Positions 1 through 64,000 of a stretch of 64,000 bases of DNA are shown here, one piece after another (positions within the stretch are counted from its first letter, which is position 1; each line of letters opens with the position of its first letter). The stretch spans positions 62,001 through 126,000 of the forward strand of contig JAUIDB010000004.1 in the NCBI GenBank assembly GCA_030429235.1, given 5' to 3'. A program made the translations under genes and the position numbers. This stretch comes from Thermoanaerobaculia bacterium. GTDB lineage: Bacteria > Acidobacteriota > Thermoanaerobaculia > Multivoradales > JAIOJS01. Under the pieces are notes generated by a model. That model worked only from the letters and a program-made list of their open reading frames with translations. It had not been told where the DNA came from and made no database searches.

Positions 1-2
1 AG

Positions 3-671
3 GCCCCCGACACGGTGCTCGGGGTCGGTGCCCTGCTGCTGGGTTGGGCCCTGCTCCTCGGCCTGGCTTGGCGCCGCCGCTGGTTCGGAGTGCTCTTCGC
101 CGGAATCTGGCTCGCACTCTGCCTGCTGCCCTACGTCGCCATCACCTGGATCGGCGACCAGGAGATGGCGGTGCCGGTGCTGCTGCGCTACGTCGGGATC
201 GCCGAGCCGCGGTACTTCTATGGCGCGGGGGCAGCTCTGTCGCTCGGCATCGTCGCCACCACCCTGAGACTCGAGTCAATCCTCGCGGCGCGACGACCCG
301 ACGCCGGGAACCGGCGCCGATTGCGAGCCGCCCTGCTCGGGGCGTGGGTGCTGTTGGCGAGCCTCCACGCCGCTCGGCTCCTCTTCCTGGAGCGAGACTG
401 GGATCGAGCCGGAGAGGTCGTGGAAGCCGTTCGCGCCGAGCTCGACACCCAGATGCAGCCTCCCGTGGCCCCGGGAGAGTTGATCTGCGTCTTCCAGCGA
501 CCCGACAGCTACCGCGGCCGCTTCGTGTTGCGGAGTGGCATCAGCGAGTTGGTCTGGCTGGAAGCGGAGACCGACGAGGTGCAGGTGTTGGCGCCGCCCT
601 GGACCGAGGGAGCACCGTGCACTCGAAGCGTACGGTTTCCTCGGTACCCGGGAGTCGTACCGACCGACTGA
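3..671 (+). CDS. Multi-pass membrane protein, C-terminal part (cut by window start)
   Basis: The reading frame is open to the left edge, so only the last 222 residues are seen and the true start lies outside; a GTG at 15 is in frame but is unlikely to be the start. The visible part has hydrophobic segments near the left edge, a second around the Arg-Tyr-Phe-Tyr-Gly stretch and a third after the Arg-rich loop, followed by a soluble tail of about 85 residues. The order helix, Leu-Leu-Pro-Tyr, then Arg-Tyr-(Phe/Leu)-Tyr resembles the C-terminal half of polytopic glycosyltransferase-like membrane proteins, but this is only a resemblance. It ends 53 bases from the convergent SNF2 gene. I do not assign a function. 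Confidence 0.6.
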
Positions 672-724
672 AGCGGAGCGCCGTGGCCCAGCGGGTCGCG
701 GGACCGGGCAGGAGCCAGAGCCGA

Positions 725-3676
725 TCAGTCGAGCAGCCAGAGAAGATCCTCGGCTCCCATCTGCTGGACCAGCGTACCGTCCGCCTCCAGGATCGCTTCG
801 GCGAGGTCCCGCTTGGTGTCCTGCAGCATGAGGATCTTCTCTTCCACCGTTTCTTCCGCGATCAGCCGATACGCGAACACTGGCTGGTCCTGACCGATGC
901 GGTGGGCGCGATCGATCGCCTGCGCTTCGACCGCGGGGTTCCACCAGGGATCGAGCAGGTAGACGTAGCTCGCGGCGGTCAGGTTCAAACCGACCCCACC
1001 CGCCTTCAGACTGATGAGGAAGACGGGGCAGTCGGGATCGGTCTGGAAACGCTCGACCCGAGCTCCGCGGTCGCGGGTCTTGCCGTCGAGGTACTCGTAG
1101 ACGATCCCGGCTTCGCGCAGGCGGTCCTGCACGATGGCGAGAAGCGAGGTGAACTGGGAGAACACCAGGGCCTTGTGACCACTCTGCAGCACCTCTTCGA
1201 GTTGGCTTTGCAGCAGATCGACCTTGGTGCTCGGTTCCCCTCGTTTCGAGTCGTCGAGCAGGCCGGGGTGGCACGATGCCTGCCGAAGCCGCAGCAGCGC
1301 CTCGAGGACCTCGATCTTGGAGCGTTTCAGCCCGACCTCGTCGAACCTCTGCACGAGGCTCGAACGGTAGTGGGTCTTGAGCTCGTCGTAGACCGTGCGC
1401 TCGGCCTTCGACAGCTGACAGCGCAGGACCTGTTCGGTCTTGGCGGGAAGCTCCGACAGCACCTGCTCCTTGGTCCGACGAAGGATGAAGGGAGCGAGGG
1501 CTCGACGCAGTTCCGGTTTGCCGCCATCCCCTTCCTCGGCCGGGTCCACCAGCCCTTCGAGCCGCGGTACGCGCCCCAACATGCCGGGGTTGAGGAACTC
1601 GAAGATCGACCAGAGCTCTCCCAGGTGGTTCTCGATGGGGGTGCCGGTGAGGGCCAGGCGGTGGTCGGCCCGCAGCAGCCGGGTGGCGCGGGCGGTCTGG
1701 GAGCCGGCATTCTTGATCGCCTGGGCCTCGTCGAGGATCACGAAGCGGAAGCGGTGCTTGCGCAAGGTCGTGATGTCCCGGCGCAGAGTCCCGTAGGTAG
1801 TGATCAACAGGTCCGCATCCTCGAGTTCGGCCAGCTGCTTCTTGCGCTGGGCTCCGAGGTAGGTCCGCACCTCCAAGTCGGGCGCGAACCGAGCGGTTTC
1901 GTCGACCCAGTTGTAGATCAGACTGCGGGGGGCCACCACCAGGGCGAGGGGTCGGTCGCTCGCGGTCTGCGATTCCCCCTGGAGCAGGGCCAGCACCTGC
2001 ACCGTCTTGCCGAGGCCCATGTCGTCGGCCAGACAGCCGCCGAGGCCGAGGTCGCGGAGAAACTCGAGCCAACCCAGCCCCAAGCGCTGGTAGGGCCGCA
2101 GAGTGCCGACGAATCCAGGGGGTTCCTCTTGGGCCTCTACACTGCCGACACTGGCCAATCGACTGCGTAGCTGATCGAACTGCTGGTCCCGTTCGAAGTC
2201 GTTTTCCGACAGCAGGGCTTCGATCAGGAGTGCCTGCGAGGGCTGAAATCGCAGGCGGTCGGAGTCCTCGTCGGTGGCGAGATCGCGGAACCGATCGAGT
2301 TGCCGCACCCAGACCTCCGGCAGGATTCCGAGCGAGCCGTCATCGAGGACCAGAAACCGCTCCTTGCGCTCGAGCGCCTGGAGGATCTGCGGCATCGGCA
2401 CCACTCGACCCTCGAACTCGCCCCCGCCGTCGAGTTCGAACCAGTCGATCCCGGTGGTGATTCCGAACGACAGGCCGCCCGCTCGTCGGACCGGTTGATC
2501 CTCGGCTCGCAGCAACCAGCCCGCCGCCAGGAGCTCCTCGAGCACGGCGGCCACGCGTCGATTGGGGACCGTGTACGTCCCATTTTCCCGCCGACCGCGA
2601 CCGGGCTGGAAGCCGAGCTGGTCCAGGGAATCGAGCGCTTGCTGCTCGGCCATCGGATCGCGCAGCAGGAGTCGACGGCCCGCTCGGTCGAGAAGGGCTC
2701 GTCGCGTGTCTCCGGACTCGACTTCGATGCCGTCGTAGAGGAACGCAACCCGAGTCCGCGTACTGAAGGTACGTTGCGCCGGGGCCGCCAGGACGGTGAG
2801 GCGGGGGCGAGGGGGAAGCGAAATCTCGGGCAACCGCAGCTCTTCGGGCAGTTCCAGCTGGGGAAGTTCCGGGTGGCGCCAGAGTTCTTCCAGTGCCTCG
2901 GGGAGCTGAGGGTAGGGAATCTCGATCGGTCCCTCGGAACGCAGGATGACCGTCCACGAGAACAGGTTGCCGAGTTCGAGTCGAGCGATGCGATCCTCGA
3001 ACAGGACCAGACCGCTGGCCAGATTCAGCCGCGGCTCTTCGACGGGAACGGTTTCCTCGTCACGGACCAACTCGCCGTGGAGGGCCGCGTGGTCGGCACT
3101 CTCCGTGGCCTCGAGTCGGAGGCCGAGGGCGTAGGCCTCTCCCTCGTCCCACTGCAGCGGCGCCATAGGGTCGAGGTCATGGTCCCGCCCCAGGTTCCAG
3201 ATCAGCCGCTCCGTGGCACAGAGTCCCGGCAAGACGAGCGAGAAGAGCGCCGGCGCCAGGGCGCCGCGACGGATCCGGATGGTGGTCGAACTGCCCTCGG
3301 CCGAACGCACGGTGGTGGACTTCGCATCCACCGGCAGAGCCATGAGGACGGAGAGCAACTCGGCGTCCGCAGGATCGACGAGTGCCAGTCGATCCTCGTC
3401 CATCGACAGCGGCTTGAGGCGTCCCAGCTCGCCGCTCTTGTTCCGTTGGCGCTGCAGAAAATCGATCGTCAGGTCGCCGGTGCGCAGACTCTGCTCCAGA
3501 TTGATGGCGTAGAGGATGCGGGCCGGCGGCGTCCACCGACTGTCGACCGGTCGTCCGGGACCCAGGCCCAGCCGGCCCTCGATCGATCGACGAACGATGT
3601 CGAGTTGGTCGCGCCAGGCCTCCTCCTTGCGCGAGCTGTCGGTCAGGGAGGCGAGGGAAGAGGAGGGGTTCGGCAT
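725..3676 (-). CDS. SNF2-family DEAD/DEAH helicase without SWIM domain
   Basis: A 983-residue SNF2/Rad54-type ATPase expected to translocate on double-stranded DNA. The C-terminal half carries the motor: Walker A with DDMGLGKT near residues 547-556, the DEAQ box near 646, [13 protein letters not shown], and the second RecA lobe ending in motif VI ([11 protein letters not shown]) near 917. The N-terminal 500 residues are a variable bacterial SNF2 region. The frame stays open far upstream, but I chose the ATG at 3676 because a longer start would run across the divergent transporter gene. A second SNF2 gene at 40154-43672 is clearly paralogous and carries an N-terminal SWIM zinc finger that this copy lacks. 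Family assignment is firm; the biological target is unknown. Confidence 0.93.
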
Positions 3677-3815
3677 GCGTAGAGTGTCGTAGGATTGGCC
3701 AAAAGCCAAGCCTACACCAAGTCGGCTACCGTTTCGCCGGGGACCGGTCGCGAAGTGACCACCTCGACGGACTCGCCGGCCACCCGCGGGCCGTTCGAAG
3801 AAGGAGACAGGGGAG

Positions 3816-4940
3816 ATGCAGTGGGAGTTCAGCCAGCGACAAGCCAACACCGTCAAGGTCGCGGTGACCCTGGTCGCATTGGCGGTCATCGTGGCCGCGG
3901 TCGGGGTGATGGTGTGGCTGCTCGGTCGGTTCGTCGATGCCTTCTCGGGGGTGCTGATGCCGCTGGCGGTTGCGGGGATCGCGGCTCTGGTCATCAACCC
4001 GTACTTCGAGTGGTGGCGCAGCCGCATCCCTAGCGTGCTGGCCCTGGTGGTCGTGTTCCTCACCGGCCTGGTGCCGATCGTGGCGTTTCTCTGGTTCTTC
4101 GGCGCGCTGTTGGTGAGCCAGGTCTCGGACCTGGTGCAACAGCTCCCGGGGGTCTGGGACCGGGTGCTGGAGTTCAGCCAGGCGCGGTTGCCCCGCGTGG
4201 TGGAGTTCCTGGAGGAAAGCCCCATCGGACAGCAGATCAAGACCGCGGCCAAGGGGCAGGGCGATACCGTGGTGCAGGGGGTGCAACTCCTGGGAGCTCA
4301 GGCCTTCAGCCTGGGAGGAGCCCTGTTTCGTCAGATCGGTTCGCTGCTCGGCTGGGCGGTGATGCCCGTCTACCTCGTCTTCTTCATGCTCGCGGACTCG
4401 AAGAAGATGGGAACTCTGGAGTCGCACCTTCCCTTCCTCAAGCCCGAGACCCGGCGCGACATCACGTTTCTGGTGCAGGAGTTCGTGAGGATCATCGTCA
4501 GCTTCTTCCGCGGTCAACTCATCGTGGCGCTGTTGCAGGGGGTCCTGTTCGCCATCGCTTTCAGCGTCGTGGGCCTGAAGTACGGTTTCGTGCTCGGCCT
4601 GGTGCTCGGAATCCTCAACATCATTCCCTACCTCGGCAGCATCGTGGGTCTCACCATCTGCCTGCCGCTGGCGTTCTTCCAGTCCGGCGGGGGAATCTGG
4701 CTCGTGGTCGGGGTGCTCGCGGCTTTTGCCGTGGTCCAGATGATCGAGGGGTACCTCTTGACACCCCGAGTCATGGGCGATCGCACCGGGCTGCATCCGA
4801 TGGCGATCATCGTGGCGGTGTTCTTCTGGGGCACCGCGCTCGACGGCATTCTGGGGATGATCCTGGCGATTCCGCTGACCGCCTTCCTCGTGGTCTTCTG
4901 GCGGTTGGCGCGGGAACGCTACGTCGACGAGTGGGTCTGA
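3816..4940 (+). CDS. AI-2E family transporter (PF01594-type membrane exporter)
   Basis: A 374-residue inner-membrane protein of the AI-2 exporter/TqsA-like superfamily. Hydrophobic helices lie at about residues 15-55, 65-95, 155-180 and in a dense block from about 215 to 365. The family's conserved late helices are visible (ILNIIPYLGS near 270, then a Leu-Thr-Pro-Arg-x-Met-Gly-Asp loop near 315). Members export small solutes; some transport AI-2 or sodium, so the substrate cannot be named. The start has a GGGGAG ribosome site 2-7 bases upstream. It is divergent from the SNF2 gene and convergent with the E1 gene, with only 23 bases between stops. Confidence 0.92.
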   Translation: MQWEFSQRQANTVKVAVTLVALAVIVAAVGVMVWLLGRFVDAFSGVLMPLAVAGIAALVINPYFEWWRSRIPSVLALVVVFLTGLVPIVAFLWFFGALLVSQVSDLVQQLPGVWDRVLEFSQARLPRVVEFLEESPIGQQIKTAAKGQGDTVVQGVQLLGAQAFSLGGALFRQIGSLLGWAVMPVYLVFFMLADSKKMGTLESHLPFLKPETRRDITFLVQEFVRIIVSFFRGQLIVALLQGVLFAIAFSVVGLKYGFVLGLVLGILNIIPYLGSIVGLTICLPLAFFQSGGGIWLVVGVLAAFAVVQMIEGYLLTPRVMGDRTGLHPMAIIVAVFFWGTALDGILGMILAIPLTAFLVVFWRLARERYVDEWV

Positions 4941-4963
4941 GCGGACTCGTGGCGGTCGCTCGA

Positions 4964-7327
4964 CTACTCGGCGACCAGTCGCTGGGCGGCCTCGACGACA
5001 TCTGCGGCATTGGGCAGGAAGTCCAGCTCGAGGGGCGGCGAGTAGGGAATCGGGGTGTCCGGCGCGGTCACGCGGCGGATCGGCGCGTCGAGGTAGAAGA
5101 ACAGCTCGTCCGCCAGTCGCGCCGCCAGTTCCCCGGCGAACCCGCCCCGCCCCGTATCCTCGTGCAGCACGAGCACGCGGTGAGTCCGTTGCACCGAGGA
5201 ACGGATCGTCTCCCAGTCCAGCGGCACCAGCGACCGCAGGTCGATGACCTCGGCCTCGATGCCCCCTGCGGCCAACGGCTCGGCGGCGGCCAGGGCGGTC
5301 CAGGTCATCGCCCCGTAGGTCAGGATCGTGAGGTGCTCCCCGGAACGGCGGATGGCGGCCGAGCCGATCGCGACCTCGTGCGAGGTTCCCAGGGGGACTT
5401 CCTCCCTCAGGTCGGTGCGAAAGAACCCGTAGAGGCCCTTGGCCTCCAGAAAGAGCACCGGGTTGGGATCCCGCACCGCCGCAATCAGTAAACCCTTGGC
5501 GTCGGCGGGCGTCGACGGCGCCACGATCTTCCACCCAGGGCAGCGAACGAACCACATCTCCGGACACTGCGAGTGGAAGGGGCCACCACCGAGGAGTTTC
5601 TCGCCGGTACCGGTGGCACCGCCGTAGGGTAGGCGTACCACCAACGGTACGGAGCGGCCCCAGCGCCAGTGGACCTTGGGCGCATTGTTGACAAGGGCGT
5701 TGAAACCCGAGGCCAGGAAGTCCGCAAACTGCATCTCGACGATGGGGCGCATGCCCGCGATCGCCGCCCCCACCCCGCAGCCGACGATGGCCGACTCCGC
5801 GATCGGGGTGTTCACGCAACGATCGTCGCCGAACGCCTTGGCCAGGCCTCGAGTGACCCCGAACGCGCCACCGTAGCGACCTCCGACGTCCTCGCCCAGC
5901 ACGAAGACCTCGGGATCCTCCTCCATCAGTTCGACGATGCCCTGGCGGACCGCTTCGTCGTAGCTCAGGCGACGGGTCTGCGGGGTTTCTTCGGGCCCGG
6001 GGATCGGTTCCGATCGAGCAGCGAAAACCGCACTGCGGTAGGTCTCCGGGGTCGGCCAGGCGGCCGATGCCGCCGCTTCGAGGGCCTCTGCCACCTCCTC
6101 GGCCACGGAGACCTCGAGCGCTTCGAACTGGGCGGAGTCCAGGATGCCGCGGCGTTCCAACTGCTGCCGGTAGAGCACGATCGGATCGGCGGCCTCCCAG
6201 CGCTCCCGCTCGTCGGCGAATTCGTAGCCCGGGATCTTGGCCTCGGCCACGCCATGGAATCGGTCGTCGTCGTGGTGGGCATGGCCAGGGCGGCGGTAGG
6301 TGACGAGCTCGAGGAGGCTGGGACCCTGTCCCGCTCGCGCGCGTTCGGCGGCCCAGCCGATTCCGGCGGCGATGCGCTCGGGGTCGTTGCCGAACAGCGT
6401 ACAGGCGGGTACTCCGTAGCCGCGGCCTTTCTCGGCGAAACGTCGCGCCTTCGACTGTTGACTGACATGCGTACCGAGGGCCCAGTGGTTGTTCTCGATC
6501 ACGAAGAGGATCGGAAGGGAGCGGGTCGCGGCCAGGTTGATCGTTTCGTGCCATTCACCCAGGCTGCTACCCCCGTCGCCGATGAAGGTGACACAGACGC
6601 GGTCCTCGCCCCGCTGCTGGATGGCGTGGGCGAGCCCGGCGAGGGTCTGGGCGGCGATGGTCAGGGGGGCAGCCGGGGGCAGGACTCCCCAATCCAGGTC
6701 GCCGGTGTGGAGGTCTCGACCGCCCACCGGAGTTCCGATCTTGCCGTACTGCACCAGAAGAGGATGCAGCACGTCGGGACGAAACATGAGCAGGGCTCCA
6801 AGGTCCCGAATCAGCGGAGCGATGATGTCGCCCTGGTAGTCGGCTCCCGGCGCAAACTCGGGCGGTCGCCGTAGCGGGAGCGCCGCCCCCACGATCGCCT
6901 CCTGCCCCCGAGAACGGAACCCCTTCTGGGGGGAGGGGTGGTCCTGCCAGCGGATCTCCTTAGCGTCGAAGGCGCGTTTGAGTTCGTCGTCGACCGCTCG
7001 CGTCAACAGCATTGCGCGCAAGAGCTCCAGCCGTTGGGAGTCGGTGATCTGTTGGCGGAGTTCCCAGCGCCGAAAAAATCCACGGAGGGCTGTCTCGTAG
7101 TGCCGCCGCTCGGAGGCGCAGGCCTCTCCGACCGTCAGGCCAGGGTGCAGCGCGAGGCTTCCGATTTCGCTCCCCGGATCGAAGCGGCGCGCCAATCGGG
7201 TCGCTAGCAGCTCTTCGAGCTCTCGCCGGGAGCCTGCTTCGGGAAGGGGTTCGAGGAACGGAGCCTCCAGGGCCAGAAAACCGTGGAGCTCGTGGAACAG
7301 ATCGGTGGTTTCTGGGTCGGGCGACAT
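4964..7327 (-). CDS. 2-oxoacid dehydrogenase E1, fused alpha and beta subunits
   Basis: A 787-residue thiamine-diphosphate enzyme that decarboxylates a 2-oxoacid (branched-chain oxoacid or pyruvate type) and passes the acyl group to an E2 lipoyl protein. The alpha part fills about residues 1-440, with the ThDP motif GDGGSS near 249 and its partner NNHWALG near 276. The beta part starts near 450 with the family signature LGEDVGGRYGG and ends with the transketolase C-terminal domain. The two subunits are usually separate genes in bacteria; here they are one chain. No E2 or E3 gene is in the window. The ATG at 7327 is preceded by a perfect TATAAT only 8 bases upstream and no Shine-Dalgarno site. 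Exact substrate is undetermined. Confidence 0.92.
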   Translation of the reverse strand: MSPDPETTDLFHELHGFLALEAPFLEPLPEAGSRRELEELLATRLARRFDPGSEIGSLALHPGLTVGEACASERRHYETALRGFFRRWELRQQITDSQRLELLRAMLLTRAVDDELKRAFDAKEIRWQDHPSPQKGFRSRGQEAIVGAALPLRRPPEFAPGADYQGDIIAPLIRDLGALLMFRPDVLHPLLVQYGKIGTPVGGRDLHTGDLDWGVLPPAAPLTIAAQTLAGLAHAIQQRGEDRVCVTFIGDGGSSLGEWHETINLAATRSLPILFVIENNHWALGTHVSQQSKARRFAEKGRGYGVPACTLFGNDPERIAAGIGWAAERARAGQGPSLLELVTYRRPGHAHHDDDRFHGVAEAKIPGYEFADERERWEAADPIVLYRQQLERRGILDSAQFEALEVSVAEEVAEALEAAASAAWPTPETYRSAVFAARSEPIPGPEETPQTRRLSYDEAVRQGIVELMEEDPEVFVLGEDVGGRYGGAFGVTRGLAKAFGDDRCVNTPIAESAIVGCGVGAAIAGMRPIVEMQFADFLASGFNALVNNAPKVHWRWGRSVPLVVRLPYGGATGTGEKLLGGGPFHSQCPEMWFVRCPGWKIVAPSTPADAKGLLIAAVRDPNPVLFLEAKGLYGFFRTDLREEVPLGTSHEVAIGSAAIRRSGEHLTILTYGAMTWTALAAAEPLAAGGIEAEVIDLRSLVPLDWETIRSSVQRTHRVLVLHEDTGRGGFAGELAARLADELFFYLDAPIRRVTAPDTPIPYSPPLELDFLPNAADVVEAAQRLVAE

Positions 7328-7335
7328 GGGGCCGG

Positions 7336-7341
7336 ATTATA
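7336..7341 (-). promoter_or_regulatory. -10 element TATAAT directly before the E1 start
   Basis: On the minus strand a perfect TATAAT ends 8 bases before the E1 ATG. Transcription would begin at or within about two bases of the start codon, giving a leaderless mRNA. No TTGACA-like -35 is seen at normal spacing. It sits in the 52-base gap after the MFS gene, so E1 can be expressed independently of the upstream operon. Confidence 0.5.
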
Positions 7342-7379
7342 CGCGGCCGGGAAACGCCCGCGGGATGACTCCCGGAGCG

Positions 7380-8698
<1,319 letters not shown>

Positions 8699-8702
<4 letters not shown>

Positions 8703-9064
8703 GTCGAAGAGAAGCGCCGGGCGATGAACCGCTCGAGACGGAGCTGCTGCTCGGGGCTCGGATCGACGAACGCCAGGCCGACGCGGTAGCGCTCGGCACC
8801 ATTGGCGGGCGAGGCCATGTCGGGTCCGGCGTACACGATCCGAGCACGGGACCGGAACGATACCCGGTCGAGCTGGACTTCGATCCGAGCGACCTCGTTG
8901 AAGCTTGGTTCGTACTCCGATCGGATCATCAGACCGCCGAGGCTGATGCGCATGACTTCGAAGGGATGCTCGCCGTCGAGCAGACCGCTGAGGCCGTCGA
9001 TCTCGAAACGCGGATGTCGTCTACGGTCGCGGCCGGTGGCCTGGAGCAAGTTCTCGGAAGTCAA
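8699..9064 (-). CDS. PilZ domain protein
   Basis: About 121 residues. The c-di-GMP-binding PilZ pattern is visible: an Arg-rich RRRHPR motif near the N-terminus, then SLGGL about 25 residues later (the D/NxSxxG region, here starting with Ile-Ser) and a C-terminal GLAFVD strand. The frame extends to an ATG at 9169, but that would overlap the start of the divergent gene. A minus-strand TGCTAGACT extended -10 at 9097-9105 places transcription start near 9090, so I chose the TTG at 9064, preceded by a GAGAAAGAGAG purine run. GTG at 9106 overlaps the promoter and is excluded by that reading. It is coupled to the AmpG-like gene. Confidence 0.75.
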
Positions 9065-9096
9065 TTCGGCTCTCTTTCTCGGTGCGGGCGCAACCG

Positions 9097-9105
9097 AGTC
9101 TAGCA
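9097..9105 (-). promoter_or_regulatory. Extended -10 promoter for the PilZ / AmpG-like operon
   Basis: The minus strand reads TGC-TAGACT, an extended -10 with the TG dinucleotide one base ahead of the hexamer. It predicts a start near 9090 and a leader of about 26 bases to the TTG at 9064. It is the minus-strand half of a divergent promoter region; the plus-strand partner TAGACT lies at 9138-9143. Confidence 0.4.
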
Positions 9106-9137
9106 CTCCAGGAGGCGTGCGGCGCAGGCTGGGAAGG

Positions 9138-9143
9138 TAGACT
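9138..9143 (+). promoter_or_regulatory. -10-like TAGACT for the CDGSH protein gene
   Basis: GG-TAGACT lies 24 bases before the ATG at 9168, leaving room for a short leader with the strong GAGGAGGAG ribosome site. No clear -35 is seen. The hexamer is similar to other -10-like sites in this window (49595, 60795, 19231). Confidence 0.3.
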
Positions 9144-9167
9144 AGAGACCAACCCGAGGAGGAGACC

Positions 9168-9821
9168 ATGGGATCGAAGCGACGGTACTATCCGGCCGAA
9201 GACATCACAGTGGAGTTCGAACCTGCGCTCTGCATCCACGCTGCCGAGTGCGCCAAGGGACTACCGCGGGTTTTTGATCCCCAGAGTCGACCGTGGGTCG
9301 ATCCCAGCGCGGCCCCTGCGGACGAGATCGCAAAGGTGGTGGCGCGCTGCCCTTCGGGAGCACTGCAGTATCGCCGGACGGACGGCGGCGCCGAAGAGGT
9401 GCCGGTGACCGAGAACCGCGTGCATGTGGCGAGCGACGGCCCTTTGCAGTGCGTGGGAGACCTCCGCATCGTCCTGCCGGACGGAAGCATTCGCCACGAG
9501 ACCCGGGCCACCCTCTGCCGCTGTGGTGCTTCGGCGAACAAGCCGTTCTGCGACAACTCGCACCGGGAGATGCCATTCGAGGACGCGGCGTTGGAGATGG
9601 AGGATCGGCTGCGCCAGGCCGAAGGGGAGGAGGAGGAGAGCGCCCTCACGATTCGACTCGCGGCCAACGGCCCTCTCCTGCTCCAAGGGCCTGCCCGCCT
9701 GACCTGTGGCGGCTCGAGCGTCAGCGAGGGCAGCAAAGGAGCCCTCTGTCGCTGCGGTGCTTCGGCCATGAAGCCTTACTGCGACGGTGCGCACAAGAGC
9801 AACGGCTTTCGAGCTGAGTGA
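9168..9821 (+). CDS. Iron-sulfur protein: Fer4_19-type domain plus two CDGSH domains
   Basis: A 217-residue soluble protein with three predicted cluster sites. Residues 1-75 form a divergent 4Fe-4S/Fer4_19 domain (CIHAAEC near 22, then CPSGAL near 62). Two CDGSH zinc-finger-type 2Fe-2S domains follow: LCRCGAS with FCDNSH near 115-130 and LCRCGAS with YCDGAHK near 192-210. Each has the 3Cys-1His ligand pattern of mitoNEET-type proteins, which hold redox-active, labile 2Fe-2S clusters. A spacer rich in Glu lies between the two CDGSH domains. The ATG has a strong GAGGAGGAG ribosome site. The next gene, a Crp/Fnr regulator, starts inside this one and overlaps it by 35 bases, which suggests linked expression. 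Confidence 0.93.
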   Translation: MGSKRRYYPAEDITVEFEPALCIHAAECAKGLPRVFDPQSRPWVDPSAAPADEIAKVVARCPSGALQYRRTDGGAEEVPVTENRVHVASDGPLQCVGDLRIVLPDGSIRHETRATLCRCGASANKPFCDNSHREMPFEDAALEMEDRLRQAEGEEEESALTIRLAANGPLLLQGPARLTCGGSSVSEGSKGALCRCGASAMKPYCDGAHKSNGFRAE

Positions 9822-10392
9822 GTTCGCCCCCGGCTCGATCCGAGGGGTCCGCCGCCGTCTCGCGAAGAACGAGTTCCTCTTCCTTCGCGACCAGGCCGCG
9901 GACTGGCTGTTTCAGGTCGAGAGCGGACGTCTCTGCCTAGAGAGGAGCCTCGACGATGGGGCGCTCGTGTGCCTGGCGGTGCTTCATCCCCAGGACCTGA
10001 TCGCCGAGGCCGCGCTCTTCTCCGAGCACTATCACTGTGATGCGCGGGCCGAGGTCCGCTCCACGGTCTGGGGGTTTTCGAAGCGTGAGGTCCTAGCCCA
10101 CCTGAAATCCGACTCGGAGACACTCCTGCAGTGGACGAAGAGACTCTCCGCACAGCTCCGGCGCTCGAGAGCACTCCTCGAAGTTCGCTCGATTCGCCGA
10201 GCCGACGACCGGATCCTGGCCTACCTCGATCTTCTGTCGGTGCTCGGAGAGACGTGGGACGGACGGCGGCCGAACAGCGCGGTGGCCACGGAGCTGGGAC
10301 TGACTCCGGAAGCTCTCTACCGGTCGCTGGCTCGACTCGAGCGCAGCCAGGCCGTTCGGCGGCAGGGCCGCACGGTGGCTCGCAATTCCTAA
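9787..10392 (+). CDS. Crp/Fnr-family transcriptional regulator
   Basis: A 201-residue regulator with an N-terminal cyclic-nucleotide-binding beta-barrel (GxxLFxxxQxA-like stretch, then GRLCLERSLDDGALVCLAVL) and a C-terminal helix-turn-helix around residues 165-190 (NSAVATELGLTPEALYRSLARLE). The Phe-Ser-Glu-His-Tyr-His-Cys segment near residue 80 replaces the cAMP phosphate cassette, and the Fnr N-terminal Cys cluster is absent, so the signal is probably neither cAMP nor a classic Fnr cluster. Three Cys residues remain in the sensor barrel. GTG at 9787 is the first in-frame start and gives a 35-base overlap with the CDGSH gene. Likely targets are this cluster, but I see no clear operator. Confidence 0.88.
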   Translation: MRTRATAFELSEFAPGSIRGVRRRLAKNEFLFLRDQAADWLFQVESGRLCLERSLDDGALVCLAVLHPQDLIAEAALFSEHYHCDARAEVRSTVWGFSKREVLAHLKSDSETLLQWTKRLSAQLRRSRALLEVRSIRRADDRILAYLDLLSVLGETWDGRRPNSAVATELGLTPEALYRSLARLERSQAVRRQGRTVARNS

Positions 10393-10486
10393 CCCGGATC
10401 ATGGAGGACTCCCGGAGGGGGTGAGAGGCTGGGCCGGTGGCGCCATCGCGCCTCATTCCTTCACTCTGACCCGAGAGGTATCAACC

Positions 10487-11122
10487 ATGCTCCGCCCTCC
10501 TGCCCTCGTTGGTTCGACCACGTTCTTTTCGGTCCTAGTCTTCCTGGCGGCGGGTCTCCTGGCCCTGCCCCTCTTCTCCCAGGAGCATGGCTCAGCCTCG
10601 CAACACGCCGAATGTCCCCTGGCAGCGACCGCCGCCACCGAACAGCCTCCGAATCCTCGATCGCTCCCCAGCGTGGTCGGACAGGATGCCTTCCAAGCAC
10701 TGGTAGAGATGCGGCGCCTGCTCGAAGAGGATCCGCAGACCGACTGGAGCCGAGTCGATCTCGGCGCCCTCCGCGACCATCTGGTCGACATGCACCACGT
10801 AGTCCTGTGGGCCGAGGTCGAGGAGACGACCATCGACGGAGGATTCGAAGCCGTGGTCACCGGCACGGGGAGGACGCTCGAGGCCATCGAACGTATGGTG
10901 CCAGCTCACTCTCGCTTCGCGGCCTCCGACTCGGTACGGGTCCACACCGAGGCGCTCCCCGCGGGTGACGCCCGCGGAACGGGCGTCGTGGTGCGCGTGA
11001 CGACGGCATCAGCCTCGGACGTGGTTCGTCTTCGCGCTCTGGGCTTCTTCGGCTTCCTGGTCGACGGGGACCACCACCGTCCCCATCATTGGGCCATGGC
11101 TGCGGGTGGTGGACACCCCTGA
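10487..11122 (+). CDS. Exported His-rich protein of unknown function
   Basis: A 211-residue protein with a signal peptide (residues 1-35, hydrophobic core LVFLAAGLLALPLF). The mature part has a conserved-looking block LRDHLVDMHHVVLWAEVE near 105-125, a VTGTGRTLEAIERMVPAH helix, and a C-terminal tail DGDHHRPHHW with further His. I do not recognise the family. The His density and export suggest metal or haem binding outside the cytoplasm, which is inference. The ATG at 10487 has GAGAGG upstream; an upstream GTG frame extension is less likely because it would bury the signal peptide. It follows the Crp/Fnr gene by 94 bases on the same strand. Confidence 0.75.
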   Translation: MLRPPALVGSTTFFSVLVFLAAGLLALPLFSQEHGSASQHAECPLAATAATEQPPNPRSLPSVVGQDAFQALVEMRRLLEEDPQTDWSRVDLGALRDHLVDMHHVVLWAEVEETTIDGGFEAVVTGTGRTLEAIERMVPAHSRFAASDSVRVHTEALPAGDARGTGVVVRVTTASASDVVRLRALGFFGFLVDGDHHRPHHWAMAAGGGHP

Positions 11123-11220
11123 GCTGCTAGGCTTGCGAGATCCCAACCATTCTCTCGCTGCGCTGCGAGGGTCCTCGCAAGGAGGAGAATCGCAGCAGCC
11201 TCGGAGCGTGGTGGGTTTCA

Positions 11221-11295
11221 TGGAGCCGATGATTGGATTTGAACCAACGACCTGCTGATTACGAATCAGCTGCTCTACCCCTGAGCTACATCGGC
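11221..11295 (-). tRNA. tRNA-Thr (anticodon CGU)
   Basis: The minus strand folds as a tRNA: 7-bp acceptor stem GCCGATG/CATCGGC, D arm, anticodon stem GCTGA/TCAGC with loop TTCGTAA (anticodon CGT at 11261-11263, reading ACG), and a T arm with GGTTCAAATCC. The discriminator is T and the CCA end is encoded at 11221-11223. No other tRNA is nearby. Confidence 0.95.
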
Positions 11296-11334
11296 GTCGC
11301 ATCGAGGATCGGAGTTGCTCCGACCCGGCGGCGA

Positions 11335-11363
11335 AATATATCAGAGCCTCTTCCGAGCGTCGA
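11335..11363 (-). promoter_or_regulatory. Promoter of tRNA-Thr
   Basis: On the minus strand an extended -10 (TGA-TATATT, 11335-11343) lies 17 bases downstream of TCGACG (11358-11363), which matches four of six -35 positions. The start would fall near 11328, about 33 bases before the mature tRNA 5' end. This is the most AT-rich spot in the gap. Confidence 0.5.
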
Positions 11364-11408
11364 CCCCTTGAATCAACGCTCGGGAGCCCGACCGAAGGAG
11401 GCAGCATC

Positions 11409-11849
11409 GTGAGTACCACTCGGGCCCAGCGGACGATCGACGCCCCGGTAGAGCTCGTCTTTGCCACCGTTTCCGACATCCTGAACTTCTCCCAGGCGGT
11501 TCCTCACATCGTCGACGTCGAGTTCCTGTCGGAGCAGCAGAGTGGGGTAGGAACCCGGTTTCGCGAGACGCGTCTGATGGGCAAGCGCAAGGCTTCTTCG
11601 GTACTCGAGGTTACGGAGTGGTCGGAGAACGAATCGGTACGGTATGTCAGCGATCAAGGAGGGACGATCTGGGATACCGTCTTTCGGGTGCGAGACACCG
11701 GCGCAGGGACCGAACTCTCTCTGACCATGGAGGCGCGCGCCTACCGCTGGCTGGCGCGGTGTTTCAATCCCCTCATCCGGGGGATGGTGGCGAAGGCGAT
11801 CGAGAGCGACATGGATGCCATCAAGTCGTATTGCGAGGGTTCTCGCTAG
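11409..11849 (+). CDS. SRPBCC / polyketide-cyclase-like protein (START fold)
   Basis: A 146-residue helix-grip protein. The N-terminal strand QRTIDAPVELVFATVSDI, the central GVGTRFRE turn and the C-terminal amphipathic helix (NPLIRGMVAKAIESDMDAIK) fit the coenzyme Q-binding/polyketide cyclase group of the SRPBCC superfamily, which binds hydrophobic ligands in a central cavity. Start is GTG at 11409 with a good AAGGAGG site seven bases upstream. It stands alone between the tRNA and the convergent M13 peptidase gene. Ligand unknown. Confidence 0.85.
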   Translation: MSTTRAQRTIDAPVELVFATVSDILNFSQAVPHIVDVEFLSEQQSGVGTRFRETRLMGKRKASSVLEVTEWSENESVRYVSDQGGTIWDTVFRVRDTGAGTELSLTMEARAYRWLARCFNPLIRGMVAKAIESDMDAIKSYCEGSR

Positions 11850-11973
11850 CGCTCCTCTGACCGCGGTCGGTGCGGTCATGACTCGGGCAGCACCGGTCAG
11901 AGCTCAGACGAGGACGAGGAGTCCAAAGCGTCTTTGGAGCCCATCCTCCGGGACAAGAAACGGGAAAAGAAAC

Positions 11974-12000
11974 GGGGCGACCCGATCGAGTCGCCCCTTC
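11974..12000. terminator. Bidirectional hairpin terminator between SRPBCC and M13 genes
   Basis: A 7-bp perfect stem (GGGGCGA at 11974-11980, TCGCCCC at 11991-11997) closes a 10-base loop in the gap between convergent stops at 11849 and 12024. Downstream on the minus strand is a T-rich stretch (GTTTCTTTTCCCGTTTC); on the plus strand TTCCTGTTC follows. It is better formed for the minus-strand M13 gene. Confidence 0.6.
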
Positions 12001-12023
12001 CTGTTCGAACCGCTAACCGGGTC

Positions 12024-14075
12024 CTACCAGATCTTCACCCGCTCCTCTGGAGGCAGGTAGAGGGCGTCGGTTTCGGCGACGTCGAACGCCTCGTAGAACT
12101 CGGGAACGTTGCGCACGACCCCGTTGACGCGGTACTTGGCCGGCGAGTGCGGGTCGGTTCCGATCTGGTGGCGCAGGGCCTCCTCGCGGTACTTTCTGAG
12201 CCAGGCCTGCCCGTAGCCGAGAAACACCCGCTGTTGGCCTGTGAAGCCGTCCATCTCGGGCGCTTCCGCCCCACCGAGCGAGAGCTCGTAGGCGCGCAGG
12301 GCGATCGACATGCCACCCAGGTCCCCGATGTTCTCTCCCAGGGTGAACTCTCCGTTGACGTGGAGATCCTCGAAGGGGGCGAAGGCGTCGTACTGCGCGA
12401 TCAGCTTGGCGGTGCGAGCCTCGAACTCCTGCTTGTCCTCCTCGGTCCACCAGTTGCGGAGAACTCCGTCACCATCGAAGGTCGAGCCCGAGTCGTCGAA
12501 CCCGTGGCCGATCTCGTGACCGATCACCGCCCCGATCGCGCCGTAGTTGACGGCGTCGTCGGCCGTCAGGTCGAAGAAGGGCGGCTGGAGAATGGCGGCC
12601 GGAAACACGATCTCGTTCAGCGGTGGGTTGTAGTAGGCGTTGACGGTCTGGGGGGTCATGCCCCACTCGCCGCGGTCCACGGGACCACCCTGACGATCGA
12701 GGTTGCGTTGGTAGTCGACCAGGGCGGCTCGTTGCAGGTTGCCGAGCAGATCCTTGGCGTCGATGGTGAGTTTGGAGTAATCCCGCCACTCGTCAGGGTA
12801 GCCGACCTTGGGCGTGAACTTGGACAGCTTGTCGAGCGCCTGAACCCGAGTCTCCTCGCCCATCCAGTCGAGTTCCTTGATGCTCTCTTCGTACGCCTTG
12901 GTCAGATTGCCGACCAACTCGAGCATCTTCGCCTTGGCCGCGGGCGGGAAGTGACGGGAGACGTAAACCTTGCCGACAACCTCGCCGAGGGTGCCGTTGA
13001 CCACGTTGACGCCGCGACGCCACATCGGGAGCTGCTCCTCCACGCCGCGCAACGTGCGCTGGTAGAAGTCGAAGTCCTGGTCGGAGAGGGCGGTGGTCAA
13101 TCGGTTCGCGTTGCTGTTGAGCGCGCTCCAGGTGAGCCACGTCTTCCAGGTGTCGAGGTCCGTACCGTGGATGATCTCGTCCAGAGCCCGCTGGTAGTCC
13201 AGTTGGGTCACGACGATGGCCGGAACTTCGCTGACCCCGGCTGCCTCGAGGTAGCCGTCCCAGTTGAACTTCGGCATCAGCTGCGGCAGCTCTGCGCTCG
13301 GCGTGCTGTTGTAGAGCGCCACCATATCCCGGGTCTGCTCCTTCTTCATGTGCTCCGCGGCCATCCGGGTCTCGAGCTTCATGATCGTTCCGGCGGCGGC
13401 CTCGCCGTCGGGGAGACCGGCGAGTTCGAACATCTTGGCCACGTGGGCCACGTACTTGCTCCGGATCTGGGCCGACTTTTCGTCCTCCAGGAAGTAGTAC
13501 TCCCGGTCGGGAAGACCGAGACCTCCCTGCCAGGTGTGGATCATGTAGGCGTTCGGATCCTTGAAGTCGACGTATTGCCCGAGCGTGAACGGCATTCCGA
13601 TGCCGATCCTGTTGGCCTCGGCGAAGTACACCGCGAGCTGATCGTGATCCTCGAGGGCCGCGATCTTGTCGAACTCCGGCTGCAGCGGGGCGATGCCGAG
13701 CGCATCGCGGTTGTCGACATCCATGAAGGAGGCGTACAGGTCACCGACCTTCTGCTCGTCCGAGCCCTCGGGGAAGTCACCGGCGGCGGACTCTTCGATG
13801 ATCGAGCGGACCTGCTCCTGAGACTTCTCGTGGAGGATGGTGCCGATGCCGTAGGTAGCTTTGTCAGCGGGGATCTCGGTCTCGGCGATCCAGGTGCCGT
13901 TGACGTAGGCGTGGAAGTCCTCACCCGGGGCGACGGTGGTGTCCATGTTGGCGAGGATCAAGCCAGAGTGGGTCGGCTGCGGCGCCTCGGCGACGGGTTC
14001 GGTGGTCTCGGGGGCGGTCTGGTTGCAGGCGCCGAACAGCAAGGCGGCCAGGGAACCGACGAGGATTCGCTTCAT
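12024..14075 (-). CDS. M13-family zinc metallopeptidase, lipoprotein
   Basis: A 683-residue neprilysin/PepO-type endopeptidase. A lipoprotein signal (residues 1-16, lipobox LFGAC) predicts membrane anchoring outside the cytoplasm. The N-terminal M13 domain begins with the usual PGEDFHAYVNGTW motif near 50. The zinc site is HEIGH near 519-523, with the third ligand Glu in ENIGD near 579-583, and VNAYYNPPLNEIVFPA lies upstream. All catalytic residues are present. The ATG at 14075 has AAGGAGA seven bases upstream; the longer frame to 14477 runs into the divergent gene. Likely degrades peptides in the periplasm. Confidence 0.95.
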   Translation of the reverse strand: MKRILVGSLAALLFGACNQTAPETTEPVAEAPQPTHSGLILANMDTTVAPGEDFHAYVNGTWIAETEIPADKATYGIGTILHEKSQEQVRSIIEESAAGDFPEGSDEQKVGDLYASFMDVDNRDALGIAPLQPEFDKIAALEDHDQLAVYFAEANRIGIGMPFTLGQYVDFKDPNAYMIHTWQGGLGLPDREYYFLEDEKSAQIRSKYVAHVAKMFELAGLPDGEAAAGTIMKLETRMAAEHMKKEQTRDMVALYNSTPSAELPQLMPKFNWDGYLEAAGVSEVPAIVVTQLDYQRALDEIIHGTDLDTWKTWLTWSALNSNANRLTTALSDQDFDFYQRTLRGVEEQLPMWRRGVNVVNGTLGEVVGKVYVSRHFPPAAKAKMLELVGNLTKAYEESIKELDWMGEETRVQALDKLSKFTPKVGYPDEWRDYSKLTIDAKDLLGNLQRAALVDYQRNLDRQGGPVDRGEWGMTPQTVNAYYNPPLNEIVFPAAILQPPFFDLTADDAVNYGAIGAVIGHEIGHGFDDSGSTFDGDGVLRNWWTEEDKQEFEARTAKLIAQYDAFAPFEDLHVNGEFTLGENIGDLGGMSIALRAYELSLGGAEAPEMDGFTGQQRVFLGYGQAWLRKYREEALRHQIGTDPHSPAKYRVNGVVRNVPEFYEAFDVAETDALYLPPEERVKIW

Positions 14076-14267
14076 GCGAGTTTCTCCTTCAAGGTCGCGA
14101 CGCGGCCTCGCGACGGAAATGGGGTAGATCGCCCTCGTCTGCCGGCGTGCCGGTGGCCGGGAGAGCGACATCCGATTGTCTCGCACCCTGGCCGATGTGG
14201 CAAGCGGGAGCCGCTGCGGCTCGCGACGCCGTCGCGCGGCAGGGGGCGCAGTCAGCGACGGAGACGC

Positions 14268-14273
14268 TAGAAT
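14268..14273 (+). promoter_or_regulatory. -10-like TAGAAT directly before the serine hydrolase start
   Basis: TAGAAT ends seven bases before the in-frame GTG at 14281, the spacing seen at several other starts here. An in-frame ATG at 14272 overlaps the hexamer itself and so should not be transcribed. No -35 is evident. Confidence 0.35.
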
Positions 14274-14280
14274 GGCCGCC

Positions 14281-15618
14281 GTGAACCGATCGAAACAGGG
14301 AGCGCAACGAGGTGATCGAGCCCCCTCGAGTGGGATCGACGGGGAGGAGAAGAGCGGAGGCCCCGGGGCGGGTCCGGCCCTCCGCGCGGCCTGCCGGCGT
14401 ACCCGTCCTTCGGCGTGGCTAGGATGGCTGATGGTGAGCTCTCTTTGCCTCGCGCTCCTGGCGGCGAGCGACCCCACGACCGACGAGGAGCCGAGGCCGA
14501 TGCTGTCTGAGATCCTGAAGGAGCCGGAACTTGCTACCGTGGCTCGTCGAGCCGAAGAGTTTCGTCTCCAGATCGTACTGGGGCAGGTCGAGGGCGCCCC
14601 TGACGGAGCGCTACGGTTGCGTCAGGAGACGTTCCGGGCGGATGAGGAGTACTTCTACCCGGCCAGTAGCATCAAGCTGTTCGCCGCCCTGGCCGCGGTC
14701 GAACGGGTACGAAGGCTGCGCGAGGCAGAGGGGATCGAGGTCGACCTCGATACGCCCCTGACACTTACGCCTCGCTTCTCCCGCGATGGCCGGGCGGAGA
14801 GCCCGACCCCCGAGACGTTCACGGTGCGCCGCGCGGTGCGAGAGATCTTCCTGGTGTCCGACAACCTGGCCTACAACCAACTCTACGAGTTCGTCGGTCC
14901 GGACGGTCTGGCTGCGGCGGCACGGCGCGCGGGGCTGGAGCGGGTTCGCATCGTGCACCGACTGTCGGAGTTCCACTCGCCCTCCGAACACCTCCAGCTG
15001 CCGCGGATCGAGGTCGCTTCGACCGGGACCGTCTTCCCGGCCCGGACCAGCGAGACGCTGCCGATGACCCCCGAACCGCCCCGGTTGGAGGTCGGGAAGG
15101 GTTACTACCGCGGCGGGGAACTCGTCGAGGGACCGATGCACTTCGGCGAAAAAAACCGGCTTCCCCTGACCGAACTCCAGAGGGCTCTCTGTATGGTGGT
15201 GCGCCCGGACGTGGACTGCGGTGGATCTGGATTCGAGCTGACCGAGGACGAACGAGCGCTGTTCCTCGAGGCGATGTCGCAATTTCCACGGCAGTCAGAG
15301 GATCCGGTCTACGACGCCCAGGAGTACCCCGACGACTATGTCAAGCCGATGCTCGAGGGGATCGAACGGGTCCTACCAGGCTCGCGAGTTGCGATCTACA
15401 ACAAGACAGGACAGGCTTACGGATTCTCGATCGAGAACGCCTGGGTGGTCGACCGAGAGACCGACCGAGGGTTCTTTCTCACGGCGACTCTTTACACCAA
15501 TCAGGACGGCGTCCTGAACGACGACGTCTACGAGTACGAGCAGGTGGCGACTCCCTTTCTCCAGGCCCTGGGCCAAGCGGTGGCGGAACGGATCTGGCTG
15601 GGTGCCCGTGCTCGTTAG
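14281..15618 (+). CDS. Exported serine hydrolase (class A beta-lactamase-related)
   Basis: About 445 residues. A hydrophobic segment near residues 43-62 (WLGWLMVSSLCLALLAAS) after a long basic N-terminus acts as signal or anchor. The catalytic motif SxxK is seen as PASSIKLF near residue 129, followed by a SDN-like VSDNLAYNQ near 195 and a KTG-like NKTGQAYG near 380, the three signatures of penicillin-recognising class A-type enzymes. Substrate could be peptidoglycan peptides or another ester/amide; it is not a recognisable resistance enzyme. The start is uncertain: GTG at 14281 is favoured because TAGAAT lies seven bases upstream, but starts nearer the hydrophobic segment are possible. Confidence 0.82.
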   Translation: MNRSKQGAQRGDRAPSSGIDGEEKSGGPGAGPALRAACRRTRPSAWLGWLMVSSLCLALLAASDPTTDEEPRPMLSEILKEPELATVARRAEEFRLQIVLGQVEGAPDGALRLRQETFRADEEYFYPASSIKLFAALAAVERVRRLREAEGIEVDLDTPLTLTPRFSRDGRAESPTPETFTVRRAVREIFLVSDNLAYNQLYEFVGPDGLAAAARRAGLERVRIVHRLSEFHSPSEHLQLPRIEVASTGTVFPARTSETLPMTPEPPRLEVGKGYYRGGELVEGPMHFGEKNRLPLTELQRALCMVVRPDVDCGGSGFELTEDERALFLEAMSQFPRQSEDPVYDAQEYPDDYVKPMLEGIERVLPGSRVAIYNKTGQAYGFSIENAWVVDRETDRGFFLTATLYTNQDGVLNDDVYEYEQVATPFLQALGQAVAERIWLGARAR

Positions 15619-15642
15619 TCGGCTCGACTGGAGGTTACGACG

Positions 15643-16203
15643 ATGAAAGCACGGACGAATCTGCGCGACGCCTTGAACCTGGTTCTCGCCCTGCTCTTGT
15701 TGGCCGGTGCGGCCACGGCCGCCACCACCACGGTGACGGCGGGTGAGGAGGACGGGCCGACTCTGGCGGAGCAGCTCAAGAACGGTCGGCAGCTGGAGGA
15801 CGGAACGTTGGTCGGCGGGCAGCCCACGGCCGCCTGGCTCGAGGAGGCGAGCGCCGAGGGTTACTCGACCGTGATCGATCTCCGCGGCGTAGACGAGGAT
15901 CGAGGGTTCGACGAAGCCGCCGCCACCGGGGGTCAGGATCAGCGGTACGTCCCCCTGCCGATCGCGAGTGCCGACGAGCTCACGGAAGAGCTCGCCCGGC
16001 GCTTCGACGCGGCGCTGCAACAGGCCGACGGTGGTGTCGTCGTACACTGCGCCAGCGGCAATCGGGTCGGAGCCCTCTACGCTTTGCGCGCCCACTACGT
16101 GCAGGGACTGGAGGCCGAGGCAGCGCTCGAGGTCGGTAGAGAAGCCGGGTTGACGAGCCTCGAGTCCAAGGTCGCCGTGATCCTCGGTATCGAGGTGGAG
16201 TAA
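15643..16203 (+). CDS. Exported DUF442 / dual-specificity phosphatase-like protein
   Basis: A 186-residue protein with a signal peptide (residues 1-27, LVLALLLLAGAATAA). The mature part fits the DUF442 family related to protein tyrosine phosphatases: GGQPTAAWLEEASAEGYSTVIDLR near 58-80 and the loop HCASGNRVGAL near 133. The loop is Cys-x4-Arg, as in the DUF442 branch, not the canonical Cys-x5-Arg. Proposed roles for the family include thiol or sulfur chemistry as well as dephosphorylation. It starts 24 bases after the serine hydrolase with a CTGGAGG ribosome site, so the two are probably one operon. Confidence 0.85.
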   Translation: MKARTNLRDALNLVLALLLLAGAATAATTTVTAGEEDGPTLAEQLKNGRQLEDGTLVGGQPTAAWLEEASAEGYSTVIDLRGVDEDRGFDEAAATGGQDQRYVPLPIASADELTEELARRFDAALQQADGGVVVHCASGNRVGALYALRAHYVQGLEAEAALEVGREAGLTSLESKVAVILGIEVE

Positions 16204-16233
16204 ACCCTGCCGGCCGTCGAGACCCGCGGCGAA

Positions 16234-17124
16234 GTGGACGGCTCCTGCACCGACTGTGGGGCGGAGCTCCAGGGTCCATACTGCGCGCAGTGCGGCCAGC
16301 GAGTGGCGCCACTCGCCCCCTCGCTGCGAGAGCTGTGGAGCGACTTTGCCGCCAACCTGTTCAGTCTGGACTCCCGTTTTGCTCGGACGGCGGTGGCCCT
16401 GTTCCGTCGGCCGGGACAGCTGACGGTCGAGTACTGCGCCGGCCATCGTGCCCGCTACGTGGCTCCGGTGCGGCTCTACCTGGTTTCGAGCTTGATGCTC
16501 TTCCTCGTCCTCGCGGTGGTCGATGTCCAGGTGTTTCAGGCCAGTGCCTCACCCGAGACGCGGGCCCAGGCGGCCCAGGAAGCCAAGGAGGTCCAGGCCC
16601 CGGTGCGCTTCTGGCTCACCGAGGACGTAGAGGCGGGGGATGGATCCCAACCCGCCGAGCCGCGGCCGGAGGAAGGGACAGCGGAGCCGGGGCGAGAGAC
16701 CTTCTCGCAGAAGGCGGTCCGTGCCGCCGAGAATCCCCGTGCGGTGAACCGCTTCATTCTCGACAAGCTGCCCCAGGTTCTCTTCCTGATGATCCCGGTG
16801 TACGCCCTCTTGGTGCAACTCGTGCACTGGCGACGACGTCGGGTCTACGCCCACCACTTCATCTTCGTACTGCACTTCCACTCGCTGGTCTTTCTGCTCT
16901 TGACGGCGCGGGTTCTCTCCCTCTGGCTCCCGATCCCGGCCAGCTGGACCGGTCTCCTGGTCGCGCTTCTCGTGCTTTCCTACCTCTTTCTGAGCTTGCG
17001 CCGAGTCTACGAGACGTCGATACCGTGGACGGTCGTCAAGATGGGGAGCTTGCTGTTCGGGTACTTCCTGGTGACGGCCGGAGCCATCCTGGCTCTTGGA
17101 TTCGCGGCAATCTACAGCTCGTGA
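16234..17124 (+). CDS. DUF3667-type membrane protein with N-terminal zinc ribbon
   Basis: A 296-residue protein beginning with a zinc ribbon (CTDCGAELQGPYCAQCGQRV, two CxxC pairs within the first 24 residues), followed by a conserved segment (ELWSDFAANLFSLDSRF, then RPGQLTVEY and YVAPVRLYLVSSLM) that is typical of the DUF3667 family. Four or more membrane helices follow at about 82-100, 180-200, 215-240 and 245-290. A Glu/Pro-rich loop lies at about 110-165. No function is established for the family. The GTG start lacks a clear ribosome site; it follows DUF442 by 30 bases. Confidence 0.82.
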   Translation: MDGSCTDCGAELQGPYCAQCGQRVAPLAPSLRELWSDFAANLFSLDSRFARTAVALFRRPGQLTVEYCAGHRARYVAPVRLYLVSSLMLFLVLAVVDVQVFQASASPETRAQAAQEAKEVQAPVRFWLTEDVEAGDGSQPAEPRPEEGTAEPGRETFSQKAVRAAENPRAVNRFILDKLPQVLFLMIPVYALLVQLVHWRRRRVYAHHFIFVLHFHSLVFLLLTARVLSLWLPIPASWTGLLVALLVLSYLFLSLRRVYETSIPWTVVKMGSLLFGYFLVTAGAILALGFAAIYSS

Positions 17125-17138
17125 CGCCCCCTGCACGG

Positions 17139-17144
17139 TATGCT
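17139..17144 (+). promoter_or_regulatory. -10-like TATGCT before a short ORF and mscS
   Basis: GG-TATGCT ends six bases before an ATG at 17151 that opens a 29-codon frame overlapping the MscS start. Spacing is the same as at the kinase gene (49595-49607). No -35 is evident. Confidence 0.3.
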
Positions 17145-17150
17145 CGCTCC

Positions 17151-17240
17151 ATGATCGACCCCATGCGCGGCCCGGTGGCTGATCGGTGCCGTACCTCACG
17201 AACCCGACCCCTCGGGGAGAGAGGATGCCTTGACCTTTAG
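17151..17240 (+). CDS. Possible 29-residue leader peptide upstream of mscS
   Basis: A short frame from ATG 17151 to TAG 17240, beginning MIDPMRGPVADRC and ending GCLDL. It starts six bases after a -10-like TATGCT and its stop lies 11 bases inside the MscS gene, so its translation would carry ribosomes to the TTG start of mscS. There is no homology evidence; it may be chance. Confidence 0.25.
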   Translation: MIDPMRGPVADRCRTSRTRPLGERGCLDL

Positions 17241-18114
17241 AGAAGTCCTCTTGAAGCTTCGGGAGTTTCTGGACACCGAGCTCTTCCGGTTCGCGGACAC
17301 CACCATCACCGTCGGCACGTTGCTGCTCTTCGGACTGATCGTGGTGCTGACCTTCTGGCTCGCCGGTCTGGTTCAGAAGACCGTGGAGCGGGTGCTGCTG
17401 AAGCGCGCGGCGACCGAGGAGGGGTCGATCGGCGCGATCAGTCGTCTGCTTCGCTACGCCACGTTGATCGTCGGCCTGAGCGCTGGAATCCACACCGTCG
17501 GCGTGAACCTGAACGCCCTCTTCGCGGCGGGGGCGCTGTTCGCGGTGGGACTGGGCTTCGCGATGCAGAACGTGGTCGCGAACTTCGTCTCCGGCGTGAT
17601 CCTGCTCTCCGAACGCGCCATCAAACCAGGAGACATCATCGACCTCGGGGGCTCGATGGTCCGAGTCACGGACATGGGCATTCGCGCCACCATCGTGCGC
17701 ACCCTGAACGATGAAAACGTCGTGATCCCGAACTCGGTGCTGGTCGAACAGGGAGTGACCAACTACACGCTGGAAGACCGGCTCTATCGCTTGCGGGTCG
17801 AGGTGGGCGTGTCCTATCAGTCGGACCTCGCCCTGGTCCGACGGGTCCTGACCGAAACTGCGGAGGGACTCGAATGGCGGAGCGAGAGCCGGCAGCCCGT
17901 GGTCCTGCTCAGCAACTTCGGAGACTCAGCCGTGATCTACGAGACCTCGGTCTGGGTCGACGATCCGTGGGCCAGTCGGCGCGGCCGCTCCGACCTGCGC
18001 GAGGCGATCTGGCTGGCGTTCCAGCGAGAGCAGATCACCATCGCCTATCCGCAGTTGGATGTGCACTTCGACCCACCTCGGTTCGAGCCACCCGCTGGCG
18101 AGTCCATCTCCTAG
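17230..18114 (+). CDS. Small-conductance mechanosensitive channel (MscS family)
   Basis: A 294-residue MscS-type channel that releases solutes on hypo-osmotic shock. Two hydrophobic helices (about 24-50 and 75-92) precede the pore helix TM3 near 95-125, with the Gly/Ala-rich AAGALFAVGLGFAMQNVVANFVSG signature, then the beta-domain (PGDIIDLGGSMVRVTDMGIRAT) and the alpha/beta cytoplasmic domain. I chose TTG at 17230 because GAGAGG lies about seven bases upstream and the first ATG in this stretch is in another frame. A possible short leader ORF overlaps the start. It ends 28 bases from the convergent CorA gene. Confidence 0.93.
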   Translation: MTFREVLLKLREFLDTELFRFADTTITVGTLLLFGLIVVLTFWLAGLVQKTVERVLLKRAATEEGSIGAISRLLRYATLIVGLSAGIHTVGVNLNALFAAGALFAVGLGFAMQNVVANFVSGVILLSERAIKPGDIIDLGGSMVRVTDMGIRATIVRTLNDENVVIPNSVLVEQGVTNYTLEDRLYRLRVEVGVSYQSDLALVRRVLTETAEGLEWRSESRQPVVLLSNFGDSAVIYETSVWVDDPWASRRGRSDLREAIWLAFQREQITIAYPQLDVHFDPPRFEPPAGESIS

Positions 18115-18142
18115 GGCCAACGGATGGACTGTAGGCTCGCAG

Positions 18143-19216
18143 TCAGCCCAACCAGCCGCGGCGCTTGAAGAAAGCCAAGAACCCCACGACGATGACGCCC
18201 ATGGCCACGATCAGGATCGGGTAGGCGTAGGGCTGGGACAGCTCGGGCATGTTGCCGGGCAGCTCCGCGTCGAAGTTCATGCCGTAGAGGCCGACCAGAA
18301 ACGAAAGCGGGATGAACACCGTGGCGATCATGGTGAGCACCTTCATCACGTCGTTGGTTCGGTTGCTCACCGTAGAGAGGTAGAGATCGGCCAGACTCGC
18401 CGCGAGTTCGCGATCGTGATCGATCTGCTCCAGGATGCGGGTGGCATGGTCGTAGCAATCGCGCAGGTAGACCGTGGTTTCCGGGCGGAAGCCGGAGTCG
18501 GCAAAGTCGTCACGCAACAGCGTCGTCACCGCGTCCCGGAGCGGCAGCACCTTGCGTCGGAGCTGGATCAGCGATCGCCGGGTGTGGTGCAGCAGTCGCA
18601 GGTCCGCTTCGACGGGATTCTCCAGCACCCGTAGCTCGGTCTGTTCGAGTTGCGTTCCCAACTCGGTGAGGATCGGCTGGAACGAGTCGACCACCAGGTC
18701 GATGATGGTATACGTCAGGTAGTCCGCTCCGCACCGGCGGAGGCGACCCCGGCCCTCCCGCAAACGGCGCTCGATCGCATCGATCCGTGTCGCCTCAGAC
18801 TCGCGGAAACTGACGACCAGCCCGGGCCGGGTTGCCATCGAGAGCTGCTCGGTCTGGAGATGCTCAGCCGACTCCGCCGCGATTGGGACCTGGGCCACGA
18901 TGAAGCACTCCTGCTCGGCGTAACTCTCGACCTTGGGCCGTTGGTTGACGTTGACCACATCCTCCAGGAGGAGCGGATGCAGGCCGTAATGGGTACCGAG
19001 CCGCTGCAACCAATCGGTATCGCGGAGTCCGATGACGTCGATCCAGACCACCCGATCCTCCGCCACGCTGGGAGGGGTGCCCTCCGGCTCCAAGGTACGC
19101 TCGACGAACTCCTCGCGCGAGTACTCGAGGACCCGAATGCGGGTGGAGACAGCCTCCGGATCCGAGATGAGCGTGCCCGGGGCCAGGCCCGGAGTCGTGC
19201 GCGTCAACAGGGTCAT
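18143..19216 (-). CDS. corA: Magnesium/cobalt transporter CorA
   Basis: A 357-residue CorA-type channel for Mg2+ (and Co2+ or Ni2+). The large cytoplasmic funnel domain carries the HPLLLEDVVN motif near 80. Two C-terminal helices flank the signature YGMNF near 309-313, and the final helix ends in a basic FFKRRGW tail. Length matches the family. The ATG at 19216 has no Shine-Dalgarno site; an extended -10 (TGG-TAGCAT) ends nine bases upstream, pointing to a leaderless message. It is divergent from the TPR gene. Confidence 0.95.
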   Translation of the reverse strand: MTLLTRTTPGLAPGTLISDPEAVSTRIRVLEYSREEFVERTLEPEGTPPSVAEDRVVWIDVIGLRDTDWLQRLGTHYGLHPLLLEDVVNVNQRPKVESYAEQECFIVAQVPIAAESAEHLQTEQLSMATRPGLVVSFRESEATRIDAIERRLREGRGRLRRCGADYLTYTIIDLVVDSFQPILTELGTQLEQTELRVLENPVEADLRLLHHTRRSLIQLRRKVLPLRDAVTTLLRDDFADSGFRPETTVYLRDCYDHATRILEQIDHDRELAASLADLYLSTVSNRTNDVMKVLTMIATVFIPLSFLVGLYGMNFDAELPGNMPELSQPYAYPILIVAMGVIVVGFLAFFKRRGWLG

Positions 19217-19225
19217 GGTGGTTCT

Positions 19226-19234
19226 ATGCTACCA
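19226..19234 (-). promoter_or_regulatory. Extended -10 promoter directly before corA
   Basis: The minus strand reads TGG-TAGCAT, ending nine bases before the corA ATG. Predicted transcription starts within about three bases of the start codon. The same TGG-TAGnnT string with 9-10 base spacing occurs before smc and suhB. Confidence 0.45.
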
Positions 19235-19391
19235 GCGATCTAGAATCGATTCCCCGACGGACACACCCACCTGGAACCCCATTGAACTCTCGCCCGACTC
19301 GCGAGATCGTCAACCTCAGGGCGGGCCAGCCAATCCAGCGCGTCCCAGGCCGATCGTGATCTCGGACGCAGGCCGACAGAACGGAGCCAAG

Positions 19392-21005
19392 ATGATTCCA
19401 CCCATCCGAACCACTCGACGAGTCTGGTCCTTACTCTGGACCGTGCCGGTGATCGCATTGTCCCTCTCCACCGTGAGCTCTGCGCAACAGCTGGGCTCGA
19501 TTTCGTTCCCCAACTCTGGTGCCGCCGAGGCCCAGAAGGATTTCGTCGACGGTGTTCTGCTGCTCCACAGCTTCGAGTTCGAGGATGCACGGGAGGCGTT
19601 CCGGAGGGCCCAGGCGATCGATTCCGACTTCGCCCTGGCCTACTGGGGCGAAGCGATGACGCACAACCACCCCTTGTGGCGCCACAAGGGAGTGGAGGAG
19701 GGGTTGGCGGCACTGGCTCAGTTCGCGGCCAGCCCGGCCGAGCGCGCCGCGAAGGCGCCCACCCCCCGCGAACGCGCCTACCTCGAGGCGGTGGACACCC
19801 TCTTCGGACCCGGTGACAAGATCGAACAGGACCGCGCCTACGAAGTGGCCATGGCGGCGATGGTCAAAGCCTGGCCGGACGACCAGGAAGCTCGGGCGTT
19901 CTACGCCCTGTCGATCCTGGGTACCACGCAGGGGACCCGCGACTTTCGGGCCTACATGCGAGCCGCTGCCGAAGCGGAAGTGGTGTTTGCGGCCAACCCG
20001 CGGCACCCGGGGGCCGCCCACTATTTGATCCACTCCTACGACGATCCGGTGCACGCGCCTCTGGGGCTCCGCGCCGCCTCGGTCTACGCCGAGATCGCCC
20101 CGGCCGCCACCCACGCCCAACACATGATCTCGCACATCTACATCGCCCTCGGCCGCTGGGCGGAGGCCGGTGCCGCCAACGAGAAGTCCCTCGCCGTTTC
20201 CGAGGAGCGAGCGCGCCGCAAGGAGCTGCCGAACCACCGCCGTAGCCACCACGCTCTGCACTGGCTGCAGTATTCCTACCTTCAGGAAGGCAGAGTCGCC
20301 GAGGCGACGCGCCTGCTCGACATCATGACCGAGGATCAACGGAACGCCGGTACCGCCAACGCCGATTGGTACCTGGCCCAGATGCGGGCCGGGCAGATGG
20401 TCGAGACGGGCAACTGGGGCCTGGAGTTTCCCGCCATCGACTCGAAGCGCTTTCGGTTCTATCGGGCTCCCGCCGAGGCTCTGGTCGCAGGTCTCCACGC
20501 TCTGCATCGGAAGGACCTCGATGCGGCCCGGAAGGCAATCGCGGATCTGGAGGCGGTCCAGGCAGCCCTGACCCCCGAAGAGGTCGAAGAGCACCGCGTG
20601 ACCGAAGCCGACCGACAGATCGGTTTGGTGACAGCGCTCGAACTCGAAGCGCTGATCGCCTGGCAAGAAGAACGACGGGAGGAGGCGATCTCCCTCCTGC
20701 GTCGAGCCACGACCATCGAAGACTCCCTGCCGCCAGAGTTCGGTCCGCCGGCGATCGTCAAGCCTTCCCACGAACTGCTGGGCGAACTCCTGTTGGCCAT
20801 GGATCGCCCGCAGGAGGCCCGTACGGCCTTCGAAACGGCCCTGCTGTTGGCTCCCCGCCGCGCGCCGGCCCTGCTCGGACTGGCGACAGCGGCGCGCGAA
20901 TCGGGCGACGCTGCCGCAGCCGGGAGAGCCGCGGCCGAGCTCGCCAGTGTTCGCCAGGGGGGATCGATGGCATCCACCGACGCGGCCCGGGGGGCTGGGG
21001 AATGA
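19392..21005 (+). CDS. Exported TPR-repeat protein
   Basis: A 537-residue protein with a signal peptide (residues 1-32, VWSLLWTVPVIALSLSTVSS then AQQ). Tetratricopeptide-type helices are visible, for instance the DFVDGVLLLHSFEFEDAREAF unit near 50-70 and a C-terminal pair near 455-520. Between them lies a His-rich helical core (HNHPLW near 98, GAAHYLIHSYDDPVHA near 208, HAQHMISHIY near 238, HRRSHHALHWL near 280) typical of a family of secreted TPR proteins of unknown role. ATG at 19392 has GGAG upstream. Its stop overlaps the thrC start (ATGA). Confidence 0.85.
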   Translation: MIPPIRTTRRVWSLLWTVPVIALSLSTVSSAQQLGSISFPNSGAAEAQKDFVDGVLLLHSFEFEDAREAFRRAQAIDSDFALAYWGEAMTHNHPLWRHKGVEEGLAALAQFAASPAERAAKAPTPRERAYLEAVDTLFGPGDKIEQDRAYEVAMAAMVKAWPDDQEARAFYALSILGTTQGTRDFRAYMRAAAEAEVVFAANPRHPGAAHYLIHSYDDPVHAPLGLRAASVYAEIAPAATHAQHMISHIYIALGRWAEAGAANEKSLAVSEERARRKELPNHRRSHHALHWLQYSYLQEGRVAEATRLLDIMTEDQRNAGTANADWYLAQMRAGQMVETGNWGLEFPAIDSKRFRFYRAPAEALVAGLHALHRKDLDAARKAIADLEAVQAALTPEEVEEHRVTEADRQIGLVTALELEALIAWQEERREEAISLLRRATTIEDSLPPEFGPPAIVKPSHELLGELLLAMDRPQEARTAFETALLLAPRRAPALLGLATAARESGDAAAAGRAAAELASVRQGGSMASTDAARGAGE

Positions 21006-22189
21006 CCAGCGGAGCGCTCCGCGGGGAGGGCGAGGAGCCCGAGTCCGGACACTGGGCGCGAGGCCTGCGCTGTTCGCGGACCGGCGCTTCGAGCCCGCTC
21101 GACGAACCGTCGTTCTTGTCACCGGCGGGCGCGCCCTGGCTCGTGGAGTACGAACTCTCGATGGCCGAAGGGCAAGGGTGGAGGGAACGATTGTCAGGTC
21201 GACCCTGGACGCTCTGGCGGTACCGGGAGCTGCTTCCGCTGCGTTCGTTCGAGCGACGCGTCGACCTCGGGGCCGGCGGTACGCCCCTCCTGACGCCGCG
21301 GGCCTTCCTCGACACCGAGACCGAGGTTCTGATCAAGGAGGAGGGTGGAAACCCCACGGGTTCCTTCAAGGCGCGAGGACTGGGACTCGCGGTCAACCGA
21401 GCCCGAGAGCTGGGGGCGCCGGGCGTAGAACTGGCGAGCGCCGGCAATGCCGCGGTCGCCCTTTGCGCCTACGCCGGAGCCGCCGATCTGCCGGCGCGGG
21501 TTGCGCTCCCGGAAAGCACGCCGCGGCGGATCGTATCCCTCTGCCGTCTGCACGGGGCCGAGGTGGTGGTAGGCGGCGGCACCCTGGTGGAGTCACGAGG
21601 TCTGCTGGCCAGCGAGCCTCGCGGGTACTGGGATCTCTCGACCTTCCGCGAACCCTACCGGGTCGAAGGGAAGAAGACGATGGGACTCGAAGTGGTGGAG
21701 CAGTTGGGCTGGCGCGTACCGGACTGGCTGGTCTATCCCACGGGAGGCGGGACCGGAATCGTCGGCATGTGGAAAGCGTTCGACGAACTGGAACGCCTAG
21801 GGTTGATCGATCACCGGCGTCCGAAGCTCGCGGTCGTGCAGATGGCAGGTTGCGCTCCTCTGGTGCAGGCGCTGGCGGACGGAAGCCCACGAGCCGCGGA
21901 ATGGGAGCACACCGAGACCGCGGTGTGGGGACTGCGAGTTCCCAAGGCGTTGGCGGACTTTCTGGTACTCGAGGCCGTGCGAGAGAGTGGCGGCGCCGGC
22001 GTGGCGGTGGCAGAGGAGGCGTTGCTCCCGATGATCGAGCGGGCGGGGCGGGTAGGGCTTCGGGTTGGCCCCGAAGGCGCGGCTACGCTGTGCGCGATCG
22101 AGTCTCTCGAACGGCAGGGACGGCTGCGCGCCGGAGAAACCGTCGTGGCATTCCAGACCGGCCATCCTGACAACTACCGCGACGCATGA
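21002..22189 (+). CDS. thrC: Threonine synthase
   Basis: A 395-residue PLP enzyme converting O-phosphohomoserine to threonine. The N-terminal zinc-ribbon-like region is degenerate (LRCSRTGAS), then GGTPLLTPR near 95, the PLP lysine in NPTGSFKARG (Lys123), SAGNAAVALCAYAG near 150, the phosphate-binding glycine loop PTGGGTGIVGMWKAF near 245, and EGAATLCA near 355. The ATG overlaps the stop of the TPR gene by four bases, and its own stop overlaps the next gene's ATG the same way, so three genes are coupled. No other threonine-pathway gene is in the window. Confidence 0.92.
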   Translation: MTSGALRGEGEEPESGHWARGLRCSRTGASSPLDEPSFLSPAGAPWLVEYELSMAEGQGWRERLSGRPWTLWRYRELLPLRSFERRVDLGAGGTPLLTPRAFLDTETEVLIKEEGGNPTGSFKARGLGLAVNRARELGAPGVELASAGNAAVALCAYAGAADLPARVALPESTPRRIVSLCRLHGAEVVVGGGTLVESRGLLASEPRGYWDLSTFREPYRVEGKKTMGLEVVEQLGWRVPDWLVYPTGGGTGIVGMWKAFDELERLGLIDHRRPKLAVVQMAGCAPLVQALADGSPRAAEWEHTETAVWGLRVPKALADFLVLEAVRESGGAGVAVAEEALLPMIERAGRVGLRVGPEGAATLCAIESLERQGRLRAGETVVAFQTGHPDNYRDA

Positions 22190-23217
22190 ACCGTGGCGAT
22201 CGGATCGAGGCGTTTCTCGCCGCCCTGGCGGAAGCCGGGGTCGAGGCGGCCGTAGCCCGGATCTGGCAAGAGGACCGTGAGGTGGCCGCTGCCGCGTACG
22301 GTCCGGGGGTCCACCTGGACTCCTGGTTCGACCTGGCGTCCCTCACCAAGCCGTTCGTGGCGACGCTCGCGGCGAAACTCGACGAGGTGGGCTCGCTCGC
22401 CCTCTCGAGCCGGCTCGATTCAGTCTGGCCGGAGGCACCCCGCCATCTCGCCTCCGAGAGGATGGAGGACCTGCTGCGACACCGGGCGGGCCTGCGGCCC
22501 TGGTTTCCCTTCTTCCTGCCCGAGGCGACCCAGGGAAGGGACCCCCTCGCGATCATCTCCCAGCCAGACCTCGCCGGCGCCGCGCGCCCGCTCTATTCGG
22601 ATCTGGGGTACATCCTCTGGAGTCGCCTTGCCGAACGGGTCTTGGGTGGTGATCTGGCGGGGCTTCTGGAGGAGTTCGTGTGGCAGCCGCTGGGGCTGTC
22701 GGGCTCAATCGCTGCCTCTCCCGGTGCCCGTTCCGAGGTCGTGGGCTGTTCACTCGACAACCGGGTCGAGAGCCGCCTCGCGGCTGAGTTCGGCTACCGC
22801 CTGGAGAACCAGCACGAGCCAAGGCTCGGCGTGCCTCAGGACGCGAATGCCCGCACCCTGGTCGGCCGAGGGGAGTGTGCGGGACACGCCGGTCTCTTCG
22901 GTAGCGCCGCGGCCGTAGGGACCCTGGCGACCGCGTGGCTGCGGGAAGGGTTGCTGGCTGCCGCCACGCACCGCCGGGGTCTGGCTACCGAACATCGATA
23001 CGCCCTCGGTTGGTGGCGCGTGTCTCGTTTAGAGGACCTCGGCGGGGAACTCTCCCCTGCGAGTTTCGGCATGGTCGGTTTCACCGGCCCGAGCTGTTGG
23101 GTCGAGCCGGAGCGCCAGTTGGTCGCGGTGCTCCTGTGCCACCGACCCGATACCGAGTTCGATCTGCTGCCGTGGCGCCGGCGGTTCCACCGCCTGGCGC
23201 GGGAGCTCAGCGGCTGA
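22186..23217 (+). CDS. Serine hydrolase, class C beta-lactamase-like
   Basis: A 343-residue beta-lactamase-fold hydrolase without a clear signal peptide. The nucleophile motif SxxK is SLTK at 52-55, and the tyrosine motif is YSDLGY near 137 (a YxN-type position with Asp). A C-terminal GFTGPSCWV takes the place of the HxG/KTG strand. It probably acts as an esterase or peptidase. ATGA overlap with thrC gives translational coupling. The 3' end overlaps the convergent esterase gene by 11 bases. Confidence 0.88.
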   Translation: MNRGDRIEAFLAALAEAGVEAAVARIWQEDREVAAAAYGPGVHLDSWFDLASLTKPFVATLAAKLDEVGSLALSSRLDSVWPEAPRHLASERMEDLLRHRAGLRPWFPFFLPEATQGRDPLAIISQPDLAGAARPLYSDLGYILWSRLAERVLGGDLAGLLEEFVWQPLGLSGSIAASPGARSEVVGCSLDNRVESRLAAEFGYRLENQHEPRLGVPQDANARTLVGRGECAGHAGLFGSAAAVGTLATAWLREGLLAAATHRRGLATEHRYALGWWRVSRLEDLGGELSPASFGMVGFTGPSCWVEPERQLVAVLLCHRPDTEFDLLPWRRRFHRLARELSG

Positions 23218-24574
23218 CGATCTCGACCGTGCCCTCCAGTACGTCGATCAGGAGTTCGGCGCCGAACAGCATGGTGCGGTCCAGATCCCTCGACGCCCAG
23301 TAGAGCAGCGTCGTTACGTCCGTGGCGACCGGTCCGTGGAAGAGTTCGCGACCGTTGACACCGATACGAAGCGGCTGGTCGAAGTCGATCTCCTCCGGCG
23401 ATAGGAGCAAACGGAACGATCGCGCTCCTCGGGTTCGTGCCACGATCGTATTGCCCCGCCGCTCGACCTCGACCCGGCCCGATGCCCGCGGATGGGGAAA
23501 CGCCTGTAGCGTCTCGCCAGACCCGTCGGGCTGCTGAATCTGGTTGAACTCCGGCACCTCTGGCTCACCCGGGACCGAGCCGAGGCGATCGATCAACAGC
23601 CAGCGATTGCGGCCGTACACTTCGGGCTCCTCGGTCTCCCAGACGAGACGCTCCGGGAGCGGGTCGCGGATCGTCTCCTCGATGAACTCGCCGATCCGCT
23701 CCTCCTCCTCGGGCCACCATCGTAGGTCGTGACCTCCCTCGGGGTGGTGCCGGAACTCGATACGGGCCCCCGCGCTGGAGAACAGATCGAGATACGGCGC
23801 CACCGACCAGGAGGGGTAGAGACGGTCCTTGCCACCACTGACGACGAAGAAGGACTGGCCCGCCGTGTTGACGGCGTGCATCTGGCCGTCGGGTTCGACC
23901 GCGGGGTTGCCGAGCACCCGGGAGTGTCCGATCAAGGGCAAATAGGAGGCCCAGGGCGTCGGGTGGCGAAGGGCCTGGAACCACGCTCCCGTACCACCAT
24001 CGGAGACTCCCATGAGATGGACGCGGTTTTCGTCTACGTTGTAGCGCGTACGCACCTTCTCGAGGATCAGATCCAGGTTGTCGACCTGGGAGTGCTGCCA
24101 CCAGACGGACTCCGACCACGCCACGGGCACCACCAGGATCTCACCCTCGTCGGCCGTCTCGAACCCACGCGGCCACCACGTCTCGCCCCGCTGCGCTGGA
24201 GGACGCTGCACTCCACCGTGCAGGTAGACGATCAACTTGTGGGGGTGGGTCGGGTCATACGACTCGGGCACCACCACCACCCAGGGATGGAGCAGCCCGC
24301 CGCTGGCGACATGGGCTTGCCGCTCGAGGCCCCGCGGCACGTCGGACCGGTAGGGTCGACCGCGAGTCAGGGCGGCGTAGGCCTCTTCGAACGAAACGCC
24401 GCGGTCCACGAGCTTCTTCGTCTGGCGGCTCCGTTTCCGAAGGCTCTCGGCTTCCCAATAGTCGTCCCAGAGGTCCGTCGGCTGAGCGCCATCCGGCGCT
24501 GCGAGGCAGGGGAGTGGCGCGCTCAGAGCCAGAGCGAGGACCAGAATTGAGGGACGGATCGGCGTGCGGATCAT
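23207..24574 (-). CDS. Exported alpha/beta-hydrolase (esterase-like)
   Basis: A 455-residue protein with a signal peptide (residues 1-25, ILVLALALSAPLPCLAA). The alpha/beta-hydrolase core shows the oxyanion region YLHGGVQRPP near 113-122, the nucleophile elbow GVSDGG near 188-193 and a late His in HPEGGHDLRWW near 275. A C-terminal beta-rich domain of about 110 residues follows. The fold resembles PHB-depolymerase or phospholipase-type secreted esterases; the substrate is unknown. Start at 24574 puts the signal peptide at the N-terminus. It lies 61 bases downstream of the thiolase gene. Confidence 0.83.
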   Translation of the reverse strand: MIRTPIRPSILVLALALSAPLPCLAAPDGAQPTDLWDDYWEAESLRKRSRQTKKLVDRGVSFEEAYAALTRGRPYRSDVPRGLERQAHVASGGLLHPWVVVVPESYDPTHPHKLIVYLHGGVQRPPAQRGETWWPRGFETADEGEILVVPVAWSESVWWQHSQVDNLDLILEKVRTRYNVDENRVHLMGVSDGGTGAWFQALRHPTPWASYLPLIGHSRVLGNPAVEPDGQMHAVNTAGQSFFVVSGGKDRLYPSWSVAPYLDLFSSAGARIEFRHHPEGGHDLRWWPEEEERIGEFIEETIRDPLPERLVWETEEPEVYGRNRWLLIDRLGSVPGEPEVPEFNQIQQPDGSGETLQAFPHPRASGRVEVERRGNTIVARTRGARSFRLLLSPEEIDFDQPLRIGVNGRELFHGPVATDVTTLLYWASRDLDRTMLFGAELLIDVLEGTVEIVSR

Positions 24575-24635
24575 GAACCTGGTACGCCAGGGAGCGCCTC
24601 TCGGTTGCAAGATCTCCCGGTTTCTGGGCTCCGAC

Positions 24636-25829
24636 CTAGTCGACGCGCACCAGGATCGCGATCCCCTGACCACCGCCGATGCAGGCCGAGGCGACTCCGA
24701 TTCCGCCGCCGCGCCGCTGCAGTTCCTTCATCAGCGTCAAGGTGATGCGAGCCCCCGTAGCGCCGAGCGGGTGACCGAGAGCGATCGCCCCTCCGTTGAC
24801 GTTGAGTTTGTCGAGATCGAACCCCAGATCGCGATGGACGGCGAGGATCTGGCCCGCAAAGGCCTCGTTGATCTCGATCAGATCGAGGTCGTCCAGCGTC
24901 ATTCCGGCCCGGTCGAGGACCTGGCGAATGGCGGGGGCCGGGCCGATTCCCATGCGCGAGGGTTCGACTCCGACTACCGACCAATCGAGAATCGTGCCCA
25001 GTACTTTGGCGCCCTGATCGGTCGCCCGTTGGCGGGTGGTCAGAACCATCATCGCCGCCCCGTCCACGATGCCCGACGCATTGCCTGCGGTCACGTACCC
25101 CTCGGGGTCGAAGGCGGGGCGGAGTTTGGCGAGTCCCTCGGCGGTGGTTTCCGGCCGGGGGTGTTCGTCGATGGCAACGGTGCGTTCGCGCTTGCCTCGA
25201 CCGACCGTCACGGGCACGATCTCTTCCGCCAGGCGGCCGGCTTCGATGGCAGCGTGGGCTAATCGCTGGCTGCGCAAAGCGAACTCGTCTTGCTCCTGCC
25301 GACTGATTCCGAAGTCGTTGGCCAGGTTGTTGGAGGTCTCCGCCATGTAGTTGCCGCAGTAACCGTCGTGAAGCGCCACCATCAGCAGGTCCTCGAGCTT
25401 GCCCTGCCCGAGCCTGAACCCCTGCCGGGCACCCCAGATCACGTGCGGCGCCTGCGACATGCTCTCCATTCCTCCCACCAGGCAGGTACCGGCGTCGCCA
25501 CTGAGGATCATCTGGGCACCGGAGAGGATCGCCTGGATTCCCGAGCCACACAGACGGTTGACCGTCAGCGCCGGCACCTCCTTGGGGACACCGGCGTGGA
25601 GTGCGACGTGGCGGGCACCGTAGATCGCGTCGGCCGAGGTCTGCAACGCGTTGCCGACGATGGTGTGGTCGATGTCCGAAGCGGCGAATCCCGAACGTTC
25701 GAGGGCGGCGCGGGCAGCCTCGGCGCCGAGTTGATTGGCGGAGAGTGCGGCGAGGCCACCGCCGAACTCCCCCATGGGGGTGCGGGCACCTTCGGTGAGC
25801 ACGAGTTGCGATCGCGGGGTCGAAGTCAT
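24636..25829 (-). CDS. Acetyl-CoA acyltransferase (thiolase)
   Basis: A 397-residue thiolase that condenses or cleaves 3-ketoacyl-CoA. The acyl-accepting Cys is in NRLCGSG near 88-94, the first His motif is NEAFA near 345, GGAIALGHPLGATGAR lies near 355-370 and the second Cys is in CIGGGQG near 385. The protein has the length of acetyl-CoA acetyltransferases. The start at 25829 has GGAGCC about six bases upstream. It could serve acetoacetyl-CoA formation or beta-oxidation; no partner gene is adjacent. Confidence 0.94.
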   Translation of the reverse strand: MTSTPRSQLVLTEGARTPMGEFGGGLAALSANQLGAEAARAALERSGFAASDIDHTIVGNALQTSADAIYGARHVALHAGVPKEVPALTVNRLCGSGIQAILSGAQMILSGDAGTCLVGGMESMSQAPHVIWGARQGFRLGQGKLEDLLMVALHDGYCGNYMAETSNNLANDFGISRQEQDEFALRSQRLAHAAIEAGRLAEEIVPVTVGRGKRERTVAIDEHPRPETTAEGLAKLRPAFDPEGYVTAGNASGIVDGAAMMVLTTRQRATDQGAKVLGTILDWSVVGVEPSRMGIGPAPAIRQVLDRAGMTLDDLDLIEINEAFAGQILAVHRDLGFDLDKLNVNGGAIALGHPLGATGARITLTLMKELQRRGGGIGVASACIGGGQGIAILVRVD

Positions 25830-25950
25830 ATCGAGGCTCCTGATGGGGGTAAGAGATCGGGTCGAGGCCCTCGAGAGGGAGGCCTGCGGGAGGCTCCCCT
25901 CGGACTCCCTATGCTAGCGCGTTGGCGCTCATTGGACGCCGCTAGCCACG

Positions 25951-25959
25951 TGCTAAGCT
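25951..25959 (+). promoter_or_regulatory. Extended -10 promoter for the AGCS symporter
   Basis: TGC-TAAGCT at 25951-25959 is an extended -10, with TTGGAC at 25932-25937 sixteen bases upstream as a weak -35. Start near 25966 gives a leader of about 74 bases. A minus-strand TAGCAT at 25911-25916 is a candidate -10 for the divergent thiolase. Confidence 0.42.
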
Positions 25960-26039
25960 CCACGCTTTCCGAACCCCGCCCCGGCGGCCAAGACTGAACC
26001 GGCGCAGCCTTGCTGCTCGACCCGAAGAGGGATTTCTGC

Positions 26040-27779
26040 ATGGAACTTTTTGAACAGATCGTCTCGTTTCTCGAATGGCTGGTGTGGAGCTCGGGCATCC
26101 AGGTCGGTGACGAGAGTATCCCCTTCATCGTCATCGCATTGCTGGGCACCGGGGTCTTTCTCACCCTCCGGCTCGGTTTCATTCAGCTGCGGCATCTCGC
26201 CCATGGCTTCGGAGTCACCTCGGGCAAGTACGACGATCCCAACGAGCCGGGTGACGTATCCCATTTCCAGGCCCTGACCACGGCGCTTTCGGCCACGGTC
26301 GGCATCGGCAACATTGCCGGAGTTGCGATTGCCATCCACTTCGGTGGTCCGGGTGCCCTCTTCTGGATGTGGGTCACTGCCTTCTTTGGTATGGCGCTCA
26401 AGTACTGTGAGGTCACGCTGGCGCAGCACTTCCGAACCATCGAGTCGGAGGACCAGGATCCGAATGCCTGGGAGGGTTCGGTCTCGGGCGGCCCGATGTA
26501 CTACATCGAACGTGGTCTCGGCCCCAAGTGGAAGCCGATGGCGATGTTCTTCGCTGCCGCTCTCATGGTCACTTCCTTCTTCACCGGCAACGCGGTGCAG
26601 GCCAACACGGTCGCCGACACCATGCTCGACGAGTTCGGAGTCCCGGTCTGGGCCACCGGCCTGGCCACCGCCACCATCGTCGCCATGGTCATTCTGGGGG
26701 GCATCAAACGGATCGGAAAGGTGACCGGCATCCTCGCGCCGCTGATGGCCTCGGTGTACGTCCTGGGAGCACTGATCATCCTCACCATGAACGCCGGTGA
26801 GATCTTCCCGACCTTCGGTCTGATCTTCCGCGAAGCCTTCAACCCCACGGCCGGGGTCGCGGGCACGGGAGCGGGAGCCTTCCTCCTCACCATGATGTGG
26901 GGAGTTCGGCGCGGCCTCTTCTCCAACGAGGCCGGGCAGGGATCGGCTCCCATCGCTCACTCGGCGGCCAAGACCGACGAGCCGGTGTCGGAGGGCGTCG
27001 TAGCGCTCCTGGAGCCCTTCATCGACACCCTGGTCATCTGCACCATGACCGGTCTGGTCATTCTGATCACCGGCGTCTGGAACGCCCGCGTACCCACCGC
27101 CATCGAGGTGGCGGGGGGAGACGTCAGCTATGTGGCCGCGGCCGACGGCGCCGGCAGCAGCGGCGTCGACGCTCCCACGACCATCGAGTATTCCGATGGC
27201 TACGTGGTCGGCGGCAACGGTACCCCGACCTTGGCTTGGCACGAGGTCGAGGTGGAGCGCCTGTTCGTCGATGCCGAACTGACCCAGCCCTTCACCGGCA
27301 CCGTGCAGGTTGCCGAGGGAACTGCGATGTCGAGCACGGGAGCGGTAGTGGCCAGCCTTCACGGCCTGGCCGTCGAGAGTGGCGCCCCGCTGACCAAGCT
27401 GGCCTTCCAGCAGGGATTGTCCGGGCTCGGAAACTGGGGAGGATTCATCGTCATCCTGAGCGTGTTGCTCTTCGCGGTCTCGACGGCGATCTCCTGGAGC
27501 TACTACGGGGACCGTTGTGCCAACTACTTGATTGGCCCGCAGGCCGTGTTGCCCTTCAAGATGGTCTTTGTCGCCATGCACTTCCTCGGTTCGGTGTTCA
27601 CTCTCTCGACCGTCTGGATCCTCGGGGATATCGCGCTCGGCTTCGTCACCTTCCCGAACCTCATTGCACTCCTGATGCTCTCCGGACTCGTGGCCAAGTT
27701 GACCAAGAGCTACTTCGAGCGGAAGCCGTGGGAGGAGAACGCTCGGGTCCACCAGGCCCTGAAGGCGCAGAAGAAGTAG
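26040..27779 (+). CDS. Alanine:cation symporter, AGCS family, with a large insert
   Basis: A 579-residue sodium- or proton-coupled amino-acid importer. AGCS signatures are present: the TALSATVGIGNIAGVA helix near 85-100, GGPGALFWMW near 105, and GVRRGLFSNEAGQGSAPIAH near 288-308. The C-terminal helices resume at WGGFIVILSVLLFAVSTAISW. About 115 residues separate VWNARVP (near 355) and that block, where most family members have about 25-30. The insert is beta- and Gly/Thr-rich and hydrophilic, so it probably sits outside the membrane. ATG at 26040 has AGAGGG about nine bases upstream. Confidence 0.92.
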   Translation: MELFEQIVSFLEWLVWSSGIQVGDESIPFIVIALLGTGVFLTLRLGFIQLRHLAHGFGVTSGKYDDPNEPGDVSHFQALTTALSATVGIGNIAGVAIAIHFGGPGALFWMWVTAFFGMALKYCEVTLAQHFRTIESEDQDPNAWEGSVSGGPMYYIERGLGPKWKPMAMFFAAALMVTSFFTGNAVQANTVADTMLDEFGVPVWATGLATATIVAMVILGGIKRIGKVTGILAPLMASVYVLGALIILTMNAGEIFPTFGLIFREAFNPTAGVAGTGAGAFLLTMMWGVRRGLFSNEAGQGSAPIAHSAAKTDEPVSEGVVALLEPFIDTLVICTMTGLVILITGVWNARVPTAIEVAGGDVSYVAAADGAGSSGVDAPTTIEYSDGYVVGGNGTPTLAWHEVEVERLFVDAELTQPFTGTVQVAEGTAMSSTGAVVASLHGLAVESGAPLTKLAFQQGLSGLGNWGGFIVILSVLLFAVSTAISWSYYGDRCANYLIGPQAVLPFKMVFVAMHFLGSVFTLSTVWILGDIALGFVTFPNLIALLMLSGLVAKLTKSYFERKPWEENARVHQALKAQKK

Positions 27780-27807
27780 GGGAACCGGCGCCACCGAGCC
27801 CTGTCCA

Positions 27808-28284
27808 ATGGACTCACTCTCCCTACAGATGAGGGTCTTCCCGCAGGGCCGCTGTTTCGGCTGCGGCCCTGCGAACGATCAGGGGCTCCGCCTCGAGAGC
27901 TATCCCGAAGCCGATCGGCCCGAGGCTGCTCTCGTGGCCTCCTGGCAGCCGGCGCCACACCATAGTGCGTTCGAAGGGGTGCTCAACGGCGGCATCGTAG
28001 GCACCTTGCTCGACTGCCACAGCAACGCCACCGCTCTGCACCATCTCTGGCGCCGCGACGGGGCGTCCACACCACCGTGTACCGTGACCTACGACTTCCA
28101 CGTCAAGCTGAAGCGACCGACCCCGACCGATCGCACCCTGCACCTGGTCGCCGAACCGGTGGAGTCCGACGGGGATTGGGTCACCGTCGAAGCACGACTG
28201 GAGGCCGACGGCGAGGTCACCGCCACGTGCCGAGGTCGTTTCGTCCGAGTTGGGCCGGGGCACCCGGCCTACCAGCGCTGGTAG
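27808..28284 (+). CDS. PaaI-like hotdog thioesterase
   Basis: A 158-residue hotdog-fold protein that probably hydrolyses acyl-CoA or a related thioester. The N-terminal GRCFGCGPANDQGLRL is typical of this branch. The hotdog helix with HHSAFEGVLNGGIVGTLLDCHSN near 51-72 carries the usual Asn-Gly-Gly and Asp/His positions. A beta-sheet follows to the end. It starts 28 bases after the symporter on the same strand and ends 21 bases before the convergent DUF885 gene. Substrate unknown. Confidence 0.88.
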   Translation: MDSLSLQMRVFPQGRCFGCGPANDQGLRLESYPEADRPEAALVASWQPAPHHSAFEGVLNGGIVGTLLDCHSNATALHHLWRRDGASTPPCTVTYDFHVKLKRPTPTDRTLHLVAEPVESDGDWVTVEARLEADGEVTATCRGRFVRVGPGHPAYQRW

Positions 28285-28305
28285 ACCGAGCCGCTCAGAG
28301 GTCGC

Positions 28306-29664
28306 TCAGTGCACGCCTTCCTGGGTGAGGGAGGAGGGTAGGACCTGCGTGGAGAGCAGTTCCTCGAAGACGCGCCAGGCCTCCTCCGGATCACCGCCAG
28401 ACTCGACCTCCACGTGGGTTCGCACCAGATCCTGACCCAGGTTGTAGTTGATCACGTAGGCCCGGTAGTTCTCGATGAATCGAATCCGCTGCGCCGCCCT
28501 CTCGGGACTGGCCAACGCGTAGCGCTCCAGTAGATCGGCCGCCGCCTCGGCTTCGATCTCGCCGTCGAGGTAGAGCCTCGCCGCGAGATTCCCGGCGTAG
28601 GAGAGCTCCTTGGCCAGCGACAAGATCCGGTAGTACGAGTCCGCCTGAGCCGGGTCGAGTCCGGCGAGCGCAAAGAGGTGATCTCGCTCGAACGCCACCC
28701 GTTCCTCTCCCGGGAAGGCGATGTGGATCCCGTAGTTCGCCGTTCCCTCCGCGATCAGCGACTGGGGAGAGTAGAGCGGGTAGACACTGTTCTCGACCCA
28801 GCCACGATCGACCACCAGGTTCTTCTCGAGCAGCAGGTTGAAGACGTGATGGCCGGGATACCCTTCGTGGCACGCGAGGTCGACCGCTCGATCGATGTAG
28901 ATCGGCAGGTCGGTGTTGATCTGGATCAGGCTCTCGTACTTCCCCTGGTACCAGTTGTATCCAGACCACGACTTGTCCGTGACGTACTCCAGGGTGAAAC
29001 TCTCGGTATCGGGCAGTGCGAAGTGGGCCGCAGTGCGCTGCTTGCATTCTTCGATCGCCACCCGAAACACGGCGTCCAGCTTGTCCGGGGGGATGATGAA
29101 TTGATCGCGGAAGGCGTTGTAGCGTTCGGTTACCGGCCCCTCGCCGGGAAGTTCGGCCTCGAGGTCGGCGAGCAGCGTGTCGAAGGTGTCGGCGTCCAGG
29201 TGCGGCGCCACCGCATCGTAGAGCAGTTCCGATTCCTCGTCGAAACTGAAAGACTCCCCCTCGAGCATCTGGATCCGGGCCAGCGCGGCCTCGCTCTGCC
29301 GCTTGAGGAACCGCCGCCGCTGCTCCCACTCCGGTCCCGAAGTCTCGAGATCGAGGCCAGCCAACACTGCGATCAGGTCTTCGGCCTCGGATTTGAGGTC
29401 GGCGAGGGGTTTCGCGGCCGCGGTGACCGCCTCCTGCACCGCCGGGTCGCCGTAGTAGGCGTCGACGTAGCCGTCGTCGTGGACGCCGATCCCGAGGATC
29501 AACTCGACGTAGCGTTGCGCCGCTTCGTTGGTTTCGGCCTCGTAGTTCGGGCCGGCGGCATCGTCGGTCACCTCGACCTCCGACCCTTTCCGGCAACCGA
29601 AGGCGACCAGGAGAAGCAAGAGAGGCAGGACAGTGGGGTAGCGGAGTAGCTTGGCACGCAGCAT
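28306..29664 (-). CDS. DUF885-type metallopeptidase-like lipoprotein
   Basis: A 452-residue lipoprotein (signal residues 1-25, lipobox VAFGC). The DUF885 signature HEGYPGHH near 261-268 is an HExxH-like zinc site, and a later Glu in LIAEGTANYG near 308 is the likely third ligand. DUF885 proteins are predicted metallocarboxypeptidases, mostly uncharacterised. This one is shorter than the common 550-600 residue members. The ATG at 29664 has CAGGAG eight bases upstream. It is the last gene of a minus-strand run behind A2M and PBP1C, after a 58-base gap, which suggests an envelope role. Confidence 0.85.
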   Translation of the reverse strand: MLRAKLLRYPTVLPLLLLLVAFGCRKGSEVEVTDDAAGPNYEAETNEAAQRYVELILGIGVHDDGYVDAYYGDPAVQEAVTAAAKPLADLKSEAEDLIAVLAGLDLETSGPEWEQRRRFLKRQSEAALARIQMLEGESFSFDEESELLYDAVAPHLDADTFDTLLADLEAELPGEGPVTERYNAFRDQFIIPPDKLDAVFRVAIEECKQRTAAHFALPDTESFTLEYVTDKSWSGYNWYQGKYESLIQINTDLPIYIDRAVDLACHEGYPGHHVFNLLLEKNLVVDRGWVENSVYPLYSPQSLIAEGTANYGIHIAFPGEERVAFERDHLFALAGLDPAQADSYYRILSLAKELSYAGNLAARLYLDGEIEAEAAADLLERYALASPERAAQRIRFIENYRAYVINYNLGQDLVRTHVEVESGGDPEEAWRVFEELLSTQVLPSSLTQEGVH

Positions 29665-29722
29665 GGTCGATGGCTCCTGTAACAATCCACGGAGCCGCGA
29701 GTGTATCCTCTGTGGAGCCGAT

Positions 29723-32098
29723 CTAGAGACTCTGCCGAACCACTAGCTGACGCCGGCTCGAGGAACCGCTGGCGTCGACCACCACGATCGAGTGCCTTCC
29801 CGGCTTCGGTTCCCACCAGATCGTCTCGTCCGATGAAGCCTCGCCCAGGTACTCTCCGTCGAGGAACCAGGAGAGGTCACGAGGGGCGCCCGTCACTTCG
29901 GCCTGCAAAGGCAGCTCCTGGCGCTCGGTCGGCATGCCCGGCAGCAGCACCAGAGTCTGGCCTGGAGGCGGCGAGACGATCTCCGGAGGCGTCGCCTCCG
30001 ATGGAGCCCGGCACGAGGGATCGAGAGTCGGTGCGCGCGGCAGCCGACGGTGCCGAACCGACAACCAGCGGCGTACACTGGTAGGCCAGACCAGGACGCT
30101 CTGCGTCGCGTAGGACCTGCCCGAACGACAGCCGGGGAGCAGGGCCAACCCGCTTTCGAGGTCGACGTCGACCAGGCGATGGAACGGACACTTGGTGGTG
30201 GGAATGCGCTGCCGGAGTGCCAGCGCCTCCTCGGTTCGCGGGCAAGCAGCCGAGGGGAGATACCCACTCTCCGAACAGAGCTCCACCCAGGTCAGATCGA
30301 CGGGGGTCGGGGTGGGCGCGAGACTCGCCCAGCCGGTCTCGCTGCCCTCCAGGAGATCGAACAGCAGGGGACCCGCGGCATCGGCCCCGACCAGGTCGGC
30401 ACTCGATCGATTGTTCAGGTTGCCGAGCCAGACCGCCGCCGCATACCGGTCGGCAAAACCTGCCGCCCAGGCGTCTCGATGCCCGTAGCTCGTACCGGTC
30501 TTCCAGCGCACTCGCGAGGAAACACCCCGGAAGCGCCGCCGTTCGGGGAAGTCGGGACGATCCCGCCGGGAGAGGGCACGACTGGTGAGGTAGGTCGCTC
30601 CCGGGGACAGCAGCACGCGAGGAGACTCGACGACTTGATCCCGATGCCAGCGGAGGGGCATGGCCGTACCACGGTTGCCGAGGGCTCCGTAGAGACTGGC
30701 GAGTTCCACCGGGGCGACCTCCACGGCGCCGATGGCGGCGGAGAGGCCGTAGTGCCCAGGGCGGGGGTCGAGATGACGGAGCCCCCCACGACGCAGCGTC
30801 TCGAGGAAGGTCTCGACCCCCACGGTACCGAGCAGGCGCACAAACGGGATGTTGAGGGAACGGGAGAGGGCCGCCTCGAGGGGCACGAGACCGGCGAAAC
30901 GGCCGTCGTAGTTGGCCGGGGCATAGGCACCCCAGCTCGAAGGGATGTCGGCGACCACGCGCTCTGGCAGGGCCAGTCCCCGATCGATGGCCAGGGCGTA
31001 GATGAAGGGCTTGAGCGCACTCCCGGGGGAGCGGGGGGTGGCGAACGCCGGGATCTGGCTCCCCGAGGTCGGGCTCCAGAAGTCGAAACCCCCGACCGCC
31101 GCGCGCAGCTCGCCGCTAGCATGATCGATCAGGACCGCAGCCGCGTTGTCGATTCCGAGGAGACGGTACCGCTCCCGGTCGGCGCCGACCACTTCCTCGG
31201 CCAGGCGCTGGAGTTCGCGGTCCAGAGTGGTGTGGATTCGGGAGCGGCCTGGCAGGCTCTGCCGGGCCCAGAAGGCGAGATGGGGAGCCTCTCGGGGCAT
31301 CGGTCGACGACCCGAGGGTACCGGGGTCTGCCGTAGAGCGCGGGAGACCTCCGCGGGGTCCCCGCCGTCGAGCAGAACCCCTTCGGCCAGCAGCCACTCA
31401 CCGATCTCGATCTGGGCCCGCCGCAACCGCGCCTCGTTCTCGGCACTCGGCGTGCGACGGGACGGCTTCTGGGGAATAGCGAGCAAGATTGCGATCTCCT
31501 CGGCGGAGAGTTGCCCCGCTCCGTGGCCAAAGTAGGCCTGGCTCGCCGCTTCGACCCCCTCGAGGTTGCCGCCGAAGGGGGCGAAGGTCAGATACGCCGA
31601 CAGCACCTCCTCTTTGGACATGCGAAGCTCCAACTGCACGGCCCGAATGGACTCGATCAACTTGGAGCGCAGGGTTCGTGGCCGGGGCTCGAGGAGCCGC
31701 ACCAACTGCATGGTGATGGTGGAGGCACCAGAGAGGACACGTCGATGGCGGAGATTCAGGCCGGCCGAGCGAACGATCGCAATCAGATCGACCCCTGGGT
31801 GACGGTAGAACCGCTTGTCCTCGAAGCGCAACAGAGCCTCGAGGTACTCCGGATCGACGTCGCCGGGGGCCACCGCCACTCGGTAGCGATCATCCGGGGC
31901 CAGGAAGACGTAGGCGGGGGAACCGTCGCGGTAGGTCACGACGGTCGAAGGCTCCGCACTCAACCGGTCGGGCAGGGGCAAGGCGAGAAGGACCGCCAGC
32001 CCCAGCGCACCGACCGACCCCGTGCCGAGCAGACTCCAGAGAAGGAGCCGTCGGGTCGGGCGCAGGCGCGCCAAACGGGCTCGGAACTTCAGTTCCAC
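29723..32098 (-). CDS. pbpC: Penicillin-binding protein 1C
   Basis: About 791 residues, anchored by one N-terminal helix (about 17-40). The GT51 glycosyltransferase domain has FEDKRFYRHPGVD near 91 and GASTITMQLVRLL near 125. The transpeptidase domain has SALK near 359, a SxN-type SRSLNIP near 410 and KTGTS near 532. The C-terminal BiPBP_C beta domain ends the protein. GTG at 32098 overlaps the A2M stop by 10 bases; an ATG at 32140 is an alternative with a longer overlap. The neighbouring A2M gene reproduces the known PBP1C/A2M pairing seen in E. coli and other bacteria. Confidence 0.93.
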   Translation of the reverse strand: MELKFRARLARLRPTRRLLLWSLLGTGSVGALGLAVLLALPLPDRLSAEPSTVVTYRDGSPAYVFLAPDDRYRVAVAPGDVDPEYLEALLRFEDKRFYRHPGVDLIAIVRSAGLNLRHRRVLSGASTITMQLVRLLEPRPRTLRSKLIESIRAVQLELRMSKEEVLSAYLTFAPFGGNLEGVEAASQAYFGHGAGQLSAEEIAILLAIPQKPSRRTPSAENEARLRRAQIEIGEWLLAEGVLLDGGDPAEVSRALRQTPVPSGRRPMPREAPHLAFWARQSLPGRSRIHTTLDRELQRLAEEVVGADRERYRLLGIDNAAAVLIDHASGELRAAVGGFDFWSPTSGSQIPAFATPRSPGSALKPFIYALAIDRGLALPERVVADIPSSWGAYAPANYDGRFAGLVPLEAALSRSLNIPFVRLLGTVGVETFLETLRRGGLRHLDPRPGHYGLSAAIGAVEVAPVELASLYGALGNRGTAMPLRWHRDQVVESPRVLLSPGATYLTSRALSRRDRPDFPERRRFRGVSSRVRWKTGTSYGHRDAWAAGFADRYAAAVWLGNLNNRSSADLVGADAAGPLLFDLLEGSETGWASLAPTPTPVDLTWVELCSESGYLPSAACPRTEEALALRQRIPTTKCPFHRLVDVDLESGLALLPGCRSGRSYATQSVLVWPTSVRRWLSVRHRRLPRAPTLDPSCRAPSEATPPEIVSPPPGQTLVLLPGMPTERQELPLQAEVTGAPRDLSWFLDGEYLGEASSDETIWWEPKPGRHSIVVVDASGSSSRRQLVVRQSL

Positions 32099-35000
32099 GG
32101 TCCTTCCACGCGGAGCCTGCCGCCATGCACGCGCGACCACAGCTCGGGGTCGTACATCGCCTCCACGTCCGCTGGGGGTAACACGAAGTCACCCGCCGTG
32201 ACCGCGCGCACCGCGTACAGCACTCGGCGCGACTCGCGAGGATCGAGGTGCCCGAACAGCTCCAATCGATCGTCCCGCAGGTTCAGGTGTTCCGCGGGCC
32301 AGGCGTTCTCCTCGTCGAACCAGTCGACGCTACCGTCACGACCCAACCGCGGGTTCTCGATCTCCCAGCCCGCGGGCACTCGATCGACCAGCGCCAGGTT
32401 GGAGACCCGTTCGGGAGACTCGTTCCGCACCATCAGTTCGACGTAGAGCACCTCACCGAGCCGCAGGGTCGGAGTCTTGCTCATCGGATTGCCCTCGGGA
32501 TCCAGATAGCGCCGTTCGAGATGGAGACCGTGGTCCCCGTACTGGGTGCTCGACGGAATTCTGACGCCCTCGCTGGTGAGAATCAGAAAGACCTGTCCAT
32601 CCCCCTTCCGGGCCAGTTCGAGTACCAGGTCGTCGTACTCGGAAGCCCGATAGAGGTCGAAGGTCCGCTCCCCGGTCGGTGGCGGTGGTGGATCGAGTTT
32701 CGGGTCTGGCTCGTCGGGGAGGTGCGACGGGGCGATGACGCGACCTCCCGCGCGGAGCACGGGCGGGTCGAACTCGGCCGGCTCCGGATCGAGGTAGCGA
32801 CCCAGGCCGGTGGTACTCCAGACCACCTCCTGCGTGGTGAATCGGTGACTCGGCCGGCCCCGGAGGCTCTCGGCCACGAGATTCGCCAGGCCGGCGGCAT
32901 CAGGGGTCCTACCGAACAGATCGACCATCGTGGCCAGTTGGAAGCCGCGGCGGCGGCGGTCGGAGTAGAAGGTCCAGTAGCGACTCCGCTCGGAAGTGAC
33001 GTTCGATACGTCGGGATCCCGCAACGCCTGCTCGAACCGTTGGTCTCCGGCCATGTAGAGCGCGGCCTGCAACATGTAGAGCGCTTCCCGTTCCGCTCCG
33101 TTGTCGGGCGCGCCGATCGTCTCGATCAGCTCCAGGATCCGTCCCTTGCGCCCCCGGCCAGACTTGGCCAGTACGAAGTGCAGGTAGGGCTCGGCTCCAC
33201 GCGACCGGTAGTGGTTGCTCTCTCCACCACGCTCGAAGTGGTGGGTGATCTCCCGCTCCATCCAATCCAGCGCACGTTCGATGCGCCGTGGGGGTACCTG
33301 GTACCTGGCCGCCTGCGCATCGAGGAGAAGATGGACGGCATTGGCGGTACCCCAGTGCACCGGTTCGTTTGCCCCAGGCCAGTACGAGAAGCCACCCTGG
33401 GGAGTCTGCATCGAGAACAGGCGATCGATGCCACTCTGCACCATGGCGTCGACCTTGTCGGCCTCGACCAGCTTTGGGTCGACACTCTGCAGGAGTTCCG
33501 GCACCACCAACAGCGGCCTCGTACTGGAGACCGTCTGCTCGATGCATCCGTAGGGGTACCGGATGAGCCAGGAGAGATGGTCGAAGGCATCACCGTAGGG
33601 GTTGTTGGTGACCCAGAAGTTGGAGCGCTCCGAGCGCGGTTGCCAGCCCTCGAGGAAGGAGGTCAAGTCGATTTCGCCCGCTTCCAGCCGGATGCGCTGG
33701 ACCGTACGGGTCAGCGGCTCTGGCGACTGGACGAGCAGCCGCCCTGTCTCGCGGCTCGTGATGGCGCCTGCCGACGCCTGGGCCGTGAGTTCGACCGCTC
33801 CCAGACCGGCCGAGGCCACGACCTCGAAAAGCGCGACACCCTGCTCGCCGTCTTGCAGCCGTAGCTCCTGTCGCGGCTCTCCTACGATCGCCACCGCGGA
33901 CGGGAGGGTCGGGTCCTGGCCTGGCTCCGCGTCGAGGTCACGACCTTCGAGGGAGACGGTAATCGTCTCGGAGGAGCCGGTGAGATTGGTTACGAAGACT
34001 GGGACCTTGGCCCGGTCCTCGGGCGAGAGGAACCGGGGTAGGGTGGTCTGCAGCACGATCGGATCTCGCACCACGACCCGAGTCGCGGCCTTCCCGATAC
34101 GCTCCCGAGCCGCGCTGACCGCCATGACGCGCAGCGCTCCCTGGTACTGGGGCAGGTCGAACTGGACCGAGGCCTTGCCGTGGGTCGGCACCTCGACCAC
34201 ACCCGACCAGAGGGCTACCGGCTCGACCGGTTGGACCCGGTCCAGACTGGTGCCCTGGTCACCTCCCGAAGTCGAACCGGGGGAACCGGGCGGAATCACC
34301 AGGCTCCAGCCGATGGTCTCGAAGGTGGAGACTCCCAAGGCCCGTTGAGCCAGAATCTCTCGCAACGGGTCCGGGCTGTCGAAGGAGGTGAGCGAGAGGA
34401 TTCCTTCGTCCACTGCCGCCACCGTGACCCAGGTCGGTTCGGCGAGCGGCCCCAGATTCAGCTCAACCTCGAGTTGCGATCGCGAGGGTACCTCCTCCGC
34501 AACCTGGAGCGTGATCTCCTGCTTGAGCGCCACGGGCTCGACATCGATCGAAACGACGCCGAAACCACGGTCGGGGAGGAAGGCTGCTTCGGAATCGAGA
34601 TGCGGATCCTTGACCACCAACGCGGTGACGTACAGATTCGGCTGGAAACTGTCGACCGGGAAGCTCCACTCCACGCTACCGGCCTCCACCTCTCGCCACT
34701 CGGACGTGACGATCTCGTCGGTCTCGACCGTGAGCAACGCCCGTCCGCGGTAGGGCGCCTTGAAACGAACGGTGGTCTCCTGGCCCACCGTAGTGGATTC
34801 GGGTGCCTCGATCTCGATCCAAGTAGCGCGATCCGGCCGCGGCGTGCGCTGCTGGCTGTTCTGGTGGGGACTCCAGTAGTACCAGCCCCCTCGACCCTCG
34901 AGACGCAGCTCGGTGCGGGCCGCACCCGAGGTAGCGCGAACGAGATAGGAGCTGGCATGGCTGCGGGGCGACCAGGTGAAGGAGAACTCCGCGTCTTCGA

Positions 35001-37737
35001 TCGTCAGCTCCCGGCGCTCCTCCGGCACGGGCCGGAGATACCGCCGGTAGCTCTCGTGACCCAGCGCCTCGTCGTAGTAGTAGCCCCACTCCTCCTCGAG
35101 ACGGACGAGTTCCACGGCGACTTCCTCGGCGTCGGGCACCTTGCGACCGTCCCAGCCAACGACGACCCCCCGCACGCTGACCTCGTCGCCGACCGCCACA
35201 CTCGTCGCCCCCGACTGGAGGCCCAGGTAGAAGGGTGCCGGGTGCACGGCCGTGGTGGTGCGGCCTACCGTAGTGCGGCCACTGCCGGACTCGAACACCG
35301 CCGCGCGGGCGGTGAGCCGTCCGGGCCCCTCGAAGCCTCCGGCCTGACTCGGAGCGGGACAGTTCGATTGTCCCCGCCCTTCGGCGTCCAGCGTTCCGAC
35401 CGCTCGGCCGAGGTCCAACCGGGGAGGACTCTGGTCCTCGGGACGCCACACCGAGAAGGTGAAACCGGGGTAGTCGGCGGCTTCGAAGGTCCCGGGCTCG
35501 AGCTCACAGGTCAACTCGTAGCGGTGGTCCGCGGGAACGCCGCCAAAGAGGTAGGAAGCCTCGATGGCGACCGGGATCGAATCGCCGAGCAGGCTGTCGT
35601 CGCGGACCGCCGATGCGTCCACCTTCAGGCGCTCTGGTACGAACTCCTCGACCAGGAACTCCTCGCTGCCGACCGACACGTCGGCTACCAGAGCCTCCAG
35701 GGTCCAAGATCCCGTGTCGGCAAAGTCGGCGAAGGGCAGGTCGACCGGGACCATCCCCCCGGCATTGGTCGGGACGACCTCCTCGCGCACCCTCTGTCCC
35801 CTCGGATCGATGAGCCGCAACACGACCGGCATGCCAGGGGGCGGGGCGACCAGGTCGCGGTCCCGGACGACACCGACGAAGTGCGCCGTCTCACCGGGAC
35901 GGTAGACGCCCCGATCACCGTAGAGGGCCACTCGGTACTTTTTTTCGCCCCGATAGGGTTCGCCCGCCACCCGCGTCTCCTGTACCTCGGCCTCCAGATC
36001 GGCGAACTCCAGATACGTCAGGTCGTCGCCGCGGCGGGCGAGCAGGGCAAAGGGCAGTGAGGGATCGATTCCCTTGGCCGGAACGTCGAGGTCGACTCGA
36101 CCGTCGCCGCGGGTCGCCCCCTCGGCCAGGACCTTGCCGCTCTGCCGCACCAACTGCACGGACACTCCGCTCGAGGGGGACAGGCTGTGGGCGTCCACGG
36201 CCCAGACGGTGACCGAGCGTCCCCAGGGATGCTCGGGATCGCCGTCGCTTCGTTTGGCGATCAACTGGAGATCGGTGAGTACGATGCGAGCGGTCGAGGT
36301 GGCCCCACTGCCAGTCAGGGTCAGTTCGAGCAGGCCTCGGGTACTCGCCGGCACCAGAGAGGCGACATCGAGATGACTGGTGACCATTTCGTCGGGCGGG
36401 CCGGGGACCTCGAAGGTATGCTGCGCCACCAGATCGGAGGTGCGGTAGGTGGCCGCTTCGGAACTCGGGTCGCTCATCCAGTAGACGAGGTTCGACGGGG
36501 GCACGTGCCGCACAGTCACCGTCACCTCGCCGAGGTTGCGGTGGCGCACCGGGAGCGAGTCCCAGGCCGCACGAGGCAAGTACCGCCCTTGAGACACGAA
36601 CGAGGTCTGGGGGCTGAGCGCTGGCACCGAGAACGCCTTCTCGAACTCGGTGCGGAGCTCACCGCCGTCGACGGTGCGCGCCCCGGCGTCGATGCGGACC
36701 GAGTACGCTCCGCGAGTGAAGTCGCCGAAGATCCTGAAACCGCCGCCGGCGGGAGCGATCGTGAAGGGTGTCTCGGGCTCGATGTGGATCTTGTCAATCG
36801 AATCACGCGACAGCTCGCAACGGCGCGACAGCCGTCCGAACCCCTGGCCCGTCGCTTGGCTGTAGTAGTACCTGGAGTCTTCGACCGCCCCGTCGTCGCA
36901 CACCACTTCGAGCAGGAACCCACCCGAACCCTCGACCGGGAAGAGCCCCCGTACCTGTACCAACGGATCTCCCTTGGGTAGAACGATCCGTGCGCTGTGC
37001 TCGCCGGTGGTCGAGCGTTCCTCGTCCTCGTAGTGGGCGCCCTCGGCCAACTTCATCTCGATCGTGCTGCCCGAGCGAAGGTCGCTGTTGCGCAATCGGA
37101 CGACGACCTGCCGAGCCGTTTCGCCACCGCTCACCCGCGACACGTAGACGCCGAACTCCCGCCCCTGCGGATCTCTCGCGGTGAAACGAATGCGATCCCG
37201 TACCGAAGGGAGATCCACCGGAGCCGAGAAGACCAAAGCCACCTCGACCTGGCCTCGCCGGTAGTCAACCGATTCCAGGACCAGTCGGAGAAAGTCGAAT
37301 GGGGGTGTGCTCACCGCTTTGGTCCAGGAGGCGTCCGCCGGCTCCTCGACCGGCCCGTCCGCCGTGGGCAGGCTGGCGACTCGCAGTCGGTATTCCACGC
37401 CTGGCAGGAGCGGGGTGGTCGGCTCGAAGGTGATCGTCGAGGGTGAGCTGAACTTGGCCACGCCCTCGAGGGGCGGCTCCGACTCGATCTCGAAACCCTC
37501 GGCCAGTTCACCGACCTGCCCGGGTTCCACCACGGGACGAGCCAACTCGATGACCAATCGCTGGGGCACGGCTCCTGCGGGACCGACCGAGCCGATCTGG
37601 GGATCGAGTTCGGCCGGGGTCGCCGAGGAAACCGTCGGGGTAGCAGTCTCGGTCGTGGCCGGGTCGGGGCTCGATTCGTCGGTTCGACAACCCGAGAACA
37701 GTGTGAGAACAATCAAGCCGAGGACGATACGCCGCAT
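32089..37737 (-). CDS. Bacterial alpha-2-macroglobulin, lipoprotein with intact thioester
   Basis: A 1882-residue protease-trapping protein. A lipoprotein signal (lipobox LFSGC, residues 13-17) tethers it to a membrane. A series of MG beta-domains fills residues about 50-1350; macroglobulin motifs include YGDRGVYRPGETAHFVG near 603. The thioester CIEQ in YPYGCIEQ near 1396-1399 is intact, so it can bind attacking proteases covalently. An alpha-helical thioester domain and a C-terminal receptor-like domain follow. It is longer than the E. coli homologue YfhM. The ATG has AGGAG eight bases upstream. It leads the A2M-pbpC-DUF885 run; the family is thought to guard the periplasm while PBP1C repairs the wall. 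Confidence 0.95.
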   Translation of the reverse strand: MRRIVLGLIVLTLFSGCRTDESSPDPATTETATPTVSSATPAELDPQIGSVGPAGAVPQRLVIELARPVVEPGQVGELAEGFEIESEPPLEGVAKFSSPSTITFEPTTPLLPGVEYRLRVASLPTADGPVEEPADASWTKAVSTPPFDFLRLVLESVDYRRGQVEVALVFSAPVDLPSVRDRIRFTARDPQGREFGVYVSRVSGGETARQVVVRLRNSDLRSGSTIEMKLAEGAHYEDEERSTTGEHSARIVLPKGDPLVQVRGLFPVEGSGGFLLEVVCDDGAVEDSRYYYSQATGQGFGRLSRRCELSRDSIDKIHIEPETPFTIAPAGGGFRIFGDFTRGAYSVRIDAGARTVDGGELRTEFEKAFSVPALSPQTSFVSQGRYLPRAAWDSLPVRHRNLGEVTVTVRHVPPSNLVYWMSDPSSEAATYRTSDLVAQHTFEVPGPPDEMVTSHLDVASLVPASTRGLLELTLTGSGATSTARIVLTDLQLIAKRSDGDPEHPWGRSVTVWAVDAHSLSPSSGVSVQLVRQSGKVLAEGATRGDGRVDLDVPAKGIDPSLPFALLARRGDDLTYLEFADLEAEVQETRVAGEPYRGEKKYRVALYGDRGVYRPGETAHFVGVVRDRDLVAPPPGMPVVLRLIDPRGQRVREEVVPTNAGGMVPVDLPFADFADTGSWTLEALVADVSVGSEEFLVEEFVPERLKVDASAVRDDSLLGDSIPVAIEASYLFGGVPADHRYELTCELEPGTFEAADYPGFTFSVWRPEDQSPPRLDLGRAVGTLDAEGRGQSNCPAPSQAGGFEGPGRLTARAAVFESGSGRTTVGRTTTAVHPAPFYLGLQSGATSVAVGDEVSVRGVVVGWDGRKVPDAEEVAVELVRLEEEWGYYYDEALGHESYRRYLRPVPEERRELTIEDAEFSFTWSPRSHASSYLVRATSGAARTELRLEGRGGWYYWSPHQNSQQRTPRPDRATWIEIEAPESTTVGQETTVRFKAPYRGRALLTVETDEIVTSEWREVEAGSVEWSFPVDSFQPNLYVTALVVKDPHLDSEAAFLPDRGFGVVSIDVEPVALKQEITLQVAEEVPSRSQLEVELNLGPLAEPTWVTVAAVDEGILSLTSFDSPDPLREILAQRALGVSTFETIGWSLVIPPGSPGSTSGGDQGTSLDRVQPVEPVALWSGVVEVPTHGKASVQFDLPQYQGALRVMAVSAARERIGKAATRVVVRDPIVLQTTLPRFLSPEDRAKVPVFVTNLTGSSETITVSLEGRDLDAEPGQDPTLPSAVAIVGEPRQELRLQDGEQGVALFEVVASAGLGAVELTAQASAGAITSRETGRLLVQSPEPLTRTVQRIRLEAGEIDLTSFLEGWQPRSERSNFWVTNNPYGDAFDHLSWLIRYPYGCIEQTVSSTRPLLVVPELLQSVDPKLVEADKVDAMVQSGIDRLFSMQTPQGGFSYWPGANEPVHWGTANAVHLLLDAQAARYQVPPRRIERALDWMEREITHHFERGGESNHYRSRGAEPYLHFVLAKSGRGRKGRILELIETIGAPDNGAEREALYMLQAALYMAGDQRFEQALRDPDVSNVTSERSRYWTFYSDRRRRGFQLATMVDLFGRTPDAAGLANLVAESLRGRPSHRFTTQEVVWSTTGLGRYLDPEPAEFDPPVLRAGGRVIAPSHLPDEPDPKLDPPPPPTGERTFDLYRASEYDDLVLELARKGDGQVFLILTSEGVRIPSSTQYGDHGLHLERRYLDPEGNPMSKTPTLRLGEVLYVELMVRNESPERVSNLALVDRVPAGWEIENPRLGRDGSVDWFDEENAWPAEHLNLRDDRLELFGHLDPRESRRVLYAVRAVTAGDFVLPPADVEAMYDPELWSRVHGGRLRVEGPWN

Positions 37738-37882
37738 TCACTACTCCTGTCTGGTTCCAGCTGTCCGGTGGGTTCCGCAACCCTTCTATCCACCCCGATC
37801 AGAGCACGGCCCCGTTTCGAAACCCATAGCCAGGAGGCGGCGAAGACGGGAAGCAATGTGGAGACGGTGTGGCAGAGGGCGA

Positions 37883-37888
37883 TATGAT
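37883..37888 (+). promoter_or_regulatory. -10-like TATGAT before the DUF2007 gene
   Basis: TATGAT ends seven bases before the ATG at 37896, the start expected from DUF2007 homologues. In-frame ATGs at 37884 and 37887 fall inside the hexamer. An AGAGGG just upstream (37875-37880) is an alternative ribosome site for those ATGs, so the reading is not certain. Confidence 0.35.
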
Positions 37889-37895
37889 GGCACCG

Positions 37896-38138
37896 ATGGT
37901 ACGAGTTTTCACTGGCTCGAATCCGTTCGAGGCCTACTTCGTTCGCGATTTCCTGGTCGAGGCTGGATTCGAGGTGCGGGTGCGGGGAGAGCATCTGTTT
38001 GCCATCCGCGGCGGCGTGCCGCTCACCGAGGACACGCTGCCTTCCGTCTGGGTGGTGCACGACGAGGACGAAGCGCCGGCGCGGGAACTGGTGGCCCGCC
38101 TGCAGGCTCGGCGCCGGCTCGAGATCGTCGAGAGCTGA
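37896..38138 (+). CDS. DUF2007 (putative signal-transducing) small protein
   Basis: An 80-residue protein of the DUF2007 family: the N-terminal VRVFTGSNPFEAYFVRDFLVEAGF is the family's betaalpha unit (usually a Tyr/Phe strand, then an Ala-rich helix), followed by GEHLFAIRGGVPL and VWVVHDEDEAPARELVARL. Family function is unknown; it has been suggested to bind PII-like partners. The start could be up to four codons earlier (ATG at 37884). It is convergent with the small unknown gene at 38159. Confidence 0.82.
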   Translation: MVRVFTGSNPFEAYFVRDFLVEAGFEVRVRGEHLFAIRGGVPLTEDTLPSVWVVHDEDEAPARELVARLQARRRLEIVES

Positions 38139-38158
38139 CCGCAGGGTCGATCGCAGCC

Positions 38159-38461
38159 TCAGGGTGGACTGCCCGCCGTGAACTCGTCCAGAAACGCGCG
38201 CCCGGAGCGGTGCCGTTCTAGGAGTCGCGGACCGAGCCGCAGGAACTCCGGATTCGATCGCAGGCTTCGTAGCCGTTCGTACCTATCGGTGGGAGCCAAG
38301 ATCCAGATCCGCGGCCCCTGCGCCCGGATCGCGATCTCGAACTCCGCTGGCACCTCGAGCCCGTAGCGCGCAGTCCGTGAGAACGACTCTCGTCGAGCCA
38401 GGATGGCCGGTCTCCGGGACTCCGAAACCCTGGCCTCGGGCGAGTCGAGGGGTGCCGACAC
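38159..38461 (-). CDS. Small protein of unknown function
   Basis: About 100 residues, with VPAEFEIAIRAQGPRIWILAPTDRYERLRSLRSNPEF and LLERHRSGRAFLDEF, an alternation of hydrophobic and charged residues that looks like a real globular protein. No family recognised. GTG at 38461 is the first start after the DinB stop, six bases upstream; no good ribosome site is seen. It is probably the last gene of the SNF2-M29-DinB run. A start codon further inside is possible. Confidence 0.45.
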   Translation of the reverse strand: MSAPLDSPEARVSESRRPAILARRESFSRTARYGLEVPAEFEIAIRAQGPRIWILAPTDRYERLRSLRSNPEFLRLGPRLLERHRSGRAFLDEFTAGSPP

Positions 38462-38466
38462 CGCGA

Positions 38467-38985
38467 TCAGGGGCTCGGCAGGTGGCGACCGTGGTGTCGA
38501 GTGTGCTGGGCGTTGAGCTGCAGGTAGCGAGCGAACGACAGGGCGCCGAAGTAGGGGTGATTCATGGTGCCGTCGGGCTTGGACTGGTGAGCGTGGCTGA
38601 TGGCCTCCTCGAAGCTCCTGGCGTACCTCTGCAACGCCTCGAGCGCTTCGACCCGGCTCTCGAAGTCCCCGCGGGGACGCGTCGGACGCGGGGCCACAGC
38701 TCCCCGGGGAAACTGACCCCGCAGAATCTTCGGCAGGTGCAGCCAACGGGCCAGCAGAACCTTCCAACGGGGGAGGAGAATGGGAATCTCGATCGACTCC
38801 TCGAGGGAACGGACCATCCCCCGGTAGGCGTGGACCAGATGCTCCGCCTCGTCGGCCGGAGACCACTTGCCTTCGTCGCGGGGGACCGTCCAACGGTCCT
38901 CGGGCAGGACCTCGGCCTTGGCCACGAACTCGGCGATCGCCCGCCGGTGGTCTTCGAGTACTGCGTCCCAGTCCTGTTCTGTCAT
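38467..38985 (-). CDS. DinB-family protein
   Basis: A 172-residue four-helix DinB/YfiT-like protein. Metal-ligand histidines of the family are visible at the helix 2 motif DEAEHLVHAYRG near 44-55 and the C-terminal QHTRHHGRHL near 158-168. Members are putative metal-dependent thiol S-transferases or hydrolases. The gene lies 21 bases after the M29 peptidase gene, on the same strand. A second DinB protein is encoded at 48977-49456. Confidence 0.85.
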   Translation of the reverse strand: MTEQDWDAVLEDHRRAIAEFVAKAEVLPEDRWTVPRDEGKWSPADEAEHLVHAYRGMVRSLEESIEIPILLPRWKVLLARWLHLPKILRGQFPRGAVAPRPTRPRGDFESRVEALEALQRYARSFEEAISHAHQSKPDGTMNHPYFGALSFARYLQLNAQHTRHHGRHLPSP

Positions 38986-39006
38986 CGCTTCTCCGACGGC
39001 ACGACG

Positions 39007-40146
39007 CTAGAGCTCCAGCACCCAGCGACTGTTCCGTATCAAATTCACATCGCCTTCCGGTAGGCACAGCGAAAGCTCGTAGAGATCTACGTCAGGCTGC
39101 GTCTCGGGGAGATACACCCGATCGATGTGCACCACTCGATCGGGGGAGGAGAAGTGGCTCGGCCCGACCTGACCCCCGAAGTGATCGCTCCGCCCGAAGG
39201 CGATGTGCGGACCGAGCTTCTCGTCCAGTAGGACCTCTCCGATCGGTTGAATTCCGAAGGCCCCGAGCACTCCCAGGCCGAGTTCGGCGAGATTGGCGTA
39301 GGCTGGTTCCTGGGCCAGCGCCGCCCGTTCCCGTTCCACGGCCGGGCCCTCCCCAGAAACCCGAATCACTCGGTTGTTCGCCACTTCGTACACCACCATG
39401 CCGTCTTCGAACTGCACGGGAAGCGTGCCCCGACTGCCGCTCGGATCGCCGGCCCGCTCGCCCTCGTAGGGAACGATGTACGACTCGCCGGACGGCACGT
39501 TGCCCGCGGTGCCCGGAAGGCGGAGAAGCCCCCCCGAGCTATGACCCACCCGAAACCTCAGGTCGAGATCCAGTCGATGGGTCGTTCCCGCCACGCGAAA
39601 CCGAATGACGGCATGGGAGGCCCGGCTGAGCAAATCGGCCAGGACGCGACACCGCCGGTCGACCTCGACGGCATCGATCCGCAGGGCGGGCAGCATCGCA
39701 GCCCGAAACCCCGGCATCGTGCCCGCGCGAAGGTCGTAGCGCGGGGCAGCGACTTTGAGGGGGGCCGTGGCGGAGAGCTCGGTCAGGGCGAGAAAGAGCG
39801 TGTTGGCGCGGAAGATCTCCTCGGTCGGTCGTTCTTCGCCCGAGTCTTCCTGCCGCAGCAGGGGGGGGAGGTCGGCGTTGTTGGTGCGAACGTTGCGGTA
39901 GGAGTAGAGGCGGACCGGCATCCCGAGTTCCTTCTCGCGTCGGCCGAGACGCTCGGCCCAATCGCGAGCCAGGTCGCGGCGCTGTCGCCAGTCCTCGTGG
40001 TCCGGTAGTCGTTCGTCCGGCCGATCGAACAGCAGAGCCAACCCTCGGTCCGAGCCGCGAGGTGCGAAGACTCGCTCGACGAATTCGACGAGTTCGTCGT
40101 CAGTAAGAGGATCGCAACTCGATGGAGGCTGCGGGTCGGGAGACAT
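39007..40146 (-). CDS. M29-like aminopeptidase
   Basis: A 379-residue cytosolic protein resembling M29 (aminopeptidase T/AmpS) metallopeptidases. The C-terminal half carries the family's ligand positions: Glu in GNVPSGESYIVPYEG near 233, Glu in NLAELGLG near 298, His in GPHIAFGRSDHFGG near 325 and the His-x-Asp pair in VVHIDRVY near 350. The N-terminal 180 residues are divergent. It follows the SWIM-SNF2 gene by seven bases and precedes DinB by 21, so the four genes look like one operon. It may act on N-terminal residues of peptides. Confidence 0.82.
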   Translation of the reverse strand: MSPDPQPPSSCDPLTDDELVEFVERVFAPRGSDRGLALLFDRPDERLPDHEDWRQRRDLARDWAERLGRREKELGMPVRLYSYRNVRTNNADLPPLLRQEDSGEERPTEEIFRANTLFLALTELSATAPLKVAAPRYDLRAGTMPGFRAAMLPALRIDAVEVDRRCRVLADLLSRASHAVIRFRVAGTTHRLDLDLRFRVGHSSGGLLRLPGTAGNVPSGESYIVPYEGERAGDPSGSRGTLPVQFEDGMVVYEVANNRVIRVSGEGPAVERERAALAQEPAYANLAELGLGVLGAFGIQPIGEVLLDEKLGPHIAFGRSDHFGGQVGPSHFSSPDRVVHIDRVYLPETQPDVDLYELSLCLPEGDVNLIRNSRWVLEL

Positions 40147-40153
40147 CGTGCGC

Positions 40154-43100
40154 CTACTGTAGCAGCGCCCGCAGGTCTTCGGCGGTGAGTTCTCCGGTCG
40201 GTTGGGCCTCGCCCTCGAGAATCGCGTCGGCGAGCTGCCGTTTCGACTTCTGGAGTTCCAGGATCTTCTCTTCCACCGTGTCCTGAGCGATCAAACGATA
40301 GGCAAAGACCGGCTGGGTTTGGCCGATTCGGTGGGCACGGTCGATCGCCTGGGCTTCGACCGCCGGGTTCCACCACGGGTCCAGCAGGAAGACGTACTCG
40401 GCGGCGGTGAGGTTGAGGCCAACGCCGCCCGCCTTGAGACTGATCAGGAAGAGGTTGCAGTCGGGGTCGGTCTGGAAACGCTCCACCACCTCGCCGCGGT
40501 TGCGGGTCTGGCCGTCGAGGTACGCGTACTGCGTGTCGTCGCGCTGCAGTTCCTTCTCGACCAGGCTCAGGAGCTTGGTGAACTGCGAGAAGATGATGAT
40601 CTTGTGGCCCTCGTCCAGGATCTCGAACACGTGCTCGAACAGCGCCTCGAACTTGGCGCTTCCCGCCGCCTCCCAGTCGTCCTCCACCAGTCCCGGGTGA
40701 CAGGCCACCTGTCGGAGTCGCAGTAGAGCCTCCAGTACCTGCATGTGGTTGGCTGCTCCCTCCTGCAACAGACTCGCCTGATACTTGGCCAGCAGCTGGT
40801 CGTAGAGTTCCCTCTGTTCCGGTCGCAGGGTGCAAAGGATGACCTGTTCGGTCTTGGCCGGCAGATCCGGCAGCACCTGGCTCTTCGTGCGGCGGAGGAT
40901 GAAGGGACGAATCCCCTCGGCCACCAGGGCCAGCTCGTTCTGCGATGCGGTCCGTCCGCTCACCAAGACGTCCAGCTTGGGCAGCTTGCCCATCAGGCCG
41001 GGATTGAGGAACTCGAAGAGGGACCCCAATTCGCCCAGGTGGTTCTCGATCGGCGTTCCCGTCAGGGCCAGGCGGTGGCGCGCCACCAGCAACGAAGACG
41101 CCTTGGCCGCCTGCGAGGTCGGGTTCTTGATCGCTTGGGCCTCGTCCAGGATCACGGTGTCGAACTCGACGGTCGCCAGGTACCCAATATCGCGCCGCAA
41201 CGTACCGTAGGTCGTCACGATCAGGTCGTAGTCACCGAAGTGACCCTGGAGCTTGTTCCGATCCGGCCCGCTGTACTCGATCACCCGGAGCTTCGGGGTG
41301 AACCGCGAGGCCTCGTCGACCCAGTTGTAGACCAGGCTCCGAGGGGCCACGACCAGGAAGGGGAGACCGGTGGTTCGCGCCGAGGTGCGCTGCGATTGGA
41401 TCAGCGCGAGGACTTGAATCGTCTTTCCCAGACCCATGTCGTCGGCCAGCACCCCACCCAGCCCGTACTCTCGGAGGAACTCCAGCCAGCCGAGTCCCTG
41501 GCGCTGATAGCTTCGGAGTTCACCCTGGAAGGCCTTCAGCTCCTTCTTGGGCTTGATGCTCTCGAACGACCTGAGCTTGGCCCGCAACTCGGCGAACGCC
41601 TTGTCGACGTTGGCGGGCGGCATGGCGGTGAGCAGGGTGTCGACCAGCAACGCCTGGGAGGGCAGGAATCGCAGTCCCTCGTCGCTCGAGCTATGGGCGA
41701 GTCGAGCCAGGGAGTCGTAGGTCTCCATCCAGGCCTCCGGAACCAGCCCCCGCGACCCGTCCTCGAGTTCGATGAAGCGATCCCCCCGCGAGATCGAGGA
41801 CAACAACTTGTTGAGTTCGACGCGGTCGCCGGCAAAGTCGACGTTGCCGGAGACCTCGAACCAGTCGATGCCGGTTTCGACCTTGAAGGCCGGTGGACTC
41901 GGCGGTCGCAGCGATCGGCCGTGGGCCTCGACCGTCCAGCCATCGGCCAGCAGGGGTTCGGCGATGGCCGGGAGATCCATCGGGTCGACCTCCAGCTGAT
42001 GTCCGTGGGCGAGCTGTACCGGTTTCACCCCCAGTTCGAGCAGCCGGACCAGATCCTTGTTCTCCGACTCGAGATCGCGTTTGAGGAACCGACGCTCGTC
42101 CCAGTCCACGATCGCCGCCCGGGAGTCGGCGGCGCTGACCTGGACCTCACCGTAGTCGAACAGGAGGTCGGCGATGAGTGGAGGATTGGTCCAGGCCGGA
42201 CTCGGATCCTGTTTCAACACCAGATGCGGCGTCGCCTCGGTGGGAGCGGGAGTCAATTGCAGTTCGTCGGGAGCCTCCAGGCGGGGTAGGAAGGGCATCT
42301 CGAGCAGGGTAGTGAGTCCGTCCTCGAACTCGTCACGCGAGAAGGCGATCTCTCCCTGCTTGTCGAGCAGGGCAACCCAGGGCAGTACCTCGGGTCCACC
42401 CACGAACCGAGCGATCGAGTCCGCAAAGACCACCCAGCCGCCGTGGGGGTCGTCGTCGGTCGCCGAGGCCTGAGGCAAGATCAGCATCGGAGCAGAGAGC
42501 GGAACGCTCTCGCCCTCGCGCGACAGCGCCCCCGTCAACCGGGCGGTACCACCACCGGCGAGTTCGAGGCGCAGTGCGAGTTCCCAACGCGGCCCGGTGT
42601 CCCAGCGCAGGGCCAACGGGTCCCCCGCCGAGCGGCCGTCCCAGCAGCCCAGCACACCCGTGGCACAGAGGTGGGGCAACACCTCGTCGAACAGCGCCCG
42701 GGGAAGCTGGAAGGATTGGATTCCGCTCTGCGCCTTGTGATTGCGACGGCCGCGCTGCGGTTTGTTGCGGGTCTCGGGAGGAAGGGCAGAGACGATCGCC
42801 ACCGGGGGGGTACTGCCGTTGCCGCCGTGATAGGGAGGCTGGAGCAACTCGGTCAGTTCTTCGGACTCGATGCTGTGACGCTTGAGCTTGCGGGGCTTGC
42901 CGGACGAACCGGAGGAGCCTCCCGGGGGTACGCGAAGACCAAAGACGTCGACCACGAATCCGGAGTCGCTGCCGCTCTCCTTGGCGTTGATGAGCAGCCG
43001 GAGTTCGAATTGCCCACTCTGGGCGCTGGACTTTCCGTTGCTGGTCCGCGGGAGGTTCTCCAGCTCCTCCCGTACGCTCTCCAGGTGGTCTTTCCACCCC

Positions 43101-43672
43101 GGCTCGTTGCTGGCCCGTCGTCGTCGGTTCGACGCGCGGCTCGAGGAGCCCCGCCGCGATCCCCGGCCCGAGCGAGATCGGTCACTTCCCGAGGAGTTCC
43201 GCCGCGCCTCGACCTCTTCGACCGAAATCCCGAGATCGGTCCACAGTTCGGCTCGGTCCTTCCTCAGGCTGACGCGGTCCTTGCCGGCCGGCTGGTGTTC
43301 GGGCCCGCTCTCTCCCAATGCCAGTAGCGTCGCCCAGAGGTGCTTGCAAGGCCGTCCTTCTAGGAACCGCTGACACTCGCAGAACGAGTGAAGGATACGA
43401 TCCTCGGGCACCTGGCTCCAATCGAGGCCCACGGCGTAGGAGTCCTTCTCGTTGCCCTGGACGCGCGCGCGAGCGCGGCTGCCGTCGACCTCTAGCTCGA
43501 CCCTTCCCTTGTTGAAGTAGTCGGTGCCACGCTGCCGGTCTCCCTGTTGGAAGTGCGAGGAGCTCCGCTTATGGAGAGGCACGGGCCGATCTGAGGTCTT
43601 GGTACGGGGTTTGGAGCTGGCTCGACGCCGGCGCCTGCGTGGGGGTGTTTTTTCGTTCGTCGTGTTCGACAT
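40154..43672 (-). CDS. SNF2-family helicase with N-terminal SWIM zinc finger
   Basis: A 1172-residue SNF2 ATPase. A basic N-terminus (five Arg in a row near 13) is followed by a SWIM zinc finger near 96-114 (Cys-x-Cys-xn-Cys-x-His, CECQRFLEGRPCKHLW). The middle region is bacterial-SNF2 specific. The motor contains Walker A DDMGLGKT near 741-750, DEAQ near 841, [13 protein letters not shown], and [11 protein letters not shown] near 1107-1118. SWIM domains bind DNA or protein and mark the bacterial Rad54/RapA-like branch. It is a paralogue of the 983-residue protein at 725-3676, which lacks the SWIM. It leads the M29-DinB-unknown run. Confidence 0.95.
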   Translation of the reverse strand: MSNTTNEKTPPRRRRRRASSKPRTKTSDRPVPLHKRSSSHFQQGDRQRGTDYFNKGRVELEVDGSRARARVQGNEKDSYAVGLDWSQVPEDRILHSFCECQRFLEGRPCKHLWATLLALGESGPEHQPAGKDRVSLRKDRAELWTDLGISVEEVEARRNSSGSDRSRSGRGSRRGSSSRASNRRRRASNEPGWKDHLESVREELENLPRTSNGKSSAQSGQFELRLLINAKESGSDSGFVVDVFGLRVPPGGSSGSSGKPRKLKRHSIESEELTELLQPPYHGGNGSTPPVAIVSALPPETRNKPQRGRRNHKAQSGIQSFQLPRALFDEVLPHLCATGVLGCWDGRSAGDPLALRWDTGPRWELALRLELAGGGTARLTGALSREGESVPLSAPMLILPQASATDDDPHGGWVVFADSIARFVGGPEVLPWVALLDKQGEIAFSRDEFEDGLTTLLEMPFLPRLEAPDELQLTPAPTEATPHLVLKQDPSPAWTNPPLIADLLFDYGEVQVSAADSRAAIVDWDERRFLKRDLESENKDLVRLLELGVKPVQLAHGHQLEVDPMDLPAIAEPLLADGWTVEAHGRSLRPPSPPAFKVETGIDWFEVSGNVDFAGDRVELNKLLSSISRGDRFIELEDGSRGLVPEAWMETYDSLARLAHSSSDEGLRFLPSQALLVDTLLTAMPPANVDKAFAELRAKLRSFESIKPKKELKAFQGELRSYQRQGLGWLEFLREYGLGGVLADDMGLGKTIQVLALIQSQRTSARTTGLPFLVVAPRSLVYNWVDEASRFTPKLRVIEYSGPDRNKLQGHFGDYDLIVTTYGTLRRDIGYLATVEFDTVILDEAQAIKNPTSQAAKASSLLVARHRLALTGTPIENHLGELGSLFEFLNPGLMGKLPKLDVLVSGRTASQNELALVAEGIRPFILRRTKSQVLPDLPAKTEQVILCTLRPEQRELYDQLLAKYQASLLQEGAANHMQVLEALLRLRQVACHPGLVEDDWEAAGSAKFEALFEHVFEILDEGHKIIIFSQFTKLLSLVEKELQRDDTQYAYLDGQTRNRGEVVERFQTDPDCNLFLISLKAGGVGLNLTAAEYVFLLDPWWNPAVEAQAIDRAHRIGQTQPVFAYRLIAQDTVEEKILELQKSKRQLADAILEGEAQPTGELTAEDLRALLQ

Positions 43673-43802
43673 GCGACTCGGCGAGTAGAGGGTCTACTGG
43701 GTCGACGCTCGCTCCGTGGCCAGTGGCATCTTCCGGGGCGAGTTCCGCGCCTCCGAGCGCCTGGGGGCTAGTCGGAGGGGGCCCGTCGGGCTGTGGGGTG
43801 AA

Positions 43803-43811
43803 TGATACACT
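43803..43811 (+). promoter_or_regulatory. Extended -10 promoter for gspA
   Basis: TGA-TACACT at 43803-43811 is an extended -10. Nine bases downstream is an in-frame TTG (43821), matching the spacing at other genes here; the homology-supported ATG lies 60 bases further at 43881. The transcript would start near 43819. Confidence 0.38.
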
Positions 43812-43880
43812 GTCCCGCGCTTGGCGCAAACGGTCGGATTCGCCCGCGACCGCAAGCTGCGGGTTTGCACACAGTCGATC

Positions 43881-44690
43881 ATGTACAACGAGTTCTACGG
43901 TTTTCGCGAGCCTCCCTTCAACATCACTCCCGATCCCCGCTTCCTCTTCTTCTCGCGCCAGCATCAGGAGGCATTCGACCATCTGCTGTTCGGGATCCGT
44001 GAACGCAAGGGGTTCATTCAGCTCACGGGCGAGGTCGGAGCCGGGAAGACCACCCTCTGCCGTGCCCTGCTCGAACACCTCGGCGACGAGTACGAGACCG
44101 CGCTGATCCTCAACCCTCGGTTGACCCCAGCCCAGCTCCTGCGCGCCATTCTCAGCGAATTCCAGCTGCCACAGCGGCGCGATCGATCGGCCTGCCTGCG
44201 GGAACTCAACCAGTACTTGCTGTCCCAGGTTGCAGCGGGGCAAGAAGTCGTGCTGTTGATCGACGAGGCCCAGGATATGGACGCCAAGCTCCTGGAGGAG
44301 GTTCGGCTGCTCTCCAACCTCGAGACCGACGAGCGCAAGCTGCTGCAGATCGTCCTCGTCGGACAGCCCGAGTTGCGAGAGATCCTGGATGATCCCGGCC
44401 TGCGGCAACTCCGGCAACGGATTACGGTTCGGTACCACCTGGGACCGCTGTCGCACGAAGACATCGCCCAGTACATCCGGTTCCGACTCACCGTGGCCGG
44501 CGCGGGCTCGCGGCCAACCTTCTCGAACTGGGCGCTGCGGGCGATCAAAGCCTACTCACGCGGCGTGCCGCGGCTGGTCAACGCGGTGTGTGACAAGAGC
44601 CTCCTCTGCGGGTACGTGCTGGGGGTCGATCATCTACGGTGGCGGCACGTCCGGCGCGCGGTGCGGGAACTCGAAGGGAACGTGGCGTGA
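43881..44690 (+). CDS. GspA/ExeA-like AAA ATPase
   Basis: A 269-residue AAA+ ATPase. The N-terminus MYNEFYGFREPPFNITPDPRFLFF is characteristic of ExeA/GspA and related general-secretion ATPases. Walker A is GEVGAGKTT near 52-60, Walker B VVLLIDEAQD near 123-132, and the sensor region RLLSNLETDERKLLQIVLVGQPEL near 138. ExeA helps insert the type II secretion secretin through peptidoglycan, but the C-terminal peptidoglycan-binding part of longer family members is absent here. Start at 43881 follows homology; TTG 43821 in frame would add 20 residues. It overlaps gspB by GTGA. Confidence 0.9.
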   Translation: MYNEFYGFREPPFNITPDPRFLFFSRQHQEAFDHLLFGIRERKGFIQLTGEVGAGKTTLCRALLEHLGDEYETALILNPRLTPAQLLRAILSEFQLPQRRDRSACLRELNQYLLSQVAAGQEVVLLIDEAQDMDAKLLEEVRLLSNLETDERKLLQIVLVGQPELREILDDPGLRQLRQRITVRYHLGPLSHEDIAQYIRFRLTVAGAGSRPTFSNWALRAIKAYSRGVPRLVNAVCDKSLLCGYVLGVDHLRWRHVRRAVRELEGNVA

Positions 44691-45421
44691 GTCTGATCGG
44701 CGATGCCCTCAAGAAGGCCCGGGCGGAGCGCGGCACCGACCTGCCGCCGAACATCTACGCGGTTCCCGCCGCCCGGCCGTCGCGGCTGCCCTGGATCCTC
44801 GCCGCCGCCTCGACGAGTCTCGCGATCGGGATCGTGGTCGGCGGCCTGCTGTTCTACGGCTCCCATCGCGACGCCGGCTCGCGGCCGGTCTCCGATCCGC
44901 TAGGCGTCGAAGAGGCAGCGCCTCAGGCCCCGGAGGTCGCGCCCACCAGCCCGCCCACCGCCTCCCTCCCACCAGTGTCACGGGTCGAGGAGTCGACCGA
45001 GCCCTCTGGGTCTCGGCCCGTGGAATCCGCCGCACCCCAGGTCGCGACCGATGATCAGCCGGCCTCCACCACACCAGCCGTCGAGCCGTCTCCGTCGCGA
45101 CCATCCCAAGCCGCCGACACCGCGCCCGGTACCCCGCCCGCATCGCAACCCACGCCCGCCCCGGCGCCAGGCGCCGCCGCTCCCAGCCCGGCCGCCTCAC
45201 CCGTCGAGGGGCAGAGCTACTTCCAGCGCGTTCAGTTGCAAGACGGCCGCACCCTCCACCTCCACGGGATCGTGTGGTCCGATCGCAGTCCCACCGCTCT
45301 CATCAACAGCGAGGTCTACGCCGTGGGGGAAGGAGCGGGACCGTGGAGAGTCCGCCGCGTCGAGCGGGCGGAGGTGGAGATCGAAGCCGACGGCGTGACC
45401 TTCCTCCTCCGCCTCAAATAA
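44687..45421 (+). CDS. GspB-like general secretion protein B
   Basis: A 244-residue protein starting VSLIGDALKKARAERG, the short N-terminal helix typical of GspB. One membrane helix (about 35-58) is followed by about 120 residues extremely rich in Pro, Ala, Ser and Thr, a flexible periplasmic linker, and a C-terminal GspB domain of about 65 residues (QSYFQRVQLQDGRTLHLHGIVWSD, ending VTFLLRLK). GspB works with GspA as a complex for type II secretin assembly. GTG overlaps the gspA stop (GTGA). No other gsp gene is nearby. It ends nine bases from the convergent PDZ gene. Confidence 0.88.
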   Translation: MSLIGDALKKARAERGTDLPPNIYAVPAARPSRLPWILAAASTSLAIGIVVGGLLFYGSHRDAGSRPVSDPLGVEEAAPQAPEVAPTSPPTASLPPVSRVEESTEPSGSRPVESAAPQVATDDQPASTTPAVEPSPSRPSQAADTAPGTPPASQPTPAPAPGAAAPSPAASPVEGQSYFQRVQLQDGRTLHLHGIVWSDRSPTALINSEVYAVGEGAGPWRVRRVERAEVEIEADGVTFLLRLK

Positions 45422-45430
45422 CCATCGACG

Positions 45431-46474
45431 CTAAACCGGGGCCTTGAGAGAGAGGTCGATGCGCCCGCGGCGTACCTTCAGGAAGAGGTACTGACCGACC
45501 TCCTTGCCACGCCAGATGCGGAACACCTCCTGCGGCCCGGGACGCTGCCGGCCATCGATGCCGTGGATGATGTCACCGGTCTCGAGACCCACCCGAGCGG
45601 CCGGTGAATTGGGCCAGACTCCGGACACTCGGCTGCCCTGGGAGGTCGGTCGCAGTTCGAGTCCGAGCCAGGATTCGGGGCGGGGCGGTGAGCGGAAGCG
45701 GGACTCCGATCCGTAGTTCAGCGTGGCCGCCGTCACCGGGGTGACCGTCGAGGCCACGAAGGAGACGTACCGAACCCGATGGTCTACCTCTTCTCCGGAC
45801 GAGGTACCGATCGGCGGTCCCGGAGCCCGCTGGACCCGGCTCTCTCGGCTCGCCGACTCCGACTCCTGCAGTTTGCGGGACGACTCGTCGGCGCCCTCGA
45901 ACTCGGAGTCCGGGCGAGGGTCGCGGCGATCTCTCGACCAGCGACGGCGGGCCTCTTGATAGACCTCGACCCGCAGGGTGCCGATCGCGTGTTCGGTCTC
46001 GCCGGTGGCCTCGGACCATTCGCTCGGGCTGAACAGGAATCTTTGGGCCTGCCGGCTGTCCAGCTGCCAGCCCGGGATCTCGCGTTGGCTCCAGGGAGGC
46101 AGGATCGACCCGATGTCCTCGTCCGCGCTGCCGGCGAGCGGTACCTTGCGGTAGACGTTGAGACCATCGATTCCCAGGACGACCTTGAGTCGCTCCGAAC
46201 TCCGGTTGTGCAGGGAGACGGTGTAGGAACGACCCACCAGGTCCGCGGTCGACCCGGTGAAGATCCAGTGACCATTCCTCAGTGCCCTGATCGGCAACGC
46301 CGACCGGCCATCGGGGCGAATCGTAACCTCGAGCCGGCCATCGGCGACGTAGAGGGGAAGGGTAGAGCGAGTCGGACCGTGGGCGAGGGCGCTGCCGGCA
46401 GCGAGAACTCCGAGTAGGCAATAGAGCGCGGCATCCAGCCGGGAGCCTCGCTGGTGACGGGGGGAGAGTGTCAT
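45431..46474 (-). CDS. Exported PDZ-domain protein
   Basis: A 347-residue protein with a signal peptide (residues 13-32, ALYCLLGVLAAGSALA). The N-terminal 180 residues include an immunoglobulin-like beta region (TYTVSLHNRSSERLKVVLGIDGLNVYRKV-type strand near 88) and end in a charged linker. A C-terminal PDZ domain lies near 260-340, with LGLELRPTSQGSRVSGVWPNSPAARVGLETGDIIHGIDG. No protease domain accompanies it. The ATG at 46474 has GAGGAG about nine bases upstream. It may bind an envelope protein; its partner is not evident, though gspB is convergent nine bases away. Confidence 0.82.
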   Translation of the reverse strand: MTLSPRHQRGSRLDAALYCLLGVLAAGSALAHGPTRSTLPLYVADGRLEVTIRPDGRSALPIRALRNGHWIFTGSTADLVGRSYTVSLHNRSSERLKVVLGIDGLNVYRKVPLAGSADEDIGSILPPWSQREIPGWQLDSRQAQRFLFSPSEWSEATGETEHAIGTLRVEVYQEARRRWSRDRRDPRPDSEFEGADESSRKLQESESASRESRVQRAPGPPIGTSSGEEVDHRVRYVSFVASTVTPVTAATLNYGSESRFRSPPRPESWLGLELRPTSQGSRVSGVWPNSPAARVGLETGDIIHGIDGRQRPGPQEVFRIWRGKEVGQYLFLKVRRGRIDLSLKAPV

Positions 46475-46503
46475 GGGGGTCTCCTCTTCGGTTCGGTCAG
46501 TCG

Positions 46504-46518
46504 CTGCCGAAGCGGCAG
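46504..46518. repeat. 6-bp inverted repeat in the PDZ gene leader
   Basis: CTGCCG-AAG-CGGCAG forms a perfect six-base stem with a three-base loop, 30 bases upstream of the PDZ start on the minus strand. A second palindrome, ACCGG-AA-CCGGT, lies at 46547-46558. They sit in the longest gap of the window (46475-46726, 252 bases), between this gene and the MiaE stop, which otherwise shows nothing recognisable. Confidence 0.4.
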
Positions 46519-46726
46519 TACTCTCTTAGACCCTGTAGCCCGCGAAACCGGAACCGGTAGGGTAGCTCGAGTCACCTTCGGTTCGTTCGGTGCGGCACGC
46601 TGCGGATCTCTCACGGTCGTTACGAGGCCCGCAGATCGGTGCAAACGAGCAACTCCGTCGAGAGCGCGCCAGACCGCCAAGCCCGAGAGTCCGCCGAAGA
46701 CTGCGGCGTGCGAGCCGCCCGAGTCG

Positions 46727-47371
46727 CTAGCCGTGCACGGTGGGCCGAATGCCACCCTGCTGCGAGAGGTGGCCCTCGATCTCGAGCCATCGCTGCCAGC
46801 GCGGTTCGAACTCCGACTCGGGCAGTTCGCGGCGGGCGAGCTCGATGAAGAGGCGCCAGTGCCGCTTTTCGGCCGGGCCCAGATCCTGGAGCAACAGGGC
46901 GACCTCCGGGTCGCGATCGACGATCTCCCGCAGAAGACAGGTAAAGCGCTCGCAGCTGCGCGCTTCGATCAGGGCGCCGAGGCAGAGTCGATCGACCTTC
47001 AGCAGTGCGTTGTCGCCCTTCTGCAGGTGTTGGCGGAGGCGGTGGACCCAGGGGTTGGGGCGTCGTCCTTGCAACTCGAGGCCCCGCTTGTGCAGGAGGG
47101 TGGTGACCCGCCGCAGATGGGCCACCTCCTCGGCGGCCAGGGCCGACATCTTGACGACCAGATCGCGATCTTCGGGATAGTGGCCGACCAGGGACAAGCC
47201 AAACAGCGCTGCCTGCTGCTCGCAGATGGCATGATCCGCCAGGAAGGTAGGCAAGTCGTCGGCCGCCCGTCGTGCCCACGAGGCGGGAGTCGCCCAGTGC
47301 AGTGGAAGTTCGGCCATCAGCTCCGTCGACGAGGGGACCACGGTCAGGGTCTTCGAAGGGGCTTCGCTCAT
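46727..47371 (-). CDS. miaE: tRNA-(ms2io6A37) hydroxylase MiaE
   Basis: A 214-residue ferritin-like diiron enzyme that hydroxylates 2-methylthio-N6-isopentenyl-adenosine at tRNA position 37. The diiron ligand motifs are visible: HAICEQQAALFG near 46-57, EEVAHLRRV (ExxH) near 80-88, EARSCERF near 132, and EKRHWRLF (ExxH) near 163. The ATG overlaps the stop of the upstream DUF1801 gene (ATGA). It is the last gene of a three-gene run. Confidence 0.92.
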   Translation of the reverse strand: MSEAPSKTLTVVPSSTELMAELPLHWATPASWARRAADDLPTFLADHAICEQQAALFGLSLVGHYPEDRDLVVKMSALAAEEVAHLRRVTTLLHKRGLELQGRRPNPWVHRLRQHLQKGDNALLKVDRLCLGALIEARSCERFTCLLREIVDRDPEVALLLQDLGPAEKRHWRLFIELARRELPESEFEPRWQRWLEIEGHLSQQGGIRPTVHG

Positions 47372-47808
47372 TCGTGGTCGGCCTCCACACTCGATGCCTT
47401 GACGTAGTCGGCGGAACGTCGCACGAGTTCCTCCAATACCTCGAGATCGACGTCCTCCAGCCGCTTGACGTAGAGACAGCTCTTGCCGGTCGTGTGGCGG
47501 CCGAGTTTGCCCATCAGCTCCTCGTGCCGGGGAAAGCCGGACATGATGTACAGCGTGAGGTTGCGCTTGCGGGGTGAAAAGCCGGCCAGAAACCACTCGC
47601 CCTCGCGGCCGCTTTCGTAACGGTAGCGGTAGCGACCGAATCCGACGATGCTCGGTCCCCAGAGAACAGGTTCTTCCCCGGTGACCCGTTCCATCATCGC
47701 GCGGAGCACCTCGCAATCTGCTCTCTGCGCTTCGGACACCTGGGCCAGGAAGGCGTCGACGTCGCCCGAGCCCGGGCGGGTCTTGTTCTGCGAGTCGGTA
47801 CCACTCAC
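47368..47808 (-). CDS. DUF1801 domain protein
   Basis: A 146-residue cytosolic protein. The DUF1801 pattern is clear: GDVDAFLAQV near the start, the GYGRY-like IVGFGRYRYRYESGREGEWFLAGFSPRKRNLTLYI block near 52-88 and a C-terminal KLGRHTTGKSCLYVKRLEDVDLEVLEEL near 100-128. Family function is unknown. GTG at 47808 overlaps the upstream stop by GTGA, and its stop overlaps the MiaE ATG, so all three genes are coupled. Confidence 0.88.
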   Translation of the reverse strand: MSGTDSQNKTRPGSGDVDAFLAQVSEAQRADCEVLRAMMERVTGEEPVLWGPSIVGFGRYRYRYESGREGEWFLAGFSPRKRNLTLYIMSGFPRHEELMGKLGRHTTGKSCLYVKRLEDVDLEVLEELVRRSADYVKASSVEADHE

Positions 47809-48452
47809 CAGGGGAGCTCCGGGAGTTCGTTGGCCCCGAACAGTAGCTCCATGACCGGGTGGCATCCGGCCCGCGTCTCCTCGACCAGGTCCGGCGTAGC
47901 GGCGATCTGAAGGCTCAACGACTCGAGTTCGGGATCGGTCAGGAAGGCGGTGAGCGCGCTCTCGGATCCGCCATGTTCGAGATAGTCCACTCCCAGATAG
48001 GCCGTGACCAGATCCAGGTAGGTGGGCCCCATGGCCGCTGACAGCATCTGGTCCTGGCTCAGACCTCCCAGGGGGGCCTGTTGAAAGTCCTGCTCGAGAT
48101 AGATGTGGCAGAGGCCGTAGCGAACCATCGCGAAGAAGGTCGGGTCGCTCGGGCTGGGAGCCTCGATCCCCTGGAACCTGGGGGCCATCTCGATTAGCTG
48201 GTCTGCGCCCAACCGCAGCAGGCGCTTCATCAGCGCGCCGATACTGTGTCGGGAAGCTCGCACGAAGTGGGGGTAATCGAATTCCCGTTCCATCTCGAGA
48301 GTCGAGAGCCGCCCGGCCATGGTGGCGACCTGACTCTCCACCTCTATCTGGAAGGAGTCTTCGGTGGGGGAACCGCCGCCGTCTTGGCCCCATAGCGGTA
48401 GAGCCAGGCAAGAAGCGAGCAAGGAGATCGACAGAAAGGAAGCGAGGCGCAT
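47805..48452 (-). CDS. Exported protein of unknown function
   Basis: A 215-residue protein with a signal peptide (residues 1-22, SFLSISLLASCLALPLWG then QDGGG). The mature part is alpha-helical, with LEMEREFDYPHFVRASRHSIGALMKRLLRLGADQLIEM near 50-85 and YGLCHIYLEQDF near 105. No family recognised. The ATG at 48452 follows a TACCAT hexamer by six bases, with no Shine-Dalgarno site. First gene of the run with DUF1801 and MiaE. It is divergent from the STAS gene. Confidence 0.72.
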   Translation of the reverse strand: MRLASFLSISLLASCLALPLWGQDGGGSPTEDSFQIEVESQVATMAGRLSTLEMEREFDYPHFVRASRHSIGALMKRLLRLGADQLIEMAPRFQGIEAPSPSDPTFFAMVRYGLCHIYLEQDFQQAPLGGLSQDQMLSAAMGPTYLDLVTAYLGVDYLEHGGSESALTAFLTDPELESLSLQIAATPDLVEETRAGCHPVMELLFGANELPELPW

Positions 48453-48458
48453 GGCGAA

Positions 48459-48464
48459 ATGGTA
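48459..48464 (-). promoter_or_regulatory. -10-like TACCAT before the 48452 start
   Basis: On the minus strand TACCAT ends six bases before the ATG at 48452, again the near-zero leader arrangement. No -35 is seen. A plus-strand TAGTCT at 48506-48511 is a candidate -10 for the divergent STAS gene, with a leader of about 45 bases. Confidence 0.3.
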
Positions 48465-48562
48465 TCCCACCTCCGTTTGGATGGAACAGACTGCCGGCGG
48501 CTGCGTAGTCTCTATCGAGGGTCCCCCTGGACCCAACTGCGAGTAGACACAAGGAGACCCAC

Positions 48563-48904
48563 ATGTCGTTGCAAACCAGTCATCAGAGTAAGACCGCGAT
48601 CTTCACGGCTCCCAGCCGTCTGACCATCGGCCGCGGAGATGCGAAGCTCCGTGACGCCGTGTCCAAGGCGATCGACGAAGGACAGCGTACCGTGATCATC
48701 GATCTCGGGGAGGTCCGCTACCTGGACTCCGCGGGCGTCGGTGAGATCATGGCCGCCCATCGCGCTCTCGAATCCCTGGGTGGCCAGCTGATCCTGGCTC
48801 GCCTTTCGCCCAAAGTGGGCGGCGTGCTCGCGGCGACCCACCTCTCGGGGGTACTAGAGATCACCGAGAGTCTCGATAGCGCCCTTCTCGCCGCGGCGGC
48901 CTAA
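48563..48904 (+). CDS. STAS-domain anti-anti-sigma factor
   Basis: A 113-residue single STAS domain. The phosphorylatable Ser is in the typical motif YLDSAGVGE near 53-61, preceded by RTVIIDLGEV. Such proteins (SpoIIAA/RsbV type) release a sigma factor by binding an anti-sigma factor or are signalling switches. No RsbW-type kinase or sigma factor is adjacent, so the partner lies elsewhere. The ATG has AAGGAG eight bases upstream. A strong hairpin follows the stop. Confidence 0.9.
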   Translation: MSLQTSHQSKTAIFTAPSRLTIGRGDAKLRDAVSKAIDEGQRTVIIDLGEVRYLDSAGVGEIMAAHRALESLGGQLILARLSPKVGGVLAATHLSGVLEITESLDSALLAAAA

Positions 48905-48916
48905 TCTGGGCCGGAA

Positions 48917-48946
48917 GGCCCGCCCGGCCCTCGAGCCGGGCGGGTC
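48917..48946. terminator. Strong GC hairpin after the STAS gene
   Basis: A perfect ten-base stem (CCCGCCCGGC at 48919-48928, GCCGGGCGGG at 48935-48944) closes a six-base loop, extended by two more pairs including a G-T wobble. It lies 15 bases after the STAS stop and 31 bases before the convergent DinB stop, so it can serve both. No T-tract follows on either strand. Confidence 0.65.
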
Positions 48947-48976
48947 CTGGACACCTTGGAGGCGGCAGTCGAGGCC

Positions 48977-49456
48977 CTACGGCTCCGGCATGTCCATGTA
49001 GGGCATGACCGGAACGTGGCCACACAGGCGCGCATAGACCGTGAGAGCGCCACGATGGTGCGCGGTATGGTCGTTGATCGCGGAGAGCAGGTGAGACTTC
49101 GGTACCGGGCCCATGATGCTGTTGGCGTCGAGTGGCTCGGCCAACTGTTCCGGGGTCGCGGTACCGAACGCGGCGACCGCCTGGTCCATCGCGGTTTCGA
49201 ACCAGTTTCGGGCCGCGGCAAGATCCGTGGATCGTTTGATCTCTTGATCCATCACATCAAAGTCCATGCGGAATCCGCTCCCGAAACCTCCCGCCACGAA
49301 CCAATCAACGGTCTGGGCAACGTGCGCCACCTGCTGAGCGGCCGTGTAGGTACCCTCCGAGGGTGCAAACGCCTCGTCGGCGGCGGTGAGCCAGGAGGTT
49401 CCGCGGTTGAAGAAGTCGCGAATCGACTCGAGCTGTTCGATGCAGGGGTTCGACAT
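48977..49456 (-). CDS. DinB-family protein
   Basis: A 159-residue four-helix protein. DinB ligand histidines are seen in TAAQQVAHVAQTVDWF near 37-52 and in DHTAHHRGALTVYAR near 129-143. Putative metal-dependent transferase; substrate unknown. AAAGGA lies eight bases upstream of the ATG at 49456. It is divergent from the Ser/Thr kinase and convergent with STAS. It is not close in sequence to the other DinB protein at 38467. Confidence 0.88.
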   Translation of the reverse strand: MSNPCIEQLESIRDFFNRGTSWLTAADEAFAPSEGTYTAAQQVAHVAQTVDWFVAGGFGSGFRMDFDVMDQEIKRSTDLAAARNWFETAMDQAVAAFGTATPEQLAEPLDANSIMGPVPKSHLLSAINDHTAHHRGALTVYARLCGHVPVMPYMDMPEP

Positions 49457-49594
49457 AGTGTGGGTCCTTTCGTGTCTGGCGGGATCGGAGACTTCCTTCC
49501 GCCTGGTTTACGCCCAGCCTAACACACCCCGAACGGGGTGGACTAGCCCGCGAACTTCACTTCGGCAAGAGCTCCTGGGCACAGCGCCCTGCGG

Positions 49595-49600
49595 TAGACT
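49595..49600 (+). promoter_or_regulatory. -10-like TAGACT before the kinase gene
   Basis: GG-TAGACT ends six bases before the kinase ATG at 49607, with GGTGG as the only SD-like bases. Same string as at 9138-9143. Confidence 0.33.
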
Positions 49601-49606
49601 CGGTGG

Positions 49607-51604
49607 ATGGAGGCATTCGGAAAGTACGAGGTGGTCGAGAAGATTGGGGAGGGGGGATTCGGAACGGTCTACCTCGGCCTCGACCCGCACCTCAAGCGCC
49701 GCGTAGCGATCAAGACTTGCGAGTTGGTCACTCGCGAGGAGGAGCGGCAACGCTTCTTCCGGGAAGCCGAAATCTCCGCTCGACTCCAGCATCCCAACAT
49801 CACCACGGTCTACGAGTTCGGCTTCGAGGGCGATCTGCCCTTTTTCGTGCAGGAGTACCTGACCGGCAGCGATCTTTCGGTCCTCATCGACGAAGGGACG
49901 CATCTCTCGTTGCGCCGCCGGGTGGAGATCCTCGCCTCCGTCGCCTCCGGCCTCGCGTACGCTCATCAACAGGGCGTGGTCCATCGGGACGTCAAGCCGG
50001 CCAATATCAGGGTGCAAGACGACGGGTCGGTCAAACTGATGGACTTCGGTATCGCCCGGCTGACCGAATCCGAGACCAAGCTGACCAAGACCGGCTTCTC
50101 CGTAGGAACCGCCGCCTATCTCGCCCCGGAACAGATCGAGGGGGAGATCGCTGGCCCGCAAGCCGACGTCTTCGCCTTCGGTCTCGTGGCCTACGAGTTC
50201 CTGACCGGCCAGAGGGCCTTCAAGGGACCCACGGTCTCGGCGTTGATGTATCAGATCCTGAACACCGAGCCGGTGGCGATCCAACGGCTCACCCCCGAAT
50301 GCCCCCGACGACTCGAGGGAGTCATCCGGGGTTGTCTGGCGAAGGATCGCACCACCCGGTATCCCGGCTTTCTCGAGGTTTGCCTCGACCTCGAGGGAGT
50401 CTTGGCCACACTTCCTGCGGAGGCTGACCTCGAACGTTCCGGGAACGTTCTGCAAACGGTGGCCTCACCCCGGGGAGACAGTGAAACCGCGCCGCGACTG
50501 CCGTTAGTCCGAGAGCCGATCGGCGAACCCGTAGCCCGTGATACGACCCGAATCCACCCCGCTTCCCACCGAGTCGAGGAGGAAAAGGTCACCTCAACCA
50601 CCGTCTCGACGTCTCCCTCCTCCCGAAGAACTCTCTGGTGGACCGGAGCCCTGGTCGTCGCGCTTCTGGGGACGATCGGCCTCTGGTTGACCCGGGTGGG
50701 CGGCGAGCCGGTGGCGATCGCGGTAGCACCGGCCACCAACGCCACTTCCAGGCCGGCGACCGCGGACCTCGCTTCTGCTCCCACCTCCGTCGTGGCGGAT
50801 CCAGGCGCGGTGATCGCCACCGAGGATCCGACGGTGCCCAGCCCTCTCGCGGCCGAACCACCCTCCCAGGTCGAACCAGACCTGGCCGAGCCGGTCGACG
50901 TGACCGAGCCCGAGTCTCGCCTCCAGTCCCCCGGCGACGACCTGGCCCAACTCGTGGCCGCGGCACGGCAGCGGGCGGCCGCGGCCCGACAGGACGCCGT
51001 GGCCGCCGGTGCCGATGACCAAACCCTGGCGACCGCTGACGCGGTGTTCCGCCGTGCCGCCGAAGAGGGCACTACCCAAGCTGCGGCGGAGAGCTACTGG
51101 GAGAGCAGAGCCGCGTTCGAGGCAGCGACAACCACCCCCGAGCCACCCAGCCCGTCGGGCGACTCGGCGGAGCTCCGCCCGTCGGAACCACCCGTCACGG
51201 CCGAGCCCCTTGATCTCGCCCCGAGCCCGCCCGCTACGGACAGCGCGCCCTCATCCAACGATGCGGCCCAGGACCAGGCCGAGGCTCAGCGGGAAGCCAT
51301 AGCCAGTCTCTTGCATCGCTACCGCGATGCCTACGAGGCCCGTTCAGTGGAGCAGCTCGCGGCGCTCTGGCCTTCGATCGAACCCCGGCGGCTCGCGAAC
51401 ATCGAGCGCGCCTTCGACCAGTACCGTAGCCTCGAGTTGAAGCTCTCGGGCTGTGAAACCCGGGTCGACGGGTCCAGCGCCACCGCCACCTGCCTGGTCC
51501 ATCAGACCGCCGAACTCGCCGGAGGACAGTCAGTGGAGAACGCCACCGAGACCGTCTTCCGCCTCGTCTTGGTGGCAGGGGACTGGGTTATCGACGACCT
51601 CTGA
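49607..51604 (+). CDS. Transmembrane Ser/Thr protein kinase (Hanks type)
   Basis: A 665-residue kinase. The catalytic domain has GEGGFGTVYL near 14-23, the ATP lysine in VAIK near 41, HRDVKPAN near 126, DFG near 146 and APEQ near 171. A membrane helix at about 343-360 (WWTGALVVALLGTIGLWL) is preceded by a Ser/Thr/Arg-rich juxtamembrane part. Outside lies a Pro/Ala/Glu-rich stretch of about 190 residues and a C-terminal NTF2/SnoaL-like domain (LLHRYRDAYEARSVEQLAALWPS near 565), probably a sensor. The architecture suggests envelope signal sensing. No phosphatase is adjacent; the STAS gene is 0.7 kb upstream. Confidence 0.95.
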   Translation: MEAFGKYEVVEKIGEGGFGTVYLGLDPHLKRRVAIKTCELVTREEERQRFFREAEISARLQHPNITTVYEFGFEGDLPFFVQEYLTGSDLSVLIDEGTHLSLRRRVEILASVASGLAYAHQQGVVHRDVKPANIRVQDDGSVKLMDFGIARLTESETKLTKTGFSVGTAAYLAPEQIEGEIAGPQADVFAFGLVAYEFLTGQRAFKGPTVSALMYQILNTEPVAIQRLTPECPRRLEGVIRGCLAKDRTTRYPGFLEVCLDLEGVLATLPAEADLERSGNVLQTVASPRGDSETAPRLPLVREPIGEPVARDTTRIHPASHRVEEEKVTSTTVSTSPSSRRTLWWTGALVVALLGTIGLWLTRVGGEPVAIAVAPATNATSRPATADLASAPTSVVADPGAVIATEDPTVPSPLAAEPPSQVEPDLAEPVDVTEPESRLQSPGDDLAQLVAAARQRAAAARQDAVAAGADDQTLATADAVFRRAAEEGTTQAAAESYWESRAAFEAATTTPEPPSPSGDSAELRPSEPPVTAEPLDLAPSPPATDSAPSSNDAAQDQAEAQREAIASLLHRYRDAYEARSVEQLAALWPSIEPRRLANIERAFDQYRSLELKLSGCETRVDGSSATATCLVHQTAELAGGQSVENATETVFRLVLVAGDWVIDDL

Positions 51605-51628
51605 GGTCCTAGAGCCGACCGGCCCCCA

Positions 51629-52951
51629 TCAGAACGAGTAGTCGAGACCCACGAGAGGCACGATCCCACGGTCTCGGAGGCCGTCATCGGAGAGCGAGTA
51701 GAGCAGGTTGGTCGAGACCAGTAGCTGCTTGGCGACGTTGACCTTGAACCCGAGAGACAGGTCGATGAGATTCAAGTCTTGCGTCTCCGTCTCGAGAATC
51801 GGCCGCTGGGTGGTGATGATCTCGGGACTGTCATGTCGTCGATAGAGGAAGTCGACCTGCCGCTGATTGATCTGACGGGCATCGAGCAGCGTCCGCCAGA
51901 GTAGATCCCCCGCAAGGGTCACTCGAGGATGGAGTGCAGCATCGAACCCCACGGCGAAGTTGATCTCGTCGGACAGGTCACCCACCAGTTGGCTCCCTCC
52001 CGTCGAGGTGGTGAAGCCCAGATTCACGTGGGGTGAGAACCGGTCGAAGTGGGTAGAGCCGATCAGCAGGGCCCTGATCTGCGTGGCCCCGGTGCCGAGA
52101 AGCTCGTCCTCCTCGCCAGTCGGGAGTCTGAGGTCGAGTTGTAGAGCCATCGACCCCCCCACTTGATCGAGGAAGCGGTACTTCGACCGCACCAGCAAGT
52201 CGCCGACTCCACTGGAAGAACCCGCCGCGGTATAGCTCTCTTCGTCCGTTCCGTTGGCGAAGATGTGGAACGGCGGATCGGAAAACCCCTCGGTCGCCTG
52301 TCGCAGAATCGACGTCTGGAGTTCGGCTCTGAGGTTCACTTCGACCAGCGGAACCGCGAGCGAGAGATCCCAGTTCTCGGTCACGCCGTAGCTGGCAAAG
52401 AACACCGTGGCCTGAGACTCGAGTTCGAAGAGGGCGTTGGCAAAGACCAGATCCCCTTCGAAAAAGGTCTCCACCGAGGTACCGTCCTGATTGGTGTCCA
52501 GGTGGGTCAGGGTGAACTCGAGGTCCCCGTTGCGCAGGTCGAAACCATCGACGACATCGTAGGCAAACCGCGACACGTTGACCCCGAACGTGACCTTCCC
52601 CTTGCCCTGGGTCTCCGCTCGCTCCGAGTACAGCGGACCGAAGGACTCCGTCGATCGGGTGAAGAGGTTCAGGTCGGGGTCGAACTCGAAGGTAAAACCA
52701 CCCGAGGCGGACGTCACGGGAAAGGTGCCCAGTTGGCTGACGATGCTGGCGTTCAGCTGGATACCGGCCTCCAGCAGTGCCTCGCTGGAGTCCACGAAGT
52801 GCGCCTCGTGACCGGTCTCGGCCAACACCACGGTGCGGTCGAAGAGGTCGGGAATCAGCTCGGCGAGCGGACCGATCTGGGCCAGGCCCGCGGTCGCCGT
52901 GACCATCAGCATCGGGAGGCAGAGAGTCAGCGTGTTGACGATCCGGCGCAT
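51629..52951 (-). CDS. Outer-membrane beta-barrel protein
   Basis: A 440-residue protein with a signal peptide (residues 1-24, ending LAQ). The body alternates hydrophobic residues in short strands, for example WDLSLAVPLVEVNLRAEL near 195-212 and SMALQLDLRLPTGEED near 268-283, and the last residue is Phe (GLDYSF), as in outer-membrane barrels recognised by BamA. It resembles the transporter/meta-pathway-type barrels, but no solute can be named. It starts 22 bases after the smc stop, so it may share smc's transcript. Confidence 0.8.
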   Translation of the reverse strand: MRRIVNTLTLCLPMLMVTATAGLAQIGPLAELIPDLFDRTVVLAETGHEAHFVDSSEALLEAGIQLNASIVSQLGTFPVTSASGGFTFEFDPDLNLFTRSTESFGPLYSERAETQGKGKVTFGVNVSRFAYDVVDGFDLRNGDLEFTLTHLDTNQDGTSVETFFEGDLVFANALFELESQATVFFASYGVTENWDLSLAVPLVEVNLRAELQTSILRQATEGFSDPPFHIFANGTDEESYTAAGSSSGVGDLLVRSKYRFLDQVGGSMALQLDLRLPTGEEDELLGTGATQIRALLIGSTHFDRFSPHVNLGFTTSTGGSQLVGDLSDEINFAVGFDAALHPRVTLAGDLLWRTLLDARQINQRQVDFLYRRHDSPEIITTQRPILETETQDLNLIDLSLGFKVNVAKQLLVSTNLLYSLSDDGLRDRGIVPLVGLDYSF

Positions 52952-52973
52952 CGTTGGTCCTTCGTCGAGATCC

Positions 52974-55900
52974 CTAGGAGACCGAAGCCAGTTGCTGATC
53001 GGGCTGAACTTCGTCCAGCGACACCGAAACCGTCTTCGACACGCCGCGCTCCTGCATCGTTACCCCGTAGAGGGTAGAAGCAGCTTGCATGGTGAGCTTG
53101 TTGTGGGTGATGACGATGAACTGGGTCTCGGCCGACATACGTCGGATGATGTCGACGAACCGAGCGGTGTTGGGATCGTCCAGTGGCGCGTCGACCTCGT
53201 CGAAGATGCAGAAGGGGGAGGCCTTGGTGTGGAAGAGGGCCATCAGTAGCGCAATGGCCGTGAGGGCCTTCTCACCGCCCGACAGCAGCAGGAGGTTCTG
53301 CAGGCGCTTGCCAGGGGGCCTGGCGACGATCTCGATCCCCGACTCGAGGACGTCGTCCTCGTCCAACAGACGCATCTCCGCTTCGCCGCCGCTGAAGAGC
53401 GACTCGAAGACCTCGCCGAACTTGGTGTTGACCTCGGCGAAGGTGGCCCGGAACCGCTCGCTCGAAGTCTGGTTGATCTCCTGAATGGTGCGCTTGAGGC
53501 TGGCCACGGACTCGGCGACGTCGGCTCGCTGTTCGAGCAGGTAGCCGTGCCGCTCCTCGTGCTCGTCGTACTCCTGACCGGCCAATTCGTTGACGGGACC
53601 GAGACGCTCCAGGGCGGCTCGGGTCTCCACCAGGCGTTCCTCGAGCTGGCCCAACTCGACTTCGGGAGGTGGTACCGCCGTGGGTAGTTCTCTCCCTAAT
53701 TGCTCCCGATAGGTCTCTCGGAGGTGCTGCTCCTCGCCCTGCAGGGACGTCAACTCGATCCGCAGCGCCTCGACCTGATCGCGGGCCTGTTCCCTGGTTC
53801 GGCGTCCCTCTTCCACCTGCTGTTCGAGCACCCGAGCGCCGGCCCGGGCCTCGTCCAGCGTCTGCTGGGCGGCCAGGATTGCCTCCTGAGACCCATCGCG
53901 ACCAGAGAGGGCGGAGGACAGTTCGTCTTCCGCCTGCGCCAGGGTGTGCTCGAGATCGACGCGTCGTTGCGCCAGGGCCGCCGCTTCGACGGACCACTGT
54001 TCCTGGAATTCGCTGGCCCCGGCGACTTCCCGTTCGAGTCGAAGCCGCTCGTGCTGCAGGGCCCGAAGTCGTTCGTCGAGGAGATCGAGTCGGCCCTGCC
54101 GCGCCGCACCCTCGGCCCGCAACTGCTCGCGCTCCTGCCGCGCCTCTTCGAGGAGCTTCTGGGCCAACTCGAACTGGGTCTCGAGGCCCTGATGCGTCGC
54201 CTCTAGACTGCGCACCGTGGACTCGGCCACGCCGCGGGCCTCGACCCGTCGCTTCTGCTCGCGCTCCAGGGCTGCCACTTCCTTCTGGAAGCCGGCACCT
54301 TCCTTCTCGAGGCGTCGACCTCGGGCCGCGGTGTCCTCCTGGCGCGCCTGGGCTACCGCCAGTTCCCGCTGCTTGGCGGCCAACGTCGCGTCCTGGCGGT
54401 GGATCTCTTCGGCCCGGCGCGTCCGTGCGGTCACGGCGGTTTCGAGCTGACCCTCCAGATCGGCGACCGCCTTCTCGAGTCCCGGCAGCTTAGTCTCCAA
54501 GTCGTTGATCTCCTGCCGTCGTTCCAACAGGCCTGGCACCTCCCGCTCACCTTCGAGGTGGAGAAGACCTCCCTGGGCCCAGAGTCCCTGGCGACTGGCG
54601 AACGCGACATCCGGATGGGTTCGGGCCAGGCGCTCGGCGTGCTCCGCCGACTCGACGAGGTAGGCCGAGGGAAGGGCGCGGGCCAGTTCCTCTGGGAGCC
54701 CGAGAAGATCGGAGATCCTCCCCACCACGGCCGGGTCGTCGAGTTCGGACCGCTCGATCGGCTCGGCCAATCCGGCGAGGAGGACGGCCGGTGTCCGCGA
54801 CTCCCGTAGGGCGTCCGCCACTTCGAGGGGATCGGTTCCCGTCGGCACCAGAACCGCCTCGCTGAGCTGCGCCAGGTAGAAGTCGATCGCCGGACCCCAG
54901 CCGTCCGGCGCCGAGGTCACGTCCCCGAGGAACCGGGTCTCGTCGTAGCCCAGCGCCTCGAGTCGCTGGACCAATCCCTCGCGACCTCGCCGATGGGCCG
55001 CCTCGAGCTGCTCCAAGAGCTCGATCCTGCGGCGGCTCTGATCGTGCCCGTCGCGCGCGGCCTGGAGTTCCTGCGCCACTCTGGTCTCGACGTCGAGTTC
55101 TCCCTGAAGCTGTGCTTCCAGCCGCTCCCGCCCCTCACGCAGCGCCTCGACTTCGGCTTCCAGACCACCGACGGCTAGCCGCGCTGACTCCAGCGCGGCC
55201 TGAGCCTCGGCGAGTTCTTCGGCATGGGCCTCCTGTTCGTCGGCCAGGTGCTGCGCGCGCAGGCTCGCCTTTTCGAGCTCCACGACCTGTCGATGGTGGT
55301 CGCTGCGCGCCGCGTTGAGGCGCCCGACCGACTGCAGGAGATCCTCGCGCAGGGTGGCGAGCTGACGTTCCGTTTCCCCCAGCCCATGGGAGCGTTCCGA
55401 GATCGCGTCCCGGTCGCCCAGCACCGCTTGCTGGGCTTCGAGCCGTTCGGCCTCGAGTTCCGTTCGCTGCTCGTCGAGTCGTTCGATCGCGGCCCGGTTC
55501 TCGCCAGCTCGTCGTTGGCGCTCGGCGGCGCCAGCGTCCCCGGCCGCGATCCGTTCGCCGATCTGATCGAGGGTGTCGCGAGTTCCCTGTCGCAGGGCCT
55601 GCCGACCCTCGATCCGAGCTGCCAGTTCCGCGTCCCGCTGGTGCAGCTCGGCGACGCGACTCGCGAGACGGTCCAGTTCCTCGCGCCGCTCAGCGAGTTG
55701 AGCCTCGAGCCGGTGCATCTCCGCCACCAGAGCAGCATCGGAATCGGTGCGTTCGGCCAGGGACTCGCGGCAGGTGCTCTGCCGCTCGGACAGTGCATGC
55801 CAACGCGCCTGCAACACCTGATCGAGCAGTTGGCTGTACTCCTGCTTGCGACTCTCGTAGCGCCGGGCGGCGGATGCTTGCCGCTTCAGCGAACGCAGGG

Positions 55901-56504
55901 CCCGTTCGACTTCACCGATGATGTCCTCGAGCCGCAGGAGGTTGGCGGTGGCTTCCTCCAGCTTCAGTTCGGCGATGCGGCGCCGCTGCTTGTAGCGCGT
56001 CACGCCGGCCGCCTCCTCGAGAAGCCGCCGCCGCTCCTGGGGCTTCCCCGAGAGAATCAACCCAATCTTGCCCTGCTCGATGATGGAGTAGGCCCGAATG
56101 CCGAGTCCGGTTCCCATCAGTAGATCCCGAATCTCCTTGAGCCGCACCCGCCGACCGTTGAGACGATACTGGCCTTCGCCCCCCCGGTAAACCCGCCGAT
56201 TGATCACGATCGCACCGTCGACGGCCCCAGGCACCGAGGGGTCCGCTTCGAGGGTCAGGCTCACTTCGGCCATGCCCAGGGGCTTGCGCTTCTCCGAACC
56301 ATTGAAGATCACATCCTCCATGGTGCCGCTGCGCAGGCTCTTGGCGCTCTGTTCCCCCAGCACCCAACTGATGGCATCCGACAGATTGGACTTGCCACAG
56401 CCGTTGGGACCGACGATCCCGGTGACCCCTGGAGCGAAGTCCAGGACCACGGGATCGACGAACGATTTGAAGCCGGAGATCTCCAGCCGCTTGAGCTTCA
56501 TCAT
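52974..56504 (-). CDS. smc: Chromosome segregation protein SMC
   Basis: A 1176-residue SMC. The N-terminal head has IVGPNGCGKSNLSDAISWVLGE near 29-50, two long coiled coils flank a hinge near 520-680, and the C-terminal head has LLSGGEKALTAIALL near 1086 and the Walker B CIFDEVDAPLDDPN near 1112. It compacts and resolves chromosomes with ScpA/ScpB, which are not in the window. The start has two ATGs (56504, 56501). An extended -10 (TGG-TAGGCT) ends ten bases upstream and no Shine-Dalgarno site is present, suggesting a leaderless mRNA. The XrtH pair lies just upstream on the same strand. Confidence 0.97.
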   Translation of the reverse strand: MMKLKRLEISGFKSFVDPVVLDFAPGVTGIVGPNGCGKSNLSDAISWVLGEQSAKSLRSGTMEDVIFNGSEKRKPLGMAEVSLTLEADPSVPGAVDGAIVINRRVYRGGEGQYRLNGRRVRLKEIRDLLMGTGLGIRAYSIIEQGKIGLILSGKPQERRRLLEEAAGVTRYKQRRRIAELKLEEATANLLRLEDIIGEVERALRSLKRQASAARRYESRKQEYSQLLDQVLQARWHALSERQSTCRESLAERTDSDAALVAEMHRLEAQLAERREELDRLASRVAELHQRDAELAARIEGRQALRQGTRDTLDQIGERIAAGDAGAAERQRRAGENRAAIERLDEQRTELEAERLEAQQAVLGDRDAISERSHGLGETERQLATLREDLLQSVGRLNAARSDHHRQVVELEKASLRAQHLADEQEAHAEELAEAQAALESARLAVGGLEAEVEALREGRERLEAQLQGELDVETRVAQELQAARDGHDQSRRRIELLEQLEAAHRRGREGLVQRLEALGYDETRFLGDVTSAPDGWGPAIDFYLAQLSEAVLVPTGTDPLEVADALRESRTPAVLLAGLAEPIERSELDDPAVVGRISDLLGLPEELARALPSAYLVESAEHAERLARTHPDVAFASRQGLWAQGGLLHLEGEREVPGLLERRQEINDLETKLPGLEKAVADLEGQLETAVTARTRRAEEIHRQDATLAAKQRELAVAQARQEDTAARGRRLEKEGAGFQKEVAALEREQKRRVEARGVAESTVRSLEATHQGLETQFELAQKLLEEARQEREQLRAEGAARQGRLDLLDERLRALQHERLRLEREVAGASEFQEQWSVEAAALAQRRVDLEHTLAQAEDELSSALSGRDGSQEAILAAQQTLDEARAGARVLEQQVEEGRRTREQARDQVEALRIELTSLQGEEQHLRETYREQLGRELPTAVPPPEVELGQLEERLVETRAALERLGPVNELAGQEYDEHEERHGYLLEQRADVAESVASLKRTIQEINQTSSERFRATFAEVNTKFGEVFESLFSGGEAEMRLLDEDDVLESGIEIVARPPGKRLQNLLLLSGGEKALTAIALLMALFHTKASPFCIFDEVDAPLDDPNTARFVDIIRRMSAETQFIVITHNKLTMQAASTLYGVTMQERGVSKTVSVSLDEVQPDQQLASVS

Positions 56505-56514
56505 GGGCTCGGCA

Positions 56515-56523
56515 AGCCTACCA
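56515..56523 (-). promoter_or_regulatory. Extended -10 promoter directly before smc
   Basis: The minus strand reads TGG-TAGGCT, ending ten bases before the smc ATG. TTGTGG lies 18 bases upstream as a weak -35. Same arrangement as corA and suhB. Confidence 0.45.
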
Positions 56524-56609
56524 GCTCACGCGGCCGAACCACAATACCTCGTAGCCGTCGAAGGCCGGACTACTACATGTAGCGATCGCGCCCGGCCCGA
56601 GCGGCGGCG

Positions 56610-57197
56610 CTAGGAACGCTTGCTCGAGCGCGCTGCGGCCGGCCGTCCCAACAGTTCGCCGAGGAAGAAGTAGCCCCAGAGCAGGAGGGGAAGACCCAGC
56701 TTGACGGGCAGGTCGAGCAGGTGTTTTCCCATCCCCCAGAAGTTCTGGCCAAAGGCTCCGTAGTGGCTGGCGCTCCAAGTGCCGAGTTGGGTGGCGTAGA
56801 CGAACTTGATCCAGAAGAAGAGATCGACCACGTGGAAGATGACGAACAGCAGCGCCGCGTAGCCCAGGTTCTCCCATCGGCGACGTGCCGAAACCCCGGG
56901 AACGGCCAGGAAGAGCGCGACCAACATCACCAGGTTGAAGTGCACGTCGGTCACCCGCACCGAGTAGAGGCGCTGGCCCGAGAGCTCCCCGGTCTCGTGG
57001 GTGACGATCAGGTAGTGAGCATCGTTACCGTCGAGGCGAGTCACCGACGGTGACTCGGTGAGGCGGACCAAATTCTGGGCGGCTTCGATCAGAAAGACGT
57101 TGTAGACCGGGGTGACGACCAACCAGCCCAGGTAGGCCAGCGGCAACCAGAGCAGCAGACGACGGGCGAAGCGGGGGGTCCAGTCCGATCGAGACAT
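56610..57197 (-). CDS. Exosortase H-associated membrane protein
   Basis: A 195-residue protein with about four membrane helices (about 12-32, 88-103, 110-130, 160-180). Hydrophobic N-terminus with PVYNVFLIEAAQNLVRL near 30-46, an extracytoplasmic segment HETGELSGQRLYSVRVTD and a central YAALLFVIFHVVDLFFWIKFVYAT. It is encoded 29 bases after XrtH, the expected position of the membrane partner that accompanies exosortase H. Role in sorting is inferred only from that pairing. Confidence 0.8.
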   Translation of the reverse strand: MSRSDWTPRFARRLLLWLPLAYLGWLVVTPVYNVFLIEAAQNLVRLTESPSVTRLDGNDAHYLIVTHETGELSGQRLYSVRVTDVHFNLVMLVALFLAVPGVSARRRWENLGYAALLFVIFHVVDLFFWIKFVYATQLGTWSASHYGAFGQNFWGMGKHLLDLPVKLGLPLLLWGYFFLGELLGRPAAARSSKRS

Positions 57198-57210
57198 CGC
57201 CGAGATCGTA

Positions 57211-57225
57211 GCAGTCGACGACTGC
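57211..57225. repeat. 15-base perfect palindrome between XrtH and its partner
   Basis: GCAGTCG-A-CGACTGC reads the same on both strands apart from the centre base. It lies in the 29-base gap of the XrtH pair. In RNA it could form a short hairpin that separates the two coding parts; it may also be chance. Confidence 0.4.
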
Positions 57226-57226
57226 C

Positions 57227-57784
57227 TCAGGCGTCCGAGGTCTGCGCCGGCACGGCGAAGCGATTGGCCCAGTACATCCAGAGGAGGACCGCCGAGAGAA
57301 TGACGATGGTCTGCCAGATCACGGTATGAGAACTGTCGAAGAGCTTGGGAAGGTAGGCGCCGGTCAGAAACAGGGCCACCACCCGGATCAGATTCACCAG
57401 CTGGATGACGACGATGCCCAGGCCCAGGCCGATGCCCCGCGCTCGCCAGGTGGCGGGGAAGGCCACGATGGCCGCGAGCAGGATGACCATCGCTTCGACG
57501 CCGTTGCAGCCGTTTTTGATGTTGACCGCAAACCGAGCGTTGCGAATCATTGTGTCCTGCCGTTCGACGTCCTGGCCAAGGAGGTTGAGCGAGATGCCGC
57601 TGGCCTTGGCGATCAAGCCGGTAAACGGCTCGATGACGTGGTCGTTGACCGGCTTGAGCGAAAGCGTCGTGAAGGACACCCCCAGGACCACGGCAAAGAC
57701 GACCAGGAACTGGATCTCTCGGCGATAGGCGGCCCAGCCGCTGGGCTGGGTTTTCGTCGACTTCTTCGAAGGAGCATCAGTCAT
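57227..57784 (-). CDS. xrtH: Exosortase H
   Basis: A 185-residue membrane transpeptidase. The catalytic Cys is in KNGCNGVEAMVILLAAIVAFP near 102-122, with the conserved Arg in NLIRVVALFLTG near 141 and the His in SSHTVIWQ near 160, the Cys-Arg-His set of exosortases; about five helices surround it. Exosortases remove a C-terminal sorting signal and attach the protein to a surface component. XrtH recognises its own CTERM type. The ATG at 57784 follows TGGACA-17-TACAAT by nine bases, so an in-frame upstream ATG (inside the promoter) is rejected. No recognisable substrate is in the window. Confidence 0.93.
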   Translation of the reverse strand: MTDAPSKKSTKTQPSGWAAYRREIQFLVVFAVVLGVSFTTLSLKPVNDHVIEPFTGLIAKASGISLNLLGQDVERQDTMIRNARFAVNIKNGCNGVEAMVILLAAIVAFPATWRARGIGLGLGIVVIQLVNLIRVVALFLTGAYLPKLFDSSHTVIWQTIVILSAVLLWMYWANRFAVPAQTSDA

Positions 57785-57793
57785 AGGGGCTGG

Positions 57794-57822
57794 ATTGTAG
57801 AGGACCGCCATGGGGCTGTCCA
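57794..57822 (-). promoter_or_regulatory. Promoter of xrtH (leaderless)
   Basis: Minus strand: TGGACA (57817-57822, five of six -35 positions), 17-base spacer, TACAAT (57794-57799, five of six). The -10 ends nine bases before the xrtH ATG, so the mRNA should have almost no leader. It is the best sigma-70-type promoter in the window. Confidence 0.55.
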
Positions 57823-57847
57823 CAGACTCCACGGCACCGCACCGTGG

Positions 57848-57859
57848 CCTTCCGGAAGG
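57848..57859. promoter_or_regulatory. 12-base palindrome between xrtH and pyrR promoters
   Basis: CCTTCCGGAAGG is a perfect palindrome midway between the divergent xrtH and pyrR promoters, 12 bases before the pyrR -35. Its position would suit an operator. Function is not shown. Confidence 0.3.
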
Positions 57860-57871
57860 ACCGGGTGCGCC

Positions 57872-57901
57872 TTGACCTCGGGACCAGCCGAGGCGTACCA
57901 T
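57872..57901 (+). promoter_or_regulatory. Promoter of the pyrRBC operon
   Basis: TTGACC (57872-57877), 18-base spacer, TACCAT (57896-57901). Start near 57908 leaves a leader of about 50 bases before the GTG. Within it a short CGGCC/GGCCG pair brackets a purine-rich loop just ahead of the GAGGAGG ribosome site, a possible PyrR site acting on translation. Confidence 0.42.
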
Positions 57902-57957
57902 CGCCGGCGGTCCGGCCAGCACAGAGCGAGAGTACGGGGCCGAAACGAGGAGGTGGC

Positions 57958-58515
57958 GTGACGGCAGACAGTGGGACTCTGGAACGGGTACTCGACGGCG
58001 AGCAGATGCACCGCATCGTGCGGCGCATGGCGGGGGAGTTGATCGAACAGAATCAGGGGGCCACCGATCTCGTCCTCATCGGCATCCGGACCCGGGGGGT
58101 TCCGCTCGCGATGGCCTTGGGAGAGGAGATCCGCCGCATGGAGGGGGGCAGCGAGGTGCCGCAGGGCGTCCTCGATATCACGCTCTACCGAGACGATCTC
58201 TCGACCATCGCCCCGCAACCCGTAGTCAAGGAAACCCACCTCCCCGGATCGATCGAAGGTCGCACCGTCGTGCTGTGCGACGACGTCCTGTTTACCGGTC
58301 GCACGATTCGCGCTGCGCTCGACGCCTTGATCGACTACGGCCGGGCCCGAGCCGTCCGCCTCGCGGTTCTCGTCGACCGCGGTCATCGGGAGCTCCCGAT
58401 CCAGGCCGACGTAGTAGGACATTCGCTGGCCACCACGGCGTCCGACCTGGTCGAAGTAGCGTTCTCGGACACCGACGGCCGCGACGAGGTCGTCCTGCAT
58501 CGGAATGCGAGATAG
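57958..58515 (+). CDS. pyrR: Pyr operon regulator / uracil phosphoribosyltransferase PyrR
   Basis: A 185-residue phosphoribosyltransferase-fold regulator. The PRPP-binding loop is VVLCDDVLFTGRTIRAALD near 100-118, and the basic surface segment DITLYRDDLS near 75 and LIGIRTRGVPLA near 36 are PyrR-typical. PyrR senses UMP/UTP versus PRPP and binds pyr mRNA; it often has weak UPRTase activity. GTG at 57958 has GAGGAGG five bases upstream; the frame is open further back but those codons lie in the promoter region. It heads pyrB and pyrC with a three-base gap. Confidence 0.94.
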   Translation: MTADSGTLERVLDGEQMHRIVRRMAGELIEQNQGATDLVLIGIRTRGVPLAMALGEEIRRMEGGSEVPQGVLDITLYRDDLSTIAPQPVVKETHLPGSIEGRTVVLCDDVLFTGRTIRAALDALIDYGRARAVRLAVLVDRGHRELPIQADVVGHSLATTASDLVEVAFSDTDGRDEVVLHRNAR

Positions 58516-58518
58516 AAG

Positions 58519-59457
58519 ATGAACGAGACCAACTGGCACCGTAAGGACCTGCTCGGCATCGCCGAGCTCTCCGCGGCCGAAATCGAGCTGATCCTAGACA
58601 CCGCCGAGAGTTTCCGCGAGGTCGCCGAACGCCCCATCAAGAAGGTCCCGACTCTGCGGGGCAAGACGGTGATCAACCTCTTCTTCGAAGCGTCGACCCG
58701 CACTCGCTCGAGCTTCGAGATCGCCGAGAAGCGACTCTCCGCCGATGGCTTGAACTTCTCCTCCTCCTCTTCGGCTCTCGTGAAGGGCGAGAGCTTGGTC
58801 GACACGGCGCGCAACCTGCAGGCGATGTCCCCCGATCTGATCGTGATCCGTCATGGACACCCTGGTGTACCCCATCGACTGGCTCGTCTGTTAGAAGCTG
58901 GAGTGATCAACGCTGGCGACGGTGCCCACGAACACCCCACGCAAGCGCTCCTCGATGCCTTCACCATTCGGCAACACAAGGGCCAGATCGGCGGACTGCG
59001 GGTGGCGATCATCGGCGACATCGAGCACAGCCGGGTGGTGCGATCCAACATCCACCTGCTCCAGAAGTTGGGTGCCAGCGTCGTCGTCGCCGGTCCGCGC
59101 ACCATGATGCCGGTAGGTATCGAAGGTCTCGGCGTCGACGTGGCGTACTCGCTCGACGAGGCGCTCGACGGGGCCGACGTGGTGATGATGCTGCGGATCC
59201 AACTCGAGCGACAGGGGCGTCCCCTGATTCCGTCGATCAAGGAGTACTTCTCGCTCTTCGGTCTGACCCGCGATCGGCTCGGCCTGGCCAACGAGGATGC
59301 GATCGTCATGCATCCGGGACCGATGAACCGGGGAGTCGAGATCGCCAGCGATGTCGCCGATGGACCCGAGTCGGTGATTTTGGCGCAGGTGGCCAACGGG
59401 GTCGCGGTCCGCATGGCGATTCTCTATCTACTCTCTGGGGTGCGAGGAGCCGCGTGA
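58519..59457 (+). CDS. pyrB: Aspartate carbamoyltransferase, catalytic subunit
   Basis: A 312-residue ATCase catalytic chain that joins carbamoyl phosphate and aspartate in pyrimidine synthesis. The carbamoyl-phosphate site [13 protein letters not shown] near 54-66 is complete, IRHGHPG near 114 and HPTQALLD near 138 are present, and the aspartate-binding RIQLER region near 232 and [10 protein letters not shown] near 275 follow. No regulatory PyrI is nearby. The ATG is three bases after the pyrR stop. Its stop overlaps the pyrC start. Confidence 0.97.
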
Positions 59458-60734
59458 TGAGTCTGGTGATTCAAGGAGGCCGGGTCGTCGACCCGAGCCA
59501 GAAAGTCGATGGGTTCCTCGATCTGAGGGTCGAGGAGGGTACGGTGGTCGAGGTCGGAGAGGGCCTGTCGGTACCGGATGGTGCCGAGGTCTACGACGCC
59601 GGTGGCAAGGTCGTCGCGCCCGGCTTGATCGACATCCACGTGCATCTCCGAGAACCGGGCCATGAGTACAAGGAGACGGTCGCCAGCGGTACGCGAGCGG
59701 CCGCCAAGGGCGGATTCACCGCGGTCGCCTGCATGGCGAACACCTCGCCCGTCAACGATTGCCGGTCGGTGACCGAGCACATCCTGAGCGAAGCCGAGCG
59801 TCACGGCCGGGCTCGCGTCTATCCGATCGGCGCCGTGAGCCTGGGGATGGAGGGCAAGTCCCTCTCCAACATCGGCGACATGGTCGCGGCCGGGGCCGTC
59901 GCCATCTCCGACGATGGACTCCCAGTCAGCAACGCGGAGCTGATGCGGCGGGCACTCCTCTATACCCAGCACTACGACATTCCGGTGATTCAGCACGCCG
60001 AGGACCTCGATCTGAGTGGGGGCGGCGTGATGCACGAGGGAGAGTGGTCGACACGCCTGGGATTGCCCGGAATCCCGGGTTCGGCCGAGGACGTCATGGT
60101 CGCGCGGGACCTGCTCCTAGCCGCCGACACCCAGGGACGCTACCACGTGGCTCATCTGTCCACGGGACGCAGTCTCGATCTGGTGCGCGAGGCCAAGGCG
60201 CGCGGTCTGGGGGTGACCTGCGAGGTCACTCCGCACCATCTCCTGTTGACGGATGAGGAGGTGGCCAAGAGCGGCTTCTCGACCGACTGCAAGATGAAAC
60301 CGCCACTGCGCTCGGAGACCGACCGTCAGCGGCTGCTCGAGGGGCTCGTGGACGGTACGATCGACGCCATCGCCAGCGACCACGCCCCGCACCATCCCGA
60401 CGAGAAGGACGAGAGCTTCAGCTGCGCTCCCTTTGGCATCGTCGGCCTCGAAACGACCTTGAGTCTCTGTCTCGATCGTCTAGTGCGACCGGGAATCCTC
60501 ACGCTTAGCAGGCTGATCGACCTGCTCTCGTGGGGGCCCGCCCGAGCCCTGGGTCTGCCGGGAGGAACGCTTGCGGTGGGATCACTGGCCGACATCACCC
60601 TCATCGATCTCGATGCGACCTTGACGATCGACCGCGACACCTTCGTGAGTCGCTCGCGCAATACGCCCTTCGCCGGCTGGGAGCTTCAGGGCCGCGCCGT
60701 CGCGACCTTCCTAGCCGGAGAACTGGTCAGCTGA
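59457..60734 (+). CDS. pyrC: Dihydroorotase
   Basis: A 425-residue type I dihydroorotase (amidohydrolase) closing carbamoyl-aspartate to dihydroorotate. Metal motifs are DIHVHLREPGHEYKE near 58, HAED near 181, HLSTGRS near 233 and IASDHAPHH near 303, with KMKPPLRS near 279. ATG at 59457 overlaps the pyrB stop TGA by one base; GTG at 59454 is a possible alternative. The pyr block ends here; a 75-base gap with an imperfect hairpin precedes suhB. Confidence 0.96.
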   Translation: MSLVIQGGRVVDPSQKVDGFLDLRVEEGTVVEVGEGLSVPDGAEVYDAGGKVVAPGLIDIHVHLREPGHEYKETVASGTRAAAKGGFTAVACMANTSPVNDCRSVTEHILSEAERHGRARVYPIGAVSLGMEGKSLSNIGDMVAAGAVAISDDGLPVSNAELMRRALLYTQHYDIPVIQHAEDLDLSGGGVMHEGEWSTRLGLPGIPGSAEDVMVARDLLLAADTQGRYHVAHLSTGRSLDLVREAKARGLGVTCEVTPHHLLLTDEEVAKSGFSTDCKMKPPLRSETDRQRLLEGLVDGTIDAIASDHAPHHPDEKDESFSCAPFGIVGLETTLSLCLDRLVRPGILTLSRLIDLLSWGPARALGLPGGTLAVGSLADITLIDLDATLTIDRDTFVSRSRNTPFAGWELQGRAVATFLAGELVS

Positions 60735-60791
60735 AGCCACCCTACGGGGGCCGCCGACCGATGCCGAGCGGGCAGTCGGTGGTCGGGGCAA

Positions 60792-60800
60792 TGGTAGAAT
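60792..60800 (+). promoter_or_regulatory. Extended -10 promoter directly before suhB
   Basis: TGG-TAGAAT ends nine bases before the ATG at 60810. No Shine-Dalgarno site lies between. It separates the suhB/M23 operon from the pyr block. Confidence 0.45.
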
Positions 60801-60809
60801 CGCCGCGTC

Positions 60810-61682
60810 ATGAACCTCCAACCGATGCTCGAGACGGCGGTACTCGCGGCCCGGGCCGGGGCGCAGGAACTCGATTCCTACTTCCGTGAGGGACACGTCG
60901 AGTCGACGCTCAAGGGCGAGGATGACTTCGTCAGCAACGCCGATCATGCCAGTGAGCGAGCCATCCTACGGAGGATTCGACGGGCCCACCCCGACCACGC
61001 CATCCTGGCCGAAGAATCGGGCAGCCTCGGGACAGGCTCGAGCCCATTCAGTTGGGTCATCGACCCTCTCGATGGCACCCGCAACTTCATCCGCGGCCTG
61101 CCGATCTTCGCGGTCTCCATCGCCTGTCTTCACCAGGGCCGTCCGGTGGTCGGAGTCGTACTGGACCCTCAGCGTGACGAGCTCTACCAAGCCACCGCCG
61201 GCGGCGGAGCCTACCGCGACGGCCAGCGATTGGCGGTCAGCGACGCCACCCAGGTGGAAGGGTCGTTTCTGGCCACCGGGTACCCCTTCCGCCACGGCGC
61301 CGCGCTCGAGCTCTACCTGGCGCTGTTTCGGCGCGTGCTCCAGCGAGCGCGGGGCGTCCGTCGGTGCGGGGCCGCCGCCCTGGATCTCGCCCACACCGCC
61401 GCCGGGGTTTTCGACGGCTTCTTCGAGTTCTGTCTGTCGGCCTGGGACCTGGCGGCCGGCGTGTTGTTGATCGAGGAAGCCGGTGGGGTCGTGAGCGATC
61501 TGGACGGCGGGCAGGAGTATCTGAGCCGTGGCAACGTCGTAGCCGGGGCACCGGAACTCTGGCGCGACCTGCAGGCCCTGGTGGCCACCGAGGTCGACGA
61601 AGCCGCCATCCGGCACGTGCTGACCAAGGGCCCGGCGGCCGCGTCGGACGAGACGGTCGCACTTACAGGGAGCGTCACTTGA
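60810..61682 (+). CDS. Inositol-phosphatase family protein (SuhB-like)
   Basis: A 290-residue Mg2+-dependent phosphatase. Motifs: the metal Glu pair EESG near 67, WVIDPLDGTRNFIRGLP near 82-98 and the C-terminal WDLAAGVLLIEEAGG near 212. The family includes inositol monophosphatase, fructose-1,6-bisphosphatase and CysQ-like PAP phosphatases, so the substrate is not fixed. Its stop overlaps the next gene's TTG start (TTGA). It is expressed from the TGG-TAGAAT site nine bases upstream. Confidence 0.92.
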   Translation: MNLQPMLETAVLAARAGAQELDSYFREGHVESTLKGEDDFVSNADHASERAILRRIRRAHPDHAILAEESGSLGTGSSPFSWVIDPLDGTRNFIRGLPIFAVSIACLHQGRPVVGVVLDPQRDELYQATAGGGAYRDGQRLAVSDATQVEGSFLATGYPFRHGAALELYLALFRRVLQRARGVRRCGAAALDLAHTAAGVFDGFFEFCLSAWDLAAGVLLIEEAGGVVSDLDGGQEYLSRGNVVAGAPELWRDLQALVATEVDEAAIRHVLTKGPAAASDETVALTGSVT

Positions 61683-62746
61683 AGGCGGGCCAGGAGCGCA
61701 AGCCTCCTCTCCTCGAGATCCAGATCCACGCTCCCGACATTCGTCGGGGCGTCCGCTACCTCTTCCTCTACCCATGGCAAGCCGTGGGCCTCGGAATCGG
61801 CCTGGCGGCGCTCCTGGGAGCGGTGGGTTGGGGACTGGTGACTTCACCGCAGGCTTTCCGTGACCTGGCCAGCGTCGAGCGCCACGAGGCCTTGGAACGA
61901 GTCCGCGACCAACAGGGAGTCCGTCTCGAGGCTCTGACGAACCGCTTCGGCATTCTGGCCCAGCAAGCCGAAACCCTGGGCCTGCGGATGGAGAAGATCT
62001 ACCTCGCCTACGGTTTGAGCCAGTCCAGTTCGATCGGCCAGGGTGGCTTCCCCTTCACGAGCGTGGAGGTCGCCGAGGGACCGAGTCGAAGCGCCATCGC
62101 GCGGGCCAACCAGATCCGTAGCCGAGTCTCTGAGCAGGTACAGGTGCTCGAGACGTTCCTCGACGAGATCGCCGCCTTCGAAGCGGTCCACGCCCAACAG
62201 GCTCATTTCACGCCCTCCCTCTCGCCGCTGCGGGGTGACGACTTCGTGTTGACGAGTCCCTACGGGAATCGCCGCAACCCGTTCACCAAGAGTTCCGACT
62301 TCCACGCGGGAATCGACCTCGCGGCGCCCGTCGGGTCTCCGATCTACGCACCTGCCGACGGGGTGGTGGTCTTCGCCGGCCGCTACGACCTTCGGCGGAG
62401 CGTCGGTTGGTGGCGCTATGGCAACCTGGTCGTCCTGCGGCACGACGAGCGCTTCATCACCCTCTACGGCCACTGCGACGAAGTCAAGGTACGGCGGGGC
62501 GACCAGGTGGAGCAGGGTGCCGTCATCGCCACGGTCGGAAACACCGGTTGGAGCACCAACCCCCACCTTCACTATGAAATCCGGCGCCGCCTCGAAACGA
62601 CCGAAGACAGCGACTATCGGCCGGTCGACCCCCGAATCTACATCCTCGACCACCGATGGCGGGACGAGGAGCAACTCCTGATCCGGGCGCGCAGCGCACC
62701 CGACACTTCCGAGTTCGAACCGCTTCCACGCCGCCTGTCGCGCTGA
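61679..62746 (+). CDS. M23-family peptidoglycan endopeptidase, membrane-anchored
   Basis: A 355-residue LytM-type endopeptidase. An N-terminal helix (about 30-55) anchors it; a coiled-coil stretch (about 65-165) follows; the M23 domain at about 190-325 has HAGIDLAAP (first zinc His/Asp), YGHC near 265 and HLHYE near 297. All metal ligands are present, so it should be active. TTG at 61679 has AGGGAG about six bases upstream and overlaps the suhB stop. The next gene, 67 bases on, is bactofilin-like, a pairing seen in cell-shape systems of other bacteria. Confidence 0.93.
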   Translation: MKAGQERKPPLLEIQIHAPDIRRGVRYLFLYPWQAVGLGIGLAALLGAVGWGLVTSPQAFRDLASVERHEALERVRDQQGVRLEALTNRFGILAQQAETLGLRMEKIYLAYGLSQSSSIGQGGFPFTSVEVAEGPSRSAIARANQIRSRVSEQVQVLETFLDEIAAFEAVHAQQAHFTPSLSPLRGDDFVLTSPYGNRRNPFTKSSDFHAGIDLAAPVGSPIYAPADGVVVFAGRYDLRRSVGWWRYGNLVVLRHDERFITLYGHCDEVKVRRGDQVEQGAVIATVGNTGWSTNPHLHYEIRRRLETTEDSDYRPVDPRIYILDHRWRDEEQLLIRARSAPDTSEFEPLPRRLSR

Positions 62747-62813
62747 GGGTAGGATACTGCTAGGGTACACAGAAGAGATGCACCGCGCGGCGTCGGAGAG
62801 GTGACGAGGGACG

Positions 62814-63632
62814 ATGGCGAGATCCAACATGGGGAGTGGGGCCCCGACGATGATCATCCCCAACGGCACCCAGATCCGGGTCGATCCCCACGGCCAACTG
62901 TCGATCCGAACGCCCGGCAACCTGGTGATCCAGAACTCCGGCTCCTACGCCAACCTCGAGTCGGTGTCCGGCTCGATCCGGATCGAACCCAACGTCCAGG
63001 TCGAGGCTGTGAACGTACGGTGTGCGGACACCTGCTACGTGCAGGGTAGTCTCACGGCCTGGCAGGTGGTAGCCAAGTCGCTACATCTCGACGGCGAAGC
63101 GGAAGCCCACATCCTGATGCAACAGACCGACAGCATGGAGGTGGGGCGTCAGGCGCGCCTGGTCGGCAACTTCCATTCCGAGAAGGAACTTTTTCTCCTC
63201 TTTTCCCGCTTCGCGCGCCAGGTTCGCTCCCTGCCGTTCGCGTTCGGCGAGGAGGAACGGCGCCGGGCAGTCCTCGAACCCACGGTGGGTGAGTCGGCTT
63301 CGTCACCCGAGATCATCGAAGACGAAGACGATTCGGTGCTCGAGCAGGAGACCATCGTCGAAGGGACCTCGTCGGTCGAGGAACTACCTGAGGACCTCTT
63401 CTTCGCCTACGTCCTGCTCGAGCGAGAGTCCGAGCGCTCGACGCACGGCCCGACGGTGCGTCGCCTCCTGGCTGAGTTGATCAATCTACTGCGAGACCGG
63501 GACCTCGAGACTCTCCGACATACGCACCGCACTCTGTTCGGTCGGTTCAAAGACCCCTCCGAAGATCTGGAAAAGGCGCAGCGTCTGGTGCAGGCCTACT
63601 TCGAGTCCGAGCGGGAGGCGGTCTCGCCGTGA
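62814..63632 (+). CDS. Bactofilin-like (polymer-forming cytoskeletal) protein
   Basis: A 272-residue protein. Residues about 20-125 have the repetitive short-strand pattern of a bactofilin beta-helix (NGTQIRVDPHGQLSIRTPGNLVIQ, then VQVEAVNVRCADTCYVQGSLTAWQVVAKSLHLDGEAEAHIL). Residues 145-270 are a charged, acidic-then-helical extension longer than usual. Bactofilins polymerise without nucleotides and place M23 or PBP enzymes. ATG has GAGGGACG upstream. A TAGGAT -10-like site lies at 62750-62755. Its stop overlaps the PilZ start (GTGA). Assignment is by pattern and by the M23 neighbour. Confidence 0.72.
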   Translation: MARSNMGSGAPTMIIPNGTQIRVDPHGQLSIRTPGNLVIQNSGSYANLESVSGSIRIEPNVQVEAVNVRCADTCYVQGSLTAWQVVAKSLHLDGEAEAHILMQQTDSMEVGRQARLVGNFHSEKELFLLFSRFARQVRSLPFAFGEEERRRAVLEPTVGESASSPEIIEDEDDSVLEQETIVEGTSSVEELPEDLFFAYVLLERESERSTHGPTVRRLLAELINLLRDRDLETLRHTHRTLFGRFKDPSEDLEKAQRLVQAYFESEREAVSP

Positions 63633-64000
63633 CCGAAGGCGACTTCCCAGGACCCGAACGACGAGCCCACGCTCGGTTTCCACTGCGGGGCCGGGTCCAG
63701 GTGGAGTTCGAGCAGCGCCGGTACTTTCTGACCGAAAACGTGGTCGCGGCTTCGGCCGGCGGTTTCTACGTGCAGTCGGAGCAGCCGGCCAGCGCGGGAG
63801 AGCGCATCACCTTCGATCTCAGAATGACCAGTGAAGGTCCCGTCTTCAGCGGTACGGGGGAGGTGTCGTGGGTTCGCGCCGAACCCGAAGACGGGTTCGT
63901 CCCCGGCTTCGGTGTCAGTTTCATCCGACTGGAGCCCCAGGGCGCCCAACTGCTGTTGGATCTGTCCGACGCCTTCGACCAGGGCGGAGAGGAGGCTTTG
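63629..64000 (+). CDS. PilZ domain protein, N-terminal part (cut by window end)
   Basis: The frame starts at GTG 63629, overlapping the bactofilin-like stop by four bases, and runs 124 codons to the right edge. Residues 11-12 and 16 give the Arg-Arg-x3-Arg motif; ASAGGFYV near 45 is a (D/N)xSxxG-like turn and FVPGFGVSFIRL near 99 is the last PilZ strand. So the PilZ core is essentially complete and a further part may lie outside. It would link c-di-GMP to the M23/bactofilin module. Confidence 0.8.
   Translation, partial: MTEGDFPGPERRAHARFPLRGRVQVEFEQRRYFLTENVVAASAGGFYVQSEQPASAGERITFDLRMTSEGPVFSGTGEVSWVRAEPEDGFVPGFGVSFIRLEPQGAQLLLDLSDAFDQGGEEAL

Follow-up and report, generated by a model that had tools for sequence, protein, structure and literature searches.

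The window, the whole stretch of 64,000 nt analysed here, spans positions 62001-126000 of contig C6 within a 4.85 Mb assembly (G000). Near its left end, three open reading frames follow one another on the same strand (Table 1): a gene for a CDGSH protein, a gene for a Crp/Fnr-like regulator, and a gene for an exported protein whose mechanical start is a GTG at 10421 and whose likely start is the downstream ATG. A tRNA-Thr gene (11221-11295) lies on the opposite strand shortly downstream of the exported gene.

Table 1. Features of the locus, in window coordinates
Feature	Coordinates	Strand	Basis
CDGSH protein CDS, 217 aa	9168..9821	+	Fer4_19 and two CDGSH domains; judged outside the module
Crp/Fnr-like regulator CDS, 201 aa, GTG start	9787..10392	+	Pfam; beside the exported gene in 70/80 loci
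YHCD codons, regulator residues 82-85	10030..10041	+	Invariant His83-Cys84; alignment with E. coli CRP
Degenerate putative operator CCTAACCCGGATCATGG	10388..10404	+	11/13 to CCTGATN4ATCATGG
Putative weak -10 hexamer GAGGCT	10425..10430	+	Centre 32 bp from operator centre, class II geometry
Exported protein CDS, 211 aa, likely ATG start	10487..11122	+	Family without a Pfam model
C-terminal HHRPHH codons (His196, 197, 200, 201)	11072..11089	+	Nearly invariant in the exported family

The preliminary description of this DNA had joined the three genes into one unit of redox or metal response. Its reading of the first two was accurate: the regulator gene does start inside the CDGSH gene, with a 35-base overlap, and the upstream product does combine a Fer4_19-type domain (1.9e-24) with two stretches of zf-CDGSH (1.2e-27), both above the Pfam cut-offs. 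This order, Fer4_19/DUF1271 followed by two CDGSH domains, is that of subtype DCC among the type 7 CDGSH (CISD) proteins, and the architecture is identical to the one given by Lin et al. (2011, PMC3174974), with no difference seen. Near-full-length matches occur in 10 of 58 other genomes of the order, and in two genomes where both genes were found (G022 and G031) the CDGSH gene and the exported gene lie on separate contigs. No CDGSH-protein homologue is present at any of the 97 loci holding the Crp/exported pair, a set in which some DNA stands twice (L065 is L037, L066 is L038, L072 is L040 and L078 is L039; the G-handle copies lie inside these 97 and outside the 80 loci used below). Conversely, neither this Crp subfamily nor the exported family is represented at any of 12 CDGSH loci from relatives, and the neighbours of the CDGSH gene vary among them. 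One match, at L046, is a 505-aa protein of a different kind. The three-gene unit was rejected because the CDGSH neighbourhood does not recur in relatives: the CDGSH-Crp junction is not conserved, whereas the Crp-exported junction is. We therefore judge the CDGSH gene, a known kind of protein, to be a neighbour outside a module that appears largely independent of it, a conclusion that revises the idea of labile CDGSH clusters feeding the regulator.

The recurrence of the other two genes is extensive. A scan of one genome per GTDB species for relatives of the exported protein confirmed 98, and the best 80 of 98 were kept, mostly from Alphaproteobacteria, with some Gammaproteobacteria and Acidobacteriota and one record named Blastopirellula. 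A Crp homologue adjoins the exported gene in 70 of these best 80 of 98 loci, a set skewed to Rhodobacterales that includes near-identical segments (L117-L121, L140-L144); the two genes are divergent in 65 loci and co-directional in five, so that the linkage survives rearrangement. Among the ten loci without Crp, the contig ends just upstream of the exported gene in L068 and L073, and at its downstream end in L072. On annotated plasmids the Crp gene stood beside the exported gene in all ten loci opened, among 67 records found; in one of the plasmid loci (L150) the Crp frame is split in two pieces. At the level of the order, the best Crp relatives adjoin the exported gene in G022, G014 and G031, and the window's own genome carries a second Crp/exported pair on contig C16. 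Pairwise distances in one protein correlate with those in the other (r = 0.66, 42 pairs, a value reached by none of 2000 permutations), a comparison that shows shared inheritance of both proteins, not separated from species relatedness. A genome of the same genus, G001, has neither gene at E<=0.001, and the pair is thus accessory; when an empty site was looked for in that genome, the MFS gene turned out to be at the end of a contig and the M13 peptidase gene to be set among other neighbours. As far as such comparisons go, the Crp homologue and the exported protein are shown to be genetically linked and co-varying, and they form a real, apparently undescribed two-gene module. The unit first proposed is thereby kept in its regulator/exported part and loses its CDGSH member.

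The pair is accompanied by a recurrent palindrome. In a search of the 450 bp preceding the conserved portion of the exported gene, TATGATN4ATCATA, a consensus read from the same loci in which it was later counted, matched at no fewer than 10 of its 12 positions in 68 of the best 80 of 98 loci, at least 11 in 55 and all 12 in 31; the corresponding figures in 1303 control windows from the same loci were 21, 0 and 0. The site tracks the regulator, being present (at least 10/12) in 67 of the 70 loci with Crp against one of the ten without. Nine of the 12 loci without the palindrome have no adjacent Crp, and the other three (L065, L066 and L078) are Acidobacteriota with the variant CCTGATN4(A/G)TCAT. 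In the co-directional pairs L069, L070, L149 and L152 the operator lies between the two genes, and therefore belongs to the exported gene. Perfect sites are rare: 27 genomes picked for having one contain 33 in all, one or two per genome, against three for the reversed control. Of the six extra sites, one belongs to another copy of the pair (G100), four (L163, L168, L177 and L187) have no common theme, and the sixth is at G109:C29.

The spacing of this palindrome from the promoter is equally regular. Among 58 non-identical segments from the 68 loci with an operator of at least 10/12, a -10 element scored as TATAAT (at least 5/6) had no preferred offset. The looser TAnnnT, used next, peaked at one offset only, its centre lying +32 bp from that of the operator on the side of the exported gene, with all three letters in 26/58 segments (mean per offset, 0.66), at least two of the three in 49/58, and A at the second position in 53/58; towards crp there was no comparable peak, the best offset reaching 7/58. 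In class II promoters of CRP and FNR, an activator site at -41.5 puts the centre of the -10 hexamer 32 bp away. At the level of aligned promoters, the exported gene is thus shown to have a dedicated palindrome with its centre 32 bp from the -10 element.

The window's own promoter is a degenerate case. No TATGATN4ATCATA at 10/12 or better exists in its intergenic region, and the site that does (CCTAACCCGGATCATGG) agrees with the Thermoanaerobaculia form with its left half decayed. Its start precedes the Crp stop codon by 2 nt, just as in the site of the second own pair (CCTGATTCGAATCATGG) and in those of G022 and G014. Since the window contains seven matches to this form at two mismatches against 0.75 expected, the site is weak by sequence alone, and its position is the argument. 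An xAxxxT element stands at the class II distance in all five Thermoanaerobaculia pair loci, the window copy reading GAGGCT. Given this hexamer and the degenerate operator, the second pair probably has a stronger promoter than the window copy. The Thermoanaerobaculia variant at one mismatch is unspecific (10 sites in G000, 21 in G022 and 16 in G014), and hence we claim no regulon from it.

The regulator belongs to the Crp/Fnr superfamily, with a cNMP_binding barrel (PF00027, 9e-15, above cut-off) and a C-terminal Crp-type helix-turn-helix, for which the Pfam models stay below their cut-offs (HTH_Crp_2, 0.0062). Its AF2 model (pLDDT 89.9) has a barrel, a long helix and HTH-like helices, and its profile matches DNR and CRP chains in the PDB. 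It falls far from the NCBIfam model of CRP (15.7 bits against a cut-off of 266), and its best NCBIfam match, FtrB, is also well below threshold (35.9 against 211). In CRP, R82 and S83 bind the cAMP phosphate. Residues Y82-H83-C84-D85 of the regulator align on Q80-E81-R82-S83 of E. coli CRP, which places His83-Cys84 at E81-R82 and Cys84-Asp85 at the phosphate-binding cassette Arg82-Ser83; the N-terminal [4Fe-4S] Cys cluster of FNR is absent, with no Cys before residue 50. Alignment with CRP and FNR thus agrees with the earlier observation that the protein has neither the Fnr cluster nor a cAMP cassette. The Cys residues noticed in its sensor barrel are there (50, 62 and 84), but conservation singles out Cys84.

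His83 and Cys84 are both found in 44 of 44 aligned rows, a count that depends on a trimming rule requiring Cys after H, R or C. The alignment (A4) holds the window and 43 of 57 rows, 14 near-duplicates having been omitted by hand; L077, L085, L101 and L111 were left out for X residues or insufficient length, and L086 for a missing trimming motif, though its sequence has THCD. Within this aligned set the regulator is shown to have an invariant His-Cys pair replacing E81-R82 of CRP. The homologous Crp of G010 reads Arg-Cys (YRC) instead of His-Cys. In the recognition helix, Glu175 and Arg179 are kept in 10 of 10 aligned rows, in line with the TGA/TCA core of the operator.

The partner protein was described at the outset as exported, family-less and His-rich at its end, and all of this was borne out: direct reading gives a hydrophobic N-terminus and a C-terminal HHRPHH, and no Pfam or NCBIfam family scores above cut-off, Metal_resist and LTXXQ giving no match. 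Across 56 members of the family there is no consistent Pfam model, the best count being 2/56 among the matches listed for 25 of 34 families, where Metal_resist and LTXXQ do not appear. The 50 plasmid copies among the matches listed are all annotated 'hypothetical protein'. No PDB chain matched the family profile. The AF2 model (pLDDT 88.9), with the order alpha-alpha-beta-beta-alpha-beta-beta-alpha-alpha, retrieved no solved fold with Foldseek at E<=0.001. VIA-align placed RNA polymerase subunit L first (Z 6.8, rmsd 3.4, 87 aligned), in the chance range, and we did not trust the RNA polymerase L/K subunit folds that occupy its best rows (Z 6-7). What the family does keep, in an alignment (A3) of the window and 55 of 69 rows from which 14 near-duplicates were omitted by hand and L101 was skipped for X residues, is a set of eight His columns: in window numbering, H98 and H141 (56/56 each), H210 (54/56) and H40 (46/56), and in the HHRPHH tail H196 (53/56), H197 (56/56), H200 and H201 (55/56 each). 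Two Met are also conserved, M102 (56/56) and M137 (54/56). One member (L040/L072, from G020) has a long His-rich repeat ahead of the exported domain.

The surroundings of the pair point to copper. Our strict copper set comprised multicopper oxidase, CopC, CopD, DUF411, P1B ATPase, HMA, CusF, DUF305, CsoR and the four-helix Cu protein, with copper and metal reference proteins taken from annotated plasmids. A gene of this set lies in the flanks of 44 of 80 pair loci (best 80 of 98), and any metal gene in 46, the most common being multicopper oxidase (41/80), CopC (23/80) and CopD (23/80); in the remaining 36 loci, some of them short contigs, the flanks retrieved contain no gene of the strict set. 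At the CDGSH control loci the counts are 0/12 and 1/12, but these come from a different phylum than most pairs and are partly shorter, and the CopC count is therefore the better control: CopC falls within the fetched flanks in 16 of 36 loci, against about 0.1 expected by our arithmetic under uniform placement, when the 36 genomes hold 28 copies in all and 23 of them are positive. Pairs flanked by copper genes are also found in Rhizobiaceae (L079, L100), Geminicoccaceae (L088) and Gammaproteobacteria (L083, L107), as well as on plasmids of Agrobacterium, Roseibium and Acuticoccus; no copper gene is near the pair at one Ruegeria and one Rhizobium ruizarguesonis plasmid locus, and no metal genes stand beside the window copy in the first 20 kb of the window.

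The second pair of the same genome ends a cluster on C16 that runs through a P-type ATPase above the cut-off of TIGR01511 (copper-translocating), an OEP, an adaptor containing a heavy-metal-binding domain, a CusA/CzcA pump far closer to CusA (1e-275) than to ZneA (1e-120), a kinase and a sigma-54 response regulator to the Crp and exported genes. In G010, a homologous Crp and the operator variant CCTGACGCGGATCATTG precede a protein that passes the Pfam cut-off of Metal_resist (PF13801); judged by that match, the usual partner is replaced there by another metal-stress periplasmic protein. Gene neighbourhoods thus show the pair to be often inside copper-resistance clusters, the paralogous pair of this genome included. 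Of the stress or metal response first suggested, the metal part gains in precision from the surroundings of the pair elsewhere, which indicate copper specifically, and the CDGSH part falls away.

On balance we favour a module in which a Crp-type activator, probably sensing Cu(I), would serve a single target, a gene whose product would bind metal in the periplasm; we infer both the ligand and the binding. Placed as a dimer at -41.5, the regulator would activate, in class II fashion, what is essentially a single promoter in each genome. Its signal would be a surplus of metal in the cytoplasm, Cu(I) being the likeliest, perceived via His83-Cys84 in the former cyclic-nucleotide pocket, and the induced protein would move to the periplasm, where it may bind or buffer metal via H98, H141, H196/197, H200/201 and H210, together with M102 and M137. 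The window copy, with its degenerate operator and no adjacent metal genes, would be a weaker duplicate of the pair that lies elsewhere in the genome, at the copper-efflux cluster. The components of this proposal differ in strength. The regulator very probably acts on the exported gene, and the module probably responds to metal; copper is a reasonably likely identity for that metal. Direct binding of Cu(I) at His83-Cys84 is a tentative suggestion, which may well prove incorrect. We hold as more speculative still the broadest view, that of a new Crp/Fnr branch sensing copper directly, in which the pocket would have become a Cu(I) site controlling one class II promoter per genome and a new periplasmic family of His-rich copper-binding proteins, disseminated along with copper islands among Acidobacteriota, Alpha- and Gammaproteobacteria.

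One invariant Cys within the sensor barrel might also serve a different signal. The same module could perceive a thiol-reactive or redox cue (oxidant, electrophile or glutathione state) through Cys84, the exported protein answering oxidative damage of the envelope, and there is precedent for control by Cys oxidation or glutathione in the Crp/Fnr members FixK2 and PrfA, according to PMC12937710. Yet the aligned rows conserve His83 no less strictly than Cys84, and the eight His columns and the copper-gene neighbourhood fit metal better, which makes a redox sensor unlikely. We also consider it improbable that induction is due to another metal (Zn, Ag, Hg, Ni) or some other small ligand, with copper neighbours contributed by multi-metal islands: multicopper oxidase, CopC and CopD dominate the neighbours, and the cAMP-contacting Arg82-Ser83 of CRP is replaced by Cys-Asp, even if MerA, CDF and ArsR/SmtB genes are also on some islands and a Metal_resist protein takes the place of the usual partner in G010.

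The two remaining alternatives concern the wiring of the locus. In divergent loci the site is also upstream of crp, where it would permit autorepression, and the regulator might be a repressor released by its signal; the -10 element exactly 32 bp away on the exported side only (26/58 against at best 7/58 towards crp), the geometry of activation from -41.5, renders this quite improbable. As for a single redox/metal operon of all three genes in the window, the 35-base overlap could couple translation of the CDGSH and Crp genes locally, but the mutual absence of CDGSH gene and pair from each other's loci (0/97 and 0/12) and the changing neighbours of the former make it extremely improbable.

The copper-responsive pair that we favour brings together a named operator, two residues open to testing and a family of periplasmic proteins not yet characterised, in well-studied genera such as Ruegeria, Phaeobacter, Dinoroseobacter, Agrobacterium and Sulfitobacter. 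A search of the open-access literature found no such module and no Crp/Fnr metal-ion sensor, a result that is only suggestive since 'Crp/Fnr' is unsearchable as written. A paper on marine copper signalling (PMC10141476) has zero occurrences of Fnr or Crp. RedB, a Crp/Fnr protein of R. capsulatus with 115 ChIP peaks and a non-palindromic site (PMC9603854), was rejected as a counterpart of the regulator, since both traits are unlike the module's operator.

Compared with E. coli CRP and FNR, the regulator has the same cyclic-nucleotide-binding barrel, dimer helix and C-terminal HTH with Glu and Arg in the recognition helix, and the module has the same TGA-N6-TCA operator core and class II spacing. 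It differs by Cys-Asp in place of R82-S83, by the lack of the FNR Cys cluster, by an identity of only 19% (CRP) and 18% (FNR), and by an operator, TATGATN4ATCATA, whose perfect form occurs once or twice in a genome rather than across a global regulon. Like the regulator of this module, the bacterial copper sensors CueR, CsoR, CusRS and CopY control copper-handling genes locally; to our knowledge none of them is in the Crp/Fnr superfamily, and we know of no Crp/Fnr regulator established as a dedicated sensor of copper or another metal ion. The closest likeness of the exported protein is to the Metal_resist and LTXXQ proteins (PF13801, PF07813), among them ZraP, CnrX and Spy: like them it is small, exported, His-rich and encoded beside metal-stress regulators, and one of them substitutes for it in G010. 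Unlike them, it is unmatched by their models and has a predicted alpha/beta fold, where theirs is all-helical.

The copper cluster of the window organism itself runs from a copper P-type ATPase through an outer-membrane factor, a heavy-metal-binding-domain adaptor and a CusA-like pump to a kinase, a sigma-54 regulator, Crp and the exported gene. The SRPBCC/polyketide-cyclase-like gene downstream of the pair in the window was not found on either of the two contigs examined of the same-genus genome G001.

Coordinates of the features discussed
Feature	Location	Remark
SRPBCC/polyketide-cyclase-like gene	window 11409-11849	between tRNA-Thr and M13 peptidase gene
Copper cluster, window organism	G000:C16 155000-165500 (L162)	
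Crp homologue	L057 2050-2661 (G010:C52)	YRC replacing YHC
Perfect operator	L068 1813-1828	
Multiheme cytochrome (Cytochrome_C554)	L068 1889-3334	Met/His-rich

Downstream of the YRC Crp homologue, a similar operator precedes a Metal_resist/LTXXQ protein and the usual exported family is absent from that place, a case of partner replacement. In genome G020 (L072/L040), an operator-like site lies upstream of the exported protein gene, beside which no adjacent Crp was detected; the conserved domain of this protein follows a long Cys/His-rich repeat. Among the loci of the best 80 of 98 confirmed relatives, the sole operator site outside the pair region matching at least 11 of 12 positions is that upstream of the cytochrome gene in L068.

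Pair loci from different Roseobacter-group genera (L117-L121 and L140-L144) are near-identical, and these sequences thus point to recent horizontal spread of copper islands.
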